A DNA stretch of 51,578 nucleotides from Nitrososphaerota archaeon (GTDB taxonomy: Archaea; Thermoproteota; Nitrososphaeria_A; Caldarchaeales; Wolframiiraptoraceae). Each line of letters starts with the position of its first letter. The stretch's first letter is position 1. Below, one piece after another: positions 1-51,578 of this stretch. A program made the position numbers and the translations under genes. The notes beneath the pieces were generated by a model. That model was given only the letters and a program-made list of their open reading frames with translations, was not told where the DNA came from and did no database searches. The DNA is taken from contig JAGGTD010000063.1 in assembly GCA_021163925.1 (NCBI GenBank), forward strand, positions 1 to 51,578, read 5' to 3'.

Positions 1-45
1 TTTATGTGCATCCATGGGGATGGTTTGTGGCGGGGTTATTAGGTT

Positions 46-1380
46 TTATGAGGAGATTTGTTCGGGGATCATGGATGAGGCTTCGTCGATCTTCAGGATC
101 CGCTTAACCCTCCCCATCAAACAATATGGTCTAGCCGACTCAACCTCAACCTCCACGAACCTTCCAAACAACCTCTTTCCATCTTCCCTCAAGACTATCG
201 GCTTATAGCTCAGATTCCTCGCGACGGCCTCGCCCCTCTCCCCGATCTCATCCACTAATGCCATACCCCTCCACCCAATCCACCTCTCCCCAGATCTCAA
301 TGCGACCTCTCTGGCGACCTCGCTCATCAACCTACTCCTCCTCTTCACCAATCTCGGATCAAGGGGCTTCAGCTTCTCGGCTGGGGTTCCGGGTCTTGGG
401 AAGAATCTTGAGAGGTTTATCATATCCGGCCTAACCTCCTCCACGAGCTTGACCGTCTCCTCGAAGTCTTCCTCATCCTCGGTCGGATACCCGACGATTA
501 TATCAGTTGAGAGGGTTAGGTCTCTAATCTTAGATCTCATGAACGCAACTATCTCCTTGAAGACCTCAACCGTATACCCTCTACCCATATCCCTCAAAAC
601 CCTATTTGATCCAGATTGGACTGGAAGGTGGAGGAACTTGAAGGTCTTGGGTCTCAGGTAAGCCTTTGCGAGATCCTCCAGTATCGGCTTGAGGTAGATT
701 GGATTCATCATCCCAACCCTCACCAAGAATAGTCCATCGATGTTCGAGACGGATTCGATGAGCTTTGGTAGGAGGCTTCTACCAGACTCTATCCCATAGC
801 TTCCCATGTCTTGGCTCGTGAGCCAGACCTCCTTAACGCCTTCATGAATGGAGTCTTTAACCTCTTTGAGGATCATGCTCAGCGGATAGCTCATATAGCT
901 CCCCCTAGTTCTCGCGACTATGCAGAAGCTACACCTCCTCCACCAACATCCCTCAGAGACGGGGATTATCGCTATTATCGGATTCCTCCTAACCCTCGGA
1001 TAACCGAGCTTGACGACCGCATCCTCCGACACTATACTCCTCCCAGACTCTATTGCCTCGACAATCCTGGTGATGGCCCTGGGGTGGATCAATATCGCCC
1101 TAGGAGCAACCCTCCTTATCTTCTCAGGCTCGCCGGGGACCATGCAGCCCGCGACCACGAGCTTCTTCCCAAAACGCTTCAAAGAGTTTATCCTATAGAG
1201 CATTCTATCACTCGTCGGCTTCTTGACGACGCATGTGAAGATTACTATGATGTCAGCCTCCTCCGGCCTCTGGGTGAGTGTGTATCCGGCTTGCTTGAGG
1301 ATTCCCAACGCTATCTCCGAGTCCGCCATATTCGCCGCACATCCATATGCCTCTGAGTAGACCCTCAATCCAGGGATCAA
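46..1380 (-). CDS. MiaB/CDKAL1-like tRNA methylthiotransferase (radical SAM)
   Basis: YGCAANMADSEI, FTCVVKKPTSDRM and EGCWWRRCSFC motifs; C-terminal TRAM-like region. Confidence 0.9.
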   Translation of the reverse strand: MIPGLRVYSEAYGCAANMADSEIALGILKQAGYTLTQRPEEADIIVIFTCVVKKPTSDRMLYRINSLKRFGKKLVVAGCMVPGEPEKIRRVAPRAILIHPRAITRIVEAIESGRSIVSEDAVVKLGYPRVRRNPIIAIIPVSEGCWWRRCSFCIVARTRGSYMSYPLSMILKEVKDSIHEGVKEVWLTSQDMGSYGIESGRSLLPKLIESVSNIDGLFLVRVGMMNPIYLKPILEDLAKAYLRPKTFKFLHLPVQSGSNRVLRDMGRGYTVEVFKEIVAFMRSKIRDLTLSTDIIVGYPTEDEEDFEETVKLVEEVRPDMINLSRFFPRPGTPAEKLKPLDPRLVKRRSRLMSEVAREVALRSGERWIGWRGMALVDEIGERGEAVARNLSYKPIVLREDGKRLFGRFVEVEVESARPYCLMGRVKRILKIDEASSMIPEQISS

Positions 1381-1414
1381 GGTGATGGATGGAGGATTAA
1401 AATATCTCGATAAA

Positions 1415-2095
1415 CTACTTTCTCTGTAAGGCTATGAGTTTTTCAGCCTCCTTAACCTCTTTCCCCAAAATATCCGCGAGCTCGGCCAACCCCTTCTCCC
1501 ATCCAAGATTCTCTATAAACTTCTTCGCGACCTGTCTCGCGACCTCATACTTCTCCCATGGATAGATTATCCAGGCGTCGGTGACCTCGACGTAATAGTC
1601 TGGCTTAAACCTACACCAAGGCTTAATATGGAGTGTTGCGGTCCTGACCTCTAGGGGATTTCTTGGAAGCACCTCTAACTCAACGACTCCCTTAAGAGTT
1701 CCGCCATCATCCGCCACATCATCTACCACCAAAACCCGTTTACCCGATAGATCCTTGAGGGCTAGGGGGCTATAGATCTTCAACTCGCCCTTCCTACCCA
1801 CATCAATATAGCTGCTGCATCCAACCGGATAAATCGTGTAGAGGCCTAAGACGTCTGAGAGGAGGTGGGCTACCGTGGCCCCGCCTCTAAGGATTCCGAC
1901 TAGGATGTCTGGAGTGTAGGATGAGGCGAGGATCTTCTCGGCCAAGGCTTCAATGAGTTCTTCAAGCCTCTTCCAAGATATTTTTAGATACTTTGAGCCC
2001 CCTACCTCTAAGATCTCCATACAAGAAGCTCGGAGAGCCATTATAAAATTTTTTCCAAATCTTTCCAATTCTGGAAACGGCTCCTCGACTCTCAT
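1415..2095 (-). CDS. Phosphoribosyltransferase family protein
   Basis: PRPP-binding loop VLVVDDVADDGGTLKG and GILRGGATVA; the start may be internal. Confidence 0.85.
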   Translation of the reverse strand: MRVEEPFPELERFGKNFIMALRASCMEILEVGGSKYLKISWKRLEELIEALAEKILASSYTPDILVGILRGGATVAHLLSDVLGLYTIYPVGCSSYIDVGRKGELKIYSPLALKDLSGKRVLVVDDVADDGGTLKGVVELEVLPRNPLEVRTATLHIKPWCRFKPDYYVEVTDAWIIYPWEKYEVARQVAKKFIENLGWEKGLAELADILGKEVKEAEKLIALQRK

Positions 2096-2147
2096 ATTCG
2101 TGGAAAAACTAAAATTCTTAATCGTGAAATACTATCCCGGATTCCTT

Positions 2148-3401
2148 ATGAACATCTCTGGTCGTCAGTTTTTAGAGGATGTCTTGAGGCAGCTCGATGA
2201 AACCGCTGAGATCCTAGGGATAGATGATAGTATAAGGGAGTTTTTGAGAGCTCCTAAGAGGACGGTGATCCTCTCGATCCCGGTTAGGATGGATGATGGG
2301 TCGATCAAGGTCTTCACCGGATATAGGGTTCAGCATAATAACGCTAGGGGGCCGTTTAAGGGTGGGATAAGATACCATCCAAACGTCAATCTCGATGAGG
2401 TCACGGCCTTGGCCATCCTAATGACTTGGAAGTCGGCGGTGGTTGATATACCGTTTGGGGGAGCTAAGGGCGGAGTCAAATGCGATCCAAAGAAGATGTC
2501 TAAATCTGAGCTTGAGAGGCTTACGAGGAGATATACGGCAGGATTATTCGATGTTATAGGTCCGCATATAGACATACCGGCTCCAGACGTTTACACCGAT
2601 GAGCAGACCATGGCTTGGATAATGGACACCTATAGCCAGCTTAAGGGTGAGCCGACTCCAGAGGTTGTAACCGGTAAGCCCATATCGGTCGGTGGGAGCG
2701 AGTGTAGGAAGGAGGCCACGGCCTATGGGGTCTCCGTATGCGTTAGGGAGGCGGCTAAGGAGTATGGCTTGAGGTTTAAGGGAGCTTCAGTCGCGATCCA
2801 AGGCTATGGAAATGTCGGGTTCAACGCCGCCAAAATCCTACATGATTGGGGGGCTAAGATAGTCGCCGTGAGCGACTCGAAGGGCGGGATAATCAATAGG
2901 GATGGATTGAATCCGCTTAAGGTGATGGAGCATAAGAGGAGGACTGGGAGCGTGATAAACTACGAGGATGCGGAGAACATAACGAATGAGGAGCTGCTCA
3001 CGCTCGACGTGGATTTCCTCATACCTGCCGCGATCGAGGGGCAGATAACTGGGAAGAACGCCGACAAGGTTAGGGCTAAAGTGATAGTGGAGGGAGCGAA
3101 TGGCCCAACCACCCCCGAAGCGGATAAGATATTACAGGAGAAGGGTGTGAAGGTCGTTCCAGACATCTTGGCAAACGCTGGAGGGGTGACCGTTAGCTAC
3201 TTCGAGTGGGTTCAGAACATCCAGAAGTTTAGGTGGGAGAGGGAGGAGATCTTGATGAGGCTGGATAAGAGGATGGTCAAATCCTTCAAAGACACCCTCG
3301 AATACTCGAAGAGATATGAGACGAGCATGAGGATGGGAGCCCTCCTCCTAGCGGTTAAGAGGGTCGCCGAGGCGGTCGAATCGCTTGGGATATGGCCTTA
3401 A
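2148..3401 (+). CDS. gdhA: Glutamate dehydrogenase (Glu/Leu/Phe/Val family)
   Basis: NNARGPFKGGIRYHP, KSAVVDIPFGGAKGGV and GYGNVG motifs; start trimmed from 1953 to MNISGRQFLEDV. Confidence 0.95.
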   Translation: MNISGRQFLEDVLRQLDETAEILGIDDSIREFLRAPKRTVILSIPVRMDDGSIKVFTGYRVQHNNARGPFKGGIRYHPNVNLDEVTALAILMTWKSAVVDIPFGGAKGGVKCDPKKMSKSELERLTRRYTAGLFDVIGPHIDIPAPDVYTDEQTMAWIMDTYSQLKGEPTPEVVTGKPISVGGSECRKEATAYGVSVCVREAAKEYGLRFKGASVAIQGYGNVGFNAAKILHDWGAKIVAVSDSKGGIINRDGLNPLKVMEHKRRTGSVINYEDAENITNEELLTLDVDFLIPAAIEGQITGKNADKVRAKVIVEGANGPTTPEADKILQEKGVKVVPDILANAGGVTVSYFEWVQNIQKFRWEREEILMRLDKRMVKSFKDTLEYSKRYETSMRMGALLLAVKRVAEAVESLGIWP

Positions 3402-3438
3402 AGCCTAGAGTTCATCACCTATCTTTGAAGAGGTCTCG

Positions 3439-4098
3439 ATGAGGTTTCCAACAGGTCTCATAGAACTCGACGAGGAATTGGGCGGAGGCTTTCCAACAGG
3501 ATCTATAGCCTTAATCTATGGAGAGGAGAAGTCGGGTAAGACCAGCCTAGCCCTAAAGCTCTGCGCCCTAGCGGCTCGAAAGGGCCGAGCGGCATATATC
3601 GACTGCTCAAACAGACTTCATCCACTTAGGCTTGAGCAGATCCTTAGATGGAATAGGGTTGATCGGTCTAGGCTCTTAATCCTGTCGATCGAGAGCTTCC
3701 TCCAACAGGAGGAGGTGGTGCTAAGGCTCCATGATTATCCTCCACCCGCTCCGCTGATAGTCTTAGACGACTTCACCTTTAGGCATAGGCTTGAGATCAA
3801 GGGCGATGTAAAGCAGGATACCCCGATCTATGAGAGGCTTGCATTCCAGCTCGCTGCCTTGAAGGAGGCGGCCATGAAGAGGGATATAGCGATAGTGGTT
3901 GTGGGGCAGGTTCACACCCTACCGGATACCGGTGAGACGAGGGCTGTGGCCCATAGAATACTCACCTATTGGTCTGATTATGTGTTGAGGGTTGTGAGGA
4001 GGTTTGGGGAGAGGTGTGGGAGGATTTGGATAGAGAAGCCTGAGAGGAAGGGCGCTTATAGGTTTAGGATCGCTAAGTCAGGTGTTACATCGTGTTAA
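3439..4098 (+). CDS. RecA-superfamily ATPase, RadB-like
   Basis: TGLIELDEELGGGFPTGSIALIYGEEKSGKTSLA Walker A and VVVGQVHT; short single-domain protein. Confidence 0.75.
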   Translation: MRFPTGLIELDEELGGGFPTGSIALIYGEEKSGKTSLALKLCALAARKGRAAYIDCSNRLHPLRLEQILRWNRVDRSRLLILSIESFLQQEEVVLRLHDYPPPAPLIVLDDFTFRHRLEIKGDVKQDTPIYERLAFQLAALKEAAMKRDIAIVVVGQVHTLPDTGETRAVAHRILTYWSDYVLRVVRRFGERCGRIWIEKPERKGAYRFRIAKSGVTSC

Positions 4099-4104
4099 GC
4101 GGAC

Positions 4105-4503
4105 TCATGGTCGGGTGAATTTGGCTATGAAGGCGGAGTAAAGCCCCAATCCCGCGAGGAGTACTAGGAGGAAGCTGAAGAAGAGCATGTATTTCGTCGT
4201 TCTAGGGTCTCCAGATCTGGTCGCCGCGTTCACGTATAGCCAGAGCCCCCCAAACCCCATCAAATAATATAGTAAGATTATCATGGTCTCGGCATGGGTT
4301 TGGGCGTTGATAGTCCAGATGAAGACTCTCACCCCACCTCCTCGGAGGAATATGAGCCCTAAGACGTTCTCCGCGGTTATGGAGTAGATCGATCCGCTGA
4401 CAAGGACTAGGATCGCCAATATTATCGCGACGATTATCGCCTTATTCACGGTCTCCGATCTCATGAAGTCTGAAATCTTCTTGCCGATCTTCTCTAGGGA
4501 CAT
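4105..4503 (-). CDS. Small multi-TM protein resembling the OST3/OST6 (TUSC3/MagT1) membrane domain
   Basis: Hydrophobic segments; ...VSGSIYS...NAQTHAETMIILLYY...NAATRSGDPRTTKY... matches the family pattern by eye. Confidence 0.6.
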   Translation of the reverse strand: MSLEKIGKKISDFMRSETVNKAIIVAIILAILVLVSGSIYSITAENVLGLIFLRGGGVRVFIWTINAQTHAETMIILLYYLMGFGGLWLYVNAATRSGDPRTTKYMLFFSFLLVLLAGLGLYSAFIAKFTRP

Positions 4504-4539
4504 TCAAGACCTTAACATAACTAGGGAATTAAAAACCAT

Positions 4540-6087
4540 TTACCCGCTTCTCGCCCTGAATTCGAGCATAACTCCATTCTCCTCGATGAAGCTCCTCCTA
4601 AGGCTATATAGCTTGGGAATCAAGCTCTCATCGACGGCGAGAACCACCTTATCTAGGGAGACGAACTCTATGGATGCTTTCGGGTCAAGTGATCTAATCT
4701 GTTTAATTAGGTGCTCCGCTCTCTCCCTCAAATACTCGACTCTCTCCTTAACTTTCTTAACCTCGATGATCAACCTTCCACCATCCGAGTAGATCTCATA
4801 CTCGAGATCTCCCTTCGGCAGGGCTCTGACCTCTACGAGCGGCTTAACGTGGGTTGGATCTCTTCCAGTTGGAGCTCGGATCACCATCCCCAATTCATAG
4901 ATCTTCAGGATTTTATCTGCGGCTAGGATGAGGAAGTTTAAGGTTTTCGCTAGGAGATCTAGTTCAAGCCTGCTCACAAACCTCTTCAACACTTGAAGCG
5001 GGTCATCCGCGTAGATTATCCCTATCACGCCTATCCCGGCGAGCCTAAGCTTTACGAATGATTTGAAGTCCTTTGAATCGCTCATATCGTTGAGGATGAC
5101 GTAATCGGGCTTGAGGTGGATTAAGAAGTCCGCAGTCTTCTCAACATCTCCCTCAAGCGGGCCATAGCATGTTAAGCTTCCATTCTCTCCAAGCATCCTA
5201 CCATATTCGACTATCCTGACCATCTTCCCTCTTTCTCGGAGCATGTTCATGAGGATCTTAGAGAGTTCGAGAACTCCCGATTCGGGCGCCCCGATCAAGA
5301 GGACCCCCGCGGATTTATCCGAGACCCTCTCGATCAAGGTGTTTAGTTGCTTGACATCAACTCTAGGCTTAAATGATAATCTCCTGACTATGAGTTCGAG
5401 CTTGTCCGAGAATGGTGGTTTGGCGACGGCTACCCTATAATCTCTCAACTGTAGGATCATGGCCCCAGACTTCAAGATCATTATGCCGCACTCATCGCTT
5501 AACCTACATTCGCCGATGATCTCCTCGATGAGCTCATTCACTTCCTCCTCGCTCAGCGGCTTATCTCCAACCTTGACCAGCTTGACCTCATCTCCATCCA
5601 CGATTTTCGCCATGGGATAATAGCCTGAGATGAATTCGAGTAGAACTGTCTCAGGAGTGAGGTAGTCTTCAAACCTGAACCTCTCCTTCCTCACATAGGC
5701 TTCAACGTACTTCACCGGTATCCCCTCAGCCTCTGCAACCAAGGCTTGAACATAATCCGACGTGTATAGAATTCCCTTCTCAGTTTTTGCCACGTCCCTG
5801 ATGAGGGCGTCTATCCTACCGCTTCTCGCGAGCTTTATGTCTTCTAGGCTCGGCCTCTCACCAACGAATCTCACCGCCAACCCCTTAGATTCGGCCAGCT
5901 CCCTTATCCTCTTCACCTCTTCAAGTCCCTTGAAGCCGACATCCCTCCCCTTCGATGCTTGGGCTTGAAGCTCGTCTATCACGGCAGCTGGAATTATTAT
6001 CTCGCATTCAGCTATCTCTCCGCTCTCAAGCATCTTCGAGAATCTGCCATTAATCACGATGCTCGTGTCTAAAACCGCCTTATCCAT
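4540..6087 (-). CDS. PIN domain-ATPase-KH-like protein with degenerate ATPase motifs
   Basis: N-terminal PIN motif VLDTSIVINGR; PilT-like middle region; KH-like C-terminus. Confidence 0.75.
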   Translation of the reverse strand: MDKAVLDTSIVINGRFSKMLESGEIAECEIIIPAAVIDELQAQASKGRDVGFKGLEEVKRIRELAESKGLAVRFVGERPSLEDIKLARSGRIDALIRDVAKTEKGILYTSDYVQALVAEAEGIPVKYVEAYVRKERFRFEDYLTPETVLLEFISGYYPMAKIVDGDEVKLVKVGDKPLSEEEVNELIEEIIGECRLSDECGIMILKSGAMILQLRDYRVAVAKPPFSDKLELIVRRLSFKPRVDVKQLNTLIERVSDKSAGVLLIGAPESGVLELSKILMNMLRERGKMVRIVEYGRMLGENGSLTCYGPLEGDVEKTADFLIHLKPDYVILNDMSDSKDFKSFVKLRLAGIGVIGIIYADDPLQVLKRFVSRLELDLLAKTLNFLILAADKILKIYELGMVIRAPTGRDPTHVKPLVEVRALPKGDLEYEIYSDGGRLIIEVKKVKERVEYLRERAEHLIKQIRSLDPKASIEFVSLDKVVLAVDESLIPKLYSLRRSFIEENGVMLEFRARSG

Positions 6088-6270
6088 CTCCTCAGCAAAT
6101 ACTTGATGAATCTAGGCTATAAACCATTTAGATCTCAAGCTATGGGGAATCAATGATTCATCGATTTTTTCTTTCAGCGTTTCTCAAACTTGTGGAGGGA
6201 GTATAGGAGTTGCTAGCCAGATCTTGATGAACCATCTCCTCATATCCGACGATTCCAAGCTTAATCCCTA

Positions 6271-6966
6271 TCAGACTTTATGAGAGGTTTCATTAAATCC
6301 CTCTCGACTCAACTTCCTAAGAGCCTCCGGGATCTCCTTAACATCCTCGATCAAGATGTCCGGCTTCGAATTGAGTATTAGGTTTGCTGAGTGAGCTCCT
6401 CCCAAGACGGCTATGCTCTTGACTCCGACCCTCCTCGCCGCCAAGACATCATGGACCGTGTCTCCGATGTAAACGGCCTCGGAAGGTTTTACGTTCAGCC
6501 TCTTGACGGTTTCGGCGATGAGCGCCCCATTTGGCTTCATCCGATTGACATCGCTCCTCGTGACGATTACGTCGAAGAGATCCTTTATCGAGGTATTCTC
6601 CAAGGCTAGGTATACTCCACGCTTCGCGCTATTCGATGCGACGGCCAGCTTGAATCCCATGGCCTTAAGCTCTCTTAACACCTCTCTAATCCCCTCCCTA
6701 AGCTCCGCGACCTCGGCGGCCTCGAGCTCATATGGGATATAGGCCTCGTCCACGAGCTTCATCAGATAATCTCTTGAGAATCCATACTCTCTCATGATCT
6801 TTGAGACTATCTCCTCGGTTGGGATCTTGAGATCGATCTCATCGACGTTCACCCCGATCTCCCTCAATCTCTGGATTAGTTTCTCCTTAGCCTCCTTAAC
6901 CTTGAGCTTCATGGCGAGGAGGGTTCCATCGAGGTCGAAGATCACGGCTCTAATCATCCTCTCCAA
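6271..6966 (-). CDS. HAD-superfamily hydrolase (phosphoglycolate phosphatase-like)
   Basis: VIFDLDGTLL, VASNSAKRG and YIGDTVHDVLAARRVG. Confidence 0.9.
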   Translation of the reverse strand: MERMIRAVIFDLDGTLLAMKLKVKEAKEKLIQRLREIGVNVDEIDLKIPTEEIVSKIMREYGFSRDYLMKLVDEAYIPYELEAAEVAELREGIREVLRELKAMGFKLAVASNSAKRGVYLALENTSIKDLFDVIVTRSDVNRMKPNGALIAETVKRLNVKPSEAVYIGDTVHDVLAARRVGVKSIAVLGGAHSANLILNSKPDILIEDVKEIPEALRKLSREGFNETSHKV

Positions 6967-7033
6967 CCACTCAACCTTGAATTAATAACCATTGATTTAG
7001 AACTTAAATTTGGTCTCTCATCGAGATTTGGGG

Positions 7034-8212
7034 ATGAGAAGGGTCGGGATCGTAGGAGTAGGCATGAGCAAGTTTGGGAGAGATACCGAGCACCAGCTAC
7101 CAGAGCTCGCGTGGATAGCCATCAAGGAGGCGCTTGACGACGCAGGCGTAGATAAGAGGGATATAGGGTTCGTCGCGATAGGGAATGTCGGCGGATGGAG
7201 TTCAGAGTTCTTCCCAGCCCCGATAATATGCGAATACGCTGGCCTTACTCCGATAGGGAGCATGAGGGTTGAGGCCGCATGCGCGACCGGGAGCGCGGCT
7301 CTGAGGGTTGCGTCTATGGCCGTCGCGTCTGGGATGACAGGCCTCGCCTTAGCCGTTGGGGTTGAGCGGATGAATGAGCTTGAAACTCCTCAAGTAGTCG
7401 AGCTATTGGGTAGGGGCGGCAGCTTCTTCTGGGAGTTCGAGCACTTCGGCGCAACCTTCCCAGCCTACTACGCCCTCTACGCAACCGCCTACATGCAAGA
7501 GTATGGGGCCACGGAGGAGGATCTCGCGAAGATAGCCGTCAAAAACCATTACTATGGCTCATTGAATCCAAAGGCTCAATTCCAGAAGAGGATAACGGTA
7601 GAGGACGTCATGAATTCGAGATATATTGCCTGGCCTCTGAAGCTCTATGACTGCTCGCCGATAACCGATGGGGCGGCCGCGGCGATCGTGGCCTCCGAGG
7701 ACCTAGCTTCGAAGCTAACTGATACGCCGATCTGGATCAAGGCTCAGGGAGTTGCGACTGGAACCGGGAACATGACTAGGAGGAGAGACTTCCTATCACT
7801 CGAGACCGCCGTCAAAGCCGCTGACCAAGCCTATAGGATGGCCGGGGTCGATAGGATGAATCCTGTTAAGGAGTTCGACTTAGCCCTAGTCCACGACTGC
7901 TTCACGATAGCCGAGATAATGGCCTACGAGGATCTAGGATTCGTCGAGAGGGGTAGGGGACATCTCTTGGCTAGGGAGGAGCAGACCTACATAGGAGGGC
8001 TTATACCCGTGAACGTCGATGGAGGACTTAAGGCGAAGGGGCATCCGATAGGAGCCTCCGGTCTGGCCATGGTCTATGAGGGGGTTAGACAGCTTAGACA
8101 AGAGGTTGAGAGGAGCAGGCAGGCTCCGATAAAGAATGGCCAAGTCCTAATCCACAATGTGGGAGGGACGGGCCACTTCACCTACGTAACCATCCTAAGC
8201 TTAGAGAAGTAA
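7034..8212 (+). CDS. Thiolase / acetyl-CoA C-acyltransferase-like (SCP-x type)
   Basis: EAACATGSAALR, GGLKAKGHPIGASG and HNVGGTG; start trimmed to MRRVGIVGVGMSKFGR. Confidence 0.9.
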   Translation: MRRVGIVGVGMSKFGRDTEHQLPELAWIAIKEALDDAGVDKRDIGFVAIGNVGGWSSEFFPAPIICEYAGLTPIGSMRVEAACATGSAALRVASMAVASGMTGLALAVGVERMNELETPQVVELLGRGGSFFWEFEHFGATFPAYYALYATAYMQEYGATEEDLAKIAVKNHYYGSLNPKAQFQKRITVEDVMNSRYIAWPLKLYDCSPITDGAAAAIVASEDLASKLTDTPIWIKAQGVATGTGNMTRRRDFLSLETAVKAADQAYRMAGVDRMNPVKEFDLALVHDCFTIAEIMAYEDLGFVERGRGHLLAREEQTYIGGLIPVNVDGGLKAKGHPIGASGLAMVYEGVRQLRQEVERSRQAPIKNGQVLIHNVGGTGHFTYVTILSLEK

Positions 8213-8225
8213 ACTTATGCATTCT

Positions 8226-10031
8226 TCAGAAGTCCATCGCATTATAGATCTCCGGCGGTAGTCCCGGACACTGTTGGTCGAGATAGTGTTTGCTGAGCCT
8301 TATCTGAGCTTTTAGAAGCCTCTTCATCTCATTTAGGGAGAGGTAGGTTGTGGGTTTCAATTCTTTCAGCCTCTCATCCGGCAACCCCTCAACCCTCGCC
8401 GGCACCAGAACCTTCTCGCCCCAGATTGGATGGGGCTCATACTCGACCGCGCCCCTACATGCTTGTAGGATGAATAGCTCGGTCTCCTCTATAGACGGTG
8501 ATGTCCCGCCCACCGGGACTCTAACCCCGTTCTCGGTGTAGGAGAATATCGGCTCCGGGACCTCTACCTCCTCATCTCCAAGCCTCATCCTCCTCCACTC
8601 ATACTTCGCGATTATCCTCCCAGTCGTGTTGAATTGGTAGACGTCTATTGGATCTCCTTTCTCAGCTCTCTTCTTCAACATCTTATAGAATCTGATGACG
8701 TGGGCTGTTGAGCTCACCCCAATAGTGAATGGGAGACAGTATCTGCTCACAAACCTAACCTTGCCCGCTATCTCCTTAGATTGAGCTGGATGGCCGATCG
8801 TCCTACCATCAGCCAAGACCTTGGCCGCGAAGGCTGGGTCGACTATCTTAATCCAGGCATAGTCCGTGAAGTATCCCGGGGTTAGGAAGATCGCGGTATT
8901 CAATGGCCCACTAGACTCTATGTCTCCATTGAAGTATCCGGTGTCCTCTAGATAGAAGACTGATCGAGCATTCCTATTCTTCATCCCAAAGTATTGGTAG
9001 AGTCTTCCAGCTAAGGACGGATTTCCATTCTCATCGAACTCCGTGTTCTCGTGTAGGGCTCTGGGAGACATGGACGCCCTCCAAATAGCTATCTGAGCCT
9101 TTGTAACCCCCTCAGTCTTCGTCCAAGAACCCTTCTCAGATCCAATCACCCTATCCTCGAAGACGGCCACTATATCATCATTCTTTATCGCTTGGTCGCT
9201 GACATACTCCAATGGATCTATCCCAAACTTCTCCTGATAGATTTTGGCATTTTCCCGCTCCCAGACATACATCCCATGGGTTGACTTCCCAGAACCCGTC
9301 AACCCCCATATACACATCACAACCCTCTTCTTTGATCCATCCTTGCATTTGACCGTGAACTCCCTTAAGGCTGCATGCTCTCCAGTTCCGCCAACCCTAT
9401 ATGCGTGGAGGATCCAGTGGCTTAGGAAGGCCTTCTTGACCTCGCCTTGATACGATGAGCATGTGATTATCGTGTAGTTGTGGTTTGGGAATCTTAGAAC
9501 CTTTAGGAGTTCATCCTTCCCGGGGATCCTCGGGTTTCCGAGATAATGTGGGATGCAGAAGACCTCTACGTCGGGCTTCTCACTGGGCTTTCCCGGAAAG
9601 ACCAATTGACTCCACCTATATGCTATGTCTGGAAACTGTGGATCGCAGTATAGTCTACATCTCAGCTCGACCCTCGACCCGGGCTTTCCGACGATTCCAT
9701 CGACCTTGATCAAGGGTCCTTGGACTAGGATATGCTCTAAAACCCTGAGCATTAAGATCTTGTGCTCATACTTCAACTCGTCATCGCTGTTTATCACCAT
9801 GGTTCCGGACGCCGACCTGTGCCATATGTTTGAGGCCCATCCCCAAGCCCCATTCCTATATCGGACTCCATAGAGCTTCGCCCGCTCGAATAGGTCGCTT
9901 GGATTGTCTAGGATCGGCTTTATCCCACAGCTCTCCTTCAACCTAATTATACGCTTAAACGCCTCCTTAAACCCCTCGATAGTTATCTCATCGACCCTCG
10001 GAAGCACGGTCCCCGACTCCGCCCCAACCAC
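8226..10031 (-). CDS. ATP-dependent phosphoenolpyruvate carboxykinase, divergent
   Basis: GLTGSGKSTHGMY kinase loop, NTEFDENGNPSLAGR, FLTPGYFTDYAW and FNTTGRI. Confidence 0.75.
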   Translation of the reverse strand: MVGAESGTVLPRVDEITIEGFKEAFKRIIRLKESCGIKPILDNPSDLFERAKLYGVRYRNGAWGWASNIWHRSASGTMVINSDDELKYEHKILMLRVLEHILVQGPLIKVDGIVGKPGSRVELRCRLYCDPQFPDIAYRWSQLVFPGKPSEKPDVEVFCIPHYLGNPRIPGKDELLKVLRFPNHNYTIITCSSYQGEVKKAFLSHWILHAYRVGGTGEHAALREFTVKCKDGSKKRVVMCIWGLTGSGKSTHGMYVWERENAKIYQEKFGIDPLEYVSDQAIKNDDIVAVFEDRVIGSEKGSWTKTEGVTKAQIAIWRASMSPRALHENTEFDENGNPSLAGRLYQYFGMKNRNARSVFYLEDTGYFNGDIESSGPLNTAIFLTPGYFTDYAWIKIVDPAFAAKVLADGRTIGHPAQSKEIAGKVRFVSRYCLPFTIGVSSTAHVIRFYKMLKKRAEKGDPIDVYQFNTTGRIIAKYEWRRMRLGDEEVEVPEPIFSYTENGVRVPVGGTSPSIEETELFILQACRGAVEYEPHPIWGEKVLVPARVEGLPDERLKELKPTTYLSLNEMKRLLKAQIRLSKHYLDQQCPGLPPEIYNAMDF

Positions 10032-10072
10032 GGCATCAATCTGCTATACCTCCTAATATTAATTTTTTAGCC

Positions 10073-10081
10073 AGCTTATAT
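10073..10081 (-). promoter_or_regulatory. Putative TATA box for the PEPCK gene
   Basis: Minus-strand CCTATATAAGC upstream, followed by a GGAGGT SD-like element before the ORF. Confidence 0.4.
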
Positions 10082-10230
10082 AGGAGCGCCATGATTTTTT
10101 CGCATAAAAGCCATTTCCTTATCAAATTATAGATTTTCGCCATCATTATCTAAAACCTCGTTCTGGATACTTAGCATCTGTCTAAAGAGACATAGGCTCT
10201 CTCGACCTTGAAAATTTTTGGTTAAGGGTT

Positions 10231-10461
10231 TTAAGGCTCTTCATATTCATTCAACCTCTTCTTAGACTTCTTCGGGATGAGCCCATGCGCGGCCGTTGCG
10301 CCGAGACCGAGGCCAGCGATTGATAGGGCGTAAGAGAATAATGAGAGGAAGAGGCTGCTCGCAATGATCTTAATCACCATTAAGAAGGATAATATGAAGC
10401 CGACTAGGACGAATATGGCGCCGAGGGCTATCTCCAAGAAGATTTCATCTCTCTTGGACAT
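10231..10461 (-). CDS. Small membrane protein, unknown function
   Basis: 76-aa ORF with two hydrophobic segments, overlapping the start of the transporter operon end. Confidence 0.55.
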   Translation of the reverse strand: MSKRDEIFLEIALGAIFVLVGFILSFLMVIKIIASSLFLSLFSYALSIAGLGLGATAAHGLIPKKSKKRLNEYEEP

Positions 10462-11449
10462 AGAGCCAACAGCTCACGAAATGATCTTTTTCATACTCAA
10501 TTTCAGGAGGCTCTTTTTCATCGCATAATCCTTTGATCTTGTGGACGCATCTTGGATGGAATCTGCAACCCTTGGGTGGATCGATTAGGCTTGGAGGCTC
10601 TCCCGGGGGAAGCTCCCTGATGATGAATCTATTTCTAGCGTCTGGGTCTGGGATCGCGGCGAGGAGGGCTTTAGAATATGGGTGCAGGGGATTCTTAAGA
10701 AGCTCTTTCACCGGAGCTTTCTCCACGATCTTTCCAGCATACATAACGAATATCCATTCTGAGAAGTAGCGTGTTGTGGAGAGGTCGTGGGTGATGTAAA
10801 TTATGCTTATATCGTGTAGTTTTTGGAGCTTTTTGAGTAGTGTTAGTATCTCGATTCTGACCGATGCATCTAACATCGACACGGGTTCATCAGCAATTAT
10901 CAGCTTTGGGTTTAGGATCATCGCCCTCGCGATGACGACCCTTTGCTGCTGGCCCCCGCTCAGCATATGCGGATACTTGTTCAGGAAGTCCTCGACGGGC
11001 GTCAACCTCACCTCCGTTAGAGCTTTGTAAATTCTCTCACGCCTCTCTCTCTTATCCACCTTGTTTATGATCATCGGCTCTTCTAGAATTCGCTTGACGG
11101 TCATGAAGGGTGGTAGGGCTCCAAAGGGATCTTGCTGAACAAAGCCCGTCTGTCTTCGATACCATCTCATCAGCTTCTTATCAGAATTCACGATCTCCCT
11201 ACCATCGAATATTATCTTTCCGCTGGTAGGCTCTTCAAGTCCTAGGATCGTCCTGCCGAGCGTGGTCTTCCCGCATCCGCTTTCCCCAACGAGCGATATG
11301 GCTTCCCCTCTTCTTAGGTCGAAGCTCACGCCATCTAGGGCCTTGACATAGACGGTCTTCCCAAAGATGCCCTTTCTAATGGAATACCATTTTTTGAGAT
11401 CTCTCAAGGAGAGCAGTATCCTATCCTCCGCCATGCTATACCACCTCAC
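10445..11449 (-). CDS. Oligopeptide/dipeptide ABC transporter ATP-binding protein (DppF-type)
   Basis: GESGCGKTTLGR, LSGGQQQRVVIARAM, LIIADEPVS and C-terminal oligo_HPY-type cysteines. Confidence 0.95.
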   Translation of the reverse strand: MRWYSMAEDRILLSLRDLKKWYSIRKGIFGKTVYVKALDGVSFDLRRGEAISLVGESGCGKTTLGRTILGLEEPTSGKIIFDGREIVNSDKKLMRWYRRQTGFVQQDPFGALPPFMTVKRILEEPMIINKVDKRERRERIYKALTEVRLTPVEDFLNKYPHMLSGGQQQRVVIARAMILNPKLIIADEPVSMLDASVRIEILTLLKKLQKLHDISIIYITHDLSTTRYFSEWIFVMYAGKIVEKAPVKELLKNPLHPYSKALLAAIPDPDARNRFIIRELPPGEPPSLIDPPKGCRFHPRCVHKIKGLCDEKEPPEIEYEKDHFVSCWLYVQER

Positions 11450-12399
11450 CTAGCATAGAGCCAACACCTGACATAATTTCCATCTTTCAACGATACTAGA
11501 GGCGGTTCCTCCGAGCACTTCTCTGTTCTGAAAGGACATCTATCGGCGAATCTACACCCCTTCGGAGGATTTATCAAGCTCACTGGAGCGCCGGGGATAT
11601 ACTCTGGCTGCTTGTCCTCTCTTAGGGATGGAACGCTTGCCATGAGCTTCTGTGAGTATGGGTGGAGGGGGGATTTATAGAAGCTTTCCGCGTCGTTTAA
11701 CTCTACTATCTGCCCTCCATACATGACCGCCACCTTATCCGCGAGTTCGCTGGATATGCTCACGTCGTGGGTGATCAGTATGAATGTGAGATTAGACTCC
11801 CTCTTTATCCTCTTAAGCATGTTCATGATGCTGGCTTGAATTAAGACATCGAGCGCGGAGGTAGGTTCGTCCAATATCACTATCTCCGGATTCATTATCA
11901 ACGCCATGGCTATGATCACCCTCTGCCTCATCCCACCGCTTAATTCAAATGGGTATCTATCCATGAAGGCTTGGGGGATTCCGACGAGAGAGAACAATTC
12001 CCTAACTCTTTCGAGGGCTTCCTTCTTATCTATAGACTTGTGGATTAATAATGGTTCGGCGACCTGTTCACCTACTTTGATGACGGGGTTTAGCGAGTTT
12101 AATGCGGCTTGTGGAACCATGGAGATCCTTTGCCAGCGTATAGTCTTCCTAAACTCCTCATCGCTCAGCTCCATCAAGTCCGAGCCATCTAAATAGATAT
12201 GTCCCTTGAAGAGCTCGACGTTCCTCGGCAGAAGCCTCATCAAACACTTGGCCAACGAGCTTTTCCCGCAGCCTGATTCACCTATCAGCGCCAAACTCTC
12301 CGCCTTCTTTATGCTGAAGGATACGCCGTCAACCGCTTGAAGGGTGCCCATCCTTGTCCGGTAATACAGGTATAGGTCTTCTACTTTGAGGAAGCTCAT
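11446..12399 (-). CDS. Oligopeptide/dipeptide ABC transporter ATP-binding protein (DppD-type)
   Basis: GESGCGKSSLAK, LSGGMRQRVIIAMAL and PPKGCRFADRCPF. Confidence 0.95.
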   Translation of the reverse strand: MSFLKVEDLYLYYRTRMGTLQAVDGVSFSIKKAESLALIGESGCGKSSLAKCLMRLLPRNVELFKGHIYLDGSDLMELSDEEFRKTIRWQRISMVPQAALNSLNPVIKVGEQVAEPLLIHKSIDKKEALERVRELFSLVGIPQAFMDRYPFELSGGMRQRVIIAMALIMNPEIVILDEPTSALDVLIQASIMNMLKRIKRESNLTFILITHDVSISSELADKVAVMYGGQIVELNDAESFYKSPLHPYSQKLMASVPSLREDKQPEYIPGAPVSLINPPKGCRFADRCPFRTEKCSEEPPLVSLKDGNYVRCWLYAR

Positions 12400-13748
12400 A
12401 CCTCCTTCAACCTCGGGTTGAATATCTTGTCTAGGGAGAGGCCTAGGAGGGCGAATCCGAGAGCAGTTAAGATCAGTAGGAAGGATGGTTCAAGAACCCA
12501 ATAGAAGTATCCCTTATAGAGGGCACCCGCGGAGAATGCATCATCTATTATCTTACCCCACGTTGGGGCGACTGGGTCTCCAAGCCCAAGTATCGCCAGC
12601 GCGGCCTCAAGGAAGACGAAGTCGGGGACCGAGAGCACTAGAGATGGGATTATTGTGGGCAAGATCTTGGGGATTATGTAGAGGAAAATTATTCGCAGAC
12701 TGCTCGCCCCATAGGATCTCGCCGCGTCGATATAGGGGAATTCCTTCACTTGGAGGAATACGGCTCTATAGGTTTTAACCCCGGAGCCGAAGATGCTCAA
12801 CGCGACGATCACGAGGAGCATGGTCCATATATTAAGCTTATAGAATACGGCGATCATTATTAGAATTGGCAGGAATGGCAAGGTCATGTTTATCTCGGTG
12901 AGTCTCTGGAGGATGAAGTCGACGCGGCCTCCGAACCAAGCGCTCGTTGCCGCAATGATCATCTGCAGCACGGCTATGGAGAGGGCGGCGGTCATTCCGA
13001 AGGATAGTGCTATCGGCGTCCCCCATAGGAGCGCTATCATTAAATCTCTTCTGAGGTGATCGGTTCCCGCCATCCCATAGACCTTCCCATATACCACTAG
13101 CTTCACGTTTACATCGGAATCTTTCTCAAATAACATCCCCTCAATTGCCATGCGATACTTTCCTTTCAATGGGGAGACCGTTTCTTTCTTCAGAATAGAT
13201 TTATCCTCTTTTGCGAATAGCGCTATCTCGGTAGTTATTCCATACTCTGGTTCTTCTCCAAGCTTCTCCCGTATATGATTTATTAACGTCTTCGCCAGCT
13301 CTTCATCGTTTGAGATATAGTAGGCGCCTTTCTCGCTGAGCGTGAGATCTTTCAGTTTAAATTTTTCTCCATTCGGTTTCACCCAATAAACCGTTAACTG
13401 TGGGGGTGTGCTCGTGAATTTCGAAGAGTAGAATAGGTTTATCTCACTGGGGAAGTCATCGTACTCGTAGTTGAATGTAAGCTCCATTATCACCTTACTC
13501 ATAGTCTTTCCGAAGGGCACGACGATCTTCGTAACCCCTCTCTGCTTCTCAGCCGTATCCAAGATTATCGTCTCCGGAAGCTTCTTTGGCAGGAATAAAT
13601 TCATCCACGATGGAAGAGCATTTCGCGGATTATCGAGCCAGATCCCCTTCCCAGCCTGCCAGAGATATGTCGCCCGCTCATAGGGTATAGTGGTTATGGT
13701 GTAGATCGAGATTCCGACCAAGATGAGAAGGATTGCTATACCCGCCAC
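12396..13748 (-). CDS. Peptide ABC transporter permease (DppC-type) with large extracytoplasmic insert
   Basis: Permease core DAARSYGASSLRIIFLYIIPKILP; long soluble segment after TM1; GTG start. Confidence 0.85.
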   Translation of the reverse strand: MAGIAILLILVGISIYTITTIPYERATYLWQAGKGIWLDNPRNALPSWMNLFLPKKLPETIILDTAEKQRGVTKIVVPFGKTMSKVIMELTFNYEYDDFPSEINLFYSSKFTSTPPQLTVYWVKPNGEKFKLKDLTLSEKGAYYISNDEELAKTLINHIREKLGEEPEYGITTEIALFAKEDKSILKKETVSPLKGKYRMAIEGMLFEKDSDVNVKLVVYGKVYGMAGTDHLRRDLMIALLWGTPIALSFGMTAALSIAVLQMIIAATSAWFGGRVDFILQRLTEINMTLPFLPILIMIAVFYKLNIWTMLLVIVALSIFGSGVKTYRAVFLQVKEFPYIDAARSYGASSLRIIFLYIIPKILPTIIPSLVLSVPDFVFLEAALAILGLGDPVAPTWGKIIDDAFSAGALYKGYFYWVLEPSFLLILTALGFALLGLSLDKIFNPRLKEV

Positions 13749-13809
13749 TGCGGATTTATAGTGGAAGAGATCTTTGAGGAACTGCTTTGCACGGCGTGGG
13801 AGGCTCGCT

Positions 13810-14859
13810 TCACGTCACCCCCAATCTTACGCGTGGATCTACTATGGCATACACTATGTCGAGCACGAAGACGGTGATCGCCAGCAGGTAGGCGTAGATC
13901 ACCACCGATCCGATTATCACGGGGGAGTCGAGCATGATCGCGGCCATGTATAGGAGGGTTCCTAGCCCGGGCCAGTTGAATACCCTCTCGGTGATCACGG
14001 CTCCCATCCAAGAGCTTATGAGGGTGAGGGAGAGATCCGTTATTATTGGAGGCAGGGTCGGCTTCAAGATATATCGCCGCTCTATTATCCTCGGAGGAAG
14101 CCCCTTAGCCTCTGCCATCTCAACATAGTCCTCCTGCGAGAACATCAGGAAGAAGGTTCTACGTATATAGGTTTGTATGAAGGTGTATGCCACCAGCCAA
14201 GAGAGGACCGGCAGGATCATATGCTTTAAGACGCTTAGAGCGTAATGAAATGGATCTTTGGGCGGGGGCACGTCCACGAGCCCGCCATAGGGGAGGATGT
14301 GGAGGGTGGCTGCGAATATCAATATCAGGAATATCCCATAGAACCAGCCCGGTATGGATGAGAGGGGTGAGAGGGCGACTATGAGCTTATCGAGCTTGCT
14401 CCCATATTTTCTCGACGCATAGAGCCCGAGGGTGATCGAGATAAAGAAGAGAATTAGGTTTATGCTGGTGAATAGGAGAACTGTTGCGGGAAGTCTCTCT
14501 AGGATTATGTTTCGCACAAGCCTCGATCCAGTATCGCTCGTAAGGTATAGAGATCTCCCAAGATCGAGGGTTAGCGCCCTCACCAAGTATTGGTGGCTTC
14601 TAAATATGAAGGGAGCGTCTAGTCCGAGGCGCTTTATCTCCTGCTGGTAAAGTCCTTCGATCAATTCTGCCTTCTTGCTGGGGGGCAGGTTTTTGTACGC
14701 GGGATTTTGGTTTACTAATACGCCTATCCGGAAGCGGACCTCGCTCTTTATTATCTGATCCACATAACCGCCCATATTAGCTATGAGGATCGTTATATAG
14801 ACAGCCACAACTACGACCGCGAAGAGACATATCCCTCTCAGCGCGGCGTATCGTAGCAT
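13810..14859 (-). CDS. Peptide ABC transporter permease (DppB-type)
   Basis: DYVEMAEAKGLPPRIIERRYILKPTLPPIITDLSLTL and GAVITERVFNWPGLG. Confidence 0.9.
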   Translation of the reverse strand: MLRYAALRGICLFAVVVVAVYITILIANMGGYVDQIIKSEVRFRIGVLVNQNPAYKNLPPSKKAELIEGLYQQEIKRLGLDAPFIFRSHQYLVRALTLDLGRSLYLTSDTGSRLVRNIILERLPATVLLFTSINLILFFISITLGLYASRKYGSKLDKLIVALSPLSSIPGWFYGIFLILIFAATLHILPYGGLVDVPPPKDPFHYALSVLKHMILPVLSWLVAYTFIQTYIRRTFFLMFSQEDYVEMAEAKGLPPRIIERRYILKPTLPPIITDLSLTLISSWMGAVITERVFNWPGLGTLLYMAAIMLDSPVIIGSVVIYAYLLAITVFVLDIVYAIVDPRVRLGVT

Positions 14860-14992
14860 CCGCTTATGTTCGCGTTTCAGCGTGGTCTCACCCCGATTTT
14901 CTCCAAGCGACTCTATCCGTAATAAAAAGTCCTAGATCTCTGCAATAAAAATCTTCATCAAACTCTTAAATAAAAAGGGGAGTTTAGAAGGT

Positions 14993-17680
14993 CTACTTCT
15001 GCCTTCTCACTAGGGCTACTGCTGCGATCGCTATGGCTATTATGGAGATGACTATCGAGATTATCAGCATGGTGTTCAACGTCGAGATCTGGCCCTTCAG
15101 AGATCCGACATCCGCCTCGAGGGAGCTCACCGCATCCTTCAGAGGCTCTATACCCGCCTTCGCCCTCGCCTCAACCTCACCGAGCTTTCCACTGAGATAG
15201 TCCTCTAGGCCGAGCGCCGTGAAGGAGGTCTCTTTGATGACTGGGATGCTGACGAGCTTCGAGGTCACGGCTACGAGGAGCTTAGTCGAACCCGGTGGGA
15301 GCGCTGAGGTATCGGCTGCGCTGAGTCCGACAGACCACAATCCATCCTCGACCGCCTTCGCCGTGCCGACGGCCGTCACCCTGCCCTTGGCATCCACGAT
15401 TATGTATTTCACGGAATCAATATCGGAGATCTTATATGGCTCGCCCTTGAAGGTCACCTTGACGTTGAAGGCGGATCCTAGTCCAGAGATGACGTTGCTC
15501 GGGCCTTCGACCGCCACCTCAGGTATCTTAGGCTCCCCGAAGATCATCCATTTATCGGCGGTATCCGGATATTCCCTATTCGCCTTTATCGTGATTACGT
15601 GTGCGGTTGCGTCGACGCTCTCTAGGTAGAATGGGCCGTCTCCGATCCAGAAGTGCCCCTTCTCCTCATACCACTTCTTAAGGGCCTCATATCTGGCCAC
15701 AGCCTCGTCTTCCGTGATATACTTTCCAAGCACCTCCTTGTATGGTATATACTTCGTTGCTATGGCTTCGTCGAGCATCCTCTTCAGGGTGTCTAAGGTT
15801 GCTCCAGTTATGTAGTTCAGTCTCTCGACTCCGAGCTTATCGGCCTTGGCGGCTGTGAAGGCAGCTAGCCCCTTCTCCTCGGCGAGGAGACCTATCGTTA
15901 TCATGTGCCAAGGAGCCGGCCCATAATCTCCTTGTGGATAGAACCATGAAGCTACGTTGGCGGCTATCCACTCGGCGTCCGGGTAGACGTTATCGGTATA
16001 GAGTTCTAGGACGAGCGGTTTTTTGCTCACTATCTTGAATCCCTTGAAGTACTCCTTGAATGCCTTAAATGTCTCGAGGTAAGATTCGTCGAAGACCGCG
16101 CTGGCGTTGTCAGCCCTATCAAAGGTTATTATATAGTTGAATATGAAGTCGGCGAGCGAGATCTTCGTGCCATCATGCCACTTATGCTCGAATAGATCAT
16201 CTCTGAAGTGTAAGACCACCTTGGCCTTAGCCGTGAGACCATCTGGAGCGGTCAGTATCTTATGCTCCTTAGCATCCCAGCCATACCATGCGTCGGTTGG
16301 AACCTCTATCTTATCTACGAACTTGAGGGAGAGCCAGTCGAGCGTCTTGGTCACGGGGATTCCGCGCTTGACGTAGACCTCGGCCTTCACGACCTTTAGA
16401 GGCCAGTAGAGACCGGTGTATGGGTCGGGCATTAGCGGAGGATCATAGGTTGCTCGATAGATCATCGTGTCATAGACCCAGTCGCTTCCGCCGAGCGGGT
16501 TCCAGGGCTCGATCGGGATCTTAGCCTGCGTTACTATCTTCGCAGTTCCCCCAACCTTCCCCTCAAATCTCAGCGTATATGGCCAAAGCCTGGCGCCATA
16601 GAATCCTCCAGCCAGGTCATATGCTTGCTTAACCCCCTTCCTCGCAACCCATGCGGTGAGGCTATTCACAAGCCATACTCTGACCGAGTCCTTCATCGAT
16701 AGTTCAAGGGCCTTGGCCATGAGCTCATTCCTCTCTTCCCAAGATGCGTAATCCTTGGTCGCCAACCTCTTAGCGACCTCATCGAACTCTGGAGCAGGCT
16801 TATATGCCTGCCAGAGTGGGACGGGTATTCCTCGAGGCGTGTAGAAGAAGTCGAAGTTATCCGACTCATCTCTGGCTATAACCGTCGTCACCCATCCTCC
16901 AGTATAGATGTGCCACTTGCCCTCGGCTGGGTCTCCGAAAAGCCAGAGCGGGGCGGCCTCCTTGCTCGTCTTATACATCCTCTCTACTGTGAACCCGAGC
17001 TTCTCGAGCTGCGATGCAACATAGTCTCCTATCTCCTTCCTCTCATCCTCAACTCTTATGATGAACTTTATCGTGACAGGCTTGCCCTTATACTGCCACT
17101 TACCGTTAACTAGCTCGGCGCCGAGCTTCTTCATCTCCTCGGTGATGATCGCCTTAGCCTTCTCAAAGTTGTAGCTATACTTGAGTTCAAGCTTCTTCGC
17201 AACGTCTATGAGCCGTGCATAGTCTGGGAAGGACGGGGTTATGGCGAGGTATCTCGGGACGGCTAAGCCTCCGCAAAGCTCGTCTGCGATATACTTTCTA
17301 TCCACGAGATAGTTCATAGCCTCCCTTATCTTCGGGTCCCAAAATGGGTTCAGCTCTCCGGTTGCTGGGAACTCGGGTCCCACCGGGTTGAAGGTGAGTT
17401 CGTTATATGAGCCGTAGGACATCGCATACCAGAGATTTGGCGACGCCTTGACCTTCTTGAAGAGCTCTGGATCGGTTAGACCATAATAATATAGGTGTGC
17501 TTCTCCAGCCTCGAGCATACTGATGGCCGTGGCATCATCAGCCACCGAGGAAAAGACAACTTCGTCTACCCAAGGCCCTCTCGGCGCCTCCTGAGCGGCG
17601 GTCGGCAAACTCATCGTTGGGATTATCAGCATGAATGCTACAAGAATCGAAAGTACTAGGAGAAACCTTCCATTTTTCAT
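14993..17680 (-). CDS. Family 5 extracellular solute-binding protein with C-terminal coiled coil and TM anchor; lobes in permuted order
   Basis: Signal peptide; DPKIREAMNYLVDRKYI and HDGTKISLADFIFNY motifs in inverted order; C-terminal TM; adjacent to dpp-type genes. Confidence 0.9.
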   Translation of the reverse strand: MKNGRFLLVLSILVAFMLIIPTMSLPTAAQEAPRGPWVDEVVFSSVADDATAISMLEAGEAHLYYYGLTDPELFKKVKASPNLWYAMSYGSYNELTFNPVGPEFPATGELNPFWDPKIREAMNYLVDRKYIADELCGGLAVPRYLAITPSFPDYARLIDVAKKLELKYSYNFEKAKAIITEEMKKLGAELVNGKWQYKGKPVTIKFIIRVEDERKEIGDYVASQLEKLGFTVERMYKTSKEAAPLWLFGDPAEGKWHIYTGGWVTTVIARDESDNFDFFYTPRGIPVPLWQAYKPAPEFDEVAKRLATKDYASWEERNELMAKALELSMKDSVRVWLVNSLTAWVARKGVKQAYDLAGGFYGARLWPYTLRFEGKVGGTAKIVTQAKIPIEPWNPLGGSDWVYDTMIYRATYDPPLMPDPYTGLYWPLKVVKAEVYVKRGIPVTKTLDWLSLKFVDKIEVPTDAWYGWDAKEHKILTAPDGLTAKAKVVLHFRDDLFEHKWHDGTKISLADFIFNYIITFDRADNASAVFDESYLETFKAFKEYFKGFKIVSKKPLVLELYTDNVYPDAEWIAANVASWFYPQGDYGPAPWHMITIGLLAEEKGLAAFTAAKADKLGVERLNYITGATLDTLKRMLDEAIATKYIPYKEVLGKYITEDEAVARYEALKKWYEEKGHFWIGDGPFYLESVDATAHVITIKANREYPDTADKWMIFGEPKIPEVAVEGPSNVISGLGSAFNVKVTFKGEPYKISDIDSVKYIIVDAKGRVTAVGTAKAVEDGLWSVGLSAADTSALPPGSTKLLVAVTSKLVSIPVIKETSFTALGLEDYLSGKLGEVEARAKAGIEPLKDAVSSLEADVGSLKGQISTLNTMLIISIVISIIAIAIAAVALVRRQK

Positions 17681-17816
17681 ATCTTAACCCCCGAATTGTT
17701 ATTGTTTTTATGCAAGCTTCATTAAAAAGCTTTTTCCCGAGATACCCCGATTTCTCCCCAAATATCGTAAATGAAAGATCCTTCACAGAACATATGGAGA
17801 TGATCATGGGCGAGGT

Positions 17817-18692
17817 TCATGCCATAAAAAATTTCGTCGAAAACGCGCAGACCAAGGCACCGATTAACGGTATCGGGAGACCTGGGACTATCCTCCTCCT
17901 TTGGAGAAGCAAAAGGATGATTGTGTAGCCCGCCACGATCGCGACGGTCGCGGCCACCGCCGGCGTCTCCCCGAGATTCCAAAAGATGGCTGAGATGGTC
18001 AGAGAGTAGAAGAAGAGGTCTCCAAGCCCTATAACCAGATCGCCCACCTCGACCGCCAACCCCCTGAGTATCGGGGCGTCTTGCTTGGTTAGGTGGGAGA
18101 GGTGTCCCTTGTAGACTGCGAGGATGTCGTAGATCGAGATTGCGGCCACGAGGACTAGGAAGGTCCAATATGGTATGCTCATCCCTATAACCCCTCCAGC
18201 TCCAGAAGCGATATAAGATGCGGCGAAGGACATGGAGATCTCCCCTTCTCTAAATATTAGAAGATATGTTATTATCGTCGCGGTGGCCGATGCTAGGGGT
18301 ATCCAGAGGTTGAAGATCCATGGATTTAGGGTTAGGGATAGGTTTAGGAGGTGGAGGGTTGTTATGCTGAATGAGACGAGCCAAGCGAGGCATGCCACCA
18401 AAATCCTCAAAATTCTAGGCTTCCTGCTCGCGATATAGAGTATGATTATGCTTGATACGGCTATCAACCCAATCACTATCAAGGTGTTTAGGTATGGCGC
18501 CGGGTTCGAGAGAGCTTGAGTGGGTGGAGCCGTTGGAGAAGGCTCTTCAACCGGAGTTATGATCGGCTTTGGAAAGACTATCCCTGCGCGTCCGGTGAGG
18601 AGCACGCAGATCCAAGTCATGATGATCGACAGGGCGACTGGGAGATAGGTTCTCGGAGTTATCCTCAACCTCCTAGCATCTTCCTCGCCCAT
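17817..18692 (-). CDS. Presenilin/signal-peptide-peptidase-like intramembrane aspartyl protease (A22-like)
   Basis: Multi-TM; SIYDILAVYKGHL (YD motif), VIGLGDLFFYS (GLGD motif), PGLPIPL in place of PAL. Confidence 0.8.
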   Translation of the reverse strand: MGEEDARRLRITPRTYLPVALSIIMTWICVLLTGRAGIVFPKPIITPVEEPSPTAPPTQALSNPAPYLNTLIVIGLIAVSSIIILYIASRKPRILRILVACLAWLVSFSITTLHLLNLSLTLNPWIFNLWIPLASATATIITYLLIFREGEISMSFAASYIASGAGGVIGMSIPYWTFLVLVAAISIYDILAVYKGHLSHLTKQDAPILRGLAVEVGDLVIGLGDLFFYSLTISAIFWNLGETPAVAATVAIVAGYTIILLLLQRRRIVPGLPIPLIGALVCAFSTKFFMA

Positions 18693-18803
18693 ATCCTATC
18701 TTCTCCTCAAAAACCCTCCTTCATCTATAATAGATTTTCGAGCCAAGGTCTTCGATTAAGATCAATATAAGAGTTCGCCCCTGAATTTTCGGTGGATTGA
18801 TGG

Positions 18804-19184
18804 TTGAAGTATAGGTTGATGGATCTCCTCGCATGCCCCATGTGTAAACACTTCCCATTGAAGCTCATAGTATTCGAGGAGACTGAGATAGAAAAACCTC
18901 AAAGGATCAGAAAATGCGAGCTATACTGTGGCTATCATCAAGCGATGGTCAAGGATCTCTCGGAATTAAGCTGTGAGGATTGCTGGAGCAGGGAGATAGT
19001 GAGCGGGATACTGATCTGCGAGGAGTGTGGGAGATGGTATCCTATCGAGGAGGAGATTCCGAGGATGCTTCCAGACGACCTAAGGGATAGAAACAAGGAC
19101 CTAAGCTTTCTCTCGAGGTGGAGATCGAGGATACCTGAGAAGATTTTACGTGAGGGAAAGCCTTTCAACCTTGGAAATCCATAG
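18804..19184 (+). CDS. Trm112-like zinc-binding protein
   Basis: MDLLACPMCKHFPLKL...GILICEECGRWYPIEEEIPRMLPDDLR; TTG start. Confidence 0.75.
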   Translation: MKYRLMDLLACPMCKHFPLKLIVFEETEIEKPQRIRKCELYCGYHQAMVKDLSELSCEDCWSREIVSGILICEECGRWYPIEEEIPRMLPDDLRDRNKDLSFLSRWRSRIPEKILREGKPFNLGNP

Positions 19185-19239
19185 AGAAAAAGTTTTTTAC
19201 GTTGAGGAGACCTTACCTCTCCATGCGAGGTGGACTTGG

Positions 19240-19545
19240 ATGAGCGCTCCATCCTCTGAAGACGCGGTTGTCTTGGTGGGCAGGAAGCCGACGATGAACT
19301 ACGTTCTCGCCACGACCATGCCTCTCACCGAGGGCAAGAGGGTCGTCCTGAAGGCTCGTGGAAGGGCTATAAGCAAGGCCGTCGATGTCGCCGAGGTCGT
19401 TAGGAGGAGATTCATCAAGGACGCGGTTATCGAGAGCGTGAATATTGGGACTGAGGAGGGCAGGGTTGGACAGGATGGGAGGCCGCGGAACGTCAGCACC
19501 ATAGAGATAACGATTGCCCCGAAGAAGTCTTCGAAGAAGAAGTAA
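19240..19545 (+). CDS. albA: Chromatin protein Alba
   Basis: VLVGRKPTMNYVLATTMPLTEGKRVVLKARGRAISKAVDVAEVVRRRF; start trimmed to MSAPSSED. Confidence 0.95.
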   Translation: MSAPSSEDAVVLVGRKPTMNYVLATTMPLTEGKRVVLKARGRAISKAVDVAEVVRRRFIKDAVIESVNIGTEEGRVGQDGRPRNVSTIEITIAPKKSSKKK

Positions 19546-19606
19546 ACCACCTCCACTCCTATTTTATCTATAGCTTATATCCCAAGAGATCTCTCAGATC
19601 TTTGGG

Positions 19607-20467
19607 ATGATCAAGATCGTCGACGAGGATTTCGTGAAGAACTGTATCAGGCCTAGGAGAGTGGATTCGCATAAGGGGGAGAATGGTAGGGTGATGGTGG
19701 TTGGAGGGAGCTGGCTATATCATGGAGCGCCATTCCTCTCAGCCATGGCCTCGCTGAGGTGCGGGGTCGACCTAGCATATATCGCAGCTCCAGAGAAGAT
19801 AGCCACAGCTATCAGAGCCCTCTCACCAAACATAATCCTCCTGCCATTATCGGATCTAAAGCTCACGAGAGGTGTGGCCAAAAGAGTCTTGAAGATCCTC
19901 CCGGAGATAGACTCCCTGGTCATAGGCCCTGGACTGGCCTCGGGCGGGGAGGCTGGGATAGAGCTTGTAGTCAAGGAGGCCATCACGCTCAAGAAGGGAG
20001 TTGTCCTCGATGCAACCGCCCTATACCCAGAGATCCTTGAAAGAGTCTCGGGTGGAAGAGTTGTCTTAACACCTCATGCTGGAGAGTTTAGGAGAGTCTT
20101 TGGTAGAGATGTTCCGAGCGAATTGGATGAGAGGGTTAAGCTTGTTAAGGAGGAGGCTGAGAGGAATAAGGTGACCATACTCTTGAAAGGTAGATTCGAC
20201 GTGATATCGGATGGGGTTGAGGTTATGGTTAATGAGACCGGGACGCCCGCCATGACCGTCGGCGGGACAGGAGATGTATTAACCGGAGTGATCGCCGCCC
20301 TCCTAGCATGGGGAAACGATCCATTCAAGGCGGCCGCATCCGCTGCTTGGATAAATGGTAAGGCCGGTGAACTCGCCTCCTCTAAATTTGGATTACATAT
20401 ATTGGCGACCGATGTGATAGATGCTCTGCCCGAGGTCTTGAGGAGGTTTGATAGAGTTGTTGAGTGA
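19607..20467 (+). CDS. nnrD: ADP-dependent NAD(P)H-hydrate dehydratase (stand-alone)
   Basis: VVGGSWLYHGAPFLSAMASLRCG and VGGTGDVLTGVIAALLAWG. Confidence 0.9.
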   Translation: MIKIVDEDFVKNCIRPRRVDSHKGENGRVMVVGGSWLYHGAPFLSAMASLRCGVDLAYIAAPEKIATAIRALSPNIILLPLSDLKLTRGVAKRVLKILPEIDSLVIGPGLASGGEAGIELVVKEAITLKKGVVLDATALYPEILERVSGGRVVLTPHAGEFRRVFGRDVPSELDERVKLVKEEAERNKVTILLKGRFDVISDGVEVMVNETGTPAMTVGGTGDVLTGVIAALLAWGNDPFKAAASAAWINGKAGELASSKFGLHILATDVIDALPEVLRRFDRVVE

Positions 20468-21185
20468 GCTTAGGATTTTAGACGCCGTGAGGATATCCTT
20501 GATCTCGGCGACCATGCTCTACGCATCTTACAGCGACTGGGTTTCGAGGGAGGTTGACGATAAGGTTTGGATAATATCGGGGATAATTGGGGGAGCTTTA
20601 ACGGCATTAGACCTGCTCTTAACCTGGAGCCTTAGATATCTAATCCTCGCCCTAATCTCGATAGGACTTGGATGCGGCCTCGCCTATGCATTCTACTACT
20701 TTGGATTCTATGGTGGGGCGGATGCGAAGGCTGTCATGGTGATCTCTATAGGGCTTCCACTCTATTATCCCAGGATGATGCTCCATCCATTCACGGGCTT
20801 GGCCTCCCTCTCAAATGGATTATTGATCTCGCTGATAATGCCGGTCTCCATGCTGATCATAAATCTATCCGCTATTCTGAGAGGTGAAGACGTCTTTGAG
20901 GGATTTGAGCATGAAAGCAGGATCAGAAAGCTCGCCGCACTCTTCTTTGGAATTAGGGTGAGGGACGCTAGGAGGAGAAAATTCTGGCTACCTCTTGAAG
21001 AGGAGAGGGATGGGAGGAGATACTTCAGCTTTAACATCCTAACCTTCGAGCTTGAGGAGCCGAAGAGAGATGATTGCTGGGTCACCCCCGGCCTCCCCCT
21101 ACTCCTCTTCATAACCGCTGGTCTGCTGATATTCATCTTTCTGGGGGATCTGATCTACGTAATCGCCTCGATCTTCATCCATTAA
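20448..21185 (+). CDS. A24-family (prepilin/preflagellin) peptidase
   Basis: YSDWVSREVDDKVW and FYGGADAKAV catalytic Asp motifs; multi-TM. Confidence 0.85.
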   Translation: MIELLSELRILDAVRISLISATMLYASYSDWVSREVDDKVWIISGIIGGALTALDLLLTWSLRYLILALISIGLGCGLAYAFYYFGFYGGADAKAVMVISIGLPLYYPRMMLHPFTGLASLSNGLLISLIMPVSMLIINLSAILRGEDVFEGFEHESRIRKLAALFFGIRVRDARRRKFWLPLEEERDGRRYFSFNILTFELEEPKRDDCWVTPGLPLLLFITAGLLIFIFLGDLIYVIASIFIH

Positions 21186-21286
21186 GATAAGGGTTCTCGG
21201 CGTATATCTCCGAATGATTCATGGATAAAGCCGTGAAGGGTTTTGGAGATAAAGCTCAAATGCTCTGAAACAATCTAGTTAGGTGG

Positions 21287-22078
21287 ATGAAGATCGTCAG
21301 GCTGAGGACGGGCGTCGAGGGAATCGACAAGCTCCTCGAGGGAGGGATACCTGAGGGATTCTTCGTGGCGGTCACGGGTGAGCCTGGATGCGGGAAGACA
21401 ATATTCTCGATCCACTTCATCTATCAAGGAGTTCTTGACGGAGATAAGTGCATCTATGTAACGACCGAGGAGAGCAGGGAATCTATCATCAGACAGGCTG
21501 CTCAATTCAACATGGACTTCGAGAAGGCGGTTGAGGAGAAGAGGCTCATAGTGATCGACGCCCTTATGGGTAGGGAGGATAGGTGGAGTCTCCAAAGCCT
21601 TGACATGGAGGCGCTCGTCGATAAGATAATCGAGGCCAAGAAGGAGCTCGGATATGGAAGGGCTAGGGTAGCTATAGACAGCCTATCTGCGTTCTGGCTG
21701 GACAAGCCCGCGATGGCGAGGAGATATAGTTACTTCATCAAGAAGGTCTTATCGAAGTGGAATTTCACGATAGTTGCCGTTAGCCAATATGCGATAACGA
21801 CCGCCGAGAGCTTCGGCTGGGGAGTCGAGCATATAGCGGATGGGATAATCAGGTTTAGGAGGATCCTGAGGGGTGGGGAGCTTAGGAGGTTCATCGTGAT
21901 CGAGAAGATGAGGCAGACAAACCACAGCAGATACCTCTACGAGATAGACATAAGGCCCGGGATAGGGATGACGATTATAGGCAGAGTCAGGAGGAGAGTT
22001 GAAGACTACAAGCTCCCATCCGAGGTCATGAGAAAGATCCTCGAAGCAAAGCTAAGATCCGAAGAAGAACTCCTATAA
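21287..22078 (+). CDS. KaiC-like RecA-superfamily ATPase
   Basis: GIDKLLEGGIPEGFFVAVTGEPGCGKTIFSIHFIYQGVLDGDKCIYVTTEE. Confidence 0.9.
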   Translation: MKIVRLRTGVEGIDKLLEGGIPEGFFVAVTGEPGCGKTIFSIHFIYQGVLDGDKCIYVTTEESRESIIRQAAQFNMDFEKAVEEKRLIVIDALMGREDRWSLQSLDMEALVDKIIEAKKELGYGRARVAIDSLSAFWLDKPAMARRYSYFIKKVLSKWNFTIVAVSQYAITTAESFGWGVEHIADGIIRFRRILRGGELRRFIVIEKMRQTNHSRYLYEIDIRPGIGMTIIGRVRRRVEDYKLPSEVMRKILEAKLRSEEELL

Positions 22079-22158
22079 ACCGAGTAAGCGAATAACATAA
22101 TATCCGCATATCCGTCCATCTAACAGATTTCAAGTGATGGCCAAAAGAAGAAGTTAAT

Positions 22159-22232
22159 GCTCCGGCCGGGATTTGAACCCGGGTCACGGGCTCGAGAGGC
22201 CCGCATACTTGACCGGACTATACTACCGGAGC
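22159..22232 (-). tRNA. tRNA-Glu (CTC)
   Basis: Minus strand GCTCCGGTAGTATAGTCCGG...CGGGC-CTCTCGA-GCCCG...CCGGAGC; all four stems pair; no intron, no encoded CCA. Confidence 0.95.
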
Positions 22233-22360
22233 GGCTTATTGGCTGGCGGTAGAAACAATGGCTTGGTTTTATGAATACTTTTCGCCGTGAAAGCTTGTTC
22301 TGGATGGAGTTTTAAACATTTTTAGAAGAATGGGCTCCGTTTTGGTCGGAGGGGTGTTCT

Positions 22361-23242
22361 GTGGATGAAGTCGATCTCGTGAGATCTCATTATGGGAGGC
22401 TTGAGGTTAGGGGTGAGATCGCCGAGTATTGTAGGGATAGGTGGGTTGCAGTCCACTGTGAGAGGCTTGATGATAGGGGTGTTAGGGTTATGGTGAGGTA
22501 TGGGCGTAGGTCGAGGAAGCCCTTAAAGATATGCTCTGAGGCCGATGTCCTGAGAATTCTCGAGGAGTTTAGGGATTTGAGGCCAAGATCATTTTATGCG
22601 ACCATTCACAGCTATTCTAAGTTGACGAGCTATGAGGACACATTGGATAGGGGGAACATAATATCATCTATGCCGACATGGGATATAGATTCTAAGGATG
22701 GGGATTGGAGGAAGGTGGTTGAGAAGGCGGAGGAGATAGTGGAGGTTTTGGAGAGATTTAGGGTTGTGGAGTCCGTCTTCTTTAAGTGGAGCGGTAGGGG
22801 AGCCCACATACACATCCATGGAGAGGCTTTCAGCCCAGAGATTAGGAGGAAGATAGATCCAATCGATATATCCTATTCGATAACCCAATACGTGATCAAT
22901 AGGTTGAGTCCATCGAGCGATGTGGTTGTCGAGAATAAGATAGATCTTCAGAGGGTTTTCACGGCCCCACTATCACTTCACAGAGTCCTCGATAGGGTTG
23001 CCGTCTGCCTAAAGCCTGAGAAGATAGGTGAGTTCGATATAAGCTGGACGGATCCGAGGTCTTTCAAACATGATTCAAGCTCTTGGAGGAGATATGTTGT
23101 TGGTGAGGGGGATGAGCTCGCTGAGAGGGCTTTCAGGGCGATAGGCCCATACATCGTTGGGAGGATTAGGCGGAGGAGGAAGCATAAGCCCCTAGATAAG
23201 CAGATCCTCGACATGTTTAAGAGATTTGAGTCAAGACCTTAA
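22361..23242 (+). CDS. Archaeo-eukaryotic primase (AEP)-superfamily protein
   Basis: DxD-like TWDIDSKD, sGxH-like KWSGRGAHIHIHGEAFS, and RVFTAPLSLHRVLDRVAVCL. Confidence 0.7.
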   Translation: MDEVDLVRSHYGRLEVRGEIAEYCRDRWVAVHCERLDDRGVRVMVRYGRRSRKPLKICSEADVLRILEEFRDLRPRSFYATIHSYSKLTSYEDTLDRGNIISSMPTWDIDSKDGDWRKVVEKAEEIVEVLERFRVVESVFFKWSGRGAHIHIHGEAFSPEIRRKIDPIDISYSITQYVINRLSPSSDVVVENKIDLQRVFTAPLSLHRVLDRVAVCLKPEKIGEFDISWTDPRSFKHDSSSWRRYVVGEGDELAERAFRAIGPYIVGRIRRRRKHKPLDKQILDMFKRFESRP

Positions 23243-24511
23243 CCTATTCACCTCATCCATCAAGGAGTCTAACCCATATTCCGATACATAGCCTGCGAGG
23301 TATCCGGCCGCTGTGAGGGCTCTGAATGGATCGACCCTATATGCTGTGAGGGCTATCGCAAGTCCTATGAGGGCGTTTAACCCCTCTTCATTTAGAGGTC
23401 TATTCACCCAGCTCAGCTTACATCTCGAACCATTTGACAGGAAATCGGTTCCCCCTCCATAGATGTAAACCACCTTGTCTAGGTCTGAGGCTTTCCTCGT
23501 CAATTCGTCGCAGACCTCTCCAGCAGGTTGATCGGCTCTCAATCCAAGCTTATCCTCAGCCTCCCTCCAATCGATTATCGCAGCCATGCGGATCTTCTCG
23601 TCGAGTAGGTTTAGGGAGATTATTGTGGATGCATCTCTACATGAACTCAAGAGGTCAGACCTCCCTCCAAGATATACTACCCTCCCCTCAGCATCTCCTC
23701 CAAACCTGTATCTGATGTTAAACATCTTGAGGATCTCGACGACATCATCCGAGACATCATCGAGCAAAGCAACCTCAAGCTCTTCTCTCATCATGTTTAA
23801 GGCGAGCCTAGCATCTCCAGGCCCCATGATTAGCTCTGCTTCAGGTGGGATTCCTATCGGGGCCACGACCACCTCTCCACAATAGTCTCCGGCGGCCGGC
23901 AATCCAAGCTTCGGCCTATGAAACGTTATCGTTAGGTTTGCGTCGACCGCCACGTCCTTGACCTCCCCGGTGTCTGGATTGACTCCAGATGGTATATCGA
24001 CGGCAACTCTCAATCCCTTCGCGGAGTTGATCAGGTTTATCATCGATCTCCAAGGCTCCCTTATCTCTCCCTTGATTCCTGTGCCGAAGATCGCGTCTAT
24101 GATCGCCTCAGCCTCCATAACATCTCCTCGAACATCTTCGAGATCCTTTAAGCTCTTCACGTTCTTGAACTCTATCGTCTCCCTCATCTTCATGATGATC
24201 TCGAAATTTCTCCTAGCCTCAGGGGTTCTAATCTTCTCTTGGTCGCCCAATAGGATTACTGTTACCTTTGCTCCGAGGCCTGCCATGTGTCTGGCCGCCG
24301 CGAACCCGTCTCCACCATTATTCCCCGTCCCGCATACGACCACTATCTTCTTTCCGGCCAGTCCTCCCAGCCATTGATAGACTGTTCTCGCAACATTTGA
24401 CCCCGCGTTCTCCATGAGGAGTATTCTATCTACTCCAAGCCACTCGGCGTTCTCATCTATCGCCCTCATCTCCGCTGAAGAGATCCCTCCCCAACTCTCC
24501 AATCTATTCAC
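23231..24511 (-). CDS. NAD(P)H-hydrate epimerase with C-terminal degenerate dehydratase-like domain
   Basis: N-terminal VCGTGNNGGDGFAAARHM and VDIPSGVNPDTG; C-terminal GLAIALTAYRVDPFRALTAAGYLAG resembles the NnrD end but lacks GTGD. Confidence 0.85.
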   Translation of the reverse strand: MNRLESWGGISSAEMRAIDENAEWLGVDRILLMENAGSNVARTVYQWLGGLAGKKIVVVCGTGNNGGDGFAAARHMAGLGAKVTVILLGDQEKIRTPEARRNFEIIMKMRETIEFKNVKSLKDLEDVRGDVMEAEAIIDAIFGTGIKGEIREPWRSMINLINSAKGLRVAVDIPSGVNPDTGEVKDVAVDANLTITFHRPKLGLPAAGDYCGEVVVAPIGIPPEAELIMGPGDARLALNMMREELEVALLDDVSDDVVEILKMFNIRYRFGGDAEGRVVYLGGRSDLLSSCRDASTIISLNLLDEKIRMAAIIDWREAEDKLGLRADQPAGEVCDELTRKASDLDKVVYIYGGGTDFLSNGSRCKLSWVNRPLNEEGLNALIGLAIALTAYRVDPFRALTAAGYLAGYVSEYGLDSLMDEVNRLRS

Positions 24512-24556
24512 CTAATCCTTAGATGGGTTTATGCAGGTTAAAAATATGTTGAGTTT

Positions 24557-25207
24557 TTAGGTCTCCGTCTCCTCCGGTATCGTGAAGAATGCCACGATCG
24601 AGAAGACGGTCGCCAGCAATCCTAGGATCACCGCTATCAACATGGGCCAAAGAATGCTCGTGAATAACATGAATACGTTTTTAGCCATCATACTCGGCAG
24701 AACTCCCTTGAGCGCCCCTGGGATTCTCATAGCTGTGAAGATCGTGACGGGTATCGCTATTACCGCCACTATTATGGTCGCTATCCTAAGCCATCCGCCA
24801 ACCTTAAACCACGTATTCTGAAATATCCCTGAAGCCCTGAAATGCGACGCTATCTCGGCTATCAAACTTGCTAATCCAACAGCGGCCGCGGCCACGCCTA
24901 TGGCGACGAAAATCCCGGCAAACGCGAGGATCTCTTTGAGAAATTCAGGTGGGGGGATCTCAGTCGGCTGCCGCATGACTCCTGGTATGATTCCCGGGAT
25001 TGCCGTAAATATTGCTCCAAGGGCGGCTATGTTCATGGCGAACGTGATTATCATCAATATTCCCGTCACGGTGAATAGTGTCTGCTTCGTATCTCTTCCC
25101 ATCATTATCCAAGCTATTGCGGTCAATATCAGGGCGGCCAGGTTGGCATATGGTATTAACGTGAGTATGTATCCGATTCCTCCAAGCCACTTATATGTTC
25201 TTCCCAT
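24557..25207 (-). CDS. DUF996-like multi-TM membrane protein
   Basis: GGIGYILTLIPY start and repeated hydrophobic segments. Confidence 0.6.
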   Translation of the reverse strand: MGRTYKWLGGIGYILTLIPYANLAALILTAIAWIMMGRDTKQTLFTVTGILMIITFAMNIAALGAIFTAIPGIIPGVMRQPTEIPPPEFLKEILAFAGIFVAIGVAAAAVGLASLIAEIASHFRASGIFQNTWFKVGGWLRIATIIVAVIAIPVTIFTAMRIPGALKGVLPSMMAKNVFMLFTSILWPMLIAVILGLLATVFSIVAFFTIPEETET

Positions 25208-25240
25208 GCTCGGTTAGAGGCTCTCCAGGATATAAATATC

Positions 25241-25903
25241 TTACCGGCTCTTATCGGCTTTCCTAGGCATCATGGAGTTTATCATGGATTTAACTGCCGC
25301 CATGAACCCAGATCTCTCGGCGGATCTCAAAACCTCCTCCCAATCCACCCTTAAGAGAAGTATCGTTATTATTATCATGGCCGCTAGGGCTATGAGCGTG
25401 GCCGTCAATCCTCCCTCCTGCCCTAGGAAAAGCCCGGCTAGATTGAAGTATAGTCTCCCACTATAGGCGACTATCCATGAGAGAATTATCTTCCCCAAGG
25501 CGTTCGCGAACATGAACTTCATCAAATCAAATCCAGTTAAGCCTATCGGTATGTAGATTATGTCGTCGGGGAGCGGGGTTAGGGCGAAGAGGAAGACCGC
25601 CAATGCGCCATATTTTCCAATGGCCCTACCAAGCGCAGTCATCTTCTTCCTCCTCTCCTCCCCTAATAGCCTTCGACCGAATCTCCCAAGCCCATAAGAC
25701 GTTAATTTTCCAACGGCTCCACCTATTCCTGCGAGTATTCCTAGGAGGAGGGGGTCGAGGGTCTTCGACATGAGGACTATCGGGATCAGGTATGGGACTG
25801 GGAGGAATGGTATAAGGCTTCCCAAAACCGATATCAGAAATGCTCCAACATAGCCATATGCTTGGAGGACTTCAAAGATCCCTTGATAGAGTCCTTCATT
25901 CAT
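25241..25903 (-). CDS. DedA/VTT-domain membrane protein
   Basis: LISVLGSLIPFLPVPYLIP, GAVGKLTSYGLGRFGRRLL and TPLPDDIIYIPIGL. Confidence 0.85.
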   Translation of the reverse strand: MNEGLYQGIFEVLQAYGYVGAFLISVLGSLIPFLPVPYLIPIVLMSKTLDPLLLGILAGIGGAVGKLTSYGLGRFGRRLLGEERRKKMTALGRAIGKYGALAVFLFALTPLPDDIIYIPIGLTGFDLMKFMFANALGKIILSWIVAYSGRLYFNLAGLFLGQEGGLTATLIALAAMIIITILLLRVDWEEVLRSAERSGFMAAVKSMINSMMPRKADKSR

Positions 25904-25937
25904 CGCCCACTAGCAGGTAGATGATGTAAACGATAAA

Positions 25938-26402
25938 TTAAGGTATTGCGGACGTCTTCGCGGCCCTCCTAACCTCCCTTAAAACGTCGTTGCCGAACCC
26001 ATGTTGTTTAAGTCCCTTAAGCATCGCGCTCAAATAATCTCTCGATGGGACTATCCAGCCTCTCCTCGGATTCACGGCGATATGGGTTATGGCCTTGACC
26101 TTGCCGATATCCTCGACGCTTATCTCGACGCTAATCCTCGCAGCCCTGCTCGGAAGCCCCTCAAATCTATCGAGCTTCTTAAGCTGCTCACTCGTTATCC
26201 TATAAGCCACCCCATGAACCCTTGACGACTCATCTTCAGCGAGGTTCGCCACACCGCCCCTCCAGCTCTTCGAGTATGCGTTGAAGACGAGCTTGAAACC
26301 CCTCAGCTCAGCTCTCCGAGCATCGAGCCACCGGCCAATACATTTCCTCATCAAGGACTTATTCAAGGACCACCCATAGGCGAAATACCAGACCTCCTCC
26401 AT
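25938..26402 (-). CDS. Gamma-glutamylcyclotransferase-like protein
   Basis: WYFAYGWSLNKSLM..., VHGVAYRITSEQLKKLDRFEG. Confidence 0.8.
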   Translation of the reverse strand: MEEVWYFAYGWSLNKSLMRKCIGRWLDARRAELRGFKLVFNAYSKSWRGGVANLAEDESSRVHGVAYRITSEQLKKLDRFEGLPSRAARISVEISVEDIGKVKAITHIAVNPRRGWIVPSRDYLSAMLKGLKQHGFGNDVLREVRRAAKTSAIP

Positions 26403-26571
26403 CTACGAGAATCTAAGCTCAGTCATCTAAATATGCGTTCTTAAGGAAGCCTCGTGGCGGAGAAAGAGGCGCTATCGCTCTGCTGATAAGCTCTTCCACC
26501 ATCGAGGCCCTTTCTCGCGGTAGAGTGGGTTGGTTGCCATGGTTTATATTTGAGCATATGCACGTTAATTC

Positions 26572-26838
26572 ATGAAACCGGCCGCTCAACCAACTCACTC
26601 TCAATGCATGAACTATAGGGATGGATTCTGCACACTCCATGGAATCCCGGTTCCGCCCGATGGGCCAGCATGCCCGAATTTCACGCCGAGAACGGCTTTT
26701 CCGGGAATGGCCCCACCCCAAACATATTCACCGCCAGTGCCTCAGCCCATTTCGATGGGAGCATGGATTGGTTGGAGGAGAGCTCTTAGGAGGATGCGGA
26801 GGATGCAGAGGCGGATGAGGCGTGGATGGAGATGGTGA
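26572..26838 (+). CDS. Small Cys-rich, Arg-tailed protein of unknown function
   Basis: CMNYRDGFCTLHGIPVPPDGPACPNF; Arg/Met-rich tail. Confidence 0.55.
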   Translation: MKPAAQPTHSQCMNYRDGFCTLHGIPVPPDGPACPNFTPRTAFPGMAPPQTYSPPVPQPISMGAWIGWRRALRRMRRMQRRMRRGWRW

Positions 26839-26938
26839 AGTTCTTCGCGTGAGTTCCATCCATGGGCACACGATGGATTTTCTAGCGTCAGATACCTAAA
26901 TATATCGGTTAAATCCACTTGAGGGAGGGTATATCGGC

Positions 26939-27355
26939 TTGAATCCAGTAAAGAGGCTTGAGATAGTTGACCCGGAGAGATGTGTTGGATGCCAGCTCTG
27001 TATGTATGCATGTGAGAGGAGGTTTGGAGACGCGGGCTTCGCGAGGTCCGCGATCCTAGTCAGGAGCGTTGGAGGAGTTGAGCGTGGATTCACCGTAATC
27101 GTCTGTAGAGCATGTCAAGACCCACCATGCGCAAAAGTCTGCCCAACCGGAGCACTAACTCCGAGAGATGGTGGAGGGGTAACTCTCAACCCATCGAAAT
27201 GTATCGGATGTGGATTCTGCGTTGAGTCATGCCCGATCGGCGCGATCTTCTGGAACTATGAAGTAAATAAGCCGATAATCTGCACCTATTGCGGATATTG
27301 CGTAGAATTCTGTCCTCATGGGGTTCTAAGGCTTGGAGAGGTGAAGGGCGAATGA
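26939..27355 (+). CDS. 4Fe-4S ferredoxin-type electron carrier
   Basis: Multiple CxxCxxCxxxCP motifs: CVGCQLCMYAC, CRACQDPPCAKVCP, CIGCGFCVESCP, CTYCGYCVEFCP. Confidence 0.9.
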   Translation: MNPVKRLEIVDPERCVGCQLCMYACERRFGDAGFARSAILVRSVGGVERGFTVIVCRACQDPPCAKVCPTGALTPRDGGGVTLNPSKCIGCGFCVESCPIGAIFWNYEVNKPIICTYCGYCVEFCPHGVLRLGEVKGE

Positions 27356-29115
27356 ATCCGAGAGATCCGCTCTCAAGGGTTCTCTACATAGATCTAGAGC
27401 ATAGGAGGTTCTGGACAAGAGATAGGAGAGACTTATTCGAGAGATGGCTTGGAGGAACCGGAGTCGCTATACAGTTATTGAAAGAGGAGCTTCCAAGGGA
27501 TGCGGACCCCCTCTCGCCAAAGAACGTGATAGTGTTTGCTGTAGGTCCTCTTACGGCAACCTACCCCTTCGGATCTAAGACCGTCGCCATGTTCAAGAGC
27601 CCATTGACCGGAAACTTGGGCGAGAGCCATGCAGGTGGTAGGAGCGCTACCTCGATAAGATTGGCTGGATATGGGGCGATAGTCATCAAGGGGGCCAGCG
27701 ATACCCCGATCTACCTAGTGGTGGATGAGAGTGGAGCATACTTCAGAGACGCTTCGGCGCTCTGGGGAATCACGAGCACCCTAACCGTTGGGAGGATATT
27801 GAGGGAGGCGACCCTAGGCCAAGGATATAGGAGCATAATGAGGATTGGGAGAGCTGGGGAGAGGCTTGTCAGATATGCTGCCGTGATGACCGAGACCTAT
27901 AGACATTTTGGAAGACTTGGCCTAGGGGCGGTCTTCGGATCGAAGAAGCTTAAGGCGATCGTGATCCGAGGCGGAGGATCAGTCCCAATCTATGATAAGC
28001 GAGAGTATAGGGAGGTCTATAAGCAGGTCTTCGAGCTCGCGGTTAAATCGGATTTGATGAAGAAGTATCATGATCTCGGGACTCCGATGAACATCCTACC
28101 CTTGAATAAGATTGGAGCGCTGCCGACGAGAAACCTCACCTCAGCGAGATTCGAGGAGGCTGAAAAGATAAGCGGTGAGAGGATAGCTGAGGAGAAACTT
28201 GGGAGGAGGCTGGCTTGCAGCAACTGCCCGATAGCATGTATCCACCTCGCCGCCCTCAAGGAGCCTTATCCGGATGAGCCATACTTCTATAAAACCACCT
28301 TCATATCATATGATTATGAGCCGATCTACGCCCTCGGAACCATGCTCGGAATCTCTGACATCGATGGATTGCTTAAGCTCTTGGACGTCGTCGAAGTTTA
28401 TGGCTTGGATGCGATGAGCACGGGAGTCTGCTTGGCGTGGGCAACCGAGGCCTTCCAAAGAGGGATAATTACTCGGAGGGAGACCATAGTCGAACTTAAG
28501 TGGGGCGACTACGAGAACTATATCAAGGCCGCGGTAAACATAGTCGATCAGCCAAATGAGTTTTATGAAGTCCTCGCAAAGGGAGTGGAGAAGGCGTCTG
28601 AAAGATATGGTGGGAGAGAGTTTGCGTTAAGCTTTGGAGGGAATGAGATGCCTGGATACCACACCGGATACGGCGCGCATATAGGTTTCCTAATAGGGAG
28701 TAGGCATAGCCACCTAGACTGCGCTGGATACTCATTGGATCAAAAGCTCAAGGAACCTCTCCCGCCGAGAGAACTCGTTGAGAGGTTGATCGAGGAGGAG
28801 AGCTGGAGGCAGATATTATCGAGTCTGGTCGTATGCTTCTTCGCGAGGGGGATCTATAAGCCCGAGATGGTCGTGAAGGCCTTGAAGACGCTCGGCTACG
28901 ACTACGATGTAGATGGGTTAAGGGATCTAGGGAGGGAGATCTACGAGGAGAAGCAGAGGCTGAAGCATGAACTCGGATTCAAACCAGAAGCCCTGAGACC
29001 TCCGGAGAGAGTTCTCGAAACCGAGAGCCCGCATGGAACATTAAAGATAGAATACTTCGATGAAGCCTTGAAGGTCTATAGGGAGATGTTAAGCCGAATA
29101 ATCTCACAGGGGTAA
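27352..29115 (+). CDS. Tungsten/aldehyde ferredoxin oxidoreductase family protein
   Basis: YIDLEHRRFWTRD...RWLGGTGVAIQLL, FGSKTVAMFKSPLTG, CSNCPIACIH; ATGA overlap with the ferredoxin. Confidence 0.9.
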   Translation: MNPRDPLSRVLYIDLEHRRFWTRDRRDLFERWLGGTGVAIQLLKEELPRDADPLSPKNVIVFAVGPLTATYPFGSKTVAMFKSPLTGNLGESHAGGRSATSIRLAGYGAIVIKGASDTPIYLVVDESGAYFRDASALWGITSTLTVGRILREATLGQGYRSIMRIGRAGERLVRYAAVMTETYRHFGRLGLGAVFGSKKLKAIVIRGGGSVPIYDKREYREVYKQVFELAVKSDLMKKYHDLGTPMNILPLNKIGALPTRNLTSARFEEAEKISGERIAEEKLGRRLACSNCPIACIHLAALKEPYPDEPYFYKTTFISYDYEPIYALGTMLGISDIDGLLKLLDVVEVYGLDAMSTGVCLAWATEAFQRGIITRRETIVELKWGDYENYIKAAVNIVDQPNEFYEVLAKGVEKASERYGGREFALSFGGNEMPGYHTGYGAHIGFLIGSRHSHLDCAGYSLDQKLKEPLPPRELVERLIEEESWRQILSSLVVCFFARGIYKPEMVVKALKTLGYDYDVDGLRDLGREIYEEKQRLKHELGFKPEALRPPERVLETESPHGTLKIEYFDEALKVYREMLSRIISQG

Positions 29116-29123
29116 TGGATTAA

Positions 29124-29154
29124 GTTACCTAGGTAACCGGTTACCCGGGTAACC
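29124..29154. repeat. Array of overlapping perfect palindromes built on GTTACC/GGTAAC
   Basis: gttaccta ggtaaccg gttacccg ggtaacc; perfect palindromes at 29124-29137, 29132-29145 and 29139-29154. Confidence 0.9.
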
Positions 29155-29348
29155 ACGCTTTTCGATCCAGCTCCGAAGGAGCGCTTAAAGGATCTATTCG
29201 ATAGGAAGGAGGAGTATGGGGAATTATCGCGGCTCGCGCGCTCTAGGAGGTGGATTACGGTTTTCTCGACGAAGATCATGGATATTATCGGATAAGCGAT
29301 CTCATAGTGGGAGAGGCTGTTAAGAGGCTGGGAGTGAGAGCGTTCTAA
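29155..29348 (+). pseudogene. Relic of an archaeal AAA-ATPase (PF01637-like) with internal deletion
   Basis: N-terminal relic LFDPAPKERLKDLFDRKEEYGELSRLARSRRWITVFS (start codon apparently ACG), then in another frame a C-terminal relic YGFLDEDHGYYRISDLIVGEAVKRLGVRAF*. Confidence 0.5.
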
Positions 29349-29367
29349 AGCAGATAACATCATCTGA

Positions 29368-29471
29368 TGCCGGGGGCGGGATTCGAACCCGCGACTTCGG
29401 GGATGCACCCTCCGACCAGCTTCATCGAGGATTATGAGCCCCGCACTCTAACCAGGCTGAGTTACCCCGGC
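29368..29471 (-). tRNA. tRNA-Met (CAT), with 29-nt intron in the anticodon loop (about 29403-29431)
   Basis: GCCGGGG...CCCCGGC-A acceptor; CGGGG-CTCATAA-[TCCTCGATGAAGCTGGTCGGAGGGTGCAT]-CCCCG; GCGGG-TTCGAAT-CCCGC T-arm. Confidence 0.9.
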
Positions 29472-29683
29472 ACCCGATACTCTATCCTAGATAGAGGAGT
29501 TTTCAGGGGATATATAGATGTTTATGGATCATCGGCTATCCATCAAGGGTTCTTTGGGGAGAACGAGTGAGAGCTTCTTCAGAAAGTCCTCCTCCCAAGG
29601 AGATAAGCGAGTAAGGGGGTTATTCAAACGGCTCTAACCATAATCGGATAACTACTTCACCAAGCTTGACATTTAATCTCTGG

Positions 29684-30487
29684 ATGGCGAGGGTCGTGAT
29701 AGTTGAGGGTGGAGGGGTTAAGGAGAGGACGATCAGAGCGCTGTCCCTCCTCTCGCCAAGGCTTCCGCCGACCGGGTCGAGGATCTTGATCAAGCCCAAT
29801 CTGGTTTTACCATCTCCAAATGATTCCGGAGCAGTTACGAGGAGGGAGGTGGTGGAGGGAATAATAGAGTTTCTTGGAGATGATAGATATGAGATATTTG
29901 TGGGTGAGGGTGCGGCGATACATGATACGTGGAGGTGTTTTAGGGAGGCTGGATACGATGAGCTTGAGAGAAGGTATCGCGTGAAGCTCATCGACTTGAA
30001 TAAGGATGGGTTTGAGGAGGTTCGTGGAAGATATTGGAGATTTAAGGTGTCGAGATCATTCCTTGAATCGGATTACGTTATCTCGGCAGCGGTGCTTAAG
30101 GAGCATGCGTTTGAGGTGACCCTCAGCCTAAAGAATATGATGGGTGTCTTGAAGCCCGGGAGGCTAACCCCAACAAAATCTTACATGCATAGAGAGTATG
30201 ACTTTGGGCTTCCCTTTGGAAAGGTGAAGTGGGCGAGGAGATTATGCGACCTGATAATGGCTAAGAGGCCAAACCTAGCCTTGATAGACGCGACCACGGC
30301 CATGTTCGGATCACATATCGATGGAAGATTGAAGAGGCTCAATATGGTTATAGTGAGCGAGGATCCAGTTGCATGCGACATAGTTGGAGCGAGGTTATTG
30401 GGCCATGAAGATGTGTTCTATCTTAAGATGATGTTGGATGAGAGGGTCGGGGAGCTCCCATCTAAGGTTAATCGAATCAAGATTTAA
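29684..30487 (+). CDS. DUF362-family protein
   Basis: ILIKPNLV, VGEGAAIHDTWRCFREAGYDEL and SLKNMMGVL; start trimmed to MARVVIVEGGG. Confidence 0.8.
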   Translation: MARVVIVEGGGVKERTIRALSLLSPRLPPTGSRILIKPNLVLPSPNDSGAVTRREVVEGIIEFLGDDRYEIFVGEGAAIHDTWRCFREAGYDELERRYRVKLIDLNKDGFEEVRGRYWRFKVSRSFLESDYVISAAVLKEHAFEVTLSLKNMMGVLKPGRLTPTKSYMHREYDFGLPFGKVKWARRLCDLIMAKRPNLALIDATTAMFGSHIDGRLKRLNMVIVSEDPVACDIVGARLLGHEDVFYLKMMLDERVGELPSKVNRIKI

Positions 30488-30700
30488 TCTCCCTTCACAC
30501 CCATTATCATATAAACAGTTCTTTTCTTGGGATAGGTTATGATTATCGGATGAAACTTGATATCTTTCAATTCCATCCCTCAAGCTTTTCCCCATACCAG
30601 CTTAAACGTCCATCTCATAGAACAATCCCTCCTTAAAGCGGGTTATGGTGTCCCAGTCTAAGGAGAGGTTGGCGAAATCAGATAATGTAGGATAAAGGGC

Positions 30701-30997
30701 TTAGGTTATCTTTTTCAGGATTTCATCATGCTCTCTGAGCTTTGCCTCGATCACCGCGAGCCTCTCCGCGACATCCAACCCTTTCTCAAGAGAGTCTATT
30801 CGGCTGTTTACGGCCTCGAATTTGGCTATCATCTCATTACGGAGGCTTTGTATCTGGGATGTCAACCTTCTATCCATCTCTTCCATGCTTATCTTTAGAG
30901 CATCTATTCTCGCGTTCACCGTCTTTAACTCGCCCCTGATAGACTCAAGCTCGGGTAGGAGTATTCTCTGGATCCAGGCGGGGATCTTTGAGGCCAA
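30701..30997 (-). CDS. Small coiled-coil protein
   Basis: Heptad-rich MEEMDRRLTSQIQSLRNEMIAKFEAVNSRIDSLEKGLDVAERLAVIEAKL. Confidence 0.65.
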   Translation of the reverse strand: MASKIPAWIQRILLPELESIRGELKTVNARIDALKISMEEMDRRLTSQIQSLRNEMIAKFEAVNSRIDSLEKGLDVAERLAVIEAKLREHDEILKKIT

Positions 30998-31049
30998 GCC
31001 ATCGATCTAATGATGATTATCTAATATAAACGTTAACCCTGCACGTCTC

Positions 31050-33014
31050 CTAGAATCCGGCTCTAATCCTAGAATATCCAGCCGAATCCCTATAGACCTC
31101 TATTATGTTCGATGCTTCCTCGATACCCCTCCCATGATGGGTTATGATGATGGCTTGATCAACATATCTCGCTATCCTCGATAATTGGTTTAAGAGTGTC
31201 TGTAGATTCTCTTCATCCACTCCGTAGGTCGGCTCGTCGAGGATTATGAGCGACCTCACCCCTAGGTGATGTATTATCGCGAGCCTCAGGGAGAGCGAGA
31301 TTAGGGTTTGATGCCCTCCACCAACCCTGCTAGCCGGTATGTAATCCGATAGGCCGCGTGGCTTGACATAGACCCTATAATTCTCCGGATCTATCCTGAA
31401 GGATGTATAGATTCTCTGATCGGTTAAGCTCGTGAATATCGCTTGGGCTCTTAGAGCTATTGATCTGAGTAGCTCGTCTCTCCTCTTCTTGATGAAGTCT
31501 ATGATCCTCTCCCTGAGATTCGATGCGAAGGACATTACCCTAGACCTCTTCTCAAGCTCTTTTAGACGGGTCTTCAGCTTTTCAAGCTCAGCTCTCTCCC
31601 TCCCAAGTTCTCCAAGCCTCTCCCTCAATCTCCCTTCGAGGATCTCCACTCTCTTCCTTTTCTCCTCGATCTCCCCCGGAGCTTGGAACATCTGGGTCAA
31701 TCTCTCGTATAATTTTGGATCATCTGGATCTAAATCCAAGCCGAGCCTCCTCAGGATCCCTTCCACATCCAGTCTGATGGATTTTACGATCTTCTCCTTC
31801 TCAGCTATCCTCGTGTCATACTCCGAGATTGAGTTCATCAGCATGTTTAGTCTCTCACGCCTCCTAGTGATCTCGCTGATCTCACGATTAATCGATTCAA
31901 GCTTGGATTCGAGTTCCTGCTTTCTCCTTCGCACATCAATTAACCTCTCCTTTAGGTCGGCGATCCTCAGCTCCTCATCCTCGATTATCGATGAAAGAAT
32001 CTTCTCATCTATCCTCTGACCGCATGTCGGGCATTTTGCAACACCCTTCATCTTTAGTTCGAGCCGAGCTTTATGACCGTCCTCTAAGATTTTTAGTTCT
32101 CCGAAGATCTTGGCCTCTCTTTCTCTCAGCATTCCAACTTCCTCCTCGACTGATTTCAGATCCACCTCAAGATCCCTCAACATCTCAGCAAGTCTCCCGG
32201 ATTCGCGTCTAACGGATTCGAGATCCTTCAATCCATATCTGGCTAGAATAGATCTCTTTGAGTTGATGGCCTCTAGGAGCATGGCCTTGGCCTCCTCCAG
32301 CTCTCTCGCTTTCCCGATAAGTCTCTTAACGGCTGGATCCTCCCCCAGCCTCAAACTACTTTTCAGATCTTCGAGTTCCTTGTTTAATTCGTCAACTTCC
32401 CGCTGAAGCTCCTTGACTCTCTCCTCTCTCAGCGGGATTAGCTGGGTCTTCATTAGCTTGTATTCCGACTCGGTTCCCCTTAGATCCCGGATCACGATAT
32501 TCAGCTGCTCCGAGATCTCTCTTAGGAGGGTTATCTGGAGTATTGCATCCATATCCTCCCTCCTCGGCTCGAGTATTTCATTCAATCTTCCCTGTCTTGA
32601 GTATATTATCCAGTTGAACGCCCTATATCCTATTCCGATCAGCCTCGTTATCCTCCTCCTCAGGTCTTCAAGTCCCTCGACCTGAACCTCCCTTCTATCG
32701 ATTATCAGCCTGACCTCTTTCGTAGCAAACCTATTTCTCCTGAGTTCGGCGAACCTCATTATCTCAACCCTTGAGCCGTTTACGGGGCTTCTGAACCTAA
32801 GATAGGTCTCCATGCCCCTCACCCCCTTCTCCCTTCGAACTAGTAGCCTGTTCTCGACGCTCGGCACATTTCCGAATAGGGTGTATACTATTGCGTCTAG
32901 GATAGTCGTCTTCCCTACAGAGTTTCTCCCAGTTATCAGGTTTAATCCTCTCGTGAACGTTATCTTCTCATCCCTGAATCCCTCGAAGTTCCTGAGCCTA
33001 AGCTCCTCTATCAT
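31050..33014 (-). CDS. rad50: DNA double-strand break repair ATPase Rad50
   Basis: LITGRNSVGKTTILDAI, zinc hook CPTCG, VGGGHQTLISLSLRLAI signature, LIILDEPTYGVD. Confidence 0.95.
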   Translation of the reverse strand: MIEELRLRNFEGFRDEKITFTRGLNLITGRNSVGKTTILDAIVYTLFGNVPSVENRLLVRREKGVRGMETYLRFRSPVNGSRVEIMRFAELRRNRFATKEVRLIIDRREVQVEGLEDLRRRITRLIGIGYRAFNWIIYSRQGRLNEILEPRREDMDAILQITLLREISEQLNIVIRDLRGTESEYKLMKTQLIPLREERVKELQREVDELNKELEDLKSSLRLGEDPAVKRLIGKARELEEAKAMLLEAINSKRSILARYGLKDLESVRRESGRLAEMLRDLEVDLKSVEEEVGMLREREAKIFGELKILEDGHKARLELKMKGVAKCPTCGQRIDEKILSSIIEDEELRIADLKERLIDVRRRKQELESKLESINREISEITRRRERLNMLMNSISEYDTRIAEKEKIVKSIRLDVEGILRRLGLDLDPDDPKLYERLTQMFQAPGEIEEKRKRVEILEGRLRERLGELGRERAELEKLKTRLKELEKRSRVMSFASNLRERIIDFIKKRRDELLRSIALRAQAIFTSLTDQRIYTSFRIDPENYRVYVKPRGLSDYIPASRVGGGHQTLISLSLRLAIIHHLGVRSLIILDEPTYGVDEENLQTLLNQLSRIARYVDQAIIITHHGRGIEEASNIIEVYRDSAGYSRIRAGF

Positions 33015-34297
33015 GACTCCTCACCAACATAACTTGAAAGTAATTTCAGCCATCTATCTGAGAACCTCCTCCTATCGAGCTCCTTTAGAAGCCCCGTCCT
33101 CTCGCTCGCCCTCTCATCTAAGGCCATGGCAACGTCCTCGACGATCTCGGCGGCCTCCCCAACCCTCTCCCCCAATACTCCGAAGACCTCTTTAACTATC
33201 TCATCTCTTGAGATCCTCCCCTCAACGCCTTTAACATCAGGTCTGATCATGGTGGAGAGTTCCTCTGAGATCTCGACGTGGATCAGCTTATCGTATCTCT
33301 CAATGAGCTTTTGGACCTCTTCTTGGAGACCTAGCTGTGGGAACGGCTCATCACCCGCAACTATTCCAGATACATTGAGCTTGAGGATTCCATCCCTGTC
33401 CAGATTTAAGGCGAATGACTCGATCTCCTCCAAGCACCTCCTCCTAAACCAGTCGAGCTCCATGGGCTCATCGCTCACAATCTTCCTAACGCCTATCATT
33501 TGAAGCGGCTCCAGCTCCACAAATTTATGGGAGGTAAGCTCCGATCCCTTCACATCCAAGATATAGACTCCGAACGGCCCTCTCTCGCCGAGGTCTATGG
33601 CTTCGGTCGCGCCGGGGACAAGGAAGAGCTTTCCATGAATCTTCTTGAATCCAAGCCTCTCATGGTGGTGGCCGGTTATCACGAGATCCACATCCAGCTT
33701 CTCCAAATCCTCCAATCTTATCACGCTGTGTTCCGGTGTTTGAGGGGGAATATTGTGTACGCCTTCAACATAGTTATGTAGGATGAGGATTCTATAGCCG
33801 TCTGCCTCCACTTTCTTCAGGATCTCCGATGCCTCCTCGAATTTTCTCCTAGCATATGGATGGTATCCCATCCCGATTACGTTTAACCTGTCTCCAACAT
33901 ATGCCTCCTCCACTCCCTCCAGCGTCTTCTCTCCTATGACCTTGAAGTATTCGGCCATTGGATGGGTTATGAAGTCTAGAGCGTTGCTCGATGGTGAGCC
34001 ATCATGATTCCCTCTAACCGCGATTATCTCGATCTTCTTCCCAGATCTCTCCTCAATCTTCTTCGCCAATCTATAGAACTCCCATTTAACGAATACCGCG
34101 TCGTCTGGGGTCATGCTCCTCTTCTCGAATAGATCTCCGGCGTGGATCACGTAGTCCACGTCATTCTCTATGAAGATGTCTATGGCCTGCTTGAAGGCGT
34201 GTCTAAACGCCCTCCTCCTAGCATCCCTCAAAACCCTCGGGATGTTTCTCCCGATATGCGTGTCGCTGAAGACCCCTATCCTCAAACCCTCAGCCAT
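33011..34297 (-). CDS. mre11: DNA double-strand break repair nuclease Mre11
   Basis: GVFSDTHIG, HAGDLFE, VRGNHD and ITGHHH phosphodiesterase motifs; overlaps rad50. Confidence 0.95.
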   Translation of the reverse strand: MAEGLRIGVFSDTHIGRNIPRVLRDARRRAFRHAFKQAIDIFIENDVDYVIHAGDLFEKRSMTPDDAVFVKWEFYRLAKKIEERSGKKIEIIAVRGNHDGSPSSNALDFITHPMAEYFKVIGEKTLEGVEEAYVGDRLNVIGMGYHPYARRKFEEASEILKKVEADGYRILILHNYVEGVHNIPPQTPEHSVIRLEDLEKLDVDLVITGHHHERLGFKKIHGKLFLVPGATEAIDLGERGPFGVYILDVKGSELTSHKFVELEPLQMIGVRKIVSDEPMELDWFRRRCLEEIESFALNLDRDGILKLNVSGIVAGDEPFPQLGLQEEVQKLIERYDKLIHVEISEELSTMIRPDVKGVEGRISRDEIVKEVFGVLGERVGEAAEIVEDVAMALDERASERTGLLKELDRRRFSDRWLKLLSSYVGEES

Positions 34298-34523
34298 CCA
34301 CGAGATAACCCTTAGATGAGTAATTTCTATCTTCGCTGAACGATGTAGCTTCTCAAAGAGGGATCTAAGGTCTATCTAGCGTGAGCCATGGGGCTTGGCC
34401 ATTAAACATAGATTTTCTCCAGCATCAAGCCTAGATGTGAGGCTTGGCTCATGTTCGTTGATCGTCGAAAATAGATTTGACCATTGTATAAAAATTATAT
34501 ACAGGCTCTCCCAGTATTATCCC

Positions 34524-35189
34524 ATGCTGATCTCAATCGAAGAGATAGGCTTGGCGACGATCCTCTTCATCTGGATCGTTATCTTGACGAGGTTCTTGAC
34601 GAAGTCCCTCTATGAGGCTTTGATTAAGCGTGGGGTTAAGGAGAGGGTCGCAATATACTATAACAGGAAGATCATCCACATGCTGGCCGGAGGACTGGTC
34701 GCGATCCTCGTCCCCTTCTACTTCAAGACCCCGATAATTCCATTTATCTTGGCGATGATCTTAGCAGCCTTCAGCTATATACCATATAAGACCGGTAAGC
34801 TGTTCTACTGGTATCAGGTTCCAGAGAACATGTATGATGTCCACTTCTGCGTGATGTGGGGAGTCTGCCTCGCGGCTGGATGGCTTTTGACCGGTAATCC
34901 ATGGTTCGGAGTCCTTCCAATAATATTCATGTCATTTGGGGACGCGATCACTGGAATAGTGAGGAACACCTTGTTCAAGAGGAGGACTAAGTCTTGGTGG
35001 GGTAACTTGGCCATGGCCACGGTGACGATACCGATAGGGGCATGGATCTTTGGAGCGGTTGGAGCGGGAATAGCCGCGCTGTGTAGCATAATTGAACACT
35101 ATGAGTTTGGGATGATAGATGATAACATCACGGTTCCATTGGCGGCTTTGGCAATCCTCCTCATACTCAACCCTGTGCCGAATATTTAG
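34524..35189 (+). CDS. Dolichol kinase/phosphatidate cytidylyltransferase-like membrane protein
   Basis: RKIIHMLAGGLVAILVP, SFGDAITGIVRN and KSWWGNLAMATVT; start trimmed to MLISIEEIG. Confidence 0.75.
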   Translation: MLISIEEIGLATILFIWIVILTRFLTKSLYEALIKRGVKERVAIYYNRKIIHMLAGGLVAILVPFYFKTPIIPFILAMILAAFSYIPYKTGKLFYWYQVPENMYDVHFCVMWGVCLAAGWLLTGNPWFGVLPIIFMSFGDAITGIVRNTLFKRRTKSWWGNLAMATVTIPIGAWIFGAVGAGIAALCSIIEHYEFGMIDDNITVPLAALAILLILNPVPNI

Positions 35190-36625
35190 TAGGCTCTCGC
35201 GACGTAGACGACTTTCTTCGCCTCCCTACCGCAGATAATACATGAATTGCTCGGTCTCTCAGCTATATCATATCTCTCCCCTCTAATCTCTCCTCCAACT
35301 TCTTCTTTCAGCTTCTCGGCGCACTCAACGCTTCCACACCACTCCACCCTCGCTATCCTCCTCTCCCTTAGAAGCCTCTTAACCTCATCTACGCTCTTCG
35401 CGTCTCCGATCAATCCCATCATCATCCTCCTGCTCCTCTCCCTTAGGTTTGAGGCTATCGATTCCATGAGCTCCTCAACCTTCGACTCCAACTCATCCAA
35501 CCCCACCTTAACTCTCTCCAAGGTATCTCTCCTCGCTAGGGTGACCGTTGATTCGGCGACCTCCCTAGGCCCCACCTCAACTCTCACGGGAACCCCCATA
35601 AGCTCCCAATGATAGAATTTCTCGCCTGGAGTGATGTCCTTTCTATCGTCTAGGGTCGTCCTCCACCTCTTCTCAAGAATCTCCTTAATCTTGGATGCGT
35701 AGCCCATTATCTCCTCCTCTTGGCCCTTGAAGGGTATCGGGATTATCACGACCTGTGTTGGGGAGACTATCGGCGGGAGAACCAATCCCCTATCATCTCC
35801 ATGCTGAGCTATTATCGCCGCCAAGACCCTGCTATAGCCGAATCCATAGCATGTCTGATATGCGAGACCCCTGCTCCCATCCCTCTTCTCGAACTCGATC
35901 TCGAATGCCTTTGAGAAGTTTCTGCCGAGGTTGTGGACGGTTGCGACCTGATTCACCTTACCATCGGGATTCCACGCGTCGAATGCTATCGAGTAGACAG
36001 CTCCAGCGAATTTGTCGAAGTCGGGTCTCTTCAAGATCAGATAACTTATCCCAAGCATCTTCAAGACCTTCTCATAGATCTCTACGGCCTCCCTAACCTG
36101 ATTCTCCGCCTCCCTCAAGGTCTCGTGAACCGTGTGAGCCTCGTTCCATGGAATCTCCCTAATCCTGTAGAGAGCTCTAGTCGCCTTCGTCTCATACCTA
36201 TATACGTTCACGCTTTGATGGATCTTTAGTGGGAGGTCGGCGTGGCTTCTGATCCAGAGCTTGAACATGGGGTAGATTATGGTCTCCGAGGTCGGCCTGA
36301 TTATCAACTTCCTCTCAGCGCTCTTCTCCCCCATCCCACTTATCACGAAAACCTCTCCAGAGAATCCCTTAATATGCTCCGCCTCTCTTCCGAATAGCTC
36401 CTCGGTGGTGACGAGTGGAAAGAGCATCCGCTTATGCCCGGTCTTCTCCAATAGATCCTCCAATAGATTCCTTATCTTCTCCAAGATGTATGCGCCGTTC
36501 TCCATATAGACTATGAAGCCCTTGACCGGAAACCTGTTATCAGCTATCCTCGCCCTAATTATCAAGTCGTCGAACCAGCTTGAGAAGCTCTCAAACTTCC
36601 TTGAAGCGGATACGGTCATGAGCAT
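35186..36625 (-). CDS. proS: Prolyl-tRNA synthetase (archaeal/eukaryotic type)
   Basis: RPTSETIIYPMFKLWIRSHADLPLKIHQSVNVYRYETKATRALYRIREIPWNEAHTVH. Confidence 0.95.
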   Translation of the reverse strand: MLMTVSASRKFESFSSWFDDLIIRARIADNRFPVKGFIVYMENGAYILEKIRNLLEDLLEKTGHKRMLFPLVTTEELFGREAEHIKGFSGEVFVISGMGEKSAERKLIIRPTSETIIYPMFKLWIRSHADLPLKIHQSVNVYRYETKATRALYRIREIPWNEAHTVHETLREAENQVREAVEIYEKVLKMLGISYLILKRPDFDKFAGAVYSIAFDAWNPDGKVNQVATVHNLGRNFSKAFEIEFEKRDGSRGLAYQTCYGFGYSRVLAAIIAQHGDDRGLVLPPIVSPTQVVIIPIPFKGQEEEIMGYASKIKEILEKRWRTTLDDRKDITPGEKFYHWELMGVPVRVEVGPREVAESTVTLARRDTLERVKVGLDELESKVEELMESIASNLRERSRRMMMGLIGDAKSVDEVKRLLRERRIARVEWCGSVECAEKLKEEVGGEIRGERYDIAERPSNSCIICGREAKKVVYVARAY

Positions 36626-36668
36626 GATTTGAGACGTAGTCCCCCTATATAGGCATAAAGACTAATTA

Positions 36669-37076
36669 TTGCTGTGGCCGAGTCCGTTGATGATGGTGAG
36701 GAGGGTTATCCTATCTTCGAGGGTCGCCGACTCCCTGCTTGAGATGGCTAGGCTCGCCTACCCGCTTGAGATGCTCGCCCTCCTACGGGGAGAGAAGAGA
36801 GGGGATGGAGTCTATGTCGAGGAGCTTCTATTCGCCCCTCTCTCAAAGCATAGTAGCTCATCGGTCTACTTCAGGCTCGACCTAATGCCTATGGACTTCA
36901 CGATAGTCGGGCTCGCCCACTCCCACCCATCCGGTATACCCAAGCCTTCTCTAGACGATCTACAAAACTTCATAGGGAGGGTTATGCTGATCTTGATTCC
37001 ACCCTTCTCAAGCTATCGAGACATCTATGCGTTCAACTCGGATGGAGAAAGACTGAGGGTGGTGGTTGAAGGCTAA
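36669..37076 (+). CDS. JAMM/MPN+ domain metalloprotease
   Basis: YPLEMLALLRG and GLAHSHPSGIPKPSLDDLQNF (JAMM motif HSHPxG...SxxD). Confidence 0.85.
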   Translation: MLWPSPLMMVRRVILSSRVADSLLEMARLAYPLEMLALLRGEKRGDGVYVEELLFAPLSKHSSSSVYFRLDLMPMDFTIVGLAHSHPSGIPKPSLDDLQNFIGRVMLILIPPFSSYRDIYAFNSDGERLRVVVEG

Positions 37077-37774
37077 GCCCTCTTTTCCCAACCCTTTAAG
37101 GCCTCTCTAGCCATATCTATCAAGACAAGCTTCGGGTCCTTCGCCTTGACGTAGGCGCTGGCCAACAAGACTCCCTCCGCTCCAAGCTCTATGGCTCTAG
37201 CGACATCATCTCCAGTCGAGATCCCGGCTCCGCAGAGGACATGGACACTTGGATTGATCTTTTGAACCGCTTGAACAGCTCCCCTAACTACCTCAGGCTT
37301 GGCCTTAGAGACAGGTATCCCCGTCCCGATGAGCTCTGGAGGCTCAATCGCGAGCATATCTGGTGAGAGGGCTGCTCCAGCCTTAGTGGTCTCAACCGTA
37401 TCCGTGCAGAGCAAGGAGATCAGCTCATTCTCCCTAAGCCTCTCCAAAACCATGCCTATATCCGCCAGCCTAAGCCTATGCTCTGAGTGATTCACCAAGG
37501 ACCCGACGGCGCCAGCCGCCTTAACATCTTCGGCTATAATCGAGCCCGTGTGGCTTCCAGGCTTATATGGGTCGACGTGTTGGGCGAAGACGGGTATCTC
37601 GACCTCCGCCGCCACCCTCGCTAGATCTATCATCGGCGGCGCCACCGCTATGGTCACCCCAAATTGCTCTGCGACCTCCTCGGCTATCTTCGCTAATCTT
37701 AGAGAGTTTTCTCCAAAGGCTTGAGCATAGGTCTTGAAGTTTAAGGCTATTAGTGGAAAGCTTATCCTTCTCAT
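37073..37774 (-). CDS. tpiA: Triosephosphate isomerase
   Basis: ALNFKTYAQAFG, VNHSEHRLRL, AIEPPELIGTG and GAEGVLLASAYVKAKDP. Confidence 0.95.
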   Translation of the reverse strand: MRRISFPLIALNFKTYAQAFGENSLRLAKIAEEVAEQFGVTIAVAPPMIDLARVAAEVEIPVFAQHVDPYKPGSHTGSIIAEDVKAAGAVGSLVNHSEHRLRLADIGMVLERLRENELISLLCTDTVETTKAGAALSPDMLAIEPPELIGTGIPVSKAKPEVVRGAVQAVQKINPSVHVLCGAGISTGDDVARAIELGAEGVLLASAYVKAKDPKLVLIDMAREALKGWEKRA

Positions 37775-37777
37775 GGC

Positions 37778-38698
37778 TTAAAGTCTGAACAGGTTACTTG
37801 ATAAGTTTTTGCTGAGGAGCCGCGGCCTCGGCGATAAGCTGCTCCAAAGCTCTAGAAGCTTCTCCCTAAGCATCCTCGGAGTCAATATGCCTTCCTCCGT
37901 GATGAACTTCGATATAAGCCTCGGCGGAACCTTCTCGAAATATGGGTTCCTGACACTTATCCCCTTAACCCCCCTACCATATACCTCCTCGGATGGATGT
38001 TCCTCAAATACGAATCCATGGACGGCTGCTTTCCAGAGATCTGTCACAACGTGGAATGGTGTTCTAGTATCCCTCGCAGCCAAGGCGATCATCCTAGTCC
38101 CGATCTTATTGACGATCGAGCAATCGTCGAGTATCGCGTCGCACCCCACAACGACCGCGTCGACCTCACCCCTCTCTAGGATATAGGAGGCGGCGGAGTC
38201 GACGATGAGGGTCACGTCGAAGCCGTTTGAAGCCAATCTCTCGGCAAGCTTGACCCCCTCGAACCCGGGTCTAGACTCGGTCACGATTATCTTTAGATCC
38301 TCGCATAGCTCGATGGCGGTCGCTAGGGTTGAGCTGTAACTGTGGGTCAGGATGCACCTATATCCTGAGAGGAGCCTGACAGCCTCCTTAATCGTATCCC
38401 TCAGTCTACGCTGATAATCCTTGACCGCTGATCTAACGGCGGACTCAACAGCCTCCTCCAAGCCCATTCCAGTCGATGTAAGCCTCTTAACATCTCCGAG
38501 AACCATGTATGCCAGGTTTGCGATTGAAGGCATGCTCGGCCTAGCCTCCGCCAAGAGCCTCGCGAGCCTCGAAACCTCACCCATGCTCGGCTTTCTCTCC
38601 AAGAGCTTTAGGAAGAGCCTCGCCGCTTTGATCGTGAGCTGTGACGCCCCGCTCTCCCTATCCTCCACGATCTCCTCGACCAAGCTCTCCGCGCTCAA
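37778..38698 (-). CDS. eIF2B alpha/beta/delta-like / ribose-1,5-bisphosphate isomerase family protein
   Basis: ESRPGFEGVKLAERLASNGFDVTLIVDSAASYI and VVVGCDAILDDCSIVNKIGTRMIALAA. Confidence 0.85.
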   Translation of the reverse strand: MSAESLVEEIVEDRESGASQLTIKAARLFLKLLERKPSMGEVSRLARLLAEARPSMPSIANLAYMVLGDVKRLTSTGMGLEEAVESAVRSAVKDYQRRLRDTIKEAVRLLSGYRCILTHSYSSTLATAIELCEDLKIIVTESRPGFEGVKLAERLASNGFDVTLIVDSAASYILERGEVDAVVVGCDAILDDCSIVNKIGTRMIALAARDTRTPFHVVTDLWKAAVHGFVFEEHPSEEVYGRGVKGISVRNPYFEKVPPRLISKFITEEGILTPRMLREKLLELWSSLSPRPRLLSKNLSSNLFRL

Positions 38699-38780
38699 TC
38701 TCCTAAAACATCCTTATCTAGATCTTATTAAGCCTTCAACCCGCTGAACGATTAATATCCTTGGAGAACGGTTTTCACGT

Positions 38781-39341
38781 ATGGCTGGTAGGAGGATCAG
38801 GCCTAGAGCCTGCATACTCGATATAGAGGCGACGGCTCTAGACGCCGACATAGGCCACTTGGTTGGAGCTGGGCTAATGGGGCTTGACGGAGAGTTTAGG
38901 TGGTTTTATGTTAGGAGGCCTGTCGAGGAGGCCAAGATCTTGAAGAAGGTCTTGAAGGAGGTCTCAGCATATCATATAATATTCACCTGGAACGGCAAGG
39001 GATTCGATATACCATTCCTAATCTCTAGAGCCATCAAGCTCAAGCTTCCAGCCGAGGAGCTGCTAAAACCCGTCCACGTCGATCTAGCCGAGTTCGTTAG
39101 AGAGAATCTAAGGCTTCATAGATCAGATCTCTATCACGTCGCGAGGTTCCTCGGGATAAAGAAGGATCTGAGGGTTGAGGGATTCGATGTTCCATCAATC
39201 TACTTGAAGGCTTTGAGAGGCGATAGGGAGGCGGCGAAGTCGATCGAGGCGCATTGTAGAGATGATTTAGAGGTCACTAGAAAGATCTTGAAGAGGCTTC
39301 TACCGATAATCAGGGCAAAACGGCCTGAACTAATTCTTTGA
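38781..39341 (+). CDS. DnaQ/RNase H-fold 3'-5' exonuclease-like protein
   Basis: CILDIEATALDADIGHLVGAG, WNGKGFDIPFL and HCRDDLEVT acidic motifs. Confidence 0.8.
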   Translation: MAGRRIRPRACILDIEATALDADIGHLVGAGLMGLDGEFRWFYVRRPVEEAKILKKVLKEVSAYHIIFTWNGKGFDIPFLISRAIKLKLPAEELLKPVHVDLAEFVRENLRLHRSDLYHVARFLGIKKDLRVEGFDVPSIYLKALRGDREAAKSIEAHCRDDLEVTRKILKRLLPIIRAKRPELIL

Positions 39342-39344
39342 GCT

Positions 39345-40733
39345 TTAAGCCCTCCTCGATTGAATGATCCTCACCGTGTGGAGGGGCTCCTCCTTCAGTC
39401 CATAGGTTAAGACCATGATCTTCCCTCCGACCAACCTCTCCATCCTCGACTGGAGCTCATCCAATCCCTCCTCATAGTCCTTCGAGGAGACCATTATCGA
39501 CTCTATCCCCCAGATGAGCGCGAGCTTTCTCAAGGTTCTCTTGGAGTTTGAGGCTGAGAATATCCTACATCTGGGTCTGAAGCTCGCTATCCTCATCGCC
39601 GTCCTACCCGATCTCGTATAAACCCCTATAACAGCATCTAGAGACTCGGCTAGAGATACCACCCCATATGCGAACCTATCTCTGACATCCCCATCTCTAA
39701 GCTTCCTCCGCCTCTGCGGAACTATATCAGGCTCATATGTCTCGATTATCTTCGAGAGCCACTTGACGACCTCGACCGGATATCTTCCTACCGCCGTCTC
39801 ACCCGTTAGCATCAACACATCGACTCCCTGCCTAATAGCCGAGACCACGTCTATTATCTCTCCGCGAGTTGGGACGGGGCTTTCGATCATGGATCCCAGG
39901 ATCTGGGTTGCGACTATGACTGGTTTACCCTTCTCGATGCATAGATCGACGATCCTCTCCTGGAGCCTTGGGATCTCCTCGAGCGAGAAGTACATTCCGA
40001 GATCTCCTCTCGCGACTAAGATTACGTCGGCGGAGTCTACGATCTCCTCAAGCCTATTCACCGCGGTCGGGGTCTCTATCTTCGCTATTATCCCTATATC
40101 CTTTGCTCCTAGGGATAGGAGCATGCCCTTGAGCATCGAGATGTCCTCAGCCCCCTTCACATAACTTAATCCTATATAGTCGAAGCCCTCTTGAACGGCG
40201 AATTTAACAGCCTCAACCTCGCGCTCGGTTATTGTTGGAAGTTCGAGGTCTCTGCCCTGAATAACTATATTCTTTCTGGAGGTTATGGTTGCGTCCGTTA
40301 AAGCCTTAAGGGAGATTCTCTCCCCACCACCCTCGAGAACCCTGAGAATCACCCTCCCATCATCCATCAAGAGTATATGGCCTTCCCTAAACTTTCCGAG
40401 AATCGACTTATTCGGGATTGGGATCCTCTTATCACCTCCACCCGGCAACCTCTCAGCCAAAACGAGCTGGGCTTCATCCCCAGCCCTCAATCTTATCGGC
40501 TCATCGAGGTCTCCGATCCTCACCGATGGCCCCCTTAGATCGCCTATCAAGGCTAGATGACGCCCAACCTCGTCCTCAACCTCCCTAACGACCCTCACAA
40601 ACCTGAGCCATTCATCCACGCTTCCATGGCTGAAGTTTATCCTGAATGCGGATACTCCGGCTAAGGCCATGGCCTTAACGGTCTCAACGGAGCGGGAGGA
40701 AGGCCCTATGGTCGCGGCTATCTTGGTCCTCAA
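39345..40733 (-). CDS. pyk: Pyruvate kinase
   Basis: TKIAATIGPSSRSVETV, FRINFSHG, IIAKIETPTAVNRLEEI and VARGDLGM. Confidence 0.95.
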   Translation of the reverse strand: MRTKIAATIGPSSRSVETVKAMALAGVSAFRINFSHGSVDEWLRFVRVVREVEDEVGRHLALIGDLRGPSVRIGDLDEPIRLRAGDEAQLVLAERLPGGGDKRIPIPNKSILGKFREGHILLMDDGRVILRVLEGGGERISLKALTDATITSRKNIVIQGRDLELPTITEREVEAVKFAVQEGFDYIGLSYVKGAEDISMLKGMLLSLGAKDIGIIAKIETPTAVNRLEEIVDSADVILVARGDLGMYFSLEEIPRLQERIVDLCIEKGKPVIVATQILGSMIESPVPTRGEIIDVVSAIRQGVDVLMLTGETAVGRYPVEVVKWLSKIIETYEPDIVPQRRRKLRDGDVRDRFAYGVVSLAESLDAVIGVYTRSGRTAMRIASFRPRCRIFSASNSKRTLRKLALIWGIESIMVSSKDYEEGLDELQSRMERLVGGKIMVLTYGLKEEPLHTVRIIQSRRA

Positions 40734-40831
40734 GGCTTCTCAGCCTAGAGATGGGAGATCTGGTTAAAATGGTTTCTTAAGCTTTTCGCAAACTCATATA
40801 TGACTCTGAAAAATTATACTTTGAGTTCGGC

Positions 40832-41734
40832 ATGGCTCGCGGCGATTTAAGGTCGATCACCGTTATAGGACATCTAACGATCGATGAGATAGTCCGCGAT
40901 GGGGAGATATTGGAGAATATGGGAGGCGTCGCATGCTATACATCTCTGGCCGCGAGAGCGATGGGCTCGGATGTGAAAGTGATCTCGATGGTTGGGGAGG
41001 ATTTTCCGGAAAAATATCTGAAGATCTTATCGAATGCAGGTATAGATGTGTCTAAGATCGCTAGGCTCGTGGAGGCGAAGACGACTAGATTTAGGATAAG
41101 GAATATTGGAGATCTTAGGGAGATGTGGCTTGAAGCCCGCGCACCTAGGATTGAGATCGATGATGTTGAGGGAGATGCCATCTACCTCGGCCCAGTAGCG
41201 CGGGAATTATTTATCGAGGACATTAAGAGGCTTGTAAGCCGACATGATAGGGTTCTGCTCGATCCACAGGGACTCCTCAGAGAATCAGATAAATCGAATA
41301 AGGTTAGGCTCGTGAAGATCGATCTAAGCTTTCCAGGTCTATGGGCGCTGAAGACCTCGATAGAGGAGGGACAAGTGATAACAGATGCCACCGAACCCGA
41401 GGCCATCGTTGATAGGCTTCATGAACTTGCGGAGATCATCTTACTGACGATGGGGAAGAGGGGGGCGATAGTCAGCGATAGATCCAAGAAGTTCCTCATA
41501 CCAATCTATGAGACGAAAGCGATCGACCCAACGGGAGCTGGAGATGTCTTCGGCGGAGCTTTCTTAGCCGAATTTCTGAGGAGTGGAGAGATCGACTGGG
41601 CCTCAGCCGTCGGATCGGCTGCAGCATCGGTAGCGGTTGAGGGCCATGGATTTCTGCCATTATTATCTAAGGATTTTAGGAGAGAAGCCTATAAGAGAGC
41701 TGAGCTCATCCACGAGCGGGTGAGGAGGATCTAA
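40832..41734 (+). CDS. PfkB-family carbohydrate kinase
   Basis: GGVACYTSLAARAMGSDVKVISMVGEDF and DPTGAGDVFGGAFLAEF. Confidence 0.9.
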   Translation: MARGDLRSITVIGHLTIDEIVRDGEILENMGGVACYTSLAARAMGSDVKVISMVGEDFPEKYLKILSNAGIDVSKIARLVEAKTTRFRIRNIGDLREMWLEARAPRIEIDDVEGDAIYLGPVARELFIEDIKRLVSRHDRVLLDPQGLLRESDKSNKVRLVKIDLSFPGLWALKTSIEEGQVITDATEPEAIVDRLHELAEIILLTMGKRGAIVSDRSKKFLIPIYETKAIDPTGAGDVFGGAFLAEFLRSGEIDWASAVGSAAASVAVEGHGFLPLLSKDFRREAYKRAELIHERVRRI

Positions 41735-41895
41735 TCAACCTCTATTCCATGCTTCTTCAAAGCCGTTTTAATCTTATCGACCTCCATCTTCAAGTATTGA
41801 AGCTCCCTAACTATAAGCTCTAGATCCGATGGTGGGATAGGCCTTATCCCCCCAACGCCTCTAAGCCTCTTCAAGAGATCCTCGGGCGATCCCAT
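41731..41895 (-). CDS. Putative 54-aa protein missed by the ORF track
   Basis: MGSPEDLLKRLRGVGGIRPIPPSDLELIVRELQYLKMEVDKIKTALKKHGIEVD*; stop interlocks with the pfkB stop. Confidence 0.6.
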   Translation of the reverse strand: MGSPEDLLKRLRGVGGIRPIPPSDLELIVRELQYLKMEVDKIKTALKKHGIEVD

Positions 41896-41988
41896 CAACC
41901 ATACACCGAGAAATACCTAGATTCCACGCCTATAACCATTTGCAACATGATACTGATTTAAAGCGGTTGCTAGGAGAATCTGACGGAG

Positions 41989-43947
41989 ATGGGAGGCGGT
42001 ATCGAGAAGGTTACTGTAATAGGCGCTGGGAGGATGGGGCATGGAATAGCTCAGGTCGCGGCCATGGCGGGCTATATGGTCAAGCTCATGGATATAGATC
42101 TAGGAGCATTGGAGAGGGCGTTGAATAGGATTAGATGGAGTTTAAGGAAGCTCGCGGAAAAAGGGCGTATAGAAGCGGGCGAGATAGAGCGGATCCTAGC
42201 TAGGATAAGGACTTCGACGGAGATCGCTGAAGCCGTTAAAGACTCCGACCTAGTTATAGAATGCGTTCCAGAGAATCTTGAGATTAAGAGAAAGGTCTTG
42301 GCCGAGATAGATGAAAGCTCTCAACAGCATGCGATAATATCCACGAATACGAGCACCATACCCATAACCGAGCTGGCATCGGCGACGAGCAGGCCGAACA
42401 AGTTCATAGGAATACACTTCTTCAATCCCCCACAGCTCATAAAGCTCGTCGAGATAATTCCAGGGGAGATGACGTCTGAGGAGACCTTGAGGATCGCTGA
42501 AGAGTTTGTGAGGAGCTTGGGTAAGGAGGTCTTAATCTGTAGAAAGGATCTACCAGCCTTCATCATAAACAGAATATTATTGCCGATCCTAGACGAGGCC
42601 GCGTGGATAGTTAAGAGAGGGGAGGCCGAGATAGCCGAGGTCGATTCAGCGATCAAGTATAGAGTTGGATTACCGATGGGCCCATTCGAGCTCATGGACT
42701 ACATCGGATTGGATATAGTGTACTCGGCCATGAGGGAGGTTAAGAAGAGGGATTCGAGACTGATACTCCTATGCCCGCTGATCAAGGAGTATTATGGGAG
42801 GGGATGGTGGGGCAGAATATCTGGGAGAGGCTTCTACAAGTATCTTGGAGAGGGGGCTGGGAGGGCTGAGGTGCCGAAAGAGCTATCGGAGAAAGTTGAT
42901 CCATTAACTATCCTAGCTCCATCGGCGAACATCATCGCAAGGCTCGTGAAGCTTGGAGCAGCATCCCTGGAGGAGATCGATAAGGCAACTAAACTCGCAT
43001 TAGGCTTCCCAAAGGGGATAATGGGATTCTTTAGAGAGGTGGGTTATCATAGGGTTGTCGAGGAGCTTGAGAGAAAGATGGGATATGACCCAGAATATTA
43101 TAAGCCCGACGAACACCTTGAAGAGATCTTCAAGCTGGAGGGCGGTGAGGAGAAGGCTGAATCCGAGAAGATGAAGAGAGTGGTTCTTCAGAGGAAACCT
43201 CCGATAGCTTGGATAATATTGAATAGACCTGAGAAGCTGAACGCCCTGACCAACGAGATGATGGAAGACTTAGACGAAGCTCTAAAGAATCTTGAGGGAG
43301 ACGATGAGGTAAGGGTTGTCGTGATCAGGGGGGCTGGGGAAAACGCCTTCTCCGTTGGAGCAGACATAAACCTATTCAAGGGATTGAGTAGAGAGGAGGC
43401 CGAGAAGGAGTCTAAGAGGTGGAAGGAGATAATAGATGACATCGAGAGTTTTCCGAAACCCACCATAGCGGCGATCAAGGGATATTGCCTTGGATGCGGC
43501 TTAGAGATAGCCTTGGCCTGCGACTTCAGATTAGCCTCAAGCAACTCCATACTCGGGCAACCCGAGATAAGATTAGGCTTAATCCCCGGAGCCGGCGGAA
43601 CTCAGAGACTTGTCAAGCTCATAGGGCTTGGAAGGGCCAAGGAGCTTCTAATGCTTGGGAAGAAGATCTCCGCCGAGGAGGCGGAGAGAATAGGTCTCGT
43701 GAACATGGTCATCCCACCTGAAGACTTTGATGAGAGGGTTGAGGGGTTTGCGCTGACCCTCGCCGAGGGTCCTCCAATAGCGTTCAACCTACTCAAGCAG
43801 GCCATAAATCTAGCGGGATCTTATAGGATCGAGGAGGGGTATAGGTTTGAGTCGGAGGCGTTTGGAAGGCTCTTCGAGACCGAAGATCTAAGGGAGGGCA
43901 TAGATGCATTCTTATCTAAGCGTAGGCCGAGGTTTAAGGGTAGATGA
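41989..43947 (+). CDS. 3-hydroxyacyl-CoA dehydrogenase / enoyl-CoA hydratase fusion
   Basis: VTVIGAGRMGHGIAQVAA, IGIHFFNPPQLIKLVEII; C-terminal crotonase GLEIALACDFRLASSNSILGQPEIRLGLIPGAGGTQRL. Confidence 0.95.
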   Translation: MGGGIEKVTVIGAGRMGHGIAQVAAMAGYMVKLMDIDLGALERALNRIRWSLRKLAEKGRIEAGEIERILARIRTSTEIAEAVKDSDLVIECVPENLEIKRKVLAEIDESSQQHAIISTNTSTIPITELASATSRPNKFIGIHFFNPPQLIKLVEIIPGEMTSEETLRIAEEFVRSLGKEVLICRKDLPAFIINRILLPILDEAAWIVKRGEAEIAEVDSAIKYRVGLPMGPFELMDYIGLDIVYSAMREVKKRDSRLILLCPLIKEYYGRGWWGRISGRGFYKYLGEGAGRAEVPKELSEKVDPLTILAPSANIIARLVKLGAASLEEIDKATKLALGFPKGIMGFFREVGYHRVVEELERKMGYDPEYYKPDEHLEEIFKLEGGEEKAESEKMKRVVLQRKPPIAWIILNRPEKLNALTNEMMEDLDEALKNLEGDDEVRVVVIRGAGENAFSVGADINLFKGLSREEAEKESKRWKEIIDDIESFPKPTIAAIKGYCLGCGLEIALACDFRLASSNSILGQPEIRLGLIPGAGGTQRLVKLIGLGRAKELLMLGKKISAEEAERIGLVNMVIPPEDFDERVEGFALTLAEGPPIAFNLLKQAINLAGSYRIEEGYRFESEAFGRLFETEDLREGIDAFLSKRRPRFKGR

Positions 43948-44309
43948 AGCCCATAGATAAACTAACGAGATATCCATTGGTAATCTTGTTGATGGTTATA
44001 GCGTTTGGAGACTTGATGATAGCTTTCATAAATCCGGAAGCATATTTACTCGCGTCGAAGCTCGATGGATTACCCGCTCAGATCTACCTATCTCTCAACT
44101 CCATGGCCGCCTTATCACTGATATATGCGATCATTAAGGCAAGACGCGTTGTCTGGAGCATTCTCCTAATGATCTTCTTTGGATTCCATCTCATAAATTC
44201 CATCATAATCTCGACCACGTTCTTCGGGACTCCATCCATTTCACCAATTTCCCTGATCGGCGCGGCGATCTCGACTATAGAGCTTCTCAAAGCCCTAGCT
44301 CATCGCTGA
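43944..44309 (+). CDS. Small membrane protein, about 4 TM, unknown function
   Basis: 121-aa ORF with hydrophobic segments; ATGA overlap with the upstream gene. Confidence 0.6.
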   Translation: MKPIDKLTRYPLVILLMVIAFGDLMIAFINPEAYLLASKLDGLPAQIYLSLNSMAALSLIYAIIKARRVVWSILLMIFFGFHLINSIIISTTFFGTPSISPISLIGAAISTIELLKALAHR

Positions 44310-44847
44310 CTCCCTTTAACGCGTTTAATGCTAGTTCGAAGAACTTCTCCCTCGGTATCCCTATCTGCTCGCAGAAGAGTATCCTCTCCCTACTAACATT
44401 TCTCGCGAAGTCCTTCTGCTTAAACTTCTTCTTAACGGTCTTCACCTTAACCTCCTCAAGCTTCTTAGATGGCATGACTAGGGCGCATGCTATGATCAAT
44501 CCCGAGACCGCGTCCGAGGCTATCAGCGCCTTCTCCATCCTCGTCCTCGGCTCAATCCCCGTGTTCTCATAATTATGTGATTTTATCGCCCTCAATACAT
44601 CATCCGAGACCAGCGATCCCAAGATCTCCTCAGCGACGAGGCCATGCTTTGACGGGTCGTTTTTCGTCCTCTCATAATCTATGTCATGTAGGAGGCCGAC
44701 AAGCTCCCAGAGATCCTCATCTTCTCCAAAATATCTCGCCAGCTCCCTCATTATCGCCCCGACTGCTATCATGTGGAGGATGATCTTCTCATTCCTGACA
44801 TTCTCTCTTAGAAGTTTTAGAGCATCCTCCCTACTCAGCATCTCCAC
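44287..44847 (-). CDS. HD-domain phosphohydrolase-like protein
   Basis: ELVGLLHDIDYERTKNDPSKHGLVAEEIL. Confidence 0.9.
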   Translation of the reverse strand: MEMLSREDALKLLRENVRNEKIILHMIAVGAIMRELARYFGEDEDLWELVGLLHDIDYERTKNDPSKHGLVAEEILGSLVSDDVLRAIKSHNYENTGIEPRTRMEKALIASDAVSGLIIACALVMPSKKLEEVKVKTVKKKFKQKDFARNVSRERILFCEQIGIPREKFFELALNALKGVSDELGL

Positions 44848-44872
44848 TTATAGCCTATCTGGGAACTATTAA

Positions 44873-46078
44873 CTACTTCTTCGGCGGGTAGATTCCGAGC
44901 CTCCTACCCCTCCACATCATATACTCCATCAAGCCAATCACCATCAAAACGATCCCCACTATGATTCCAAGCACAAGCATTACTAGCGATGAGAGGGTTA
45001 GGGGTATTCCGAGGATCTCCGTGTATGGTGGGAGCTTGATGATGGCAACCCTACCAACCCTCAGATCATCCTTGGTGATGGTGGTGGATCCCTTAAACCC
45101 CTTCCACTCAGCCTCGGCCGTGTAATCGCTTAATGGTAGGTCTGGTATGATTAGATAGCCTCCCTCGTCAGCGTTATAGGTTCCAAGCTCAACCCCACCC
45201 CTCTTAAGAGTTATCCTCGCATAAGGGAGCGGCTGATCCATAGCTCCCTCAACCCTAATCTTCAGATCATAGAGTTCAGCCATGATGACTAGGCTCGTTT
45301 TAGCCCTCGAAACCTCGATAACCCCTGAGTAGATTACCTCACCATCCCTGCTAACCCTAAGCTCATAGCTTATCGGAGAACCATTCACTTCGAGCGGAAC
45401 CTGACTATAGACCACCTCTCCACTCACATCGGTCTTCACCTCAACTCCAGCGAGGGAGACCGTAGCTCCGGAGATAGGTCTGCCCACCAGATCGACAACC
45501 CTTATCCTGATGTCCCCGACGGGTAGGGCTACCTCTCCTAATCCGCTGACCTCTGAGGGAAGTATGGAGACCTCGGTCGATGAGATCGTTCCATAGGTCG
45601 GTGACCTCCAAGAAACTTTGAGGACGTAGTTTATGGTGGTTGGAACGGCTCTAATCGTGATCATCCCGCCGACCGACCTAAGCTCACCATAGATATTCGG
45701 ATCTATCTCGACCATGAAGTTTTGTAGGACTCTACCCTTTAGATCGACTACCCTTAGGCTTAGATCGGTCATGGCGAGATCTAGGTTTAAGGCCAGATCA
45801 CCCCTATCTAGCGAGATGACCCATCTCCCAACCTCAACCCCCATCCACCTAGCGATGATATAGTAGGTTCCGGGTGGAAGCGCCTTCAGATCTATCACAT
45901 CTTCTCCCATGAAGCTCTCCCTGACCCCGTCTCCGATAAACTCGACCTCAAGGAATCTTGAGAACCTTCCAAGAGGCTTCTTGTAATTGAATGAGATCTT
46001 TGAAGCTTGGATAGGGGCGATCATTTGGATGGCGAGAGCTATGATGAGGATCAGGGTAGCAACCAAGCCTTTCCTCAT
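44873..46078 (-). CDS. Secreted/anchored protein with tandem carboxypeptidase-regulatory-like (beta-sandwich) repeats
   Basis: Signal peptide MRKGLVATLILIIALAI; repeats such as DLVGRPISGATVSLAGVEVKTDVSGEV; C-terminal TM. Confidence 0.75.
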   Translation of the reverse strand: MRKGLVATLILIIALAIQMIAPIQASKISFNYKKPLGRFSRFLEVEFIGDGVRESFMGEDVIDLKALPPGTYYIIARWMGVEVGRWVISLDRGDLALNLDLAMTDLSLRVVDLKGRVLQNFMVEIDPNIYGELRSVGGMITIRAVPTTINYVLKVSWRSPTYGTISSTEVSILPSEVSGLGEVALPVGDIRIRVVDLVGRPISGATVSLAGVEVKTDVSGEVVYSQVPLEVNGSPISYELRVSRDGEVIYSGVIEVSRAKTSLVIMAELYDLKIRVEGAMDQPLPYARITLKRGGVELGTYNADEGGYLIIPDLPLSDYTAEAEWKGFKGSTTITKDDLRVGRVAIIKLPPYTEILGIPLTLSSLVMLVLGIIVGIVLMVIGLMEYMMWRGRRLGIYPPKK

Positions 46079-46169
46079 CAATTCAACAAACCTAGATGAC
46101 GGATATAATCCTTCGCCGAGAAGTCGGAAAAATATCGATGTAATAGTTAATTTGACATCTAGGATGGAG

Positions 46170-46259
46170 GGCCGCGGCTGGGATTCGAACCCAGGCATCC
46201 GGCTTACTGCGCGAAGGGGCTCCACAGGCCGGAAGGCTAACCGCTACCTCACCGCGGCC
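46170..46259 (-). tRNA. tRNA-His (GTG) with 17-nt intron, encoded G-1 and C73
   Basis: Minus strand G-GCCGCGG...CCGGC-CTGTGGA-[17 nt]-GCCGG...CCGCGGC-C; T-arm CTGGG-TTCGAAT-CCCAG. Confidence 0.9.
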
Positions 46260-46366
46260 AGCTCTCGTCGCTTATCCTCATCTCATATCGCATTATTTAG
46301 GATATTTTGATTTTTCGGGTGAGGGGGTAAGGATATAAGTTTGCTCGACGCCAACCTTGGCTAGGG

Positions 46367-47026
46367 TTGGGGCTCCTAGAGCTATTCGTCCTAGTGGTGT
46401 CATTATCGGCTTCAGGAGTCCTTTCTCCAGGCCCACTCTTCTTCATCACGGTCGAGAACGCCTTGAGGAGCGGTGGGAGAAGTGGTTGGGTCGTGGCCCT
46501 AGGCCATATGTCCTTCGAGCTCCCACTCGTCCTAGGATTGGCCTATGGTGTCTGGGGCTTCTTGGCGAATAAGCTGGTGAGATTTGCGATAGGCTTGTCG
46601 GGCGCGGCGGCCATAATCATATTCGGGGTCCTCCAAGCCAATTCATCATATCAGGGGCTTAGGAGAGGAGATGATCTGAAGGCTGATAATCGAGATTTGG
46701 AGCTTGGAGGAGGTTGGTTCTTTAGGTCTTTTCTAGTGGGGTTGACCTTCACGGGCTTAAACCCATACTTCTTGATCTGGTGGTTCACGGTTGGGTTGAG
46801 CCTGATAACCTACGCTCTTGAGATGGCCTCGATCCCAGGAGTCCTGATAATGTATCTATTCCATATCTGGATGGATTACGCCTTCCTTGGAGCGATCTCC
46901 CACCTCACGGCCACGGGCCGCAAGACCTTAAAGACGAGGCATCTACACATGGTCTCACTTATATTATCTATAGCGTTGATCGGGATCGGTGGATGGATCC
47001 TAGTCCAGACGATAACCTCTTTATAG
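46367..47026 (+). CDS. LysE-family transporter-like membrane protein
   Basis: SASGVLSPGPLFFITVENALRSGGRSGWVVALGHMSFELPLVLGL; TTG start. Confidence 0.8.
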   Translation: MGLLELFVLVVSLSASGVLSPGPLFFITVENALRSGGRSGWVVALGHMSFELPLVLGLAYGVWGFLANKLVRFAIGLSGAAAIIIFGVLQANSSYQGLRRGDDLKADNRDLELGGGWFFRSFLVGLTFTGLNPYFLIWWFTVGLSLITYALEMASIPGVLIMYLFHIWMDYAFLGAISHLTATGRKTLKTRHLHMVSLILSIALIGIGGWILVQTITSL

Positions 47027-47050
47027 ATCTCTAAACGAGTTTTTCTCGGA

Positions 47051-47353
47051 TTGTGGAAGGCCTTAGCTATCGTCGCCGCATTCATAGTCACGACCAGCAT
47101 ATCGCTGATACTCTACTGGAGAATCTCCTCCAAGATTGAGGAGTATGAGGAGGTCTCTCTAGGGGGTGAGGTGGATGAGGAGGCTTTGAAGAGACTGCGC
47201 GAGGCGTTGAGACGCTATCGAGAGCCTAGCGCCGAAGAGCTGTTGGCCGAGCTTAAATCTATTAGTTCTAAAGCCGAGAAGTTCTTGAATGAATCGAGGC
47301 GAGATTCTGAGGGCGAGGGATGTGGCGATAGCCGAGGTGTTGAAGGAGCTTAG
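47051..47353 (+). CDS. Single-TM protein of unknown function
   Basis: N-terminal TM then charged helical region; overlaps rpiA. Confidence 0.5.
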   Translation: MWKALAIVAAFIVTTSISLILYWRISSKIEEYEEVSLGGEVDEEALKRLREALRRYREPSAEELLAELKSISSKAEKFLNESRRDSEGEGCGDSRGVEGA

Positions 47354-47999
47354 GGATGGGATGGTGATAGGTCTTGGAAGTGGGACGACCATTGCCCGGC
47401 TTATGGAGAGGCTCGGGAACTATGTAAAGCGGAATGAGCTGAAGCTATCATTCATCCCATCCTCACTCCAAGCCAAGCAGCTGATAATTGAAGGTGGATT
47501 CAAGCTGACGAGTTTAGATGAGTGTCCTAGGCCGGATCTAGTCCTAGATAGCTTCGATCAAGTAGATGAGTCTGGGAATGCGGTCAAGGGAGGTGGAGGA
47601 GCGCTTCTGAGGGAGAAGGTGTTGGCCCAAGCGGCCGAAAGAGTGGTTTACATCGGGGATTTCATGAAGCTTAAGCCTAGGCTGGATATGCCCATCCCAG
47701 TCGAGGTCTTAGAGTATGCGTTTCCACATGTGAAGAGTGTCTTGAATGGCTGGGGGATGGAGATAAGGCTTAGATTAGGGAAGGGGAAGATGGGCCCTAT
47801 CATAAGCGATAATGGAAACCTTATCGCCGACGTTGAGGCTGGGGAGCTGGAGAACCCGGAGGAGCTCGATGAGAGGCTTAGATCCATCGCCGGAATATTG
47901 GAGACCGGAATATTCCCAAGGTTGGCAGATTTGATCCTAATAGGCTATCCACATGGCGAGGTTAAGAGAATAGTTGTTGAGCGCAGAAAGATCTTTTAG
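47289..47999 (+). CDS. rpiA: Ribose-5-phosphate isomerase A
   Basis: GLGSGTT, LDSFDQVDESGNAVKGGGGALLREK and GNLIADV. Confidence 0.95.
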   Translation: MNRGEILRARDVAIAEVLKELRDGMVIGLGSGTTIARLMERLGNYVKRNELKLSFIPSSLQAKQLIIEGGFKLTSLDECPRPDLVLDSFDQVDESGNAVKGGGGALLREKVLAQAAERVVYIGDFMKLKPRLDMPIPVEVLEYAFPHVKSVLNGWGMEIRLRLGKGKMGPIISDNGNLIADVEAGELENPEELDERLRSIAGILETGIFPRLADLILIGYPHGEVKRIVVERRKIF

Positions 48000-48028
48000 A
48001 AAAAATGGGATGAGGTTGCGCTGAACAT

Positions 48029-48736
48029 TCACTCCTTCTTCTCTAAAGCTCTAGCGCTCTCGCTCGCCCTCTTCAACCAATCCTCGGACTTCTTGGCCAC
48101 GTAGTCTTTCAACCCAAACCCTAATGCAAGGCCTATTCCCAACGCTATCGCCCCCGCGACGCCCCAAGAGATCGCTGTAACAACCACGTTTAAGATGCTT
48201 ACATCGATCTTCATCGTCGATAGACCGATTATTATGACGACGAGATAGAGTATTCCGCGGACGGCTAGGGAGACCAGAGAGGCATACTCTATCTTGGCCT
48301 CCCTGCCGACGGCGGTTATGGCGTCTCCTATGAAGTCTGCTATCATCAACCCAAAGATCAGGATGACTATTCCGGCTATGAGGCTTGGGAGATACTCGAC
48401 GACCATCTTCATGTAATAGGTCAAGACGTCTATCTGGAGGACGTTGACGGCCGCGAAGACCGCTATCAAGTAGATGAAGACTCTCACTAGGATGTCGAAG
48501 AACTTAGGTGTGGGGACTCCAGCCCTCTCTATCGCCCTCCCAATAGAGGTTTTCCTCAACGCGTCGTCGACGCCAGCTCTATCGAGGATCCTTGAGATGG
48601 CGGCTCCAACCCCTCTCCCCACGGCCCAGCCTATTATCAGGATTATTATCGCTCCGATGATCCTCGGCAGAAACGCCACAAATTGGCTGACCAAATTCGT
48701 AATTATTTCGAGAGGCATAACGTTGAATAAATTCAT
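48029..48736 (-). CDS. MscS-like TM-helix membrane protein
   Basis: RIIGAIIILIIGWAVGRGVGAAISRILDRAGVDDALR and related repeated pattern; no clear MscS beta domain. Confidence 0.7.
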   Translation of the reverse strand: MNLFNVMPLEIITNLVSQFVAFLPRIIGAIIILIIGWAVGRGVGAAISRILDRAGVDDALRKTSIGRAIERAGVPTPKFFDILVRVFIYLIAVFAAVNVLQIDVLTYYMKMVVEYLPSLIAGIVILIFGLMIADFIGDAITAVGREAKIEYASLVSLAVRGILYLVVIIIGLSTMKIDVSILNVVVTAISWGVAGAIALGIGLALGFGLKDYVAKKSEDWLKRASESARALEKKE

Positions 48737-48757
48737 TAGACCATATTTAAGCGTTCA

Positions 48758-49567
48758 TCACACCCGTTTTTGGATTATAAAAGCGCACCTCTCGGAGCCC
48801 ATAGCCAAGCACTCTACCTCCTCAGCATCCCATCGCTCACCCGTCGCGGCCTCGAGATATCCCTCGATCACGCCTTTTGTGAAGAAGCATTGTGGGGAAT
48901 TATACTCATTTCTCATGGCTGCGCCTTCCCAGTTCTCGGCTAAGCCCACTATGATCGCGTCGTCCTCAACCTTCAACTCTTCTAGGAAGCAAAATCCAAG
49001 AGATTGTCCTATCATGAGCAGGACTCTGATAGCATTAACGGCATCCAAGCCCCTCACCATCTCTGAGAGAGCTTCATATGCCTCCCTCCCAACATCAACC
49101 CCCACAAGGTGTAGAAAGACTTTCGCGGCTCCTATTCCAAGTCTTTTACGAAATCCTCTAAACAGCCCCCTATACATGGGCTCTCTCATCACGACCGCCC
49201 TCCTATCAGCGACTATAAGTGGAAAGAATGGGACTAAGGCTAGATCATCCAGCGGTGAGTCAACTATCGCAGCGGATTTTGAGAATCCAAACTTCTTGAT
49301 GGCCTTGATAACCCTATTCGCGGCGTCGGGATCGCACTCCAAGAAGTAGCATACATCTATGAATGGATCTTTTAGACTCGATGGAACCATGTTTAAAATC
49401 TTACAATCCTCTGCTATTATCAACCTATTCAGCTCGCTGAGATTTTCATGAGTATTCTTCACATCTCTAACCAAGAGCACCTTGACGGACTTGTCTGGAA
49501 AATGTCCTAGGCATGATGTCTTATAGGGCTTAACATGTTTAAATGAAGCCGAATAAATTAGGGGCAT
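48758..49567 (-). CDS. V4R-domain protein (putative small-molecule sensor)
   Basis: C-terminal SPQCFFTKGVIEGYLEAATGERWDAEEVECLAMGSERCAFII. Confidence 0.75.
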   Translation of the reverse strand: MPLIYSASFKHVKPYKTSCLGHFPDKSVKVLLVRDVKNTHENLSELNRLIIAEDCKILNMVPSSLKDPFIDVCYFLECDPDAANRVIKAIKKFGFSKSAAIVDSPLDDLALVPFFPLIVADRRAVVMREPMYRGLFRGFRKRLGIGAAKVFLHLVGVDVGREAYEALSEMVRGLDAVNAIRVLLMIGQSLGFCFLEELKVEDDAIIVGLAENWEGAAMRNEYNSPQCFFTKGVIEGYLEAATGERWDAEEVECLAMGSERCAFIIQKRV

Positions 49568-49743
49568 AAGCTCTCTGAGCTGTCTAGATGCTCGGAATAT
49601 ATTAAGCTTTGCGAGGATTCATACTCGAGATCTGGACTAGAATAGATTTGGGCGATCTCACAATATTTCCATCGTATAATCTCGGGATTATAGTGAGGGA
49701 TTTGTGGGAGAACATATTAAAGGCGAGAGACTCCTAGGAAGGT

Positions 49744-50328
49744 TTGGTAAGTGTCGAAGATATGAGTGCTCCTGAAGAGTCTGAAGAGGTTAAGGAGCTT
49801 GCGAGGCTGAAAGACTACCTCGAGAGAAAGCTGAGTGAGCTAAGAAATGAGGTAAGCTTGCTTGAGAAGCTGGTAGAGTTCGTCGATGAGGAGCTGGCTA
49901 AGAAGAGCTTCAAGAAGGCCGCGGCGGTCAGGGAGAAGCCCGCTCCAAAGCCTCCGGAGACCGGGAGATTTAGAGTTCTTAGGTCGAGGAGTGGGGAGAT
50001 CTTGGCTAGGGTTGCGGTGGGCCGAGACGAGCTTAGATTCATCGTGAACCCAGAAATTGGGTTGACGAGAGATATGAGGCCATTCTCATCCTTCCTCATC
50101 CGAAAGGTCTTGGACGCGATGAGTAAGGCGGATAAGGAGAGGGTTGAGAAAGGATTGCTTCCACCCGGCTACGAGTTAAGCTATGAAATCAAATTAGATG
50201 GAGACCTCGTTAAGGAGATAGTTGTGAGGAACTTTAGGGAGGAGTATAGGCTTAGGGAGATAGTGAACGCCGTTAGATGGACTCTGGAGACAGCCGCGAG
50301 CGCCGCCCGCCAGCCTACTCGCCCATAA
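49744..50328 (+). CDS. Conserved-looking protein with N-terminal coiled coil, unknown function
   Basis: 194-aa ORF, Lys/Glu-rich coiled coil followed by an alpha/beta region; TTG start. Confidence 0.6.
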   Translation: MVSVEDMSAPEESEEVKELARLKDYLERKLSELRNEVSLLEKLVEFVDEELAKKSFKKAAAVREKPAPKPPETGRFRVLRSRSGEILARVAVGRDELRFIVNPEIGLTRDMRPFSSFLIRKVLDAMSKADKERVEKGLLPPGYELSYEIKLDGDLVKEIVVRNFREEYRLREIVNAVRWTLETAASAARQPTRP

Positions 50329-50734
50329 CCGTGACCATAATCCTCCTATTCCTAGCCCTAACATCGAGTTCGATCAAGATTATCTGTTGCCAGGTTCCGA
50401 GGATGAGTCTGCCGTCTTTCACCGGAACGCTTAGGCTTGGCCCAACTATCGCCGCCCTAACATGGCTGTGTCCATTATAGTCTCCCCACCTCAAATGATG
50501 CTTATACTCGATATTCTTGGGAGCTATTCTCTCCAATGCTCCTGGTAAGTCCTCCTTAAGCCCGGGCTCATACTCCATAGTCGTCACAGCGGCGGTTGAT
50601 CCTATCACGAAGACGTGGGCGACTCCATTCCTTACCCCAGATCTCTTAACGACTCTCTCAACCTCATCGCTTATATCGAGGATGTCCGTCTCCCCGCCAG
50701 TCTTAACCCTAACCTCTTCCTGATACACCCTCAA
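50315..50734 (-). CDS. YjbQ/UPF0047 family protein
   Basis: GVAHVFVIGSTAAVTTMEYEPGLKEDL, YKHHLRWGDYNGHSHVRAAIVGPSLSVPVKDGRLILGTWQQIILIELD. Confidence 0.95.
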   Translation of the reverse strand: MRVYQEEVRVKTGGETDILDISDEVERVVKRSGVRNGVAHVFVIGSTAAVTTMEYEPGLKEDLPGALERIAPKNIEYKHHLRWGDYNGHSHVRAAIVGPSLSVPVKDGRLILGTWQQIILIELDVRARNRRIMVTVMGE

Positions 50735-50805
50735 TTCTCCTCATTAAAATCCTTTCGAGGGGAACGCCATAAATATATCTCCCCCAATTCTACTCATGAT
50801 CAGTG

Positions 50806-51578
50806 ATGGTGAAGGGGAGAGCGCTCATCCTACTAACGATCACGGCCATGATCATATTCACGGCAACACCAATCACGGTTAAAGCAGATCCAAGCGTAAC
50901 CATAAAGATCTACACCCTAGACGATAAAAGATTGCCCGGAGCTTTTGTAAAGATAGAGAATGCAACGACAACCTTGAATGGGACGACGAATTCTAATGGT
51001 GAGGTCAGCTTCAATATAAACGAGACGGCAGTATACACGCTTAAAGTCTTCTATCCTCCGGGAAATCTCGTATATGAGAACTCCTCCTTTAGATATAATG
51101 AAACCGCTTATGGGAAAGTTGTGGTAAATGTTTTGAGCGGTTGGACAATAGGGGTTTGGGATCATGAGGAGAGGGATCCCGTTCCGGGGGCAAATGTCAC
51201 GATAACATTCGGCGGAAATAATTCAGTTAAATACTCAAGGTTAACTGGTGACGATGGTAAGGCTTCCTTCGGCCCTCTCCCATCCGGATCCTATGAAGTC
51301 GTTGTCCGGTTCAAGGATGTTGAGAAGGAGTCCACCGAGTCGGCCGACCCGGATCATAAGACTGTGAGCATAACTTTACCGCTTTACAGGGTTAACGTGG
51401 AGGTTAAGGATAGATTCGGCTCCCCAGTTGAGGGCGTCAAAGTATATCTCAAGCCAGATCTAGAAGAGGAGGCGATATCCGAGGATGAGACCGATGTTGA
51501 TGGGGAGGCTGTCCTAAAGCTCGTCCCAAATGGGAGATATTATCTTGAAGCCTACCTGAAGGGCATATTGGTCTATCA
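50806..51578 (+). CDS. Secreted protein with tandem carboxypeptidase-regulatory-like repeats (truncated by window end)
   Basis: Open frame from ATG 50806 to window end: MVKGRALILLTITAMIIFTATPITVKADPSVTIKIYTLDDKRLPGAFVKIENATT...; not in ORF track because it has no stop in the window. Confidence 0.8.
   Translation, partial: MVKGRALILLTITAMIIFTATPITVKADPSVTIKIYTLDDKRLPGAFVKIENATTTLNGTTNSNGEVSFNINETAVYTLKVFYPPGNLVYENSSFRYNETAYGKVVVNVLSGWTIGVWDHEERDPVPGANVTITFGGNNSVKYSRLTGDDGKASFGPLPSGSYEVVVRFKDVEKESTESADPDHKTVSITLPLYRVNVEVKDRFGSPVEGVKVYLKPDLEEEAISEDETDVDGEAVLKLVPNGRYYLEAYLKGILVY

Follow-up and report, generated by a model that had tools for sequence, protein, structure and literature searches.

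A thioredoxin-less OST3/OST6 superfamily protein with OSTC/DC2 architecture, a predicted non-catalytic partner of archaeal AglB

OST accessory subunits and an archaeal gene

In the eukaryotic oligosaccharyltransferase (OST), three helices of Ost3 touch TMH10, 11 and 13 of Stt3, Ost3 TMH2 contributes to the donor pocket, and TMH3-4 of Ost3 pack on Sec61 (PMC7226087). DC2 replaces Ost3/6 in OST-A and links OST-A to Sec61 (PMC7226087), and a structure from 2025 shows the DC2 beta-hairpin touching the displaced SEC61 plug (PMC12804085). The archaeal OST is usually viewed as AglB alone (Table 1 of PMC7226087), and in a survey from 2016 no homologs of the non-catalytic OST subunits were found in archaea (PMC4973528). 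Later work reported Ost1, Ost3 and further subunits in Asgard archaea (PMC10307638), and a 2024 paper gives OST1 and OST3/6 as occurring in TACK and Asgard archaea, with the TACK presence stated in one sentence (PMC11417166). The protein analyzed here very likely belongs to the same archaeal family as these TACK/Asgard OST3/6 homologs (PMC11417166, PMC10307638); thus, homology to OST3/6 is not in itself a new finding. Among the open-access papers that we searched, we found none that describes the OSTC-type architecture, the linkage to aglB, or the link to AglB type.

The window, by which we mean the entire 51,578-nucleotide stretch of DNA analyzed, comes from a heat-loving archaeon of the Nitrososphaerota whose genome is only 81% complete. 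An open reading frame on the minus strand, starting with the ATG at 4503, encodes a 132-aa protein. Compared with the nearest relative (84% identical), codon positions 1, 2 and 3 differ at 20, 4 and 47 sites, giving a dN of 0.093, a dS of 0.74 and a dN/dS of about 0.13. This third-position bias, together with the low dN relative to dS, indicates that the frame is a gene under purifying selection, and hence that it is real and conserved. Relatives in the phylum keep its length and motifs. The nearest named ones are found in MAGs labelled Thaumarchaeota, Aigarchaeota, Geocrenenecus and Wolframiiraptor. The coordinates of the gene, its segments and its neighbors are collected in Table 1.

Table 1 Features of the OSTC-like gene and its immediate surroundings in the window.
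Feature	Position	Strand	Basis
Gene for the 132-aa OSTC/OST3-like membrane protein	4105..4503	-	ORF, purifying selection, PF04756, profile matches, fold match
Short N-terminal helix, residues 3-14; K/R-rich N-terminus (K+R 4 in residues 1-20), putatively cytoplasmic	4462..4497	-	AF2
Transmembrane helix 1, residues 17-43; SGSIY near its end	4375..4455	-	AF2, OSTC/MagT1 alignments
Predicted extracellular loop with short beta-hairpin, residues 44-69	4297..4374	-	AF2 (strands 51-52, 58-59)
Transmembrane helix 2, residues 70-95, with E72 and G86	4219..4296	-	AF2, conservation
Transmembrane helix 3, residues 100-129, R101 to K128	4117..4206	-	AF2; conservation of R101 and K128
515-aa PIN-domain protein, co-directional, upstream, 36 bp away; same neighbor in related genera	4540..6087	-	
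219-aa RecA/Rad51-like ATPase, convergent neighbor	3439..4098	+	

Family membership and predicted fold

The protein carries the motifs SGSIY (residues 36-40), QTHAETMIIL (68-77) and NAATRSGDPR (92-101), followed by a hydrophobic segment that runs to K128. G37 and G86 do not vary across 38 diverse sequences, Q68 and E72 hardly do, and in a closer set of relatives R101 and K128 are also nearly invariant. Searched on its own against Pfam, the protein matches a single relevant family, PF04756 (OST3_OST6), with an E-value of 4.9e-4 and a score of 20 bits, below the curated cut-off of 27; the match covers positions 182-288 of the profile, which correspond to the membrane part. At the level of the family, 34 of 39 archaeal relatives, the window protein included, match PF04756, the best at 5.4e-10. 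NCBIfam holds no model for the protein, and phage records returned no match.

Profile searches against 177,635 distinct PDB sequences gave credible matches only to OSTC (two distinct chain sequences) and MagT1 (one). The profile built from the 39 relatives matched OSTC at 2.5e-9 and 6.6e-9 and MagT1 at 6.8e-6, and a broad 38-member profile matched OSTC at 6.1e-13 and 6.1e-12 and MagT1 at 5.8e-10, with the next hit at an E-value of 1.1. Aligned by hhalign to the single sequences, the broad profile reached probabilities of 95.9% for OSTC and 90.1% for MagT1. In these alignments SGSIY pairs with GGIIY in OSTC and SGQMW in MagT1, and QTHAET with QYIMEG in OSTC and QFVAET in MagT1. A phmmer search of the PDB with the single protein yielded nothing but matches to repetitive polyubiquitin and the NaK channel, which were discarded as artefacts of repeats and hydrophobicity.

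An AlphaFold2 (AF2) model computed from a 39-sequence alignment has a mean pLDDT of 91.8 and consists of three transmembrane helices preceded by the short N-terminal helix. In the model, each strand of the hairpin in the loop between the first two transmembrane helices is just two residues long, and the loop ends at the nearly invariant Q68. When the model was compared with 350,542 PDB chains by Foldseek, ranks 1-8 were all OSTC, MagT1, Ost3 or Ost6, each with a probability of 1.00: the OSTC chains 9n9j_J, 8b6l_J, 6s7o_H and 8pn9_H and the MagT1 chain 6s7t_H, whose identities were taken from the profile matches to PDB sequences, as well as 8age_H, 8agc_H and 7oci_C. Going by the entry titles and the known make-up of the complex, we take 8age_H and 8agc_H to be the yeast Ost3-position chains and 7oci_C to be Ost6. 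The superposition on 8pn9_H has an rmsd of 1.9 and TM scores of 0.72/0.84. The E-values of the OST group lie between 2e-3 and 4e-2, none below 0.001, as expected since the protein is small and helical; rank 9 is unrelated (E 2.7), and hits past rank 8 are noise. By this comparison the AF2 model has the three-helix fold of the solved OST subunits. We conclude that the 132-aa protein is a member of the OST3/OST6 superfamily that consists of the membrane core only.

The protein shares with OST3/OST6, TUSC3 and MagT1 the TM2-TM4 membrane core, the SGxxY/W and QxxAE elements and the loop motifs, but it has neither their thioredoxin domain with its CxxC nor their first transmembrane helix, so that three helices take the place of the four in a strict OST3/OST6 protein. 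CxxC is absent from all aligned rows (39 and 38) and from 105 frames of relatives, and no thioredoxin fusion was found among the relatives examined, the longest of the 105 frames being 207 aa. This indicates that the thioredoxin domain is absent throughout rather than lost in one species. Elsewhere in the genome, the thioredoxin part of PF04756 is matched by an ordinary soluble thioredoxin, which has no membrane helix and is therefore not an obvious split partner. Lacking both the thioredoxin domain and the first helix of OST3, the archaeal architecture is that of OSTC/DC2 of human OST-A: three helices, a short hairpin loop between TM1 and TM2, and no thioredoxin domain, as seen in the AF2 model, the Foldseek comparison and the CxxC scan. 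The G-x-x-Y, Q and E positions are shared as well, helix 1 is the counterpart of OSTC TM1 and OST3 TM2, and OSTC gave the best sequence match (6e-13) and is among the best folds. The archaeal protein differs from OSTC/DC2 in its shorter N-terminal extension, and in having an archaeal host with a simple AglB. By score and architecture, its closest eukaryotic counterpart is OSTC/DC2; that OSTC outscores MagT1 no more than hints at common descent with OSTC instead of OST3/6.

The first-pass annotation, made from the letters of the DNA, had called this frame, at its exact position, an OST3/OST6-like membrane domain. The motifs it quoted (SGxxY/W, Q-x-Q/T-x-A-E-x-x-I-I-L and N/E-A-A-T-x-(S)GD) are present, and the OSTC and MagT1 alignments around SGSIY and QTHAET confirm them; the topology it expected agrees with the AF2 fold and the first eight Foldseek ranks, and the redox CxxC domain that it found missing is missing from every relative examined. 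The match to PF04756 that it proposed as a check was obtained for the family, while the lone window protein stayed under the cut-off. Its naming of the protein after OST3/OST6 holds for the superfamily but passed over OSTC/DC2, the closest counterpart.

Linkage and co-distribution with AglB

AglB is present as one clear copy in the window's own genome, where the OSTC-like gene lies on a different contig from aglB (C3 vs C24). The broad profile (E < 1e-7) detected the OSTC-like gene in 113 of 200 genomes of the phylum. Among the 103 genomes with both genes, aglB lies within 2 kb in 18, within 5 kb in 34 and within 10 kb in 46; the pairs span 6, 9 and 15 families, respectively, and the counts are not phylogenetically independent. 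The chance expectation for a distance of at most 5 kb is about 0.7% per genome. Four further pairs, 3-4 kb apart, were found with the broad profile in a single family (f10), making 34 a lower bound. Pfam matches at two loci confirmed that the neighboring aglB encodes STT3. A second genus of the window's family has the OSTC-like gene and aglB adjacent and divergent, and the linkage was therefore probably lost in the window's genus. This recurrent proximity in other genomes supports the accessory-subunit role that had been suggested from the sequence at first reading.

The two genes also tend to occur together. The OSTC-like gene is present in 112 of 187 genomes with AglB and in 1 of 13 without it (Fisher p 2.4e-4, uncorrected for relatedness). 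On a tree of 68 AglB sequences, its presence requires 4 changes compared with 21.0 for shuffled labels, a low count that is in part expected from shared ancestry. Within family f33, however, the AglB of the genome with the OSTC-like gene falls in the main 'plus' clade, whereas the three genomes without the gene have very different, long-branched AglB sequences. One 'plus'-clade AglB comes from a genome without the OSTC-like gene (G007, 76% complete). In genomes without the gene, the region beside aglB contained no convincing divergent copy (best E 0.02). Ribophorin I (PF04597) was not detected in the window's genome, at its 81% completeness. As side observations, the f33 AglB proteins fall into two very different types, G103, G127 and G181 vs G121 (L124, L123, L119, L109), and the OSTC-like gene accompanies only the STT3-like type. 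G001, whose genome is rated as 100% complete, has an OSTC-like gene at G001:C44:122380-122736 and no STT3 match at 1e-6.

Proposed role and alternatives

Taken together, we consider it highly probable that this archaeal, thioredoxin-less protein, which combines membership in the OST3/OST6 superfamily with OSTC/DC2 architecture, is a non-catalytic subunit predicted to bind AglB. We infer a topology with the N-terminus in the cytoplasm, three transmembrane helices joined by a short extracellular hairpin loop, and the C-terminus outside. Compared with eukaryotic Ost3/DC2, the archaeal protein retains just the three contacting helices and the hairpin. Its presumed partner AglB, like PglB a single-subunit OST, is encoded in the genome; the protein would bind this archaeal STT3 on the face equivalent to the Ost3/OSTC site, formed by helices 10, 11 and 13, and would complete the membrane groove for the lipid-linked sugar donor. 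It may also dock AglB to SecY, by analogy with its eukaryotic counterparts, in which case AglB would be held beside the channel and secreted proteins would be glycosylated as they emerge. Having no CxxC domain, the protein lacks the means for the disulfide chemistry of OST3/OST6.

The protein might instead work beside AglB without being a stable subunit, as a transporter of magnesium or another small solute, an activity once proposed for MagT1. We regard this as very unlikely: the description of PF04756 does read 'OST3 / OST6 family, transporter family', but the protein has only three helices and no recognisable transport site, OSTC and Ost3, which have the same fold, are structural OST subunits, and the linkage to aglB also argues for a subunit. 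Slightly less probable still is degeneration in this lineage, by which an OST3/OST6 protein would have shed its thioredoxin domain and its first helix. Both parts are indeed missing; however, the relatives examined have neither a CxxC nor a frame longer than 207 aa, purifying selection acts on the 132-aa gene, and the best match is OSTC, which naturally lacks thioredoxin.

The remaining alternative, to which we give hardly any credence, holds that the resemblance to OST3 is no more than shared hydrophobicity and that the function is tied to the conserved RecA-like or PIN-domain neighbors. The RecA/Rad51-like gene adjoins or lies near the OSTC-like gene in about 21 of 23 loci from distant families (including L070-L088), and is a more constant neighbor than aglB. 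Yet the profile and fold matches are to OST chains only, the distribution of the gene follows the AglB lineage, and the RecA-like gene is convergent and therefore not co-transcribed with it.

The reading as an AglB subunit bears on how archaeal glycosylation is viewed. With an OSTC-like gene so often beside aglB, sugar transfer in archaea is probably not the work of a single protein. A conserved partner gene next to aglB in many lineages would mean that an accessory subunit, and perhaps the coupling of glycosylation to export, predates eukaryotes. Given that the best match is the naturally thioredoxin-less OSTC/DC2, the archaeal protein need not be an OST3/6 minus its thioredoxin domain, and the thioredoxin-less form may be the older architecture. 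Tentatively, and with somewhat less than even confidence, we suggest that N-glycosylation in a large part of the TACK archaea is carried out by a complex of AglB with a SecY-docking, OSTC/DC2-like subunit and not by AglB alone, and that this thioredoxin-less subunit is the ancestral form to which eukaryotes added a thioredoxin domain to give OST3/OST6. Small AglB-plus-partner pairs from thermophiles make the core function of OST3/OSTC testable without the rest of the eukaryotic complex.

Several features of the surrounding genes were recorded alongside. The RecA/Rad51-like gene is mostly directly beside the OSTC-like gene or one gene off, the intervening gene often being a CDP-archaeol synthase. 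The upstream PIN-domain protein appears to combine a PIN domain with an ATPase whose P-loop has decayed: the site reads GPPGSGKTT in L004 (4042-5868), GAPESGVLE in the window copy, which falls short of the L004 copy by about 90 residues, and NLDGVYVFP in L009 (4398-5957). Farther along the window, at 31050-34297 on the minus strand, a Rad50-like and a Mre11-like gene lie side by side with a four-base overlap and look, by eye, like an ordinary archaeal repair pair.

Follow-up and report, generated by a model that had tools for sequence, protein, structure and literature searches.

The window analysed here, a stretch of archaeal DNA 51,578 nucleotides long, carries at 14993..17680 on the minus strand a gene with an ATG start encoding an 895-aa solute-binding protein of family 5 (SBP-5), in which two large sequence blocks stand in permuted order. 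The first-pass annotation had placed the gene at these same positions, which hold, and its strand is corrected here to minus, the plus strand of the interval being interrupted by many stops. A predicted signal peptide (MKNGRFLLVLSILVAFMLIIPTMSLPTAAQ, aa ~1-30, 17591..17680) is read from the sequence, all relatives sharing a hydrophobic N-terminus. It is followed by block C (aa 36-376, 16553..17575), which a profile match to the Thermococcus protein TkOppA (PDB 7fi3) assigns to the canonical C-terminal part, TkOppA ~313-722, and then by block N (aa 377-705, 15566..16552), which the same match assigns to the canonical N-terminal part, TkOppA ~16-309. By the OppA domain borders, block C opens with about 50 aa of lobe I, continues through lobe II and closes with the final lobe-I strands. 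Downstream lie a beta-rich, putatively Ig-like segment whose pattern is conserved in relatives (aa ~713-810, 15251..15544), a predicted coiled coil with heptad-like sequence in relatives (aa ~815-866, 15083..15238), and a hydrophobic stretch that would form a C-terminal transmembrane (TM) anchor, followed by a basic tail (aa ~869-891, 15008..15076), all on the minus strand. The coiled coil and TM anchor of the earlier description stand, while its Ig-like assignment is one of pattern only, no Pfam family scoring above its cut-off over aa ~713-810. A single-sequence AlphaFold model of the whole protein reached a pLDDT of 39.8 and included, at low confidence, a helix at 826-892.

The gene heads a same-strand DppB-DppC-DppD-DppF operon, in agreement with the standard dpp arrangement first proposed. 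It is followed on the minus strand by a DppB-type permease (13810..14859; PF00528, E 2e-28; the same neighbour in relatives), a 450-aa DppC-type permease (12396..13748) in which PF00528 at aa 264-448 is preceded by about 200 extra residues, and DppD-type (11446..12399) and DppF-type (10445..11449) ATPases that each carry PF00005 and PF08352. The locus thus holds the DppB/C permeases (PF00528 twice) and oligo_HPY-type ATPases (PF00005 with PF08352 twice) of such an operon, and the order SBP-DppB-DppC-DppD-DppF is kept in most of the neighbourhoods of relatives examined. The extra ~200 residues of the window DppC match no Pfam family; long DppC proteins (439-584 aa) recur beside both permuted and canonical large SBPs, and the DppC of the L147 operon is of ordinary length (298 aa). 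In two genomes no recognisable dpp permease or ATPase lies within the ~18-19 kb examined around the permuted SBPs L239 and L241. Just upstream of the window operon, on the same strand at 17817-18692, is a membrane protease resembling signal peptide peptidase and presenilin (PF06550 above cut-off). The window's own genome also encodes a canonical SBP-5 (L001, G000:C13) with an N-terminal TM segment and a Thr-rich linker, and one organism therefore holds both orders and both anchoring sides.

The permuted order is evident from the motifs themselves, every one of which is present, in the order initially reported. Along the protein, VDEVVFSSVADDATAISMLEAGE (aa ~38-60), DPKIREAMNYLVDRKYI (~115-131) and WPYTLRF (~366-372) come before GGTAKIVTQAKIPIEPWNP (~377-395), HKWHDGTKISLADFIFNY (~499-516) and GDGPFYL (~680-686). 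The protein belongs to PF00496 (SBP_bac_5), with a sequence score above the family cut-off; model positions 145-351 match aa 35-268 (E 1e-29, 104 bits against a cut-off of 32.4), a co-linear match over the whole model, which characterises canonical members rather than the fold, is absent, and the N-terminal part of the model matches downstream of the 145-351 stretch. A phmmer comparison with TkOppA (E 1e-25) returned two significant stretches, aa 481-699 on 91-301 and aa 45-274 on 329-577 of 7fi3, which amounts to a swapped order. A family profile built from 23 collinear relatives that are 28-66% identical (alignment A1) extended this comparison (E 2e-84), placing 392-689 on 16-309, 39-304 on 313-599 and 333-378 on 677-722 of the 732 residues of 7fi3; the last stretch is weak alone but falls at the expected place. 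These stretches are complementary, do not overlap and together span nearly the whole canonical chain. The same Pfam model is swapped within single open reading frames of other genomes, as in an 822-aa frame that matches 145-352 and then 19-142. Because the blocks are complementary and without overlap, we read them as swapped halves of one domain, and by sequence comparison the window protein is one complete cluster C domain with its two blocks exchanged. PDB chains, Pfam, dozens of relatives and the gene neighbourhood bear out the claim of the first-pass annotation that a single SBP-5 domain, in an otherwise standard dpp operon, has truly been circularly permuted.

A search for the clade that carries this order recovered a family present across the phylum, in most of the genomes searched, rather than one peculiar to this operon. 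Matches to the window protein occur in 72 of 101 related genomes, many of them full length and collinear, and in 321 of a set of 397 phylum genomes that are at least 85% complete. By hand count about 240 of these 397 genomes, many of them complete, have a match below E 1e-80, and the matches listed below that value are each collinear over both blocks; at intermediate E-values the complete large-family proteins are all permuted except L080 and L083. Full-length collinear matches were found in most families sampled, single-contig genomes included, and the permuted order is kept in nearly all copies checked, mostly within dpp-type operons. A two-part HMM order test, in which canonical control proteins were correctly read as N-then-C, returned C-then-N at 135 large and 35 compact loci, many of which repeat the same gene. 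The compact subfamily (L085 and relatives), most of whose members are ~610-800 aa long, aligns with 4oet as 377-570 on 8-183 and 53-348 on 190-473. Four compact permuted proteins (L132, L139, L144 and L146) carry dockerin-like DxNxDGxxxxxD repeats in the C-terminal region. A further search of genome contigs added one partial relative (L033), and the viral contigs searched gave none. The plasmid search returned canonical bacterial proteins, each matched in two pieces by the compact query, with no permuted relative among the matches listed; the plasmids and viral contigs searched accordingly show no permuted relative outside the phylum.

The cut in the large subfamily lies at TkOppA ~309/313, and that in the compact subfamily, at 183/190 of 4oet, is equivalent to it, both groups of permuted proteins beginning at Pfam position 145. 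OppA is divided into domain I (1-44, 169-270 and 487-517), domain II (45-168) and domain III (271-486). Because profile positions 49-156 match OppA 219-320, and 271 is the first residue of domain III, the cut would fall inside lobe I, in a loop about 50 residues ahead of the hinge, and not at the junction between lobes, as the description of lobes in permuted order had implied. Lobe II is left intact by such a cut, and both inter-lobe crossings should survive. A close comparison of canonical L083 with permuted L077, which are 39-41% identical in the two swapped blocks, confines the cut to L083 402-415. A different cut is found in L147 (652-2703, G227:C4), a 683-aa singleton from one genome that adjoins a complete dpp operon: here the second half of block C is followed by block N and then by the first half of block C, which places the cut inside lobe II, and the tail consists of an MG2/Ig-like domain and a TM helix. 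The order of L147 could also be the product of misassembly.

Taken as a whole, the block order, the completeness of a single domain, the retention of the order across the phylum and the conserved DppB/C/D/F operon are direct results of computation, and we consider it highly probable that the window gene encodes a binding protein that is anchored in the membrane and serves an ABC importer of the dipeptide/oligopeptide type, its single cluster C domain being a naturally occurring circular permutant. The genome from which the window comes is an 81% complete draft broken into 78 contigs, and a misjoined contig might in principle have exchanged the halves of a normal gene; the chance of this is negligible, as the same in-frame order recurs in most phylum genomes searched, among them single-contig genomes and one relative at 66% identity, and the signal peptide and anchor sit intact at opposite ends. 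Relatives with the same order refute an assembly artefact. A length of 895 aa, exceeding that of bacterial DppA, might likewise suggest two complete SBP domains, or half-proteins of unrelated origin that became fused. This is very improbable: the two blocks align with complementary parts of one and the same canonical chain, each with its own part only and without overlap, no protein in the set carries either block twice, and the added length sits in the tail and in a domain that is long in canonical TkOppA (732 aa) too. Tests for a co-linear HMM alignment over the full length and for two complete tandem domains, either of which would have contradicted the initial reading, both came out negative: no co-linear alignment covers the protein, and the halves are complementary parts of one domain.

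In the circularly permuted protein the former C-terminus would lead directly into the former N-terminus, with the domain now beginning and ending in a lobe-I surface loop (TkOppA ~309/313). The fold would then resemble that of the canonical protein, with both hinge crossings kept, and the domain would be expected to close on its ligand, probably peptide-like, and to dock on DppBC as usual. The Ig-like, coiled-coil and TM tail could plausibly tether the domain, via the lobe-I loop, to the outer membrane face. Its probable origin is a tandem, in-frame duplication of the domain, flanked by a signal peptide and an anchor that both stayed in place, after which the outer halves would have been lost; no tandem-duplicated intermediate was seen at any locus scanned.

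How often the order has changed was addressed with two trees, of 101 rows and, more carefully, of 54 rows, both unrooted and built without bacterial diversity, in which blocks were rearranged to canonical order before alignment so that order itself was invisible to the tree. In both trees canonical L083 and L154 are nested in a permuted set with 100/99 support. TkOppA, represented by its printed alignment stretches 16-309 and 313-599 only, adjoins L083 and L154 and is likewise nested among permuted proteins, and canonical L080 lies elsewhere on a long branch, its position being less sure. The canonical-order proteins L083 (G089), L154 (G153) and L080 (G247) are candidates for a return to canonical order. 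A single clade of all permuted large proteins was rejected (AU p 0.0002), as was one of all permuted rows (p 9e-66), a less informative result, as that group also cuts across the deep split between large and compact subfamilies; these p-values are optimistic, because the groups were defined once the tree had been inspected for the first time. With one permuted clade rejected, at least one order change beyond the first is required, and three are possible. A canonical clade of L083/L154 and TkOppA was not rejected (p 0.385), and their returns may therefore be a single event. The order has changed more than once in the family, probably with reversals among the changes; because the tree is unrooted, the direction of change is one that we infer. 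On balance we slightly favour one ancient permutation followed by one to perhaps three returns (L083/L154, TkOppA and L080), with the lobe-II cut of L147 arising separately.

It is unlikely that the permuted order is instead ancestral in this archaeal group, with the canonical order derived from it. Permuted rows do occupy the facing sides of the large and compact subfamilies in the unrooted tree, with canonical rows inside, but that tree lacks both a root and bacterial diversity, the matched bacterial family-5 structures are canonical and favour a canonical root, and canonical order inside the large clade would still require at least one later reversal. That the permuted order evolved as an adaptation to anchoring of the C-terminus in the membrane is a tentative suggestion and on present evidence doubtful. 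Among proteins with a complete end, a C-terminal TM helix is present in 57 of 67 permuted and 10 of 23 canonical ones, and the window's genome holds the N-anchored canonical SBP L001 beside the permuted one. The tree, however, offers only three independent contrasts, which are too few, many canonical proteins are C-anchored (L083, L148 and L151), and permuted L070 appears to be N-anchored.

TkOppA belongs to the same large subfamily as the window protein, sharing segments missing from bacterial OppA, but has the canonical block order. Bacterial DppA, OppA and NikA share the Pfam family (SBP_bac_5, cluster C) and its motifs; unlike the window protein they are canonical in order, ~500-550 aa long and devoid of the C-terminal Ig, coiled-coil and TM tail. 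One member of the permuted family seems already to have been studied biochemically as OppA_Ap. That peptide-binding protein of Aeropyrum pernix is reported to have a pyroglutamate at Q32 and a nick at E569-G570; it reportedly associates with the membrane, is released nicked, and carried a hexapeptide along on purification. Numbered from the third Met of its open frame, L076, which we take to be the A. pernix copy of the permuted family, shows Gln32 directly behind the signal peptide and a Glu-Gly pair at 569-570, presumably the same landmarks, so that the link rests on two residue positions. OppA_Ap would then share the permuted order, with a Thr-rich tail where the window protein has its Ig-like segment and coiled coil.

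Very few binding proteins are known to be natural circular permutants, and TpMglB-2 (Tp0684) of cluster B is the one that we found. This glucose-binding protein binds its ligand and changes conformation, and its authors considered the permutation possibly linked to anchoring (PMC4990184). Like the window protein it is an ABC-type binding protein whose chain is naturally permuted; it differs in its cluster B fold, its bacterial origin and a cut elsewhere that needs a fourth hinge crossing (PMC4990184). Our literature search, with subscription papers mostly outside its scope, returned no description of a permuted family-5 or cluster C binding protein. Also new, as the alignments and trees present it, is the canonical order inside the permuted clade (L083/L154, TkOppA and L080).

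The permuted cluster C family occurs in most sampled genomes of the phylum, apparently including those of ammonia oxidisers and hyperthermophiles, which means that co-linear annotation models capture its proteins only partly. As the order changed more than once within the family, both orders are workable; if it switched repeatedly in the way slightly favoured above, circular permutation would be a recurrent and reversible evolutionary mode of this fold. Close pairs that differ in order, such as L083 and L077 (~40% identical), make the effect of chain order directly testable for folding, high-temperature stability, hinge motion, anchoring and permease docking, and the order switches in the family trees provide a natural test of how far the fold tolerates rewiring.
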